Source: Nitrospinaceae bacterium (lineage in GTDB: Bacteria > Nitrospinota > Nitrospinia > Nitrospinales > Nitrospinaceae). Taken from it: DNA of 34,347 nucleotides. The position numbers were made by a program, and so were the translations under genes. The stretch covers positions 1 to 34,347 of the forward strand of contig JANQEK010000013.1 of the NCBI GenBank assembly GCA_028278405.1. The letters are read 5' to 3'. Below, in pieces: positions 1 to 34,347 of this stretch (the first letter of the stretch is position 1; the number at the start of each line of letters is the position of its first letter). Below the pieces are notes generated by a model. That model had not been told where the DNA came from and ran no database searches. It saw only the letters and a list, made by a program, of their open reading frames with translations.

Positions 1-1
1 C

Positions 2-661
2 ATCGCCATCGACGGACCGGCGGGGAGCGGTAAAAGCACCGTCGCCCAGCTCATCGCCTCGCGCCTGAATTTCAAATATATTGAAACCGGGTCGATGTAT
101 CGGGCAGTGGCGTGGAAGGCGCAACAGGCTGGAATCGATCCCGAGGACGCGGAACGGGTCGCCGAAGTGGCCCGCACTATTTCCATCGAGTTTCTGCCGG
201 GAAACGACCGCCAGAAGGTGATGGTGGACGGAGAAGACCTGACGCCGCTGCTGAAAACGGAGATCATCGGGCGGCTGGCCGCGATCGTCGCCGCGAATGA
301 GGCGGTACGCGAGATCATGGTCGCACAGCAGCAGCAAATGGGACGCAACGGCAACGTGGTCATGGACGGACGGGATATCGGAACAGTGGTCTTCCCCGAC
401 GCCGACAAAAAATTTTTTATGGTCGCCGATCAAAAGGAGCGGGCCCAGCGACGTCATGAGGAAATCAAGGCCAAGTCTCCGGAAGTGACCTTTGAAAAAA
501 TTTACGAGCAATTACAGCAGCGGGATTTTGAAGATGAGAATCGAGCCGTGTCGCCGTTGGTGCCGGCGGAGGACTCGATCCGGCTGGACACAACTAAAAT
601 GGGCATCGACGACGTGGTGAACCGCATGATCGAAATCATCGGTCCGGTTCATTCACAGTAA
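2..661 (+). CDS. cmk: Cytidylate kinase (5' truncated by window)
   Basis: Transfers phosphate from ATP to CMP/dCMP in pyrimidine nucleotide supply, in the cytoplasm. The reading frame is open from base 2, so the first internal ATG at 95 is not the real start. The visible protein begins IAIDGPAGSGKSTVAQ, the P-loop of CMP kinases, followed by the substrate-binding stretch YIETGSMYRAVA and the later MDGRDIGTVVFPDA motif typical of Cmk. About 219 residues are visible; the family is usually about 220-230, so only a few residues are missing. It sits directly upstream of rpsA, a widespread bacterial arrangement that supports the call. The start codon lies outside the window. Confidence 0.95.
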   Translation: MAIDGPAGSGKSTVAQLIASRLNFKYIETGSMYRAVAWKAQQAGIDPEDAERVAEVARTISIEFLPGNDRQKVMVDGEDLTPLLKTEIIGRLAAIVAANEAVREIMVAQQQQMGRNGNVVMDGRDIGTVVFPDADKKFFMVADQKERAQRRHEEIKAKSPEVTFEKIYEQLQQRDFEDENRAVSPLVPAEDSIRLDTTKMGIDDVVNRMIEIIGPVHSQ

Positions 662-702
662 TATATTATTAACCTTAACCCGAAACATGAAGGAGAAGTA
701 AC

Positions 703-2412
703 GTGGTAAAAGCAGTTTTTGATCTTGACGACTCAATGGAAGAAGAATTAACCGCGGAAGAAAAAGCCGCGCATGCGGAAATGGAGGCCTATTTCGACAA
801 GAGCCTCAAAAATTTTCGTGAAGGAGAAATTATCACCGGCAAAGTGTTGGGGCTGTCCAAGGGATTGGTCACCGTCGACGTCGGGTTTAAATCGGAAGGC
901 ATCATCAGCCACAGCGAATTCCCCGAAGCGGAAAAGGATCTCCAAATCGGGGATGAAATCGAAGTATTTCTCGAGCGCGTGGAAGACAACAACGGCATTG
1001 TCGTTCTGTCCAAAGAGAAAGCGAACAAGATCAAAATCTGGGAAAAACTGGTTACTGCTTTTGAGGCGGAAGAAATCATCGAAGGAATTGTTGTTGCCAA
1101 GGCCAAAGGCGGCTTGACGGTCGATATCGGACTCAAATCATTTCTGCCCGGTTCTCAAATCGATCTGCGCCCGGTGCGCAACCTGGAAAAACTGATCGGC
1201 GAAAAGTTCCAGATGAAAATCATCAAAATGAACAAAAAGCGCGGCAACATCGTGCTTTCACGCCGAATCCTGCTCGAAGAGGAACGCAAACAGGCCCGCG
1301 CCGGCACCCTGACCAAGATGGAAGAGGGTAATCAGGTCGAAGGCATTGTCAAGAACATCACCGATTACGGTGTGTTCATCGACCTGGGCGGTATCGACGG
1401 CCTGTTGCACATCACCGACATGTCTTGGGGACGCGTCAACCATCCTTCGGAAATGTTCGCCATCGGCGACAAGGTGACCGTAATGGTCCTCAAGTACGAT
1501 AAGGAAAAAGAGCGCGTCTCCCTGGGCCTCAAACAGATCACCCCGGATCCGTGGGTGGACGTGGACAACAAGTATCCGGTTCAGACCCGCATATCCGGAA
1601 AAGTGGTGAGCATCACCGACTACGGTGCTTTTGTGGAACTGGAAAAAGGCATCGAAGGACTGGTTCATGTTTCCGAGATGTCGTGGAGCCGTCACGTCAA
1701 GCATCCCAGCAAAATGGTGAGTATTGGGGATACGGTGGAAGCGGTGGTCCTGACTCTGGACAAGGAAAAGAAACGGATTTCCCTGGGCATGAAGCAAATC
1801 GAACCGAACCCGTGGGACAGCATCGAGCAGAAATATCCCATCGGTACGGAAGTCGAGGGACTGGTGAGAAATCTGACCGATTTTGGGGCGTTTATTGAAC
1901 TGGAAGACGGGGTGGACGGATTGATCCATATTTCCGATTTATCCTGGAACAAAAAGATCAAACATCCATCCGAAGTGCTCAAGAAGAAAGACAAGGTCAA
2001 AGCAGCGGTATTGAATATCGATAAGGAAGCCTGCCGTATTTCTCTCGGTATCAAGCAACTTGAGGCCGATCCCTGGGAAAAAATTCCCGAGCAGTATCCC
2101 ATCGGGAAAGAGGTCACGGGGACCATCATCAAAGTTACCGGATTCGGAGCCTTCGCGGAATTCGACGACGGGCTGGAAGGCCTGATCCACGTTTCGCAAC
2201 TGGATTCGGAAAAAGTGACGCATCCGGAAAAAGTGGTCAGCGTGGGAGATGAAATAAAGGCCAAGGTGATCAAGGTCGATACCAGCAGCAAAAAAATCGG
2301 ACTCAGCATCAAAGCATTCAAAGAGAACCTCGATCCTTCACAGATCGATCTGGAAGAGGTACAATTAGATATCCCTTCCGAAGATGAGGAGGAAACAAAA
2401 ACCGAAGAATAA
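703..2412 (+). CDS. rpsA: 30S ribosomal protein S1
   Basis: Binds mRNA at the small ribosomal subunit and assists initiation on structured leaders. The 569-residue protein carries six S1 (OB-fold) repeats at roughly residues 37-104, 123-188, 206-276, 292-364, 379-449 and 464-533. The last four contain the strongest versions, for example ITDYGVFIDLGGIDGLLHIT and LTDFGAFIELEDGVDGLIHI. Length and repeat number match the full-length Gram-negative S1. The start is GTG at 703, chosen because AGGAG lies at 691-695 with a 7-base spacing and no better in-frame start is nearby. The C-terminus is acidic (EDEEETKTEE). It lies 41 bases after cmk and 10 bases before sppA, probably in one transcription unit. 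Confidence 0.97.
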   Translation: MVKAVFDLDDSMEEELTAEEKAAHAEMEAYFDKSLKNFREGEIITGKVLGLSKGLVTVDVGFKSEGIISHSEFPEAEKDLQIGDEIEVFLERVEDNNGIVVLSKEKANKIKIWEKLVTAFEAEEIIEGIVVAKAKGGLTVDIGLKSFLPGSQIDLRPVRNLEKLIGEKFQMKIIKMNKKRGNIVLSRRILLEEERKQARAGTLTKMEEGNQVEGIVKNITDYGVFIDLGGIDGLLHITDMSWGRVNHPSEMFAIGDKVTVMVLKYDKEKERVSLGLKQITPDPWVDVDNKYPVQTRISGKVVSITDYGAFVELEKGIEGLVHVSEMSWSRHVKHPSKMVSIGDTVEAVVLTLDKEKKRISLGMKQIEPNPWDSIEQKYPIGTEVEGLVRNLTDFGAFIELEDGVDGLIHISDLSWNKKIKHPSEVLKKKDKVKAAVLNIDKEACRISLGIKQLEADPWEKIPEQYPIGKEVTGTIIKVTGFGAFAEFDDGLEGLIHVSQLDSEKVTHPEKVVSVGDEIKAKVIKVDTSSKKIGLSIKAFKENLDPSQIDLEEVQLDIPSEDEEETKTEE

Positions 2413-2422
2413 GAGGTTCTGA

Positions 2423-3337
2423 ATGCAGCCTATACCGCCTGAAGAAAAACCGAAAAAATCGTTTGGCCGGGCCATCCTTTATTTTGTATTGGGTCTGGTC
2501 GCCCTGGTCGTTTTATCGTCAGTATTCGGCCGTTTTCTTTCAGAAGGGGGACTGGATGACGGCAACGAAAAAATCGCTTTGGTGGAAGTCGCCGGAGCGA
2601 TCATGGACTCGAAGGAGATCGTTCGCCAGCTTTCCCAATACCGCCGCGATGATGATATCAAGGCCATCATATTGAGAATTGATTCTCCGGGAGGTGCCGT
2701 AGCACCCTCTCAGGAAATTCACGACGAAGTCCTCCGAGTCCGGGCGGATAACAAGAAAATCTACGCGTCCATGGGGAATCTCGCGGCTTCCGGAGGTTAT
2801 TACATCGCCGTAGCCGCCGACCGCATTTTTGCCAACCCGGGAACCCTCACCGGCAGCATCGGCGTCATCATGGCATTCAGCAACGCTGAGAAACTGATGA
2901 ATAAAATCGGGTTGGAGCCGCAAGTGGTCAAAAGCGGTAAGTACAAAGATGTCGGGTCTCCCGTCCGCAAAATGACCGCCGAGGAACGAATTTACCTGCA
3001 ACGCGTGATCAACGATGTTCACCAGCAGTTCATCGACGCCGTTGCCAAAGGCCGCAACATCACCACCAAACAAGCCAAAAAACTGGCCGATGGCCGGGTG
3101 TTTACCGGACGGCAGGCCCTCAAGTTGAAAATGGTTGACGAAATGGGTGGACTGGAAGACGCGATTGCACAATTGGGAGAAGCCGTGGGTATCAAAGGCC
3201 GGCCCAAGGTCATATGGGAAGCGCCGCCCAAGGGAATCATGGAATGGCTGCTGGAAAGCTCGTTTCCCAAAGAGTTCAAGACCAATTGGATACCTTCACA
3301 GTTTCCCTCCCTCCAGTATCTTTGGTTGCCAGGTTAG
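2423..3337 (+). CDS. sppA: Signal peptide peptidase SppA, short form
   Basis: Membrane serine protease of the S49 family that degrades cleaved signal peptides and other membrane fragments. There is one N-terminal membrane segment (about residues 17-36). The protease domain follows, with the SPGG motif at 88-91, the nucleophile region NLAASGGYYIA (Ser123) and the general-base region SGKYKDVGSP (Lys175). The 52-residue Ser-Lys spacing agrees with what I recall for the Bacillus short SppA. At 304 residues it is the single-domain type, not the 67-kDa duplicated E. coli type. It follows rpsA by 10 bases, between rpsA and the IHF-like gene, which are usually closer neighbours. The family assignment is firm; the natural substrates are not shown. 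Confidence 0.92.
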   Translation: MQPIPPEEKPKKSFGRAILYFVLGLVALVVLSSVFGRFLSEGGLDDGNEKIALVEVAGAIMDSKEIVRQLSQYRRDDDIKAIILRIDSPGGAVAPSQEIHDEVLRVRADNKKIYASMGNLAASGGYYIAVAADRIFANPGTLTGSIGVIMAFSNAEKLMNKIGLEPQVVKSGKYKDVGSPVRKMTAEERIYLQRVINDVHQQFIDAVAKGRNITTKQAKKLADGRVFTGRQALKLKMVDEMGGLEDAIAQLGEAVGIKGRPKVIWEAPPKGIMEWLLESSFPKEFKTNWIPSQFPSLQYLWLPG

Positions 3338-3396
3338 ACCATTTTTTCAATTTAATTCCCATACCGATGATTTTTAAGCTCGGGAATTTTATCCAA

Positions 3397-3415
3397 GGGC
3401 ACCATCGCGGTGCCC
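3397..3415 (+). other. Perfect hairpin after sppA
   Basis: GGGCACC (3397-3403) and GGTGCCC (3409-3415) form a perfect 7-bp stem around the 5-base loop ATCGC, about 60 bases after the sppA stop. No T-run follows, so it is not a classical intrinsic terminator. It may stabilise the 3' end of the cmk-rpsA-sppA transcript or be a protein site. Confidence 0.4.
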
Positions 3416-3533
3416 GGTCCAATTCCATAAACCGTAAAAATTCAAAAAATTATGGCCCTACCGGCCAGGACCCGGGCGGCTTTCTCCCCTCCAAACAGGC
3501 CATAAATTTAGCCGCCCAAAACCTTCAAAACGC

Positions 3534-3561
3534 TTGACTTGTTTGGAGTTAATGATATACT
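3534..3561 (+). promoter_or_regulatory. Sigma70-type promoter for the IHF/HU gene
   Basis: TTGACT (3534-3539) and TATACT (3556-3561) are separated by 16 bases, and the start codon at 3595 follows after a strong ribosome-binding site AAGGGGAG (3577-3584). Both hexamers match the consensus at five of six positions. This suggests the gene has its own promoter apart from the upstream unit. Confidence 0.7.
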
Positions 3562-3594
3562 CGCCCAAACTTTTCTAAGGGGAGACTCATTTAA

Positions 3595-3897
3595 ATGACC
3601 AAAGCGGAATTGGTAGAAAAGGTTGCGGGGCAGATCAACCTGACCAAAAAGCAGACAGAGGTTGTGGTCAATACTGTCTTTCAAAGTATTACCGAGTCTC
3701 TGGCGCAGGGGAAGAAGGTTGAATTAAGAGGATTTGGCAGTTTTCGAGTTCGAAGCAGAAACGCACGGATCGGGAGAAACCCGAAATCCGGAGATCGCGT
3801 GGATGTCCCCGCCAAACGGGTGCCTTTTTTCAAAGCGGGCAAGGAACTGCGGGAATTGGTGGACGGCGAGCTGGATATCTCAGCTGATGCCCAGTAA
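3595..3897 (+). CDS. IHF/HU-family DNA-bending protein, IHF-beta-like
   Basis: Small nucleoid protein that bends DNA as a dimer. The 100-residue sequence shows the family layout: two N-terminal helices (MTKAELVEKVAGQ...), the GFGSF signature near residue 46, the beta-arm motif IGRNPKSGD and the C-terminal helix (FKAGKELRELVDG). Its place just after cmk-rpsA matches that of ihfB (himD) in many Proteobacteria, so an IHF-beta role is likely. Sequence alone does not separate IHF from HU here. It has its own promoter and is followed by a strong terminator, so it is probably monocistronic and well expressed. Confidence 0.9.
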   Translation: MTKAELVEKVAGQINLTKKQTEVVVNTVFQSITESLAQGKKVELRGFGSFRVRSRNARIGRNPKSGDRVDVPAKRVPFFKAGKELRELVDGELDISADAQ

Positions 3898-3954
3898 AAC
3901 CTTTTTCAACTAAAGGTTTTTCTCAGATTTTCCGGACTTCCGGAGTACCGAATA

Positions 3955-3979
3955 AGCAGGGTTTCCCCTGCTTTTTTTA
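3955..3979 (+). terminator. Intrinsic terminator after IHF/HU gene
   Basis: AGCAGGG (3955-3961) pairs with CCCTGCT (3966-3972) around a TTTC loop and is followed by a run of seven T (3972-3978). This is a textbook rho-independent terminator for the upstream gene. Confidence 0.88.
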
Positions 3980-4068
3980 TTTCCCGATCCCTTCGACTGG
4001 TTGACCGAGACTCCCTTCCCACCCGCTGATTAATCGTCGATTGCTACTTCCTTTTTCAAAATATCATC

Positions 4069-5136
4069 ATGCCCGGAAACACGTTTGGACAGTTATTCAG
4101 AATAACCACTTGGGGTGAATCCCATGGTCCCAGTATTGGCGTCGTCGTCGACGGCTGCCCTGCCGGTCTGCCTCTATCCGAAAAGGATATTCAGGTCGAA
4201 CTGGACCGTCGCCGAACCGGCCAGAGCAAAGTCACCACCACTCGCAAAGAGCCGGATCAAATTCGATTTCTATCCGGAATCTTTAAAGGCAAAACCACCG
4301 GCACCCCTCTGGCCATGATGGTGGAAAACAGCGATGCCGATTCCTCCAAATACGAATTGATCAAACATCTGTACCGGCCTGGTCACGCCGATTTCACCTA
4401 CGATCAGAAATACGGATTCCGTGATTACCGCGGGGGCGGACGCTCCAGCGCACGGGAAACCGTGGGGCGTGTGGCTGCCGGAGCAATTGCCAAAAAACTT
4501 CTGGCCCGGCACAAAATCAAGGTCTTCGCTTTTACCCGTCAGATCGGAGAACATGTCGCCCAAACGTTCAGCCAGAAAGAAATTGAAAAAAATATCGTCC
4601 GCTGCCCGGATAAAAAAATAGCGGAGCAAATGGTGGAAGCCGTCATGCAAGCCCGCAAGGATGGCGATTCGCTGGGCGGAGTGATCGAAGTGGTCGCCCA
4701 GGGAGTTCCGCCGGGGCTCGGAGAACCCGTATTCGACCGGTTGGATGCCGATCTGGCCAAAGCGCTGATGTGCCTGCCGGCAGTTAAAGGTGTGGAAGTC
4801 GGCATCGGATTCGAGGCGGCGCGTCTTAAAGGATCGGAATGCAATGACGTCTTCATTGCCAAGGGTAAAAAGATCACTACAAAAACCAACAATGCCGGGG
4901 GTGTTCTCGGCGGCATTTCCAACGGCAACGATATCGTCGTGCGCATGGTGGTCAAGCCAACGTCTTCCATCAACCGCCAACAGGACACCGTCACCCAAAA
5001 AGGTAAAAAAGCCAAAATTCGGGTTGAAGGACGGCATGATCCCTGTGTCGCGCCCCGCGCCGTACCCATGGCCGAAGCGATGGTCGCACTGGTTTTGATC
5101 GATCATCTACTCCGCCACCAGCAATCCAAACTCTGA
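4069..5136 (+). CDS. aroC: Chorismate synthase
   Basis: Last step of the shikimate pathway: converts 5-enolpyruvylshikimate-3-phosphate to chorismate using reduced FMN. The 355-residue protein has the usual family length. It begins with the highly conserved N-terminus [18 protein letters not shown], has the [11 protein letters not shown] segment near residue 48, the [15 protein letters not shown] motif near 120-135, and the C-terminal [18 protein letters not shown] motif. No strong ribosome-binding site is seen upstream of the ATG at 4069, but homology places the start there. It stands 171 bases after the IHF/HU gene, beyond a terminator, and just before a nitrilase-family gene. Confidence 0.97.
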
Positions 5137-5137
5137 G

Positions 5138-5160
5138 ATTTGCTCCGGGCCTCGCCCGGG
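5138..5160. repeat. Palindromic repeat, short hairpin type
   Basis: The element begins ATTTGCTCCGGGC right after the aroC stop. CCGGGC (5145-5150) pairs with GCCCGG (5154-5159) around a 3-base loop. Apart from one loop base, it matches the element at 14970-14991. Related copies lie at 11001-11018 and 14101-14117. Confidence 0.6.
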
Positions 5161-5174
5161 TTGTACAATAAACC

Positions 5175-5990
5175 ATGTCATCCATCATCCAGGCAGGCTT
5201 TCTACAAACCCGGCCCGAATTCGGGGCGGTGCAAGCGAATCTCGATCACGCCAAAAAGCTCTGGGGAGAGCGTAAGGCTGACCTGCTCGTCCTCCCCGAA
5301 TTGTTCAGTACCGGCTACCAGTTCCAGTCCCTGGCCGAAGCGCGGAATCTTTCCGAACCCATCCCTGATGGACCCACCACCGATTTTCTGATCGACTGGG
5401 CACAAAATGCGGGGATGACGATTGTCGCTGGTCTCGCGGAACGGGAAGGGAAAGCCCTTTACAATTCTGCAGTCATCGTAGGCCCTGAGGGCCTGATCGG
5501 GAAATTCCGCAAAGCCCACATCTTCGATACCGAAAACAATTTCTTTGAGCCAGGAGATCTGCCGTTCACGGTGTTCGATGCCGGGTTTGCCAAAATCGGG
5601 ATCATGATCTGCTTCGACTGGCGGTTCCCGGAAACAGCCCGCACGCTGGCCCTGCAGGGAGCGGATATTATCGCCCATCCGTCCAATCTGGTGCTTCCGC
5701 ACTGCCCGCAGGCGATGATCACCCGGTGCCTGGAAAACAGAGTGTACGCCGTGACCTCCGACCGCGTGGGATCTGAAAAACGGGTCGCCGGTGACCCCAT
5801 GAAATTCATAGGCCAAAGCCAGGTGGTCGACCCCGACGGCACAGTTATGGTGCGTGCTTCTGAAGACCGGGAGGAAGCGCATGTCGTGGAAATCGACCTC
5901 GAAAAGGCTCGAAATAAACGGATTAACGGTCGCAACGACCTGTTCGCGGACCGGCGGGAAGACCTTTACAGGGTCGACGGGAAAGGTTAA
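5175..5990 (+). CDS. Nitrilase-family carbon-nitrogen hydrolase
   Basis: Predicted amidase of the nitrilase superfamily, which hydrolyses non-peptide C-N bonds through a Glu-Lys-Cys triad. All three residues are visible: Glu42 in LPELFSTGY, Lys113 in GKFRKAHIFD and Cys146 in IMICFDWRFPE. At 271 residues it is a single catalytic domain with no export signal. The subfamily (omega-amidase, deaminated-glutathione amidase, carbamoylputrescine amidase) cannot be fixed from sequence by eye. It lies 38 bases after aroC, separated only by a palindromic repeat, and a likely terminator follows. Confidence 0.88.
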   Translation: MSSIIQAGFLQTRPEFGAVQANLDHAKKLWGERKADLLVLPELFSTGYQFQSLAEARNLSEPIPDGPTTDFLIDWAQNAGMTIVAGLAEREGKALYNSAVIVGPEGLIGKFRKAHIFDTENNFFEPGDLPFTVFDAGFAKIGIMICFDWRFPETARTLALQGADIIAHPSNLVLPHCPQAMITRCLENRVYAVTSDRVGSEKRVAGDPMKFIGQSQVVDPDGTVMVRASEDREEAHVVEIDLEKARNKRINGRNDLFADRREDLYRVDGKG

Positions 5991-6021
5991 GATAACCTTC
6001 TTCAACCCGAATAAAAATATC

Positions 6022-6052
6022 CGTCCGGCAGAGCTTGTTAGCCGGGCGTTTT
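6022..6052 (+). terminator. Likely intrinsic terminator after nitrilase gene
   Basis: CGTCCGGC (6022-6029) pairs with GCCGGGCG (6041-6048), 8 bp with one G-T pair, around an 11-base loop, followed by TTTT. It lies 32 bases after the nitrilase stop. It could also attenuate read-through into the next gene at 6073. Confidence 0.6.
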
Positions 6053-6072
6053 ATATTGCAAGTGAGATTCTA

Positions 6073-6498
6073 ATGGAAAAACCCAAATCGCGATTTATCA
6101 AAACCGACGACAACACCATTTACGACTCTCTGACCAGCCTCATGTGGATGGCCAACGATTCCCGCCTGGATTTGGACAAGGAAGTGTCTTGGGACGAAGC
6201 CCATGAATACGCCAGGGACATGAACGAAAAAAAATTTGCCGGCCACTCGGATTGGCGGATGCCGACCATCCATGAAGCGTCTTCGCTGTTTGACGAGGAA
6301 AAACTGAACAAGGATTTCAAGGGGGGCGATATCAAGCTGGATTCAATATTTCCACCGGGCGCGGGCAACTGCTCCTGGACCAGCGATGAACGCGGCACCG
6401 AAGCTCAGATTGTTTTCTACCTCAACGGCTGTCCCTACTGGTACGATAAAAACGATAAAACCATTTCCCACGCCGTCCGCCTGGTTCGACGGGGTTAG
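6073..6498 (+). CDS. DUF1566 (Lcl-like) domain protein
   Basis: A 141-residue protein that is essentially one DUF1566 domain. Characteristic features are the LMWMANDS segment near residue 23, the WDEAHEYARDMN helix, the signature SDWRMPTIHEASSLFD near 60-75 and the terminal aromatic/arginine strand SHAVRLVRRG. The frame is open further upstream (to 5854), but that stretch lies inside the nitrilase gene; ATG 6073 begins the conserved domain and follows the terminator. No signal peptide is visible, although many family members are exported. The domain is lectin-like by fold in some members; no function can be assigned. Confidence 0.75.
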   Translation: MEKPKSRFIKTDDNTIYDSLTSLMWMANDSRLDLDKEVSWDEAHEYARDMNEKKFAGHSDWRMPTIHEASSLFDEEKLNKDFKGGDIKLDSIFPPGAGNCSWTSDERGTEAQIVFYLNGCPYWYDKNDKTISHAVRLVRRG

Positions 6499-6515
6499 TC
6501 CTCACACCGGAACTC

Positions 6516-7757
6516 TCAGTCTTTCAGCCCCCGCTGGACCAGCTTGCCGATGGTCAGCCCCTGAACGAGGATAGAAAACACCACCACGACATAAGTCATC
6601 ATTAGAATCAATTCCCGTTCGGGAGATGCGGGCAGGGAGAGCGCCAGCGCCACGGAAATACCGCCCCTCAACCCGCCCCACGTCAGCACCTTGATCGCAT
6701 TCGGGCTGAACTCGCGTTTGAATTTCATAAGCCAAATGGGGAGACTCACCCCTATGAACCGAGCCAGCAGAACGACGGGTATCGCGATCAAACCGGCTTT
6801 AAAACTGGACAGATCGAACGTCACGATCAACAGTTCGAAACCCAGCAAAACAAACAAGACTCCATTTAGAATTTCATCGATCAATTCCCAGAACAAGTCC
6901 ACGTGCTCGATGGTCTTTTCTGACATCGCCAAGGTACGACCTTTGTTGCCGATCAGCAATCCTGCCGTCACCGCTGCAATCGGTGCAGAAATATGCATCG
7001 CCTCTGCCGCGGAATAGCTGGCGAAGACCAGAGCCAGTGTGATCAATACTTCGACCTGATAATTGTCCACCGTACGCAATAGACGATACGCCCCATACCC
7101 CGTCGCCAAACCGAATAACGCGCCGCCTACTGCTTCTTTAAAAAATAAAAGAGCGATCGATCCCACTGTCGGTTCGTGAGTGCCATTGGCGATGCCCAGA
7201 ATTACGATGAAGATCACCACGGCTATGCCATCGTTGAACAGGGACTCACCGGCAATTTTGGTCTCTAATTCTTTAGGTGCGCCGACGGTTTTTAAAATGG
7301 CCAGTACCGCAATGGGGTCGGTCGGGGAAATCAATGAACCAAACAACAAACAATAGATAAAGGGTATACCGACTCCAAGCCAGTCCAACACAAAGTACAT
7401 CAATCCTGCGACAATACCTGTCGATAAAACCACCCCGAAAGATGCCAAAAGACTAATGATCCATTTCTGCTTCGCGAGATCTTCCAGATTGATATGCAAT
7501 GAACCGGCAAACAGCAATGCACCCAGTATTCCGTGCAGGACCAGTTGATCAAAGTCGATGGACTCTAATATTGATCGCGCGGAATCCTCCAACCCCGGAA
7601 TCCATTTTAATTCTCCCAATGTAACCAGAATCACTGAAAACACGAGGGCGATCGCCATCAGCCCGATGCTGGTGGGAAACTTGAGGAAACGATGATTGAT
7701 ATAACTGAACCCGGCGGTGATGAACATCAGCCAGGCAATGAGATCCAAAGTGGTCAT
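6516..7757 (-). CDS. CPA1-type Na+/H+ antiporter
   Basis: Integral membrane cation/proton exchanger of the Na_H_Exchanger (CPA1, NhaP/NHE-like) family. The 413 residues are nearly all hydrophobic segments, about 12 membrane spans. The diagnostic stretches are SLISPTDPIAVLAILK (the TDP motif of the broken helix) and AGESLFNDGIAVVIF (the ND motif that binds the ion). Near the end, LTWGGLRGGISVALALSLP is the conserved arginine-containing span. There is no long cytoplasmic C-terminal domain. It lies 4 bases after the exported-protein gene at 7762-8310 and may be co-transcribed with it. Ion choice (Na+, K+, Li+) cannot be told by eye. Confidence 0.92.
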   Translation of the reverse strand: MTTLDLIAWLMFITAGFSYINHRFLKFPTSIGLMAIALVFSVILVTLGELKWIPGLEDSARSILESIDFDQLVLHGILGALLFAGSLHINLEDLAKQKWIISLLASFGVVLSTGIVAGLMYFVLDWLGVGIPFIYCLLFGSLISPTDPIAVLAILKTVGAPKELETKIAGESLFNDGIAVVIFIVILGIANGTHEPTVGSIALLFFKEAVGGALFGLATGYGAYRLLRTVDNYQVEVLITLALVFASYSAAEAMHISAPIAAVTAGLLIGNKGRTLAMSEKTIEHVDLFWELIDEILNGVLFVLLGFELLIVTFDLSSFKAGLIAIPVVLLARFIGVSLPIWLMKFKREFSPNAIKVLTWGGLRGGISVALALSLPASPERELILMMTYVVVVFSILVQGLTIGKLVQRGLKD

Positions 7758-7761
7758 TCGG

Positions 7762-8310
7762 TCATTTCATGAGTTTGGGATTGGGGAGCATTTGCCCGAA
7801 GGCGGGGACTTGTTCGTCCTGCTCGGTCAACTGCCGATACAATTTGTGAAATTGAAACGTGTCCAGAGCCGGATCGAGCAAATCACGCAGCTGTTGCTTA
7901 TTAATGGGCTGTTGTGAGCTTTCCGCGAACAGCGAAGTTCCGAGGCCGATCCAATGTCCGGAAACAAAACTCTGATGCACCAGGCTGTTCACCTCTCCAT
8001 AATAGATCAACGCCTGCTGCAGGGCATGACGGGCTACGTATGCCGGAACACACGAGCCAATGGCAGCCACCCGCGAAGGATTCTTCCCCGGATAAGCCCA
8101 CAATGCGGCATAGGTATATCCCATGGCTTCAAACTGGCGCCGCATGGTCCGGTAATCCTTCATATCTTTTTTGGAAATCCACGCTTCAATTTTGATAGGC
8201 CGCTCCTCGATAGGACGGCAGGGTTCCTTCGCGTAAACGGGAGTCCCAAAAGATCCCTGAAGTATAACCGCCAAAATAGACACGGCAACTGATTTCAGCC
8301 TTTGTTTCAT
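7762..8310 (-). CDS. Exported protein of unknown function, copy A
   Basis: Not a family I recognise. The 182-residue protein has a signal peptide (residues 1-27, ending TPVYA), then a mature region with two cysteines, Cys31 in EPCRPIEE and Cys87 in AIGSCVPAYVARH. The segment HWIGLGTSLFAESSQQ and the motif FHKLYRQL near the end also stand out. The protein at 8958-9512 shares all of these motifs and the same 56-residue cysteine spacing, so the two are paralogs. A periplasmic disulfide between the cysteines is plausible. It is immediately upstream (4 bases) of the Na+/H+ antiporter gene. Function unknown. Confidence 0.75.
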   Translation of the reverse strand: MKQRLKSVAVSILAVILQGSFGTPVYAKEPCRPIEERPIKIEAWISKKDMKDYRTMRRQFEAMGYTYAALWAYPGKNPSRVAAIGSCVPAYVARHALQQALIYYGEVNSLVHQSFVSGHWIGLGTSLFAESSQQPINKQQLRDLLDPALDTFQFHKLYRQLTEQDEQVPAFGQMLPNPKLMK

Positions 8311-8463
8311 GACGTCAAGACTCTAAGAACAGGCTTTCATTAACGATCCGCGCCCCATATTAACAGGAGATTCGTTTTTTTCATCAACCCATTTCACACA
8401 CCTTCCAAATAACCTTCTAACACAAAGAACTGATCTTATTACAAACCATTAAGGAGAATTATT

Positions 8464-8937
8464 ATGGGAAACAATATATTTGAAATCAAAAAAGACTGGG
8501 TTCAGGAAATCGCTCAAAACCTGGAAGATCAAATCGTACAAACTATCCTGGAAATGGGAGATGAGGCTCATACCACATTCTCTCTGGCTCCCTATTCGAT
8601 GGGTTACATGTTCGGGTTTTGTTCCGGTGGATTCGAATTTAACAATGTTGACAAAGATCTTGAAAAAGTGAGCATCCTGATTGAGGTGTACTCGCAGGTA
8701 TTCGGCGAGGCGAGCCATGAGATTTTGCAGACCACCCTGAACCTCAACAACGACGAACACTCTCAATTCAAGGAAGGCGCGGCATCCGGACGGGAAGAAT
8801 TTTTGCGGTGGTTTCACCGCCGGGAAAATCCGATCGGCCTGCTCCGCTATGTATTGAATGGTGAAAAAACCAATAGCCTGAATCCGCAGGGCCTGCCGCG
8901 GTTCCGGGCCCGTTCGCCCCTCCCCTTGACGGGTTGA
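8464..8937 (+). CDS. Hypothetical protein between two paralogs
   Basis: Not recognised. The 157-residue, mostly soluble protein starts at ATG 8464 with a strong ribosome-binding site AAGGAGA about 6 bases upstream, which supports a real gene. The first 60 residues are acidic and look helical (IFEIKKDWVQEIAQNLEDQIVQ); a short glycine/aromatic stretch SMGYMFGFCSGGFEF follows, and the C-terminus is basic and proline-rich. It lies on the strand opposite to the two paralogous exported proteins that flank it. It has no signal peptide. No function proposed. Confidence 0.65.
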   Translation: MGNNIFEIKKDWVQEIAQNLEDQIVQTILEMGDEAHTTFSLAPYSMGYMFGFCSGGFEFNNVDKDLEKVSILIEVYSQVFGEASHEILQTTLNLNNDEHSQFKEGAASGREEFLRWFHRRENPIGLLRYVLNGEKTNSLNPQGLPRFRARSPLPLTG

Positions 8938-8957
8938 GGTCGAACCTTTCCCACCCG

Positions 8958-9512
8958 CTATTTAACTTTTTTTACATTCTTCGGAGTACTGCCGAAATAG
9001 GGAACGGTGTCATCCTGCACCGAAAACTGGCGGTACAGTTTGTGGAATTCTTCATCCCCTAAGGAAGGGTCCATCAACTGCTTCACCTGCTCCTGGGTCA
9101 CCAACTGCTGCGACGGCTCATCGAACGTGGTGGTACCGATACCGATCCAATGCGTGTGCAGAAAGGTCTGGTTGACGAGGCTCTCAATACCACTGGTATA
9201 TTTCAAGGCCGTCGCCATCACATGCCGAGCTATGTACGCCGGGACGCACCGGCCGATGCCGATTACTTTAGCAGTCTTGCCCATGGGAAACGGGCGGATG
9301 GCCGTGCGCGTATGACCGATCTCTTTGAACTCCTTCAGGATCGCCCGCTTCTGCTTCCTGAACTTTTTCGAAATATAACCCTCGACCTTGATTCCCTTCG
9401 TCTCCACCGGTTCGCAGGGCTTGGGGGCTTCCGCCGCCTGCGCGGTCCCGGCCATCCACAAGAAGATCAGGCCGACGGCCATTATTCTTTTCAATCCAAT
9501 TTGATACGTCAC
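8958..9512 (-). CDS. Exported protein of unknown function, copy B
   Basis: Paralog of the protein at 7762-8310. It has 184 residues with a signal peptide ending near GTAQA; Met11 (9482) is an alternative start closer to the hydrophobic core. Cys33 (KPCEPVE) and Cys89 (GIGRCVPAYIARH) have the same spacing as in copy A, and HWIGIGTTTFDEPSQQ and FHKLYRQF are shared. The start at 9512 is favoured by GGAAG 10 bases upstream. The C-terminal tail is lysine-rich (PKNVKKVK). The role is unknown; the conserved cysteine pair suggests a folded extracytoplasmic domain. Confidence 0.75.
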   Translation of the reverse strand: MTYQIGLKRIMAVGLIFLWMAGTAQAAEAPKPCEPVETKGIKVEGYISKKFRKQKRAILKEFKEIGHTRTAIRPFPMGKTAKVIGIGRCVPAYIARHVMATALKYTSGIESLVNQTFLHTHWIGIGTTTFDEPSQQLVTQEQVKQLMDPSLGDEEFHKLYRQFSVQDDTVPYFGSTPKNVKKVK

Positions 9513-9613
9513 AAGCTTCCTTTCCTGGGGCTGTTTCCCCGTTCCCGGCGGCCCCTTTCCGCCGTGCAGGTTATGTTACAATATGTACAAATGTGGGGCT
9601 TTTCAGAGTAAAT

Positions 9614-9853
9614 TCATACAGTACTGTGCCATTTTCGGTATTCTTCGGCGCATTTTTCACTGCAGAAAAAATGGTCCCGACCGCCGATGGTGGCCCGGAT
9701 CGCTTCCGTCTCCGGGATATAGGTCTCGCAATTGGGGTCCATGACCATCTCCGTAGACGAAGGCTCGCCGCCTTTTTCTTTAGGGAGTTTCTGATACCAA
9801 CGGTACAGTAATACCGCCGCGATCAGGAGAATTATAAAAATATCGATTCGCAT
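9614..9853 (-). CDS. Small membrane-anchored TRASH/YHS-like protein
   Basis: A 79-residue protein with one N-terminal membrane span (residues 3-19, IDIFIILLIAAVLLYRW) and a cytoplasmic-type metal-binding motif. The pattern MVMDPNCETYIPETEAI followed by HFFCSEKCAEEYRK has cysteines at 42, 64 and 68. It resembles small PP0621-like proteins and the TRASH/YHS zinc or copper motifs. The frame extends upstream to 9916, but the ATG at 9853 gives the usual start right before the membrane span; the ribosome-binding site is weak for both. It is divergent from the sigma factor gene. Exact metal and role are unknown. Confidence 0.7.
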   Translation of the reverse strand: MRIDIFIILLIAAVLLYRWYQKLPKEKGGEPSSTEMVMDPNCETYIPETEAIRATIGGRDHFFCSEKCAEEYRKWHSTV

Positions 9854-9941
9854 ATCGTCATTGTACTTTTTATAAGATCGACATTCAACGGTTCCTATTC
9901 CCTCAAATACGGGCATAAAACCGGTCTACAAGTGATTGATT

Positions 9942-10940
9942 ATGAACGAGCCTTTAAAACATAAGCCGGAATTCGACGAGGACGAGGAAGAAAAACCTCT
10001 CCCGCTGGAACCGGAGGTGCTGGACGGCGACCTCGACGACGACCCGGATGAGGAGCAGCGTCCCTTGCCCGTTGTGCGGGGATCAGACTCGCTGGCGCCG
10101 CTCGACCCGCTGACGGCTTACATCAACGAAATCCGCCAATACGGCGAATTGTCCGAGGAAGAGGAAAAAGAGCTCGCCATCCACTATAAGGAAACCGGCG
10201 ACGTCAAGGCCGCCTACAAACTCATCACCAACAACCTCACGCTGGTGGTGAAAATCGCCATGACCTTCCGGCGCGAATGGCAGAACGTGATGGACCTCAT
10301 CCAGGAAGGCAACGTCGGCCTCATGAAAGCCGTGCAGAACTTCGACCCGTTCCGCGGCGTACGCCTGCCCGCCTATGCCAGCTGGTGGATCAAGGCCTAT
10401 ATCCTGAAATACATCCTCGACAACTGGCGACTGGTACGCGTCGGCACCACCAACGCCCGACGCAAACTGCTCTACAACCTGCAAAAGGAAAAAGCCAAAC
10501 TCGAGGAACAGGGGTTCACCGCCACGCCCAAAAAGCTGGCCGAACATTTCGGTGTCGCCGAAAAGGACGTGATCGATGTCCAGGCCAGCCTCGGCGCCTA
10601 CGACGTCTCGATGGACACCCCGGTCCACCCGGACAGCGAAATGACGCCTTCGAAATCGCTATCCGACGGCAAAAACCCGGCCCAGGCCATCGAGAAAAGC
10701 CAGTTTCATGAGGCCCTCCACGAAAAAATCGAGGCGTTTCTCGAGGACCTGAAACCTATTGAAAAAGAATTGTTTGCCACCCGCATCCTGTCCGAGGACC
10801 CAACCTCGTTGAAAGAAATCGGCGAACACTATAATATTACCCGCGAAGCCGTCCGGCAGACCGAACAACGCTTGCTCAAAAAATTCAAAACGTATATAAC
10901 TGAGCACTTACCGGAAGCGGAAAACTACTTCATGAAGTGA
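9942..10940 (+). CDS. rpoH: RpoH-like (sigma-32 type) RNA polymerase sigma factor
   Basis: Group 3-like sigma factor directing transcription of heat-shock or stress genes. Region 1.2 (LDPLTAYINEIRQYGELS) is followed by region 2 (NLTLVVKIAMTFRRE ... DLIQEGNVGLMKAVQNFDP ... YASWWIKAYIL). The segment TNARRKLLYNLQKEK resembles the RpoH box. Region 4 has the helix-turn-helix SLKEIGEHYNITREAVRQTEQRLLKK. There are 332 residues from ATG 9942; a TTG at 9936 would add two. About 45 N-terminal residues are an acidic, proline-rich extension not typical of E. coli RpoH. The gene is preceded by a divergent gene and followed by palindromic repeats before fumC. Confidence 0.88.
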   Translation: MNEPLKHKPEFDEDEEEKPLPLEPEVLDGDLDDDPDEEQRPLPVVRGSDSLAPLDPLTAYINEIRQYGELSEEEEKELAIHYKETGDVKAAYKLITNNLTLVVKIAMTFRREWQNVMDLIQEGNVGLMKAVQNFDPFRGVRLPAYASWWIKAYILKYILDNWRLVRVGTTNARRKLLYNLQKEKAKLEEQGFTATPKKLAEHFGVAEKDVIDVQASLGAYDVSMDTPVHPDSEMTPSKSLSDGKNPAQAIEKSQFHEALHEKIEAFLEDLKPIEKELFATRILSEDPTSLKEIGEHYNITREAVRQTEQRLLKKFKTYITEHLPEAENYFMK

Positions 10941-10952
10941 CCAATACAAGCT

Positions 10953-11018
10953 CCCCTCCTTGAAAAGGAGGGGGATAAAAATGGGCTGGTTTTAAATTTA
11001 TCCGCGGCGATTCGCCGC
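10953..11018. repeat. Composite palindromic repeat between rpoH and fumC
   Basis: Two hairpins: CCCCTCCTT (10953-10961) with AAGGAGGGG (10965-10973) around GAA, and GCGGCG (11004-11009) with CGCCGC (11013-11018) around ATT. They are joined by an A/T-rich stretch containing TTTTAAATTT. The same two-part structure appears at 14070-14117. No T-run makes it a clear terminator, though it could end rpoH transcripts. Confidence 0.6.
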
Positions 11019-11032
11019 TAGAGGGGGAAAAT

Positions 11033-12421
11033 ATGGACTACCGGATGGAATCGGACAGCATGGGGGAAATCAAGGTTCCCGCCGATAAATATTACGGCGC
11101 ACAGACCGCGCGGTCGCTCATCAATTTCAACATCGGATGGGAAACCATGCCGCGCGAGATCATCCGGGCCATGGGCATCCTCAAAAAAGCCGCTGCCATC
11201 GTCAATGCCGAATTGCATGTCCTGCCCGCCGAAAAAAAAGACCTCATCGTCCAGGCGGCGGATGAAGTGATCTCCGGAAATCTCGATCTGCATTTCCCAC
11301 TGCGCGTGTGGCAGACCGGCTCCGGTACCCAGACCAACATGAACACCAACGAAGTGATTGCCAATCGCGCTATCGAAATCGCCGGCGGCACACTCGGCAG
11401 CAAAGACCCCATCCACCCCAACGACGATGTCAACAAGGGCCAGTCGTCGAACGACACGTTTCCCACCGCCATGCACATTGCGGCGGTCGAACAGATTCAC
11501 AACCGGCTCATCCCGGACATCTCCGCCCTGCGCGACACACTGAAAAAGAAATCGGACGCCTTCAAAAGCATCATCAAGATCGGCCGCACGCATTTGATGG
11601 ACGCCACCCCGCTCACATTGGGACAGGAATTCAGCGGTTACGCCACACAGCTCGACAACGCCATCCAGCGCATCGACGGATGCCTGCCGCGCCTGTACCA
11701 GATCGCTCTCGGCGGCACCGCCGTCGGTACCGGCATCAACACGCACAAGGATTTCCCGGTAAAGGTGGCCAAAGTGATCGCCGACCTCACCAAACACCCG
11801 TTCATCACCGCGCCCAACAAGTTTGAGGCGCTGGCGGCTCACGACGCCATCGTCGAAGCCAGCGGCGTGATGAAAACCATCGCCTGTTCTCTGATGAAAA
11901 TCGGCAACGACGTGCGCTGGCTGGGGTCGGGTCCGCGCTGCGGTATCGGCGAACTCGCGTTACCCGCCAACGAACCCGGCTCGTCCATCATGCCCGGCAA
12001 GGTCAACCCGACGCAATCGGAAGCACTCACCATGGTCGCGGCACAAGTGATCGGTAACGACACCGCCGTCAACGTCGGCGGCGCATCCGGTAACTTCGAG
12101 CTCAACGTGTTCAAGCCGGTGATGATCTACAACCTGCTGCAATCCATAAGACTCATCAGCGACGCCTGCAAATCGTTCAACGAACACTGCGCCGTCGGCA
12201 TCCAGCCCAACAAGGACAATATCGAACAATTCCTCAACAACTCACTGATGCTGGTCACGGCGCTCAATCCGCACATCGGCTACGACAACGCCGCCAAGGT
12301 GGCGAAGAAAGCTTTCGAGGATAACAGCACACTCAAAGAAGCCGCCGTGGCACTGGGATTATTAACCGCCGAAGAATTCGACCAGAAAGTCCAGCCGAAG
12401 AACATGATAGGACCAAAATAG
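11033..12421 (+). CDS. fumC: Class II fumarate hydratase
   Basis: Interconverts fumarate and malate in the TCA cycle without an iron-sulphur cluster. The 462 residues match the family length. Visible signatures are [52 protein letters not shown] (the conserved histidine region), and the fumarase/aspartase signature [16 protein letters not shown]. FumC differs from aspartase by these local sequences, and the match to FumC is strong throughout. It lies on the + strand downstream of the sigma factor gene, separated by a composite repeat; the AT-rich gene pair follows after 62 bases. Confidence 0.96.
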
Positions 12422-12483
12422 TCAATGCAAAGTATATATAAATTATAGATTTGTAAAACTAGCAAAATAGACTTGGAGACGAC

Positions 12484-12822
12484 ATGGTTGACGGATTTTA
12501 TCAAATTACTTTTCGTGGCACAGCCGATTGGGGCATGGGAATGCTCATCTTAAAAGATGGGGTAATAACTGGCGCTGATGTTGGTGGTGTCTTGTATGAC
12601 GGAACCTATAAAGAGCATAAAGATAAAATTTCTAGCAAGATCACTCTAACAGTTCCCCCCGGCGCAACACTTGTTACAGGCACTCTCCCACAACCGAAGG
12701 AACATAAATTTGATTTCGAATTATCATTAAATAAAAAAAATATTGAAACAAAAGAACCCGTTCTTGTTCATCTGCCAACGGGTCCTGTCAATGTCATTTT
12801 CAATCTCTTGAGAAAATTTTAA
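12484..12822 (+). CDS. GrlR-like small protein
   Basis: A 112-residue protein with the pattern MVDGFYQITFRGTADWGMGMLILKDG and then GADVGGVLYDGTYKEH. I recognise this as the beta-barrel motif of the GrlR-like family, first named after the enteropathogenic type III secretion regulator but common elsewhere as a stand-alone protein of unknown role. TTGGAG lies just before ATG 12484. It is AT-rich compared with fumC before it and VOC after it, and forms a pair with the next gene, 4 bases downstream. The name reflects similarity only; there is no type III secretion system in view. Confidence 0.65.
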   Translation: MVDGFYQITFRGTADWGMGMLILKDGVITGADVGGVLYDGTYKEHKDKISSKITLTVPPGATLVTGTLPQPKEHKFDFELSLNKKNIETKEPVLVHLPTGPVNVIFNLLRKF

Positions 12823-12826
12823 TATC

Positions 12827-13504
12827 ATGGCGAAAGATACATGCCCATGTCCATGTAATACCTGCGGTGTCGAAACAGAGCATGATGTTATTGTTCTAAA
12901 TGATTTGCGTGAGGAAGATTCAGATGGCAACTCTGTTCATCGTGAAATAAGTGCTATTTACTGCCGAGGTTGCAAAACAGCGGCAATCCGCGAAATAATA
13001 ACTAAAGAAAATACAAAAGAAAAACAGTTGCTCTACAAACCGCCTCGTCTCTGGCTACAACAACCCAAATGGATAGAAAGTTTGGAGTCGATCGATCCAA
13101 CGATCCATGGGCTTCTCTTAGAAGTATATTCAGCTGCAAATGACGATCAATCCCGACTATTTTCAATGGGAATCCGCTCTGCCCTGGATCGTGTCATGAC
13201 ATACTTAGTTGGAGACATTGGTGGCTTTGAACAAAAAATCGATGATATGGTCAAGAAGAAACATATCTCTGAAAATCAAAAAGAAACAATTATGATAGTG
13301 ATTGATGCAAGTTCAGCTACGCAACATCGTGGATTTAGACCAGTACGTGATCTTTTAGAGCATATGATAGCGGTTTTAGAAACGATTATTCACCAGCTTT
13401 ATTTGTTAAATCCAATGCTCCAAACCTTAAAAACACAAATTCCTCCTAGACCACCACGCAAGAAAAGCAAATCACCCAAAAAGAAATCTAAAAAGAATAA
13501 ATAA
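12827..13504 (+). CDS. Zinc-ribbon / DUF4145-like protein
   Basis: A 225-residue protein. The N-terminus has clustered cysteines (6, 8, 10, 13) and YCRGC (46, 49), a likely zinc-binding ribbon. The middle matches my memory of DUF4145: LLLEVYSAANDDQSRLFSMGIRSALDRVM, then SATQHRGFRPVRDLLEHMIAVLETIIHQLY. The C-terminal 25 residues are a basic, proline/lysine-rich tail (KKSKSPKKKSK). DUF4145 is often found in restriction or other defence contexts, but none is seen here. The gene is AT-rich and 4 bases after the GrlR-like gene, suggesting one unit acquired together. Confidence 0.65.
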   Translation: MAKDTCPCPCNTCGVETEHDVIVLNDLREEDSDGNSVHREISAIYCRGCKTAAIREIITKENTKEKQLLYKPPRLWLQQPKWIESLESIDPTIHGLLLEVYSAANDDQSRLFSMGIRSALDRVMTYLVGDIGGFEQKIDDMVKKKHISENQKETIMIVIDASSATQHRGFRPVRDLLEHMIAVLETIIHQLYLLNPMLQTLKTQIPPRPPRKKSKSPKKKSKKNK

Positions 13505-13548
13505 TATACATCAACTTTTTCCCTTTGTACGATCTGTATACAGTTTCC

Positions 13549-13986
13549 TCACGTCAAATCCATGAAGGGATTGTAGGCCACTTCCCACAGGTGGTCGTCG
13601 GGATCGGCGAAGTAGCCGGAATACCCACCCCAGAACACGTCCTGTGGTTGCTTCACAAGAGTTGCTCCTGAATCCACCGCCAGTTGGACGACGGTGTCGA
13701 CTTCTTCTTTCGTTCCCACATTGTGCGCCAATGTTACCGGCGAGCCGCCGGGGGCAGCTTTTTCCCAGCCAACAGCTAGTCCTGCACGCTTGGCATCTTC
13801 TCCTAGATCCTCAGCCAGATCAGCCAGCGGATACAGGGCCAGCCAGGTGCCTTCCATTTTGAAAAACACGATCCCGGCGTCGTCCTTGTACTCGTGCGTC
13901 GGGAATCCCAGTCCATCGCGGTAAAAATTCAACGACCGTTTCAGGTCGGACACACCTAAGGTGATGATACTGATTTTTGGTTTCAT
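13549..13986 (-). CDS. VOC (glyoxalase/bleomycin-resistance) family protein
   Basis: A 145-residue protein of the vicinal oxygen chelate fold. It starts MKPKISIITLGVSDLKRSLNFYRDGLGF, typical of the first VOC beta-alpha-beta unit, and ends with GYFADPDDHLWEVAYNP, the conserved metal-ligand glutamate region. The middle contains a second unit (EEVDTVVQLAVDSGATLVKQP). Enzymatic activity and substrate cannot be inferred. Palindromic repeats fill the space upstream (14019-14117), before the fetB-like gene. Confidence 0.85.
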   Translation of the reverse strand: MKPKISIITLGVSDLKRSLNFYRDGLGFPTHEYKDDAGIVFFKMEGTWLALYPLADLAEDLGEDAKRAGLAVGWEKAAPGGSPVTLAHNVGTKEEVDTVVQLAVDSGATLVKQPQDVFWGGYSGYFADPDDHLWEVAYNPFMDLT

Positions 13987-14018
13987 GGAAATTTTTCCTC
14001 TTGTTCTTCATCTGTATC

Positions 14019-14117
14019 CCCCTCCTTTCCAAGGAGGGGTTAGGGGTGGTTGACATCAACCCCTCCCAGCCTCCCCTTGAAAAGGGGAGGAGAAAATTAG
14101 CTCCGGCGCTTCGCCGG
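14019..14117. repeat. Cluster of four palindromes upstream of the VOC gene
   Basis: Four hairpins in 100 bases: CCCCTCCTT/AAGGAGGGG (14019-14039), an inner GGTTG/CAACC hairpin flanked by AGGGG and CCCCT (about 14042-14064), CCTCCCCTT/AAGGGGAGG around GAA (14070-14090), and CCGGCG/CGCCGG around CTT (14103-14117). The first, third and fourth units resemble those at 10953-11018. The cluster begins a few bases after the start codon region of the VOC gene and ends at the fetB-like stop. Confidence 0.65.
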
Positions 14118-14885
14118 TCAGGCGGTACTTGGCCTGAAGGTATCCAATAACTGTAGGTCGCTGGAAAAACACCGGCGTGCAGCTAATAGCGTCACGATCA
14201 TACAGGTCAGACTTGCTGTGCCGGCGATCATGAACACGATAGCGAGCTGGTACTTCACCGCTTCCAGGGGCGAGCCGCCGGCGATGATGAAACCGGTCAT
14301 AATGCCCGGCAGATGCACGAGTCCGATGATCTTCATGCTATCGATCACCGGGATCAGGGCGGACCGCACAGACTGACGCACCGCCCATTCCGAAGCCTGC
14401 TGCGCGTTGGCGCCCAATGCCAGCAACGTTTCGATGCGTTTGCGCTGATGTCCCAGTTCACCGATGAGACGGTTCATGGAGAGCGACGACGCGTTCATCG
14501 AGTTGCCGATGATCATCCCGCCCAGCGGGATGATGTACTTGGCCTCGGGACCGATCACCCCCGCCCCCGACAGCACCGCGAAAGTGATGACCGAACCGAT
14601 GAGGATACCGGTAAACGCAATGCCTGTGGAGTGCGGTATCTTTTCGCCCCGCTTCCCGGAGATCGCCGCCGCAATGCCGGTCATCGCCAGCAGGATCAGG
14701 CCCAGATAGATGAAGTTGTCCAGCCTCAGAATCCATTCCAGCAGGAAGCCCATGATTACCAGTTGCACCGTAGCGCGCAGGGAAGCGATCACCACTTCCT
14801 TCTCCAGTTTCAACCGGTTGTGCCATGCGATGAACAGAGCGATGGCGATCAGCCCGTAGGCGATCAGTAACGATTCAATCGTCAT
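14118..14885 (-). CDS. fetB: FetB-type ABC transporter permease
   Basis: Membrane subunit of the UPF0014 (YbbM/FetB) transporter family, which in E. coli is linked to iron export and oxidative stress resistance. The 255 residues have several membrane spans. Family motifs are SLRATVQLVIMGFLLEWI near the N-terminus, GMIIGNSMNASSLSMNRL in the middle, and the charged segment ALGANAQQASEWAVRQSVRSALIPVID, followed by GIMTGFIIAGGSPLEAVKYQ. The partner ATPase is the next gene upstream on the same strand (81 bases away). The metal is inferred from the family. Confidence 0.85.
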   Translation of the reverse strand: MTIESLLIAYGLIAIALFIAWHNRLKLEKEVVIASLRATVQLVIMGFLLEWILRLDNFIYLGLILLAMTGIAAAISGKRGEKIPHSTGIAFTGILIGSVITFAVLSGAGVIGPEAKYIIPLGGMIIGNSMNASSLSMNRLIGELGHQRKRIETLLALGANAQQASEWAVRQSVRSALIPVIDSMKIIGLVHLPGIMTGFIIAGGSPLEAVKYQLAIVFMIAGTASLTCMIVTLLAARRCFSSDLQLLDTFRPSTA

Positions 14886-14905
14886 TTTTTTCTCCTTGTC
14901 ATTTT

Positions 14906-14945
14906 CTAATACTTAATCGTGTCACCCTGAGCCTGTCAAAGTATG
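14906..14945. repeat. Dispersed-repeat motif between fetB and fetA
   Basis: The 80-base gap between the two genes contains GTCACCCTGAGCCTGTCAAAG. This resembles a motif (GTCACCCTGAGC...) that recurs in intergenic regions of many bacterial genomes. Only one copy is seen in this window. Confidence 0.3.
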
Positions 14946-14965
14946 GCACCATGGGTTATAGCGTT

Positions 14966-15697
14966 TTAAATTTGCTCCGGGCCTTGCCCGGTGAGTTCTC
15001 CTTTAAGAAACTTTTGTAACGTTGTATTACCCGTATCGTTCACCAAGTCCTGGATATTGCCGCGAGCGAGGACCGATCCGCAGACCAGTACCAGCGTCTC
15101 GGTATTGAAGCGGACGGCCTGCGGGATGTCGTGCGTCACCAGCACCGTTGCCGTGTGCAGACGGGAATGAACATCCTTGATGAGGTTCTCGATGGTTAAT
15201 GCCGCCGTCGGGTCGAGCGCCGAAGTCGGTTCGTCGAGCAGGAGTACGTCCGGCTTGTTGGCCAGCACCTGCGCGAAAGACACGCGCTGCTGTTCGCCGA
15301 CCGAAAGCGTTTCCACCTGGCGTGTCATGAGCTCCGGCGGAAGGCCCACCTGTTGCAGCAGTTCCTGAATCTCCGGTTCGCTCACCGTTTCGTGGCGCAG
15401 GGAAGGCCCGAGTGCCACATTCGCCGCCACCGTCTCCGGGATCAGCGCCGGCGTCTGGAACACCATGCCCATGCGGCGGCGCAGGTCCAAAATGTCGAGC
15501 GACCGCACCTCGGCGCCGTTGAGGAATACCTCGCCGGAGTCTGCGGGATCGAGCCGGTTGAGGCAGCGCAGGAGCGACGACTTGCCCGCGCCGGACGGAC
15601 CCAGCACGGTCAGCATCTCCCCCGGTTTCACCTCGAACGAGAGGTCTTTGAGGATGGCTTTGCCTTTGGTTAACGATAAGTTGGATACACGCAACAT
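14966..15697 (-). CDS. fetA: FetA-type ABC transporter ATP-binding protein
   Basis: ATPase partner of the FetB-like permease. The 243-residue protein has Walker A GPSGAGKSS (about residues 33-41), the Q-loop MGMVFQTPALIPETVAANV, the signature LSVGEQQRVSFAQ, Walker B VLLLDEPTSALD, and the H-loop VTHDIP. The order ATPase then permease on the - strand matches FetAB. The last nine residues (LTGQGPEQI) and the stop codon are encoded by a palindromic repeat at 14970-14991, so the C-terminus may have been reshaped by that insertion. It lies 34 bases after nadA and may be part of the HIT-nadA unit. Confidence 0.87.
   Translation of the reverse strand: MLRVSNLSLTKGKAILKDLSFEVKPGEMLTVLGPSGAGKSSLLRCLNRLDPADSGEVFLNGAEVRSLDILDLRRRMGMVFQTPALIPETVAANVALGPSLRHETVSEPEIQELLQQVGLPPELMTRQVETLSVGEQQRVSFAQVLANKPDVLLLDEPTSALDPTAALTIENLIKDVHSRLHTATVLVTHDIPQAVRFNTETLVLVCGSVLARGNIQDLVNDTGNTTLQKFLKGELTGQGPEQI
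14970..14991. repeat. Palindromic repeat overlapping the 3' end of fetA
   Basis: CCGGGC (14977-14982) and GCCCGG (14986-14991) around CTT, preceded by TTTTAAATTTGCT. The same sequence follows aroC at 5138-5160, apart from one base. Here the element lies inside the coding frame of the fetA-like gene and supplies its last codons. Confidence 0.6.
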
Positions 15698-15731
15698 GAA
15701 TGACCGCTTTCGCTAAAAATGCAGAGCGTAT

Positions 15732-16757
15732 TCAGGAAGAGGTTTTTTCAGCGTATTCGAACATACGTTCGACACAATGAAGCGCGTTCTGCTGAACTTC
15801 TGGGGAAAGCTTGATGATCTGATCCTGCCGCGGATTCTCCAACGCCTGCAAAATATCCTGCAGGGAATTGGTTTTCATGTATTTGCACATGGTACAGGAC
15901 CCCACAAACTGCTTGTCGGGAAACTCGGATTGCAAAATACCGGTCAACCCGCATTCCGTAAGCAGGAAGAACGTTTCGTCACTCGATTCCCGAACATGGT
16001 TGAGCATATTCGTAGTGCTGCCCACGAAATCCGCTTTCTGGACGACAGCGGGCTGGCATTCCGGATGCACCAGCACGTCGACTCCCGGGTTGTTGTTGCG
16101 GACAAAATCGATGGCGTCCGGCGCATATTCCTCGTGCACATAACAGGTGCCATCGTACCAGGAAATATTTTTGTGGACTCCCCGCTCCTGCAAATACTGA
16201 ATCACGTTCATGGCCATCAGCTTGTCAGGCAGGAAATAGATGTTGTCGTTGTCGATGGCTTCCACAATGCGGTAGACGTTGGACGATGTCACGCACACAT
16301 CGCACAGCGCTTTCACTTCCGCGGTAGTGTTGATATAGCAGACAAAAGTATGATCGGGATATTCCTTGCGCAGGCGCCGGACATCGGCGGCGGTGATGCC
16401 GTCGGCCAACGAACAACCACCGTCGGGATTGGGGTCGATCACCGTTTTATCGGGATTTAAAATTTTCGCGGTTTCCGCCATGAACCGCACTGCGGGAAAG
16501 ACGATTACCTCCGCATCGGAATCGCGGGCGATTTTGGCCAGGCCGTAGGAATCGCCGGTGTGATCGGCAACTCCGTATAGAATCTCCGGCGCGACATAGT
16601 TGTGAGCCAGAATGATGGCGTTCTTCTTTCGCTTGATTTCCTCAATACGTGCAATGACCGGATGAAGGCGCCGGCAATGCTCGAGCGTGAACTCGCACAG
16701 GGGACTGCCGACTTTTATCGGTTTCAATTTTTCATATAACTGTTCAACGGTGATCAT
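15732..16757 (-). CDS. nadA: Quinolinate synthase A
   Basis: Makes quinolinate from iminoaspartate and dihydroxyacetone phosphate in de novo NAD synthesis, using a [4Fe-4S] cluster. The 341-residue protein has IILAHNYVAPEI near residue 48, DHTGDSYGLA near 65-74, and conserved cysteines at Cys115 (DGGCSLA), Cys205 (GTCYVHEE) and Cys291 (GSCTMCKYMK), which fit the cluster ligands; HPEC at Cys234 is also conserved. No nadB or nadC is visible nearby. It begins 4 bases after the HIT gene stop, so the two genes are likely co-transcribed from the promoter at 17153-17181. Confidence 0.95.
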   Translation of the reverse strand: MITVEQLYEKLKPIKVGSPLCEFTLEHCRRLHPVIARIEEIKRKKNAIILAHNYVAPEILYGVADHTGDSYGLAKIARDSDAEVIVFPAVRFMAETAKILNPDKTVIDPNPDGGCSLADGITAADVRRLRKEYPDHTFVCYINTTAEVKALCDVCVTSSNVYRIVEAIDNDNIYFLPDKLMAMNVIQYLQERGVHKNISWYDGTCYVHEEYAPDAIDFVRNNNPGVDVLVHPECQPAVVQKADFVGSTTNMLNHVRESSDETFFLLTECGLTGILQSEFPDKQFVGSCTMCKYMKTNSLQDILQALENPRQDQIIKLSPEVQQNALHCVERMFEYAEKTSS

Positions 16758-16761
16758 ACGA

Positions 16762-17106
16762 TTAACCGGGAGGCCATTTCATGGGCCTGCCGCCCAATAA
16801 ATGAAAATGAATATGAAATACGGACTGGCCGGCCCCTGATCCGCAATTGACCACCAAACGGAAACCCGAGACTTCCAGATCATTCTTTTTTGCCAAGGAT
16901 TTGGCCACCGTACAGACCGATCCCATCAGTTTCTGATCCGAATCCTCAATATCCATGAGAGTTGCAAAATGCTTCTTGGGAATGATCAACAGATGCGTTG
17001 GAGCCTGCGGATTGATGTCCTTGATTGCGAACAGATGTTCATCACTATAAACCATTTCAGATTCTATTGTTCCACTGGCAATTTTGCAAAACAGGCAGTT
17101 TTCCAA
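16762..17106 (-). CDS. HIT-family nucleotide hydrolase/transferase
   Basis: A 114-residue histidine-triad protein that binds purine nucleotides (Hint-like). The active-site triad HIHFHLLGG is near the C-terminus, and the start ENCLFCKIASGTIESEMVYSDE is typical of Hint proteins. The start is TTG at 17106: the family N-terminus begins exactly there, GGAGG lies about 6 bases upstream, and no ATG is placed reasonably. It heads a likely unit with nadA 4 bases downstream. The physiological substrate is not known. Confidence 0.9.
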   Translation of the reverse strand: MENCLFCKIASGTIESEMVYSDEHLFAIKDINPQAPTHLLIIPKKHFATLMDIEDSDQKLMGSVCTVAKSLAKKNDLEVSGFRLVVNCGSGAGQSVFHIHFHLLGGRPMKWPPG

Positions 17107-17152
17107 AGGGACCTCCCTGAAAAGTGAACAAATATCCGTTTTCTTTCACTTT

Positions 17153-17181
17153 AATATACTCCTGCCCCCCTGCGAAACCAA
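17153..17181 (-). promoter_or_regulatory. Sigma70-type promoter for HIT-nadA
   Basis: On the - strand TTGGTT (17181-17176) and TATATT (17158-17153) are separated by 17 bases, about 47 bases upstream of the TTG start of the HIT gene. The -10 box has one mismatch to consensus. It lies between the pafA 3' end and the HIT gene, so the HIT-nadA unit can be expressed apart from the proteasome operon. Confidence 0.55.
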
Positions 17182-17266
17182 CCCAAAATCGACTTCACGT
17201 AGCGGCATTTTTGCGCTAGAAACCGTTTTGCGATAAGGAGTAATTCAATCCGACAAGCGATTGATT

Positions 17267-18724
17267 TCAGCGGAAGTAATTTTTATCTTCGAAGGGATCT
17301 TGCAAATCCATACTTCGCAAGTAGTTCTGGATTTCCTTTTTATAGGAAATGAAGGGGTCCAGCATAAGGAAGGGTTCTTCTTTGTTCAGGCGGAAACCGA
17401 TCCAGTCGATCAGGTAACCGGTCTGGCATTCGAGCAATGTTTTCACCAATTCGCCGCGGCCATCGGCGCGGGTACCCTTGGGGGCGTTGGATTGAGAGAA
17501 GAGGATGGCTTCGTCGGAAGTTTTACGGTAAGCGTCTCCGTTATTTTCCAGACCCCAATACAGACCATGCGCTTTATTGAGGTTATGAAATTCAAGGTCG
17601 AGACTTTTGATCCAGGAATCTTGCCACCCCAAATTTTCCGACTTCATGAATTCGGTGAGCATCCAGTATTTGCTGGCCCAGTCGACGCGACCGATCAGCG
17701 CTTCCGGCCCTTTGGGAATATCGTTTAGTACTGATTCCCAGGCTTCCAGCACCCAGTCGGTGTCACTGGAAGATCCAGCCAAGTATTTTTTCCCGACCTG
17801 CATGATTTCTTTCTGCAATTCCAGAGCGGTGGTTTTGTTGCCGTCCCGCAAAGTGATTTCCCACTTGAACTCCGGATCCCTGGAAATATCCCGCATGGCA
17901 TTCACGGAATCCGAAAGAATCCACGACGGGTCCGCCACTCCCAACTCGATCAACTCCATCATCAGCGACGTGGCACCCATCTTCAGAGCGCAGGCGAATT
18001 CGCTCATGTTGGAGTCGCCGACCAATAAATGAATGCGGCGATACTTGCTGGGATCGGACAACGGTTCGTCGCGGGTGTTGACAATGGCGCGATTGTATTG
18101 CACCCAGCGGTAAAATTCGTTGGGGATGTGATCCGCGCGCTGGGAAATCTGAAAGTTGACTTCATCCTCGTCTTTGCGTGTTTGGTGGATGTCGTCCCAA
18201 TCGCGGAACGGTTGCGGGTTGCAGGCACCGGTACGTCCGGTACCGGCGTAAATTTGCCGGGTCACCAGAAACGACGCCAGCAGGCGCAGGTTCTCGCGGT
18301 TGTCAAACTGAAACGCACGGCTGACCAGATAATTTTCATGGCATCCGAAAGTGGCGTTGGTTTCCAGATCGACGTTGTTCTTGATAAATGCTACCTGGTC
18401 GGCCCAACCCAATTCTTCCAACGCTTTTTGTACAATTTCGTCGCCGGCACGATCGAACGTGACCAGATCCACTAGGTTGGAGCATTCCGGGGACGCGTAT
18501 TCGAGGTGCCCCATGTCGAGATAAATACGGCCGCCGTTTGCGAGGAATCCGCCATTGCCGGGTGGTTCGTCGTTGGCGCGGTAATGCAAGTCGAGCACAC
18601 CCTGCTTCTGATCGAAAATATGATTCTTGATACGAACGGCGACATCGATCGGGCCGTATTTAAAATCATCCTCCTTGATCAGGAGACCGTATTCCGTTTC
18701 AATACCGTATATTCTGCGCTTCAT
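17267..18724 (-). CDS. pafA: PafA-type ligase for the Pup/UBact modifier
   Basis: ATP-dependent ligase that joins the modifier's C-terminal glutamate to lysine side chains of target proteins; glutamine-synthetase fold. The 485-residue protein starts with GIETEYG (Glu9 and Glu11 in the metal/ATP site), has the catalytic-loop region NGGRIYLDMGHLEYASPEC (candidate base Asp70), FIKNNVDLETNATFGCHENYLVSR, and RAIVNTRDEPLSD ... YRRIHLLVGDSNMSEF. It lacks the loop insertion seen in Dop, so it is assigned as PafA, not the deamidase. It ends the operon, 1 base after prcA. The catalytic loop is one residue shorter than the actinobacterial version I recall. Confidence 0.88.
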   Translation of the reverse strand: MKRRIYGIETEYGLLIKEDDFKYGPIDVAVRIKNHIFDQKQGVLDLHYRANDEPPGNGGFLANGGRIYLDMGHLEYASPECSNLVDLVTFDRAGDEIVQKALEELGWADQVAFIKNNVDLETNATFGCHENYLVSRAFQFDNRENLRLLASFLVTRQIYAGTGRTGACNPQPFRDWDDIHQTRKDEDEVNFQISQRADHIPNEFYRWVQYNRAIVNTRDEPLSDPSKYRRIHLLVGDSNMSEFACALKMGATSLMMELIELGVADPSWILSDSVNAMRDISRDPEFKWEITLRDGNKTTALELQKEIMQVGKKYLAGSSSDTDWVLEAWESVLNDIPKGPEALIGRVDWASKYWMLTEFMKSENLGWQDSWIKSLDLEFHNLNKAHGLYWGLENNGDAYRKTSDEAILFSQSNAPKGTRADGRGELVKTLLECQTGYLIDWIGFRLNKEEPFLMLDPFISYKKEIQNYLRSMDLQDPFEDKNYFR

Positions 18725-18725
18725 A

Positions 18726-19472
18726 TTATTTTGCCGCCGATTTTAAAGGTTCAATTTCGTCCGGGGTCACCACCCGGTACAGGGCCCTGCGTTCTGTCGC
18801 CGTGGAAAGCAATGCCGCCTCCAGCGTCCATCGGTCGAAGGCCTCGGCCAGGGTCGTCGGTTGTTCATCGGAGTCTTCCGATTCAGGTGAACCTTGCTTC
18901 TTTCCCTCTTCCCACAGGCGGCACGCTTCTTTCAAAGCCTGCTTCAGAGAGAGTGATGCAAAATCGGTCTGCTCGATTTGTTTCTGAATCCACTCGGATT
19001 CCTTGTCGTTGCCGGAAATCACCGCGCCTTTTTTAAACATCTCCCAATGCCCATCGTAGTTGAGCCGGAAGAACGACGGCCGGTTGTCGAAATCGATTTC
19101 AGCAAACAACAATTTGACCAGATAAGGCGCCCGCATCACCTCTTCGAAATTCTGTTTCATTGCGGGAGCAATGCCGAACTGAAGCAATCGGGCAAGCGTC
19201 ACATCCTTTTCCGAACGGTTGAACCCTTCCAGATGAGCCATATCCAGCAAAGTCATGCGGAGACGCTCGACATCGGCAGGATGTCCCAGGCTGCCCAGCG
19301 CAATGCGGTCATACACCTCAAATATTTTTCCGGGTTGGGCGGCAAACCCCATTACCAGCGCACCCTCTTTGTAAGGGACTGCGAGTACCGGTTGACCTTT
19401 TTTCAGTTTCTCCTGGACATAACTGTGGCGGGTGGAAATGGCCTCCATCCAGCGAAACGGTTCGTCAAACAT
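18726..19472 (-). CDS. prcA: Proteasome alpha subunit
   Basis: Forms the outer heptameric rings that gate the 20S chamber. The 248-residue protein has the alpha-type N-terminal helix (FDEPFRWMEAISTRHSYVQEKLKKG), followed by the Ntn-fold strand QPVLAVPYKEGALVMGF and the segment KIFEVYDRIALGSLGHPADVERLR. It has no catalytic N-terminal threonine, as expected for alpha. The sequence is strongly diverged from actinobacterial PrcA, but order and length agree. It lies 2 bases after prcB and 1 base before pafA. Confidence 0.88.
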   Translation of the reverse strand: MFDEPFRWMEAISTRHSYVQEKLKKGQPVLAVPYKEGALVMGFAAQPGKIFEVYDRIALGSLGHPADVERLRMTLLDMAHLEGFNRSEKDVTLARLLQFGIAPAMKQNFEEVMRAPYLVKLLFAEIDFDNRPSFFRLNYDGHWEMFKKGAVISGNDKESEWIQKQIEQTDFASLSLKQALKEACRLWEEGKKQGSPESEDSDEQPTTLAEAFDRWTLEAALLSTATERRALYRVVTPDEIEPLKSAAK

Positions 19473-19474
19473 GA

Positions 19475-20275
19475 TTATTTCCTTTTTGTGGATTCCTGGA
19501 AGAGGACAGCCAGTTCCTCTTCCGGCATGAACCGGTAACCTTGATCGGTGATACTGGCGATAACCGGATAGATTTTATCTTCGGGGCGGCCTTGTCCAGT
19601 GGCGCTGTCAAACTGCCCGGCGGTTTGCAACAGCCGAATGGCCAGTTGAGCGGCTTCCTTCAAAGTTCTTTGCCCAAGTTTTTGAGCACCCCAGAGGTCT
19701 TCGTATTCGAGGATACCGCGAATGACCGGCGATCCGGAGCCGGTGGCGGTGTGGGTCTGGATTTCAAACTGGGCTCCCAGAATATCGTAAAAATAAATGT
19801 AGGGCTTGGCTTCTCTTTGATCGTAGGACGCAAAAATGGGACTGACCGCGCCAACTCCCTGCATAGCGAGCCCCATATTATCCTTCAACAGTTTGGACAA
19901 GGCGCGGATTTTGCCTTCGGTGCTTAACGGCTGCAGTTGTGACCGTCGATAGTATTCGAAATTGTGCGAAAGAATGCGCGCCATTTCGAATGCCGTGGCG
20001 GGAACCCCGGCGATGGCCATCAGTGAAAAGTCGTCGATGGGAATCACCTTGTCGCACCGCTCGTACATAATGGCATTGCCAGCGGTGGCACGGCGATCTC
20101 CGGCAACGATCACACCATCCTTGAAATGGAACGCCATCACGGTCGTGCCCTGGGGCACACTGGCCTTGTCGATGGCGGTCAATCCCGCAATCGCCTTGGG
20201 CCAGGAATATCCCGACCGCTCGAGGAGATCGATAAAATCTCCCGGCCCGCTAAAATTTTCCGGTTTATCGCTCAT
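19475..20275 (-). CDS. prcB: Proteasome beta subunit (catalytic)
   Basis: Threonine protease of the inner rings of the 20S proteasome. The precursor has 266 residues with a 43-residue propeptide; cleavage before Thr44 in PQG-TTVMAF would expose the catalytic threonine. Counting from it, Asp17 (AGDRR) and Lys33 (CDKVI) fall at the catalytic positions and GSGS lies at the expected downstream site. The ATG at 20275 overlaps the modifier's TGA (ATGA, 20272-20275), a sign of translational coupling. All catalytic residues are present, so an active protease is expected. Confidence 0.93.
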   Translation of the reverse strand: MSDKPENFSGPGDFIDLLERSGYSWPKAIAGLTAIDKASVPQGTTVMAFHFKDGVIVAGDRRATAGNAIMYERCDKVIPIDDFSLMAIAGVPATAFEMARILSHNFEYYRRSQLQPLSTEGKIRALSKLLKDNMGLAMQGVGAVSPIFASYDQREAKPYIYFYDILGAQFEIQTHTATGSGSPVIRGILEYEDLWGAQKLGQRTLKEAAQLAIRLLQTAGQFDSATGQGRPEDKIYPVIASITDQGYRFMPEEELAVLFQESTKRK

Positions 20276-20448
20276 TGACCCGTTCGCTGTTTGTATTTTT
20301 CAGATTGCTTGGGGTCGACTTTTTTCATTCGCTTGAGAAGATCATCGCGCCCCGGCCGATTCACATCGGGTTTGGAAGGACCGCTGTCCTTCCTGTCGGG
20401 GGTGGATTCTTTCTTCTCTTCCCGTCTGAGGGGATCATTCATTTCCAT
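20272..20448 (-). CDS. Ubiquitin-like modifier (UBact/Pup-like), C-terminal Gly-Gln
   Basis: A 58-residue disordered-looking, charged protein: MEMNDPLRREEKKESTPDRK opens it, then a stretch with PSKPDVNRPGRDD, then a lysine-rich helix (LLKRMKKVDPKQSEKYK) and the ending QRTGQ. It matches the UBact type of Pup-like protein described from Nitrospinae and other Gram-negative phyla. Because it ends Gly-Gln, Dop-type deamidation is needed before ligation. ATG 20448 is favoured by GGAG at 20460-20457 (8-base spacing); ATG 20442 would give 56 residues and overlaps the dop TGA (ATGA, 20439-20442). The stop overlaps the prcB start. The gene is short enough for length-filtered gene callers to miss. Confidence 0.9.
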   Translation of the reverse strand: MEMNDPLRREEKKESTPDRKDSGPSKPDVNRPGRDDLLKRMKKVDPKQSEKYKQRTGQ

Positions 20449-21929
20449 GCAAACTGCTCCTTGTTTGAATCCAGGACCTGTAGGACATCTTCTTTGCTGA
20501 TGAGTCCGGACAGATCCAAATACTCACCATTGTTGAATTCGATTCCCGTCCAATGGATGTTTTTAATATGATCGCGCTCCTGATCGACTGCCTGCCCTCG
20601 AATCCGCGCCCGTGTATCCTGAGGGGCCCGGTGGACGGCGTCGTCGATTTTGTCCTGCTCAATCAATCCCGCTACGCTTCCCTGATCTCGCAGGCTGTAA
20701 TACAATCCGCGTTCCGGGTTAAGATTATGATACTCCAAATCGAGACTTTGTAAAATCGGGTCTTCCCAGTGCAAACCCTCCGCTTCCATAAAATCGCTGA
20801 AAAGGCTTTTCTTGATGGCCCAATCAATGCGATCGGCCAGCTTTTCCGGATGATGCCGGTGATCGTCCAAAGTCCGGCCCCATTCGCGGGTGACCCAGTC
20901 CCACTCTTCCTTATCGTCGGAGAAACCCGTGTGCTTCAAAGTCTGCTCCAGATACCACTCCTGGATTTCCAGAGGGGTGACGGTTTTCCCAGACTGCAAT
21001 TTTAAAAGAACTTTGCCGGTGGTGTCCCGCGACACGCGCTGGACATCGGCCACCGGGTCCGCCAACTCAAACGGTGTTTCCAGTTTGCGGGCACCGATCA
21101 GCGTCAATACCAGCCGGGTGGCGCCCACCTTCAACGCCGTCGCATAGGGCGACATATTGGCGTCTCCCAATATCAAATGCAAACGCCGGTAATCTTCCGT
21201 TGCATGCGGCTCATCGCGGGTATTGATGATGGGCCGCAGGATCATGGTCTCGATACTGAGAACGCTGTCTATAAAATCGGAGCGTTGTGCCAGCTGCAAA
21301 CCGGTGAATCCGTCTTCGTTCTTCCGTTCCGCTCCAACCTTTCCCGCACCGGCGTACAATTGCCGCGTTACCAGAAACGGCACCAGTTGATGGACCCAAT
21401 CCTCGAACGGCTGGTTCCGCGGAATTAAATAGTTGTCATGCGTGCCGTAACTGTGTCCGCTGTAATCCGTATTGTTTTTAAACAACTGTAAAAAGTCACC
21501 GCCCAGCTCCTGATTGCGGAGGCGGCAGCATTCGCCGACGATGTGCTCCCCGGCCAGATCGTGTGCTACCAGATCGAACAGCGTGCGGCATTCCGGCGTG
21601 CTGTATTCCGGGTGCGTGTGATCGTTATAAAAACGCGCACCGTTGGTCAACACCCGGTCGCTTTTCATTTCCCAATACGAGTAGGGCCGCTTGCGATCCT
21701 CTTCGCAGAATTCGTCTTCCTCTTCATCCTGGGCCAGCCGGGATACCTGAAACCCGCGCATATCCAAATGCGTGCGCTCCCGGTTATACGCCCAGACCTT
21801 GAATGCGCTCTTCACTCCACAGCGGGCCAAAAGCCACATCGATTCTTCGACCGGATCGGATTCCTCCTGATCCTCCCGGATAATGCCGTATTCCGTTTCG
21901 ATCCCCAGCAGAGGTACAATTTCGCTCAT
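20439..21929 (-). CDS. dop: Dop-type deamidase/depupylase
   Basis: Glutamine-synthetase-fold enzyme that deamidates the modifier's C-terminal glutamine and can remove it from targets. The 496-residue protein has GIETEYG (Glu11), the DMRGFQVSRLAQ segment near 56-67, which corresponds to the Dop loop in actinobacterial Dop, and the metal/catalytic stretch NGARFYNDHTHPEYSTPEC with Asp103. Later come LFKNNTDYSGHSYGTHDNYL, RPIINTRDEPHATEDYRRLHLILGDANMS and HRAPQDTRARIRGQ. The Dop loop and the NDHTHPEY signature distinguish it from PafA downstream. ATG 21929 overlaps the ARC stop (ATGA). Confidence 0.9.
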   Translation of the reverse strand: MSEIVPLLGIETEYGIIREDQEESDPVEESMWLLARCGVKSAFKVWAYNRERTHLDMRGFQVSRLAQDEEEDEFCEEDRKRPYSYWEMKSDRVLTNGARFYNDHTHPEYSTPECRTLFDLVAHDLAGEHIVGECCRLRNQELGGDFLQLFKNNTDYSGHSYGTHDNYLIPRNQPFEDWVHQLVPFLVTRQLYAGAGKVGAERKNEDGFTGLQLAQRSDFIDSVLSIETMILRPIINTRDEPHATEDYRRLHLILGDANMSPYATALKVGATRLVLTLIGARKLETPFELADPVADVQRVSRDTTGKVLLKLQSGKTVTPLEIQEWYLEQTLKHTGFSDDKEEWDWVTREWGRTLDDHRHHPEKLADRIDWAIKKSLFSDFMEAEGLHWEDPILQSLDLEYHNLNPERGLYYSLRDQGSVAGLIEQDKIDDAVHRAPQDTRARIRGQAVDQERDHIKNIHWTGIEFNNGEYLDLSGLISKEDVLQVLDSNKEQFAWK

Positions 21930-23548
21930 ATGATTGACCGGCTGAGGGTATCGGAGGCAGCCTGATCGGAATCGTTGGGCCGCCGTACCCGCGCCACGTT
22001 CTTGGGATCAAAGTCGAGCAACTGGAGCCAGTCTTCCATATTGGAATCGGCCGGCAAAACGCTGTTTTCCGTAAACTCGTTGTGCAGGGCTTGGATCATA
22101 TCGTCTTTGGTGATTTTCAATTCTTCCCCGGCAATAGCACGTTCAATGGAACGTTCCTTGGCGCGCAAAACGATTCCTTCCAGAATGGCTCCGGAAATAA
22201 AATCCTTCCAATAGAGTTTCTTGAACTCCCCACTGCGGAGAGTCAAAATCAGTGCTTCCCGCTCCGGAGATTTGCTGAACAAATGGTCCAGGAAAGGATG
22301 AATCAGGTCCTTCTCACGGTTCCCATCGATCGGGAGATTCGGCTTGAGATAGACGTTCAGGATAGATTCACAATCCTCACGATTGGGCCGCCCCACCTTG
22401 ATTTTGCGGTCGATGCGCCCCGGTCTTAAAATTGCCGGATCGATTAAATCCGGGCGGTTGGTGGCGAGGATCACCACCATTTCGCGTACCGATTGGATTC
22501 CATCCATCTCCGCACAGAACATTGGAACCAGGGTATTGGAGATATTGTTGACGCGCATGGCCTGCCGTGTGCCAAGCACCGATTCGGCCTCGTCGATGAA
22601 AATGAATGGAAGCTTTCCTTTTTCCTTGTACTCGCGTGCGCGTTTGAAAATTTCACGGACCTTGCGTTCCGATTCGCCGAGCCACATGTTAAGAATTTCA
22701 GGTCCCTTGACGTGGATGAACCGGCCTTCCAGATCCTTGCTGCCATCATCCTTGGATTTGAGCTGGTCGACGACATCGGACAAAATGGCTTTACCGATCA
22801 GCGTTTTGCCGCAACCGGGCGGGCCGTAAAACAGAAACCCTTTGGGCATCCGGTATTCCATCTTGTGAAGAATCTCTTCGTGCAGAATGGGGTATTCAAT
22901 AACCTTGCGGACTTCCTCGATGACTTTCTCCTGTCCACCCACCTGCTGCCAGGTAACGGGAATGTAATCGTCTTCCACCAGCGATTTGGACTGGCGTTTG
23001 GGAAGGCGCTTCATGATGACCTTCTGGGTTGGGTCGAGAACCACCTCATCCCCTTCTTTGAAAGTTTCCTGTTCCAGCCCGGTGCAGGGGATCACCATGG
23101 ATTCGGAAGTGTTGGAACCGCCACCGACCAGCCAATGACCATCATCCAAACGTGACACAATACGAGCGATCGGGCCTCTTTCGGGCAAAGGAAGTTTGGC
23201 GATTGCAACAAACCCTTCGTTGACTGCAACCTGGTCTCCTACCTTCAGCTCTCCGTCTTCAAGAATTTCTGGAGAAACCGCCGCCTGGTATTCGGTTCCG
23301 CCAACATTCAAACGGTACAAATCCTCCTGCCCCTTGCCGAGAATAGTCCCAATACGATGGGCCGGCAGCTTGAGCTGGCGGATGGTTTCTTCCAGTGTTT
23401 TGATTTTGAGATTATACTGCTGGGCAGACTGCTGGGCTTGCAGCAAGGCGTCGCGCAGATCGAAAATTTTTTCCTGAAGGTCCGGCCGGTCCGCCGTTTC
23501 CTCCAGCATTTGATCGATCAATTCTATAATATGGGTTGGATCTCCCAT
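21926..23548 (-). CDS. arc: Proteasome-associated AAA+ ATPase (ARC/Mpa)
   Basis: Hexameric unfoldase that feeds tagged proteins into PrcAB. The 540-residue protein has an N-terminal coiled coil (about residues 10-60), two OB-type domains (about 65-180), and one AAA+ domain with Walker A GPPGCGKT (242-249), pore-loop region EILNMWLGESE (284-294), Walker B FIFIDE (315-320), and ATNRPDLIDPAILRPGRIDRKI. The C-terminus ends LSRSII, not the GQYL found on actinobacterial Mpa/ARC. It heads the operon after a promoter at 23577-23606, with AAGG before ATG 23548. Confidence 0.94.
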   Translation of the reverse strand: MGDPTHIIELIDQMLEETADRPDLQEKIFDLRDALLQAQQSAQQYNLKIKTLEETIRQLKLPAHRIGTILGKGQEDLYRLNVGGTEYQAAVSPEILEDGELKVGDQVAVNEGFVAIAKLPLPERGPIARIVSRLDDGHWLVGGGSNTSESMVIPCTGLEQETFKEGDEVVLDPTQKVIMKRLPKRQSKSLVEDDYIPVTWQQVGGQEKVIEEVRKVIEYPILHEEILHKMEYRMPKGFLFYGPPGCGKTLIGKAILSDVVDQLKSKDDGSKDLEGRFIHVKGPEILNMWLGESERKVREIFKRAREYKEKGKLPFIFIDEAESVLGTRQAMRVNNISNTLVPMFCAEMDGIQSVREMVVILATNRPDLIDPAILRPGRIDRKIKVGRPNREDCESILNVYLKPNLPIDGNREKDLIHPFLDHLFSKSPEREALILTLRSGEFKKLYWKDFISGAILEGIVLRAKERSIERAIAGEELKITKDDMIQALHNEFTENSVLPADSNMEDWLQLLDFDPKNVARVRRPNDSDQAASDTLSRSII

Positions 23549-23576
23549 TAAGCACCTTGTAGAGGAGTGTTTAACA

Positions 23577-23606
23577 ATTGTATGAATAATAAACTCAATA
23601 AATCAA
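23577..23606 (-). promoter_or_regulatory. Likely promoter of the proteasome operon
   Basis: On the - strand TTGATT (23606-23601) and TACAAT (23582-23577) are separated by 18 bases, about 29 bases upstream of the ARC start codon. Each hexamer differs from consensus at one or two positions. No other clear promoter is seen inside the operon, whose genes overlap, so this may drive all six genes. Confidence 0.5.
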
Positions 23607-23614
23607 GTCATTTC

Positions 23615-23653
23615 GCAGGTTTGGGGGATTGGCGGATTGACTGGAAAACCTGC
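23615..23653. repeat. Inverted repeat upstream of the proteasome operon
   Basis: GCAGGTTT (23615-23622) and AAACCTGC (23646-23653) are perfect inverted 8-mers separated by 23 bases, just upstream of the -35 box of the candidate operon promoter. The position suits a regulator binding site for the operon or a leader hairpin in the opposite transcript. Not otherwise recognised. Confidence 0.45.
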
Positions 23654-23670
23654 ATTTGTAGGATCTCCAG

Positions 23671-23766
23671 GGAAATGCTGAGTGGACCCGGTCCGGCACG
23701 CTAATGGAGATGCCAACTAACTCCCCGATTTCAAACAAAAATTGGTAGAAATGGAGTTAGTTTTTA
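23671..23766 (+). ncRNA. Candidate small RNA with terminator hairpin
   Basis: AACTAACTCC (23715-23724) and GGAGTTAGTT (23753-23762) form a perfect 10-bp stem; a second pairing ATTTC/GAAAT lies inside it, and TTTTT follows. This looks like a rho-independent terminator, yet no gene on the + strand precedes it. A promoter-like TTGACT (23637-23642) and TAGGAT (23659-23664), 16 bases apart, sit upstream. Together they suggest a transcript of about 95 bases. It is speculative; the hairpin could also be a regulatory site for the gene at 23860. Confidence 0.25.
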
Positions 23767-23859
23767 AATTACAATAACTTAAAAGGTTCCAACTTCTCAG
23801 GGAGATATTTCGGCAATCTCCCCTCATGCGGTACATCTGAGGGTTTGCCGAAACCAGCT

Positions 23860-25155
23860 ATGTTCCGAGTCAAAAACAAGCCTGTAATCGATAAGTGTAT
23901 CGTCAGCTTCAGCCACAATTGTTACGAAAGCCGAAGCCTGGCGGACAAATTTGCCCTGGAAAAAGCGCGAAGGGAAATCGCTCAGAAGAAAAAAGGTGTG
24001 AGCCATCTCATACTGCGTGCCGAGGGAGAAGAAATCGACCGGCTCAAGTTTCTGTTTCTGGTCCGGGGCATTCCCATCATGTGCTACGCCCTTGGCAATT
24101 TACTTATGTCGAGCCTGAAAGAAATCGTAGTGGTGGGATCGACAGAGGTAAAAATTATTCTGGAGCACTTTCTTAAAGTGATCGACACGCGTGGCAAGAA
24201 AGTAATGTTCGTCCATGAGGACCCGGACAACCTGATGTTGATCAACACCCTGATTCTGGGCCGCAACCAACTTTCCCTCGCCGCGAATGAACTGGTCCTG
24301 TTTCAACCGGGCGACCTGCCTTTCATGTACGAATTGGAAGGTGTGCTGCGGGACAAGGATCTCAAGCACCACAACCTGATTCTCTGGTTGAATTCACGGC
24401 AGGCCATGTTCCCGGAGTTCAAGGAGAACCCGGAAAGCGAGTTCGTAGGCCGCAATTACCATTACCGGGTTATCGCTGAAAAAGCCAAGCAGTTACACGA
24501 TGTGAAGGAACCCAACGTTTATCCCATCAATTTATCGGCGATTGAGGAAGATATCATCGAACTCCTGCACCAAACCCGTAAGGACGGAAAAATTCTCAAT
24601 GCAGGGTTGAGCAAAGCTTTGCGCTCTCCGACCCGCATGTTGATGCTGCTGCCGGTTCTGGCGAGACACTTCCGGCGCTTTGATTCCGACTTGAAACAAT
24701 TCCGACTGGATGATGATTTTAAGTTTGGAGCGCACCTAAAGAATTTTAACCAGGGAGCTTCTATTCTTCTGGACACTCCGTTTCTTGCCAAATTCAATGA
24801 CGACCCGGCTTTTGTTTCAGATGTAGACGCGCTGGAGGATTGGGAGGATTTTGAGTCCCTGGTTCATTTCGCGGAAGAGCGGAACGGAAGTGGTGGATTA
24901 ACAACCATCCATCCCTTCGGCAAGCAACTGTTACGGTTCAGGGAAGAGGCCATGCCCAAACTGAAGAAGCTCATCCCGATGTACGCCGATTTTCAGGGTT
25001 ACCTCAACCAATTGTATCGCTCGTTGGAAATGAAGTATGTCCCTTTCGATGAAAACGGCCGGTACGACACCCCCAATCTGCACACCCCTCAAATCGAAGT
25101 AGCCTATACCTGGTATGCGGACAAGACCCGAAAGTTCGCCCAAAGAATCGCCTAA
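23860..25155 (+). CDS. Protein with nucleotidyltransferase-like N-terminal half
   Basis: Not recognised as a named family. The 431-residue protein has a region at about residues 48-105 (SHLILRAEGEEIDRLKFLFLV, IPIMCYALGNLLMSSLKEIVVVGS) that resembles the N-terminal beta-alpha-beta of MobA/GlmU-type NTP transferases. ELVLFQPGDLPFMYELE (144-160) resembles their GDxP metal-binding loop. The usual glycine-rich GAGxGxR motif is degenerate, so activity is unclear. The C-terminal half has no evident match. ATG 23860 is chosen; TTG 23845 would add five residues and neither has a strong ribosome-binding site. It is divergent from the proteasome operon. Confidence 0.7.
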   Translation: MFRVKNKPVIDKCIVSFSHNCYESRSLADKFALEKARREIAQKKKGVSHLILRAEGEEIDRLKFLFLVRGIPIMCYALGNLLMSSLKEIVVVGSTEVKIILEHFLKVIDTRGKKVMFVHEDPDNLMLINTLILGRNQLSLAANELVLFQPGDLPFMYELEGVLRDKDLKHHNLILWLNSRQAMFPEFKENPESEFVGRNYHYRVIAEKAKQLHDVKEPNVYPINLSAIEEDIIELLHQTRKDGKILNAGLSKALRSPTRMLMLLPVLARHFRRFDSDLKQFRLDDDFKFGAHLKNFNQGASILLDTPFLAKFNDDPAFVSDVDALEDWEDFESLVHFAEERNGSGGLTTIHPFGKQLLRFREEAMPKLKKLIPMYADFQGYLNQLYRSLEMKYVPFDENGRYDTPNLHTPQIEVAYTWYADKTRKFAQRIA

Positions 25156-25185
25156 CCAGCGAAGCGCTGGAGGGCAGAAACGCCC
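25156..25185. repeat. Two hairpins after the gene at 23860-25155
   Basis: CCAGCG (25156-25161) and CGCTGG (25165-25170) pair around AAG immediately after the TAA stop, and GGGC (25172-25175) pairs with GCCC (25182-25185). No T-run follows. The first hairpin resembles in layout the short palindromes elsewhere in the window, but lacks the TTTGCTCCG lead. Confidence 0.4.
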
Positions 25186-25295
25186 GTCCTCCTGTTAAAC
25201 AGCTCTGATTTCAACCCCTTTCAAAGATCCGTAACTTCGCAGAGTTTTTATTTGCTACCGAAGGGAGGGATGCTATACAGTGAAGAGACGGCCGT

Positions 25296-26270
25296 ATGTC
25301 AAATGAAAGGCTCCAAGGCTGGGCCAGGGATGTTGAGGTTATGTCAATCGATCGGTTTGAAATCCAGGAAGCGCCGCACCTTAAGCGGTTTGTGTTCGTT
25401 TCCTTGTGCCTCCATATCACGGTTATGGTCGCACAGGGATTGATGCCTGACGAAAAAAAGACCGAGACGAAGTTACCCGCCGTGAAGGTCAAGTACCTGC
25501 CACCGGAGAAAAAACCCTCCCCTGAAAAAATCCCGACGTTTGTCGATGCTCCCAAACCACGGAAAGTTGAAACACCCAGAAGCTCTGAGTTGATCGCCCG
25601 TTTCGACAGCCGGGCACATTCCAATCGAAGTCCCAGAAAACACCTGGCTTACAAAAACAAAAAAACCGTGGCCCCTAAGGTCAAACGATCCACCGCAATC
25701 TCCAAAAAGCCGCGACCGATCACCAAGAAAAAAAAGGTGCCACAATCTGCTCCCTCAAAGATTAAAAAACCTTTCCGCCTGCACGACAAGGGATTTGCCA
25801 AACCAGCTGCTGAAACCCAGTCTTCCCCTCCGAAACGGATCACCGGTGGAACGCTGGCACTTCTGGATGGCTTCGATGCAGATAAATACGCATCGGTCGA
25901 TACGAAATCCCAAACCATTGAAGACGACGGTGAAGCCATTTCCCTGGACACCAAGGAATCCAGGTATGCTTCCTATTTTGCCCGTATCAAGCGGCAGATC
26001 GAATTGGTGTGGGATTACCCGGACGAAGCGGAGCGCAGGGGAATCGTCGGACAACTGACATTACGATTTCAAATATCCAGAGACGGTAATCTGATGAATG
26101 TCCGGCTGATCAACGGTTCCGGGTACAACATTCTGGATGAAGCAGCCCTGCAGGCGGTCAAGTCCGCCGCTCCTTACTATCCCTTCCCGGTAACCATCGA
26201 CCGGGAAACACTTCCGATTCTAGCGAACTTTATTTACAGTCCCCGGTCGGGCCTTCCCTATCGCCGTTGA
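25296..26270 (+). CDS. TonB-family energy-transducing protein
   Basis: A 324-residue protein with the TonB layout: one N-terminal membrane span (about residues 31-49) containing SLCLH, which resembles the conserved SxxxH motif of TonB; a long periplasmic linker rich in Pro and Lys (about 60-180); and a C-terminal TonB domain (about 225-324). That domain has YFARIKRQIELVWDYPDEAERRGIVGQLTLRF and later VRLINGSGYNILDEAALQAVKSAAPYYPFP. It couples the proton gradient to outer-membrane receptors, through ExbB/D partners not visible here. The start may instead be Met16 (25341). No receptor gene lies nearby. Confidence 0.85.
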   Translation: MSNERLQGWARDVEVMSIDRFEIQEAPHLKRFVFVSLCLHITVMVAQGLMPDEKKTETKLPAVKVKYLPPEKKPSPEKIPTFVDAPKPRKVETPRSSELIARFDSRAHSNRSPRKHLAYKNKKTVAPKVKRSTAISKKPRPITKKKKVPQSAPSKIKKPFRLHDKGFAKPAAETQSSPPKRITGGTLALLDGFDADKYASVDTKSQTIEDDGEAISLDTKESRYASYFARIKRQIELVWDYPDEAERRGIVGQLTLRFQISRDGNLMNVRLINGSGYNILDEAALQAVKSAAPYYPFPVTIDRETLPILANFIYSPRSGLPYRR

Positions 26271-26350
26271 GGCATACTCTAGGCGACAATCCAGAAATGC
26301 TATAGAGAGCTTCTGCTAGTTTTAATGAGTGGGAAAAGATTTACTCGAAA

Positions 26351-27547
26351 TTAATGCCGGGAAGATGACGTGTGGAGGAGATCGGCAAAATGCCTGCTGA
26401 TTTCCATTCGATCCTGATCCCCGAAGTGCAGGAAGCTTGCGCCCACATCATATGCCGATCCAGACGGCTGCGAACGGGTTACCCGCCCCACCATCACCAG
26501 TGGTTTTTCCCGTGACGAGAGAGGCACTTCCACCTGAATGCGACTTCCCATATTCAGGGGTTTCTGTGATTCAAACAACACCCCCGAAAGGCTGAGATCT
26601 TTTATGCGGCCCAATGCCGGCAACTGGCTGGTTTTCATTCCAAGTTCCTGGACTTTAATCGGACCGATCAGGTCCATTCGATAATTATGGCGTTTGTCTT
26701 CGGAGAATAAAACAATCTGATTCCGTCCCTGATTTTTGGCGCGGTACAGGGCCCGGTCGGCACACTCCACCATTTCCGCTGCGATATCGGTATCCAGAGG
26801 AAAGGTAGCAACTCCACCGGAAGCCGTGACTTGAATTCGCTTTCCTTCGAAACGCAAATACATTTTTTGTATTTTGTGCCGGATACGCTCGGCAAGAATC
26901 AACGCGTTGTATTTTTGTGTTCCAGGAAGCATCAGGATGATTTCCTCTCCGCCAAAACGGGCCGCGATGTCCTCGGCCCGTTTTTCTGATTCAATCAGTT
27001 TGGCGACAGACTTTAGTACCTCATCCCCGGCCTGGTGACCGTGGGTGTCGTTGATCGTTTTAAAGTGATCGAGATCAAAAAAGGCGAGAGAAAATTCAGT
27101 TCGATAACGTTTGCATCGGGAGGCTTCGCTCTTGAGAGCTTCCTCCAAATAAGACCGGTTGTACAGGCCGGTCAGACTGTCGCATTTGCAATAATGGCTG
27201 GTTTCTTCAAACAGATTCAATTCCACCACTTTGGGATGGAGCAACTCTCTGCGAACAGTCAACATGTAGTCACAAATTGCCGTGGTGAGGTTGACCGGAC
27301 GCGCCATGGAATCCGTCATCTGCTCCCGATGCCGAACCATGTCCTGCCAGATGAACCGTGCTTCGTCCTCCTTAAATTCCAGCTGGGTGAAGATATTCAG
27401 CAGAACGGGATAAACTTCTTCGCCCCGGGTTCCTGCCAGGTCAACCACATGACGCAAAAATTCATCCTCATTCTGTGAATAGGCACTCAGTTGCTGGATC
27501 AGGGAGGCTCTTAACAGCTCATTGGTATGGTCTTTTAATCTATTCAT
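26351..27547 (-). CDS. GGDEF-PilZ diguanylate cyclase, copy A
   Basis: Predicted c-di-GMP synthase that also binds c-di-GMP. The 398-residue protein has three parts. An N-terminal helical region (1-120) is shared with the gene at 27831-29021. A GGDEF domain begins CDSLTGLYNRSYLEEAL, with the active-site variant GGEEI at 199-203 and the inhibitory site RAED at 190-193, 5 residues before it. A C-terminal PilZ domain has RHNYR (286-290) and DLSLSG (317-322), the c-di-GMP-binding motifs. No membrane span or signal peptide, so it should be cytoplasmic. GGEEx active sites are often active. Possible feedback control through both I-site and PilZ. Confidence 0.88.
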   Translation of the reverse strand: MNRLKDHTNELLRASLIQQLSAYSQNEDEFLRHVVDLAGTRGEEVYPVLLNIFTQLEFKEDEARFIWQDMVRHREQMTDSMARPVNLTTAICDYMLTVRRELLHPKVVELNLFEETSHYCKCDSLTGLYNRSYLEEALKSEASRCKRYRTEFSLAFFDLDHFKTINDTHGHQAGDEVLKSVAKLIESEKRAEDIAARFGGEEIILMLPGTQKYNALILAERIRHKIQKMYLRFEGKRIQVTASGGVATFPLDTDIAAEMVECADRALYRAKNQGRNQIVLFSEDKRHNYRMDLIGPIKVQELGMKTSQLPALGRIKDLSLSGVLFESQKPLNMGSRIQVEVPLSSREKPLVMVGRVTRSQPSGSAYDVGASFLHFGDQDRMEISRHFADLLHTSSSRH

Positions 27548-27830
27548 AGCTGCAAACAGGCTTCTGCCATCGATTGTCGATTTGTTACCTCATATGAAAA
27601 GCAAAATAAATGCCAAACAGACTCGACCCAATCATATAAATTCAACAAAATCAATGTTTTATTGGGTTTGCGGTGCTGAAGTAATTTGCGTGTTGAGATT
27701 CGGGAGGTGTTGAACGGGTCAAAGAGTCAAAAAAATGTTTCCTCAGGAGGGGGTTTTTGACGAATTCCGGTACAAATTCTGAAATGAGGGATTGAATTAA
27801 TCAGGTAAGGAATACTGGGGCCGACAGGAT
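27548..27830. other. Gap between the two GGDEF genes
   Basis: This 283-base gap holds no recognisable gene. On the - strand TTGGCA (27616-27611) and TATGAG (27594-27589), 16 bases apart, may be a weak promoter for the downstream gene at 26351-27547. No terminator for the upstream paralog is obvious. Nothing else is seen. Confidence 0.3.
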
Positions 27831-29021
27831 TCAGGATGCGGGCATTACCTTCAGAAACGAACTCAGCTCTCTGCGATCAGCCCCTTGCAGTTGAACAAAG
27901 CTGACGCCGATGTCATAGTGCTCGTCGAACACTTCCACGCGCACTACGGTTCCGACCAGAATAATGGGATTATCCTTGCTGGGAATGGGAACTTCCAATT
28001 GAATGTTGGTTCCCATTTCCATTGGATCTGCAGATTCAAACATGATCCCCGAAAGGCTGAGGTCCTTGCCTCTGGCAGAAATCTGATTGTGGCCAACCCA
28101 TTTTCCCAACGGCTGGACTTGAACTTCACCGGCAAAATCAATACGTACGTACTGGCGTTTGTCGATGGAATAGAGACAAATCCGGTTTTTACCTTCAGAT
28201 TTTGCGCGGTACAACGCCTGGTCCGCACAATGAATGAGTTTGTTAGCGTCAACTGCGTCCTGGGGAAAGGTCGCAATCCCGCCGCTCACTGAAATCTGAA
28301 TCTTGTTGCCGTCAAAAACAAGGGGCATTTCCTGGATTTTCTTCCGTATCCGCTCTGCTTTGATAATTGTGTTGACCTTGTTGGTTTCGGGCAAAACAAT
28401 CACCAATTCCTCACCCCCGTAACGGGCCACCACATCTTCCTCCCGTTTTTCTTTAATAATGAGGTTTGCCACTTTCTTGAGGACAAAATCTCCGGCGAGG
28501 TGCCCCAGACTGTCATTTACTTTTTTAAAATCATCCAGATCCAGAAATAGAATGGAAAATTCAGTGTCGTAACGCCGCGCCCGGGAAATTTCACCACTCA
28601 GAGATTCCTCAAAGTAGCCCCGGTTGTACAGGCCGGTTAATGAATCGCATTTTGAAAAATGGTTGGCTTCTTCAAAAACTTTGAGCTCAACCACCTTGGG
28701 ATAGTTGAAGGATTTTTTTATGGTCAGAAAATAATCGCAAATCGCTGTCAGCAAATTGACCTGCCGCTTGAAGGAAGCACTCATATCCTTGCGATGTTTC
28801 AAAATGCCATTCCAGATTTCCTTGGCTTCATCCTGACTGAAGTCCAGCTGAGTGAAAATGTTCAGTAATACCGGGAAGATTAAATCTCCTTCCGAATGCG
28901 CAATATGTTCCAGCTCTTGTAAAAATTTTTCCTCGTCTTCCCCATGGTTTTTCATAAATCCAATGATGGATTCCCGCAGGGGCTGGATATTTTCGATGCT
29001 CTGGACAGCTTTATCTACCAT
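27831..29021 (-). CDS. GGDEF-PilZ diguanylate cyclase, copy B
   Basis: Paralog of the protein at 26351-27547. The 396-residue protein has the same N-terminal region (including YPKVVELKVFEEANHFSKCDSLTGLYNR into the GGDEF start), active-site GGEEL at 202-206, inhibitory site REED at 193-196, and PilZ motifs RQYVR (289-293) and DLSLSG (320-325). The first 20 residues and C-terminal ends differ most from copy A. It is cytoplasmic by sequence. The two genes are tandem with a 283-base gap, consistent with a gene duplication, each probably with its own promoter. Confidence 0.88.
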   Translation of the reverse strand: MVDKAVQSIENIQPLRESIIGFMKNHGEDEEKFLQELEHIAHSEGDLIFPVLLNIFTQLDFSQDEAKEIWNGILKHRKDMSASFKRQVNLLTAICDYFLTIKKSFNYPKVVELKVFEEANHFSKCDSLTGLYNRGYFEESLSGEISRARRYDTEFSILFLDLDDFKKVNDSLGHLAGDFVLKKVANLIIKEKREEDVVARYGGEELVIVLPETNKVNTIIKAERIRKKIQEMPLVFDGNKIQISVSGGIATFPQDAVDANKLIHCADQALYRAKSEGKNRICLYSIDKRQYVRIDFAGEVQVQPLGKWVGHNQISARGKDLSLSGIMFESADPMEMGTNIQLEVPIPSKDNPIILVGTVVRVEVFDEHYDIGVSFVQLQGADRRELSSFLKVMPAS

Positions 29022-29224
29022 ATGGATTTAAAGGAAAGGGGTTCCCGGAAAATTGCGCAACGATCAGAAATGCGTTTGACCCATTCAGGCTAAGTTAATA
29101 TTCTGGAGATCCAAATGTCACGCTGCGACTGGGTATCCTGACCGCAGTGAATTGACTATCTATTAGATGGTCAACGCTCAAATCAGGAGTAATGGATTGG
29201 AGTATATAGAAAAAAGCACTTAAT

Positions 29225-29252
29225 AATAAATACCCCTAAGGGGGTATTTATT
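29225..29252 (-). terminator. Intrinsic terminator of the LRR gene
   Basis: AATAAATACCCC (29225-29236) and GGGGTATTTATT (29241-29252) form a perfect 12-bp stem with a 4-base loop; the base of the stem touches the LRR gene's stop codon (29252-29254). Read on the - strand the stem ends in a T/A-rich stretch (ATTATTA), the usual form of an intrinsic terminator without a long T-run. Confidence 0.55.
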
Positions 29253-30604
29253 TACACTAACTCTAGGGTTTTTAGCTGCGTCAAGTTCTTGGAGTACCGC
29301 AGTGCATCTTCTCCCGCAGAGGTCAATTTGTTCCCAATCACATTGAGAAAAGCCAACTTATTTAAAATTTTTGACTCCGCCAGATATTGCGCTCCTTCAT
29401 CTCCAATTACATTCAAACCAAGAACCAGCGTCTGCAGGCTGGACAGGGCCGCAGACTCCGCTATGGCCTTCGCACCCTGTGCGTGAATCCAGTTGTCCTG
29501 CTCCAGATGCAACTCCTCCATCTGGGTCAGGGTCGTACTCTGGGCAAGAGCTTCTACCCCCTGATCCGAAATGTTGTTGTCGTTTAAGCGGAGATATTTG
29601 AGCTGGGTTAAATGCGGGCTTTGCGCCAGGGCCAGGGCTCCTTCTGCATTGAGTTGGTTTTCGCCGAGATCGAGTCTCTCCAGATGCCTGCTGTTTTCCG
29701 ATTGCGCCAGCGCTTCAGTACCCTCGGCTCTCAGATCGTTGTTGTTGAGATCCAGCGAAGTCAGTTGGGTGAGTGTTTTTGATTGCGCGAGAGATATTGC
29801 ACTGTCCGTAGTCAATCCGTTGCATTTAAGATTCAAGACTTCCAGTTGAGCTCCGAGAGGGGATTCGGCGAGGGCATAGACTCCGTCATCTCCCACATGG
29901 TTGTTGTCGAGATTGAGACTTTTCAAGTTGGGAAAGACCTCGGAGCGCGCCAATGCTTCGAGCCCCTGGTCCGTCAGGTGATTGTCCGAAAGGTTCAGGG
30001 ATTCGAGTTGCTCCATCGGCGCTCCATCGGCAATTTTCTGAAGTCCCTCGTCGCCGATGCCGGTATCGGTCAAATTCAACTCTTTTAATTGCGATCCCAA
30101 ACCAGACCCGGCCAGGGCCTTGATGCCGATTGCCTCGACCCGGTTGTAGGACACATCAAGATGCGTAAGGCCGGTCAGCGTCTGGCTGAGCGCCAGCGCC
30201 TTCAGTCCCACCGGACCGATCTCGTTGCTGGCAACACTCAATTTTTTGAGTTGGCTGAAGGTTTTAACTTTGGAGATGAAAAACAACCCGTCGTCATCGA
30301 CGTTGTTGTTGTCGATGATGAACTCATCGAGACCGGTCAGATGAGGCGACATGCACAAATGCTGCAGGCCGGCGGTGGTGAGGCTGGTCTCTCTTAAATT
30401 GAGGACCTTCAATTGCGACAGCGGCGACAGATCAGCCAACAGCTTGCAATCGTCCTCCGACAAATTATGACGGATCAGGTCCAGCGACTTGGAGTTCTGC
30501 TCCATCTTGTGCTGGAGCACACTCAGAAGGTCCTCGGACTCTGTGTATTTCTCGAAATACCGGAGAAACTCCAGACTGTCGTCAATGTCTTTGGCTTCCG
30601 CCAT
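29252..30604 (-). CDS. Leucine-rich-repeat protein, RNI-like
   Basis: A 450-residue protein made almost entirely of 14-15 leucine-rich repeats of about 24-26 residues from about residue 55 on. Typical units are LKSLNLDNNHVGDDGVYALAES and LTSLDLNNNDLRAEGTEALAQS. The repeats are of the ribonuclease-inhibitor type with LxxLxLxxN and ALA turns. The first 55 residues are acidic and helical (MAEAKDIDDSLEFLRYFEKYTES) and may form a cap. No signal peptide or membrane span, so it is probably cytoplasmic, unlike many bacterial LRR proteins. The binding partner is unknown. A promoter lies at 30637-30645 on the - strand. Confidence 0.87.
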   Translation of the reverse strand: MAEAKDIDDSLEFLRYFEKYTESEDLLSVLQHKMEQNSKSLDLIRHNLSEDDCKLLADLSPLSQLKVLNLRETSLTTAGLQHLCMSPHLTGLDEFIIDNNNVDDDGLFFISKVKTFSQLKKLSVASNEIGPVGLKALALSQTLTGLTHLDVSYNRVEAIGIKALAGSGLGSQLKELNLTDTGIGDEGLQKIADGAPMEQLESLNLSDNHLTDQGLEALARSEVFPNLKSLNLDNNHVGDDGVYALAESPLGAQLEVLNLKCNGLTTDSAISLAQSKTLTQLTSLDLNNNDLRAEGTEALAQSENSRHLERLDLGENQLNAEGALALAQSPHLTQLKYLRLNDNNISDQGVEALAQSTTLTQMEELHLEQDNWIHAQGAKAIAESAALSSLQTLVLGLNVIGDEGAQYLAESKILNKLAFLNVIGNKLTSAGEDALRYSKNLTQLKTLELV

Positions 30605-30636
30605 AGCCTCACCAATAGGGGATGTGGATGAGGCGC

Positions 30637-30645
30637 ATTATAGCA
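30637..30645 (-). promoter_or_regulatory. Extended -10 promoter for the LRR gene
   Basis: On the - strand TGCTATAAT (30645-30637) is a perfect TGnTATAAT extended -10. The start codon at 30604 is about 32 bases downstream, with GAGG before it. No good -35 is seen, as usual for this promoter type. Confidence 0.55.
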
Positions 30646-30731
30646 TTGATCTGGATCAGGAACCGCGGAAAAGGCGCTATCTGGGCTCTTTTCAGGGGAC
30701 AGGAATTGATGACTAAAAGAAACCTACCGCG

Positions 30732-33700
30732 TTAAGCGGCCTCGTTCAAGTGGACGGAGACGACTTTGGAAACGCCGCGCTCTTCCATGGTCACGCCGTA
30801 GAGGGTATCGGCGAAGGACATGGTTTTCTGGTTGTGGGTGATGATGATGAACTGGGTTTTGTCGGACATTTCTTTCAGCATTTCCTGAAAACGCACGACA
30901 TTGGCTTCGTCGAGCGGGGCGTCGACTTCGTCCAGCAGGCAAAACGGGCTGGGCCGGACTTTGAGAATGGCGAACATGAGGGCAATGGCGGTCATCGTTT
31001 TTTCGCCGCCGGAAAGCAGGGAAATGTTGTGCATGCTCTTGCCCAGCGGGCTGGCGGTGATGTCGATCCCCGACTCCAGAATATCTTCCGGATCGGTCAG
31101 GGTCAGTTCTGCCTTGCCGCCGAGGAATAATCGTTTGAAGTTTTCCTGGAAATGCTCATTCACCTGCTCGAAAGTTTCCTTGAACAGTTTACGCGTCGTC
31201 TGGTCGATCTTTTCAATCGTTTCGTGCAGGGCGCGAATGGAATCCGCCAGGTCTTCCTGCTGCTTCTGTAAAAAGTTATACCGTTCACTGGCCTGCTGAA
31301 ACTCGGACAAAGCCGCAAGATTCACTTCTCCAAGCTTGGCAACTTTTGCTTTCAGTTCATTCAATTCCTCAGTCACCGCTTCTTCGTCGACTTCGCCATC
31401 GTATTGGTTCAGCATTTCCTGCAGGCTGACGTTGAAATCCTCAAAGGCCTTTTCCTCAATGTGACTCATCTGGATTTTTACCTCGGAGCGTTTCAATTCC
31501 ACGGCGGAAACCTCTTCGGTCAATTCCTGAATCTGGTGAACCAGTTCGCGGCTCTCGCTGTCCCTGGCACCCTGGGCCTCTTCCTGCTCCCGTAGATTTT
31601 CTTCCTCACGAACCACTTCACCGGACAAGCGATCTTTTTCCCTCGCCTTGTCGAGGATGCCCTGTTCGATCTCCGCAATCGCTTTCTGGTTTTCGCTGAT
31701 CTTCTCGGAATTGAGCCGACTGTCTTCACTGCGCTGTCGGATACGCTGATTCAGATTTTCTTCCTGCAGGTCCAGTCGTTTGATTTCCAGTTGCACATTG
31801 TCGCGCCGGCCTTTCATGGAAGCAATCTTCACATTCACTTCATTGATCCAACCGGCCATCACCTCGATTTCCTGACGCTGATCCCGGAGGGTGTTGCGCA
31901 ACTCTTCGACCACCGCTTCGGTTTTCTTCTTTTCCTCTTCACCCGTGCGAATGTCGTGAGTCAGCGTGTCGAATTCTTGCGTCAGCTCTTCCAGCTCGCG
32001 CGCTCCCGAGGACAATTCGTTCTCGAGGTGAGACTGTTTCTGTTTCAATCGTTCCAATTCCCTGCGGGCCTGTTCCAGATTGTTCCGGAATTGAGTCTGC
32101 TCGATTTCCACCTGATGCGCGGAAACCCCGGCTGACCGATGCTGTTCCTCTACAGTCGCCAGCTCACTCTCTACTTTGCGGTTGGCTTCTTCCGTCTGTT
32201 CCAGTTCGCGTTGGAGTTCCGCCACCTCTTCAGCCAGCTCTTCCATTTCACGGGTCTGCGACAGCAACCCGCCGGGATCTTCCCCGTTGCGGCCGCCGGT
32301 GACCAATCCCTGTGCGTCGATCACTTCGCCGTCGACGGTGACCACCGTCCCCTGAAACTCATCGTACGAATGCAGTTTGAGGGCGGTTTCCAGATCGCGT
32401 ACCAGCACCACATTGTTCAGCAGATGCTCAAATACAGATTTGTACTCTTCACGGGTCTCCACCAGATCCACCAGTTTGCCGACCACGCCCTGATCGCCGT
32501 TCAGGTACACCGGCTTGAGGGGAATCGATTTCGGATTCAGCGGAATAAATGAACCGCGTCCGGATTGATTCTCATTGAGGTAACGAATGACATCCAACGT
32601 GTCGGAGTAGGAGTTAACGATCATGCTCTGCAGTTTTTCACCCAACACCGCTTCCACCGCCTTTTCATATTCGGCGGGAGTCTGGAGAACGTCCACCACC
32701 ACTTCGCGCAATCCTTCGGGCCGGGAATTCTGACTCATCAGCGACCGGACTCCCTGACCGAAACCTTCATATTGGCTGCGCAACTCCTTGAGGGAACTCA
32801 ACAGCGACGCCTTGGACAGGTACGCCTCCTTGTCGGCGCGCGCCTTGCCCTCTCCATCTTTGAGCTGCTCCTTGCACTGGCTCAGTTGCTCCTGTAAGCG
32901 GAGGTGCTCCTGCTTGCGGGTCTCCAGGTCCTGTTCTTTTTCATCATGTTGAATGTGCGCTTCGTCGAACGCGGTTTGGGCCGATTCCATCTGCCCGCGC
33001 GTTTCTTCCAACTCGCCGGTCAGTTTTTCTCCCTGGTCGTTCAGGTACTTCCGCCGGGTTTCCAGCTCCGTCAGTGAATTTTGCTTCTGAGCGATGTGGT
33101 GCAATAAATCGAGTCCCTGGTTTTCGCGATCCTGTAATTCTTTTTCCAACTCCCGCATCAATCCCCGGCTGTGGTCGCATTCCCGGGTTTTTTCCTCGCT
33201 CTCTAGCTCCTGCACACCGATAGCTTCGTCCGCGGCTGCCAGTTCACTACGATGCTCTTCCCGCTCTTCGCTGTGGGATCCGATTTCTTCCTGCATCTGC
33301 TGGATTTCCTGCGCTGCGGTTTCTATGTCCGATTGCGCCTGTTGGATCTGGGAGTTTCTCAATTCGATATTGTGTTCACTGCGGCTGATCTCCGCCGTCA
33401 ACTCATGCAGAGTTTCACGCTTCTCGTTGAGGGACCGGGTCAATTCGTCGATTTCAACTTTCATCTGGCTGATCTGGTTTTCGAGAGTCGATGACCGGGC
33501 GGACCATTGCGTTTTCTGTTCGACTTTTTCCTTATAAGCTTCTTCTAACTCCTCAAACTGTACTTTCAGGCCGCGGATTTTTTGCGAGAACAAACCGAGT
33601 GACAATTCCTTGATCTCTCCCTGGAATTTCTTGTAGCGCTCCGCCTTGTTGGCCTGGCGTTTAAGGGATTCCACCTGCCGCCCCAGCTCCTGCACGATGT

Positions 33701-34292
33701 CGGAGATCCGGTCCAGATTCTGGCCGGAATGATCGAGCTTGCGCAGGGCTTCCGCCTTACGGACCTTGAACTTCAACACACCGGCGGCTTCTTCAATCCA
33801 GATGCGACGCTCTTCCGGCTTGGAGCTGATCATGTCCTGGATATGTCCCTGCTCGATAACCGTCAACACCTTGGGACTGATGCCGATGTCGAGAAACAGA
33901 TCGGTGATGTCTTTCAAACGGCAGGGAATCTGGTTGATGTAGAACTCGCTGTCGCCGGAACGGTGGTAGCATCGAGTCACTTTGATTTCATCCGCCAGGT
34001 TGGGAACGCTGGCGACGCGCAATCCTTCCGGCACCTCGCTCAGTGTCAGAGAAATTTCCGTGCGGTTGACCGGCTTGCGGCCCGAGGAACCGTTGAAGAT
34101 GAGATCGGTGATGCGGTTGCCGCGCAGGGCTTTGGAGCTCTGCTCCCCGATGATCCAACGGATGGCGTCCGAGATATTGCTTTTGCCGCACCCGTTGGGG
34201 CCGACGACGGCGGTGAATCCGTTGGTGAAATCGAGGCGGGTGGTGTCAACGAAGGATTTGAAACCGGCGAGTTCGAGCTGTTTTAAAATCAT
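30732..34292 (-). CDS. smc: Chromosome segregation protein SMC
   Basis: ATPase that loops and compacts DNA with ScpAB during chromosome segregation. The 1186-residue protein has the full layout: Walker A GPNGCGKSN (31-39) in the N-terminal head, a long coiled coil (about 170-500), a hinge (about 510-680; for example FGQGVRSLMS and VTVDGEVIDAQGLVTGGRNG), a second coiled coil (about 690-1030), and the C-terminal head with signature LSGGEK (1093-1098) and Walker B CLLDEVDAPLDEANV (about 1118-1132). Length matches the family. GGAG precedes ATG 34292. ScpA/ScpB are not in the window. Confidence 0.97.
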   Translation of the reverse strand: MILKQLELAGFKSFVDTTRLDFTNGFTAVVGPNGCGKSNISDAIRWIIGEQSSKALRGNRITDLIFNGSSGRKPVNRTEISLTLSEVPEGLRVASVPNLADEIKVTRCYHRSGDSEFYINQIPCRLKDITDLFLDIGISPKVLTVIEQGHIQDMISSKPEERRIWIEEAAGVLKFKVRKAEALRKLDHSGQNLDRISDIVQELGRQVESLKRQANKAERYKKFQGEIKELSLGLFSQKIRGLKVQFEELEEAYKEKVEQKTQWSARSSTLENQISQMKVEIDELTRSLNEKRETLHELTAEISRSEHNIELRNSQIQQAQSDIETAAQEIQQMQEEIGSHSEEREEHRSELAAADEAIGVQELESEEKTRECDHSRGLMRELEKELQDRENQGLDLLHHIAQKQNSLTELETRRKYLNDQGEKLTGELEETRGQMESAQTAFDEAHIQHDEKEQDLETRKQEHLRLQEQLSQCKEQLKDGEGKARADKEAYLSKASLLSSLKELRSQYEGFGQGVRSLMSQNSRPEGLREVVVDVLQTPAEYEKAVEAVLGEKLQSMIVNSYSDTLDVIRYLNENQSGRGSFIPLNPKSIPLKPVYLNGDQGVVGKLVDLVETREEYKSVFEHLLNNVVLVRDLETALKLHSYDEFQGTVVTVDGEVIDAQGLVTGGRNGEDPGGLLSQTREMEELAEEVAELQRELEQTEEANRKVESELATVEEQHRSAGVSAHQVEIEQTQFRNNLEQARRELERLKQKQSHLENELSSGARELEELTQEFDTLTHDIRTGEEEKKKTEAVVEELRNTLRDQRQEIEVMAGWINEVNVKIASMKGRRDNVQLEIKRLDLQEENLNQRIRQRSEDSRLNSEKISENQKAIAEIEQGILDKAREKDRLSGEVVREEENLREQEEAQGARDSESRELVHQIQELTEEVSAVELKRSEVKIQMSHIEEKAFEDFNVSLQEMLNQYDGEVDEEAVTEELNELKAKVAKLGEVNLAALSEFQQASERYNFLQKQQEDLADSIRALHETIEKIDQTTRKLFKETFEQVNEHFQENFKRLFLGGKAELTLTDPEDILESGIDITASPLGKSMHNISLLSGGEKTMTAIALMFAILKVRPSPFCLLDEVDAPLDEANVVRFQEMLKEMSDKTQFIIITHNQKTMSFADTLYGVTMEERGVSKVVSVHLNEAA

Positions 34293-34324
34293 GGAGACTC
34301 CAGTAGGCCTTTTAAAATGAATCG

Positions 34325-34333
34325 TTTATAGCA
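34325..34333 (-). promoter_or_regulatory. Possible extended -10 promoter of smc
   Basis: On the - strand TGCTATAAA (34333-34325) fits an extended -10 box with one mismatch, about 32 bases upstream of the smc start codon. Any -35 box would lie partly outside the window. Confidence 0.35.
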
Positions 34334-34347
34334 AAAAACCACAATTC

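Follow-up and report, generated by a model that had tools for sequence, protein, structure and literature searches.

Genes of the operon

Positions 17267-23548 of the window (the whole stretch of 34,347 nucleotides that was analysed) hold six intact open reading frames arranged head to tail on the minus strand, in the order ARC-Dop-tag-PrcB-PrcA-PafA. The ATPase ARC (21926-23548, 540 aa) carries the Pfam AAA, OB_N and OB_C domains, and its closest solved match is Mtb Mpa. It is followed by a Dop-type deamidase/de-conjugase (20439-21929, 496 aa; PF03136, 499.8 bits), a UBact tag (20272-20448, 58 aa), the 20S beta subunit PrcB (19475-20275, 266 aa; PF00227, 1.8e-30; TIGR03690, 3.4e-49), a divergent 20S alpha subunit PrcA (18726-19472, 248 aa; PF00227, 3.7e-8; TIGR03691, 2.2e-15) and a PafA-type tag-protein ligase (17267-18724, 485 aa; PF03136, 418.6 bits). 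To one digit, the E-values by profile name are 1e-149 and 4e-125 for Pup_ligase (Dop and PafA), 5e-21 for UBact, and 2e-30 and 4e-8 for Proteasome (PrcB and PrcA). The initial annotation, which had been made from the letters alone, named the same six genes on a single strand, and the Pfam and NCBIfam profiles agree with its names. Its description of the junctions as 4-base overlaps or gaps of 1-2 bases holds for four of them (ARC/Dop and tag/PrcB overlap by 4 nt; gaps of 2 and 1 nt separate PrcB from PrcA and PrcA from PafA) and fails for Dop/tag, where the overlap is 10 nt counted from the first ATG of the tag and 4 nt counted from the second (20442). The proposed identity of the gene order with that of actinobacteria was borne out, as it matches the order described there as rigidly conserved (PMC3511204), and the setting is indeed Gram-negative, the host being a member of Nitrospinota. 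Promoter and terminator scans gave nothing specific, and Rfam returned no RNA families.

The tag, which ends in KYKQRTGQ, scores 74.6 bits against PF20513 (curated cut-off 27.8) and 74.7 bits against NF033388 (cut-off 35), placing it in the UBact-type family that had been suggested for it. No Pup profile in Pfam or NCBIfam matched it at E 0.01, and its end is TGQ, not GG[QE]. If started at the second ATG, the tag is 56 aa long and begins with the invariant Met of the family (Met3) in the tag alignment (A1), in which the C-terminal RTG is also invariant. RTGQ ends 53 of the 54 complete Nitrospinota tags and RTGE the remaining one (L046:9559-9729), the sole Nitrospinota tag found with a Glu end, which Dop still adjoins; RTGE also ends all three Nitrospirota tags. 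A tag ending in Gln implies that deamidation by Dop is needed. Dop is, moreover, retained in Pup-E actinobacteria (PMC3511204), and its being kept even beside Glu-ended tags fits its second role, tag removal. A sequence search found no solved structure of any UBact tag.

Dop and PafA both fall inside PF03136, one nearer Dop and the other nearer PafA, as the initial annotation had it. The first scores higher with TIGR03688 (Dop; 409.6 bits) than with TIGR03686 (PafA; 371.9 bits) and, among solved structures, matches Dop (4b0r, E = 3.5e-94) better than PafA (6e-71). The second scores higher with TIGR03686 (327.8 bits) than with the Dop model (302.9 bits) and matches PafA (4b0t, E = 5.9e-74) better than Dop (9.8e-66). 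In alignments to 4b0r, 4b0t and 4bjr the catalytic Asp is aligned in both proteins; the PafA-Pup structure 4bjr has N where 4b0t has D at this position, as expected of an active-site mutant.

PrcB has a propeptide of 43 residues, and mature Thr1, Asp17 and Lys33 are residues 44, 60 and 76 of the precursor. The catalytic residues first listed as Thr44, Asp17 and Lys33 are therefore correct, Thr44 being mature Thr1 and the other two being given in mature numbering; all three are invariant in 54 aligned PrcBs. PrcA matches Mtb PrcA at E = 2e-9, and its Lys49, the predicted activator-docking lysine of the alpha pocket, does not vary in any of the 50 sequences compared, among which are actinobacterial ones. 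Elsewhere in the same genome (G000:C34:4130-4642) lies a gene for a short PF00227 protein of HslV size, suggesting that two self-compartmentalising proteases of this fold coexist in the genome that carries the operon.

The C-terminal tail of ARC

ARC is composed of a helical N-terminus, two OB domains, an AAA domain in which the Walker motifs noted initially are present, C-terminal beta-grasp-like strands and a tail ending in RSII. Both by sequence and by fold its best match is Mtb Mpa; TIGR03689, the actinobacterial Mpa/ARC equivalog, is still its best-scoring family at 386.9 bits (cut-off 504.75). The pore loop, residues 289-291, reads W-L-G (W-V-G in locus L162), F-V-G being found in mycobacterial Mpa and Y-V-G in Nonomuraea.

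Opening of the 20S gate by mycobacterial Mpa and PafE depends both on their GQYL end and on an alpha-subunit lysine, the presumed binding partner of such tails (PMC12288473, PMC8142254). A GQYL end was present in none of the 47 Nitrospinota or three Nitrospirota UBact ARCs compared; both actinobacterial control ARCs (L186 and L187) end in GQYL, these two and the three UBact loci making up the comparison set outside Nitrospinota. The distance from the conserved Trp507 to the end of ARC is 32-33 residues in UBact ARCs versus 39-40 in actinobacteria. All 47 Nitrospinota ARCs with a readable C-terminus end in T-x-x-R-S-[IVM]-[IL], with T-7, R-4 and S-3 invariant (47/47) and the preceding residues varying freely. 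Given that the three invariant residues are encoded by 4, 5 and 4 different codons, respectively, their conservation points to selection on the protein level. In 45 of 47 ARCs the final Ile is encoded by ATA, a choice that is constrained by the overlap with the ATG of Dop in most genomes. The three Nitrospirota UBact ARCs end in -QII, -QII and -TII, and two of these loci show no overlap between ARC and Dop.

In a single-chain AlphaFold2 model of ARC (29 sequences), which is of moderate quality only (mean pLDDT 74.6, pTM 0.49), the beta-grasp region forms strands and the tail, residues 527-540, is disordered (pLDDT <50). A peptide conserved at the tip of a disordered tail has the look of a docking motif, and from its conservation we hypothesize that R-S-[IV]-I replaces GQYL as the peptide that docks on the alpha ring. 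An equally fair reading of the sequences is that RS-I could be an older shared structural element that was kept when the docking tail was lost; MAFFT aligned the RSI of UBact ARCs with RSI/RAI upstream of GQYL in actinobacteria. More broadly, UBact ATPases may attach to the 20S core, or work together with it, through R-S-[IV]-I (x-x-I-I in Nitrospirota) or by some other route, and not through the GQYL or HbYX tyrosine motif known for proteasomal ATPases from the cited papers, a view we hold tentatively and would put a little short of an even chance.

Tagging and the 20S core might, alternatively, be only loosely coupled. ARC lacking GQYL would then not dock on PrcAB alone and would instead mainly aid tag-stripping by Dop or remodel tagged proteins, while another activator would open the proteasome. 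Such an arrangement would be consistent with the missing GQYL and the shortened stretch after Trp507, and actinobacteria devoid of proteasomes do keep ARC together with the tagging genes (PMC3511204). We nevertheless consider it unlikely, because PrcAB and ARC stay together in the operon across nearly the whole order, and because strict conservation of the C-terminus of ARC goes together with an invariant docking lysine in PrcA. A second activator sharing the RSII tail was likewise rejected: in a whole-genome pattern search for RS[IV]I before TAA or TGA (TAG stops lay outside the pattern), ARC was the only plausible gene.

Docking through R-S-[IV]-I, if true, would add a further docking chemistry to those of proteasome activators. 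With GQYL absent and the alpha pocket otherwise intact, how a UBact-type ARC opens the proteasome becomes a question testable with recombinant proteins. The ARC tail is the most useful new lead of this analysis, and its peculiarity may already have been noted in the literature.

Distribution and origin of the operon

Scanning named genomes with the tag alignment revealed 53 Nitrospinota loci, whose records bear the label Nitrospina, Nitrospinaceae or Nitrospinota and in two cases Nitrospirae, and a further three loci in Nitrospirota. Within the phylum, the tag was found in 58 of 77 genomes, all of them in the order to which the window belongs (58/64); when fragments of Dop and PafA are added, the count for the operon rises to at least 60 of the 64 genomes of the order. 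No tag was found in the 13 genomes sampled from the remaining families of the class. Among the sister genomes tested there was no protein of the Pup-ligase family, and most had HslV-type PF00227 proteins. The four remaining genomes of the order also lack the NadA flank, and in two of these four a contig ends no more than about 410 bases from where the neighbouring gene begins, on the side expected for ARC. True losses of the operon inside the order were therefore rejected; since the absences can be explained by assembly, the system is probably universal in the order.

In the phylogenetic tree, PafAs of Nitrospinota and Nitrospirota cluster together with good support, and their Dops make up a second such group (92/89), suggesting that the duplication behind the pair probably preceded its sharing between the two phyla. 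The tree includes only four actinobacterial sequences, and the direction from donor to recipient is not readable from it. The PafA of C. glutamicum sits among actinobacterial Dops on a very long branch (2.98), which is most likely an artefact of its being the lone actinobacterial PafA in the tree. All five partner proteins (ARC, Dop, PrcB, PrcA and PafA) score under the NCBI equivalog cut-offs for the actinobacterial families, as expected of a branch separate from actinobacteria. We are highly confident that the operon belongs to the UBact branch of bacterial tag-proteasome systems and that it has passed vertically down the order, at the base of which it was acquired or retained.

A recent transfer of an ordinary Pup system out of an actinobacterium would bring with it the actinobacterial gene order, which this operon has (PMC3511204), and Hecht et al. 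proposed an actinobacterial origin with later transfers, including to ancestors of Nitrospirae and Nitrospinae (PMC7947786). However, the tag lacks a Pup profile match and ends in RTGQ, the partners all fall short of the actinobacterial cut-offs, and Dop and PafA group with Nitrospirota and not with actinobacteria. The operon is also order-wide, with the PrcB tree grouping its members by genus code. The tag profile and the tree lead us to reject a recent transfer, which we regard as very improbable; an ancient transfer from actinobacteria is possible. That the contig is foreign to the genome has a negligible probability: the genome is a 47-contig draft of which the window is one whole contig, but the same syntenic gene set turns up in over 40 independent assemblies, single-contig genomes among them, and in most genomes of the order the operon lies between a divergent 430-aa gene and TonB on one side and a HIT-NadA pair on the other, so the operon is not a binning artefact and contamination is rejected.

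Some members of the order depart from the common arrangement. In two genera (g12 and g16), which form one clade of the PrcB tree (95/97), the order is ARC-Dop-(PrcB2)-PrcA-tag-PrcB-PafA, for example in L036, L041, L065 and L069. This order would result from a single rearrangement in which tag-PrcB-PrcA was duplicated in tandem and the copies then lost complementary genes. The second beta-subunit gene, PrcB2, is intact in three g16 loci (L033:4659-5459, L043:5233-6042 and L183:2383-3183), broken in L034 and L184, and cut by the contig end in L084. Its product keeps Thr1, Asp17 and Lys33, has GAGA in place of GSGS and lacks the Thr-Gly of DSATG; none of the residues lost varies among the other 54 PrcBs. 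PrcB2 is possibly a beta subunit that is altered or has no activity. In one genome (G045; L052 and L180) the operon is split, with ARC-Dop-tag-PrcB and PrcA-PafA on different contigs and away from the usual neighbours. A similar split was observed in another (G046; L079 and L181), where PafA was not seen and the second contig is cut.

The divergent 430-aa neighbour (23845-25155, plus strand) was found, among the genomes searched, only in the order of the window. Its model (mean pLDDT 86) has a fold like that of the sugar nucleotidyltransferases RmlA and GlmU, with a weak match to NTP_transf_3 by sequence. Nothing visible links it to the proteasome or to proteolysis. Further along the window lie two adjoining diguanylate cyclase genes on the minus strand (26351-27547 and 27831-29021), the first with GGDEF and PilZ domains and the second a clear paralogue by sequence. 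They are followed by a minus-strand gene (29252-30604) whose product consists almost entirely of leucine-rich repeats (LRR_6); it adjoins an SMC gene and is conserved in the family of the window.

Proposed pathway and relation to known systems

Bacterial proteasomes that work with a protein tag have been studied almost only in actinobacteria, and no experimental work on a Nitrospinota component turned up in the literature searched. What was observed here is the homology of the parts, their catalytic residues and conservation, the order of the genes and an ARC tail that differs from the Mpa tail; every reaction step proposed below is borrowed from the actinobacterial system. By analogy with pupylation, Dop would convert the C-terminal Gln of the tag to Glu, and PafA, using ATP, would attach the tag by this Glu to a lysine on a target protein, a conjugation that Dop could undo. 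As in actinobacteria, the N-terminal coiled coil of ARC would bind the tag and the W-L-G pore loops would unfold the target, which would be fed into a chamber of 14 PrcA and 14 PrcB subunits and cut by Thr1 of PrcB. In Nitrospinota, to which marine nitrite oxidisers belong, the presence of an order-wide, syntenic system of this kind suggests a core role for it.

The UBact system was reportedly described in 2017 by Lehmann, Ciechanover and colleagues. The operon is an ordinary representative of this already described system, and its family is catalogued (PF20513, NF033388; Nitrospirota, Nitrospinota and other Gram-negative phyla). It shares with that system the tag profile, the RTG[QE] end, PafA, Dop, ARC, PrcA and PrcB. 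The three Nitrospirota UBact loci share its gene order, and their ARC tails finish in -II; these loci differ in that their tags end in Glu, whereas nearly all Nitrospinota tags end in Gln, and their ARC is about 44% identical. A set of Dop, PafA and tag is not known to be part of the archaeal PAN-20S system, which resembles the operon in its 20S core and in the AAA-OB architecture of its ATPase. The HbYX tail of PAN-type ATPases (PMC8142254) is absent from UBact ARC. The actinobacterial Pup-proteasome is similar in its enzyme families, catalytic residues, gene order, ARC domain layout and the docking lysine of the alpha ring. In contrast to it, the tag here has neither GG[QE] nor a Pup profile match, and UBact-type ARC lacks GQYL, is about 7 residues shorter at its C-terminus and carries W-L-G in the pore loop in place of F-V-G or Y-V-G.

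Follow-up and report, generated by a model that had tools for sequence, protein, structure and literature searches.

A conserved UBact gene directly upstream of prcB in the proteasome operon of a Nitrospinota genome

A Nitrospinota genome carries a genuine and conserved UBact gene, the short minus-strand frame at positions 20272-20448. It lies in a window of 34,347 nucleotides, by which we mean the whole stretch of DNA that was analysed, and a sequence-only reading of this window had proposed a 58-codon gene ending in QRTGQ, encoding a UBact- or Pup-type modifier with a terminal Gln. We confirmed the frame with this length and ending, and the family models, the operon and the relatives support such a modifier. 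When the frame was compared with UBact sequences, as that reading had suggested, it exceeded the cut-offs of both curated models: PF20513 of Pfam (74.6 bits against a cut-off of 27.8, E=5e-21) and the NCBIfam equivalog NF033388 (74.7 bits against a cut-off of 35, E=5e-21). Its neighbours encode enzymes of the Dop/PafA type and 20S proteasome subunits, and its QRTGQ end fits R-x-G-[EQ], which we take to be the UBact-type C-terminal motif. Overall, the gene very probably encodes a small, disordered protein that acts as the modifier in a Pup-like proteasome system of Gram-negative bacteria and is coupled to prcB through ATGA, a joint explanation in which we have high confidence as a whole. A PDB search with the UBact protein gave chance matches only (best E=1.2), and the AlphaFold model contains two short C-terminal helices (36-42 and 46-56) at low confidence (mean pLDDT 63.6, pTM 0.25); the tag is probably disordered. 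The gene is one species' copy of an already described family, for which curated Pfam and NCBIfam models exist. The family was reportedly described by Lehmann et al. in 2017 (BBRC 483:946), in a paper said to have included Nitrospinae already. The features of the locus are listed in Table 1.

Table 1. Positions of the UBact gene, its start signals and its operon partners in the window.
Feature	Position	Strand	Basis or remark
arc/mpa, proteasomal AAA ATPase, ends RSII	21926..23548	(-)	PDB 5kwa E=3e-80; AAA models
dop, predicted UBact deamidase/de-conjugase, 496 aa	20439..21929	(-)	PF03136; PDB 4b0r E=4e-94; Dop-loop and catalytic residues
Shine-Dalgarno (SD) AAGGAG inside dop 3' end	20457..20462	(-)	8 nt before ATG 20448
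UBact gene	20272..20448	(-)	58 aa from SD-proximal ATG; C-terminal end QRTGQ
Second in-frame ATG, overlaps dop stop as ATGA	20440..20442	(-)	Disfavoured start; SD spacing 14 nt
ATGA overlap, UBact stop and prcB start	20272..20275	(-)	prcB ATG shares its A with the Gln codon CAA (last base)
prcB, proteasome beta subunit, GTT (Thr1) processing site	19475..20275	(-)	PF00227, TIGR03690; alignment
prcA, divergent proteasome alpha subunit	18726..19472	(-)	PF00227 33.7 bits
pafA, predicted UBact ligase, no Dop-loop	17267..18724	(-)	PF03136; PDB 4b0t E=6e-74; residue map

Within the choice between UBact and Pup that the sequence-only reading had left, the evidence fell on the side of UBact. It is very unlikely that the tag belongs, as a divergent member, to the Pup family itself and came in with a pup locus of actinobacterial origin. 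Although the actinobacterial order arc-dop-pup-prcBA-pafA is identical (as given in the available text of PMC3511204) and the Dop and PafA enzymes are homologous (matches to PDB 4b0r and 4b0t), the tag itself departs from Pup. The Pup profile PF05639 had no match in the whole window genome, nor did the UBact protein alone give a Pup match at E<=10, and the similarity between the UBact and Pup profiles was not significant in hhalign (probability 0.35%, E=0.17); on these results we rejected Pup membership. According to the same text, the Pup C-terminus ends in Gly-Gly-Gln/Glu, whereas UBact ends in Thr-Gly-Gln. The net charge is also opposite: UBact carries +5, with +6 in its last 28 residues, against -12 and -8 for M. 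tuberculosis Pup, and the 51 distinct UBact proteins ranged from +3 to +6. Given so short a protein, UBact and Pup may still have a remote common origin.

On the minus strand, the operon of the window runs arc-dop-UBact-prcB-prcA-pafA. An ATGA overlap joins the arc stop to the dop start. At the dop/UBact junction (minus strand, ...AAGGAGCAGTTTGCATGGAAATGAATG...), a further ATGA overlap joins the second ATG of the UBact frame (20442) to the dop stop TGA (20441-20439), and at the UBact/prcB junction (minus strand, ...GGTCAATGAGC...) the overlap is at 20275-20272. The latter had been claimed from the window, and it recurred across the relatives: the junction reads CAATGA in 56 of the 58 genomes with UBact, CAATAA in one and GAGTGA in one. 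Tight coupling to both neighbours had been proposed as well. This held for prcB, which lies immediately downstream of UBact in 58/58 genomes, and not in general for dop, which is directly upstream in 35 genomes, with prcA in this place in 21 (genera g12 and g16) and a contig edge in 2. The gene order in g12 and g16 (e.g. L067, L074 and L084) is dop-prcA-UBact-prcB-pafA instead of dop-UBact-prcB-prcA-pafA, possibly through tandem duplication with loss. In six g16 genomes (L064, L076, L065, L020, L024 and L030), dop and prcA also flank an additional, diverged copy of prcB. L064 and L076 retain an intact QG/TTV site in this second prcB; in L065 it reads in two frames, and in L020, L024 and L030 it is cut. 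In L091 (G045) and L086 (G046), an unrelated frame of ~630-660 aa follows prcB, with no prcA or pafA within the stretch; the pafA of G045 sits on another contig (C21), and G046 gives one Pup_ligase match only.

The UBact frame offers two start codons, the first ATG (20448) being located inside dop, 6 nt upstream of the second (20442). The longer form from ATG 20448 is favoured, because the SD spacing is kept in 56/56 genomes while the second ATG is unconserved in two (G011 and G009). The count covers the 56 readable genomes of the 58 with UBact, two being unreadable owing to contig breaks; GGAG stands 8 nt before the SD-proximal ATG in 55 of them and 7 nt before it in 1, which agrees with the earlier view that the better-spaced ribosome-binding site points to the longer start. 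That the main product is instead the shorter form, made from 20442 by ATGA termination-reinitiation from dop, appears very improbable. The window does have the ATGA overlap with the dop stop, and most relatives have a second ATG, but GGAG is mostly 14 or 29 nt away from that ATG where it is present, and in G011 the codon is CTG. In the rest of genus g2 an insertion parts the two ATGs and the ribosome site keeps with the first, while the single ATG of G009 stands at SD+8. The spacing is likewise unchanged where prcA rather than dop adjoins upstream (g12 and g16).

Of the 77 genomes of the phylum, 58 gave a UBact match in whole-genome searches; the genome of the window gave a single match, and the 14 controls gave none. 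The 58 all belong to the window's order, for which 64 genomes were searched, and UBact was absent from the 13 remaining genomes of the class. The Pup-ligase family PF03136 was present in 60 of the 77 genomes, and a ligase without UBact was found in G020 and G032 only. An intact operon with a broken UBact frame, the case that the sequence-only reading had named as its refutation, was looked for among the 77 genomes and was not seen. We rejected G032 and G020 as relatives with a broken frame, since in both the contig ends within dop. UBact and ligase were both absent from four genomes of the same order (G005, G026, G042 and G049), so a genome can lack the system or have lost it. A second, weak UBact match in G041 was rejected as an extra copy and taken as the same gene split by a contig break: the match on C31 stops 2 bases short of the contig end, and that on C60 begins at base 31. 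The close relatives of prcB (33 loci) were labelled Nitrospinaceae, Nitrospina, Nitrospinia or Nitrospinota, apart from two labelled Nitrospirae. A third, partial Pup_ligase match (C-terminal part, profile 336-437) was observed outside the operon at G018:C37:7191-7502.

The UBact sequence is under purifying selection. We compared pN and pS in 57 genomes including the window, leaving out G041, whose frame is cut. Over the last 42 codons, pN was smaller than pS in 56/56 comparisons with the window, and within the window's genus pS was 0.18-0.78 against a pN of 0-0.097. The segment LKRMk.VDPKQ.E.YKQRTG is nearly invariant among the 57 genomes, and the tail is QRTGQ in 57 of the 58 genomes with UBact. 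A chance or regulatory frame between dop and prcB, such as a leader or coupling peptide, might likewise be short and overlap both neighbours, yet it is hardly credible here given the pN and pS values, the invariant C-terminus and the persistence of the frame where the upstream neighbour switches from dop to prcA; the matches to PF20513 and NF033388, the absence from the controls and pN<pS in every comparison together mean that it is not a chance frame.

The only Glu-ending UBact is that of G009 (L079), with QRTGE encoded by GAG followed by TGA, so that the prcB start there would overlap as GTGA rather than ATGA. Both Dop and PafA of this genome have the catalytic Asp, and the Dop is complete with an intact Dop-loop. 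In the Pup system, species have either PupQ or PupE, and Dop also removes tags (available text of PMC3511204); a Glu-ending UBact beside an intact Dop fits this precedent by analogy.

None of Dop, PafA, ARC, PrcB and PrcA reached its NCBIfam equivalog cut-off. Dop scored 409.6 of 492.3 bits with its best model, TIGR03688, PafA remained below the cut-off of TIGR03686, and ARC scored 386.9 bits against 504.75 with TIGR03689. We therefore regard all five as divergent homologues, and actinobacterial functions as carried over to them by homology. PrcA is very divergent, reaching 56.7 bits where TIGR03691, the bacterial alpha-subunit model, requires 139.

The equivalents of A. cellulolyticus Dop Y92, D94, E99, H155, R205, R227 and H241 were identical in 43/43 clade Dop frames, and those of E8 and E10 were identical wherever the frame reaches them. 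D94 and R205 presumably belong to the catalytic set of that enzyme. Catalytic roles of residues and the Dop-loop have been described for A. cellulolyticus Dop (available text of PMC8599861), and the window Dop contains the Dop-loop, the catalytic Asp and the Mg ligands. PafA keeps the same catalytic set in 22 or 23 of 23 frames, one frame being gapped at E8 and E10. With reference to the residue roles given for C. glutamicum PafA in the available part of PMC10465538, the catalytic Asp (D64) was kept in 22/23 frames and R137, R207 and R218 in 23/23. At site 3, all 23 frames have Gly for R442 and Arg for K444, and R32 and R38 of site 1 are not kept. PafA thus has the catalytic Asp and the substrate-guiding Arg cluster and no Dop-loop, with changes at R32, R38 and R442; the presence of the loop in Dop and its absence from PafA were seen in both the window and G009. 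One of the 23 PafA frames is without the Tyr/Asp/Glu motif and may be truncated or mis-framed. The net charge over the same span is -28 for the window Dop against -15 for A. cellulolyticus Dop, and it is -21 for the window PafA against -13 for C. glutamicum PafA, each measured against this one reference. Across the clade, Dop ranges from -28 to -17 (43 frames) and PafA from -27 to -6 (23 frames), near or overlapping the reference values, so any shift of the enzyme charges in the direction opposite to UBact would be weak.

The C-terminus of ARC is RSII, RSVI, RSIL or RSMI (RS[IVM][IL]) in 24/24 readable frames, at 21926-21937 in the window, and a GQYL or HbYX 20S-docking motif is absent from the ARC end in the same 24 frames. 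In mycobacteria, GQYL docks Mpa on the 20S core (available text of PMC12288473). Residues 1-63 of ARC have a net charge of -5 in both the window and G019, the two sequences compared.

Taking the pupylation steps outlined in the available portions of PMC12288473 and PMC3511204 as the basis for homology, we propose how the system would operate. UBact would be translated from ATG 20448, with the ribosome site inside the dop end, and Dop would deamidate the C-terminal Gln58 to Glu. PafA with ATP would then phosphorylate the Glu side chain and attach it to lysines of the substrate. Capture of the tag would fall to the ARC coiled coil, and ARC would thread the substrate into the PrcA/PrcB 20S core, where it would be degraded, and Dop would later remove the tag. 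Deamidation, ligation, recognition and degradation by the UBact system are in this way suggested by analogy with pupylation.

Among the titles and abstract beginnings of the open literature, a scope that leaves most subscription papers outside, we found no experimental study of UBact; the experimental papers found on bacterial protein tagging centre on the acidic actinobacterial Pup. The present analysis contributes the start codon, conservation across the clade, a natural variant that ends in Glu beside an intact Dop, an altered gene order with a second prcB, and the differences from Pup in charge and ARC tail. The clade, which includes Nitrospina relatives, has both Gln- and Glu-ending UBact beside intact Dop, and therefore the need for deamidation and the main role of Dop (tag removal?) are open to test. 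The settled start codon is useful for proteomic searches, and a predictable mass remnant on lysines is expected because 57/58 genomes encode the same QRTGQ tail.

Compared with actinobacterial Pup (PF05639), the system is alike in having a small tag, probably disordered, with a terminal Gln or Glu and dop, pafA, arc and prcBA as partners in the same order. Two C-terminal helices are a further likeness: Dop-bound Pup has two helices (available text of PMC8599861), and the prediction for UBact, at low confidence, has two as well. By contrast, UBact has no sequence-profile match to Pup, ends in TGQ instead of GGQ, and is basic rather than acidic, and its partner ARC ends in RS[IVM][IL] where the mycobacterial protein ends in GQYL. 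A tentative reading, for which the odds are rather poor, is that UBact of this clade is the charge-reversed counterpart of Pup, with a basic tag, re-tuned Dop and PafA grooves, an acidic ARC coiled coil and RS[IVM][IL] docking instead of GQYL/HbYX; if this were true, the UBact and Pup systems would be mutually orthogonal. Pup-like genes outside Actinobacteria, in Nitrospirae, Verrucomicrobia, Planctomycetes and Deltaproteobacteria, appear in the available text of PMC2588565; these resemble the window gene in lying beside a PafA gene and in encoding a short protein that ends in G[EQ], and differ in being treated there as Pup; Nitrospinae is not named in the same available text. Dop/PafA homologues in Nitrospinae drafts are mentioned in the available part of PMC7947786. 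Finally, the window UBact is like known UBact (PF20513/NF033388) in sequence model, size, terminal G-[EQ] and proteasome/ligase operon, and it shows no difference that breaks membership of that family.
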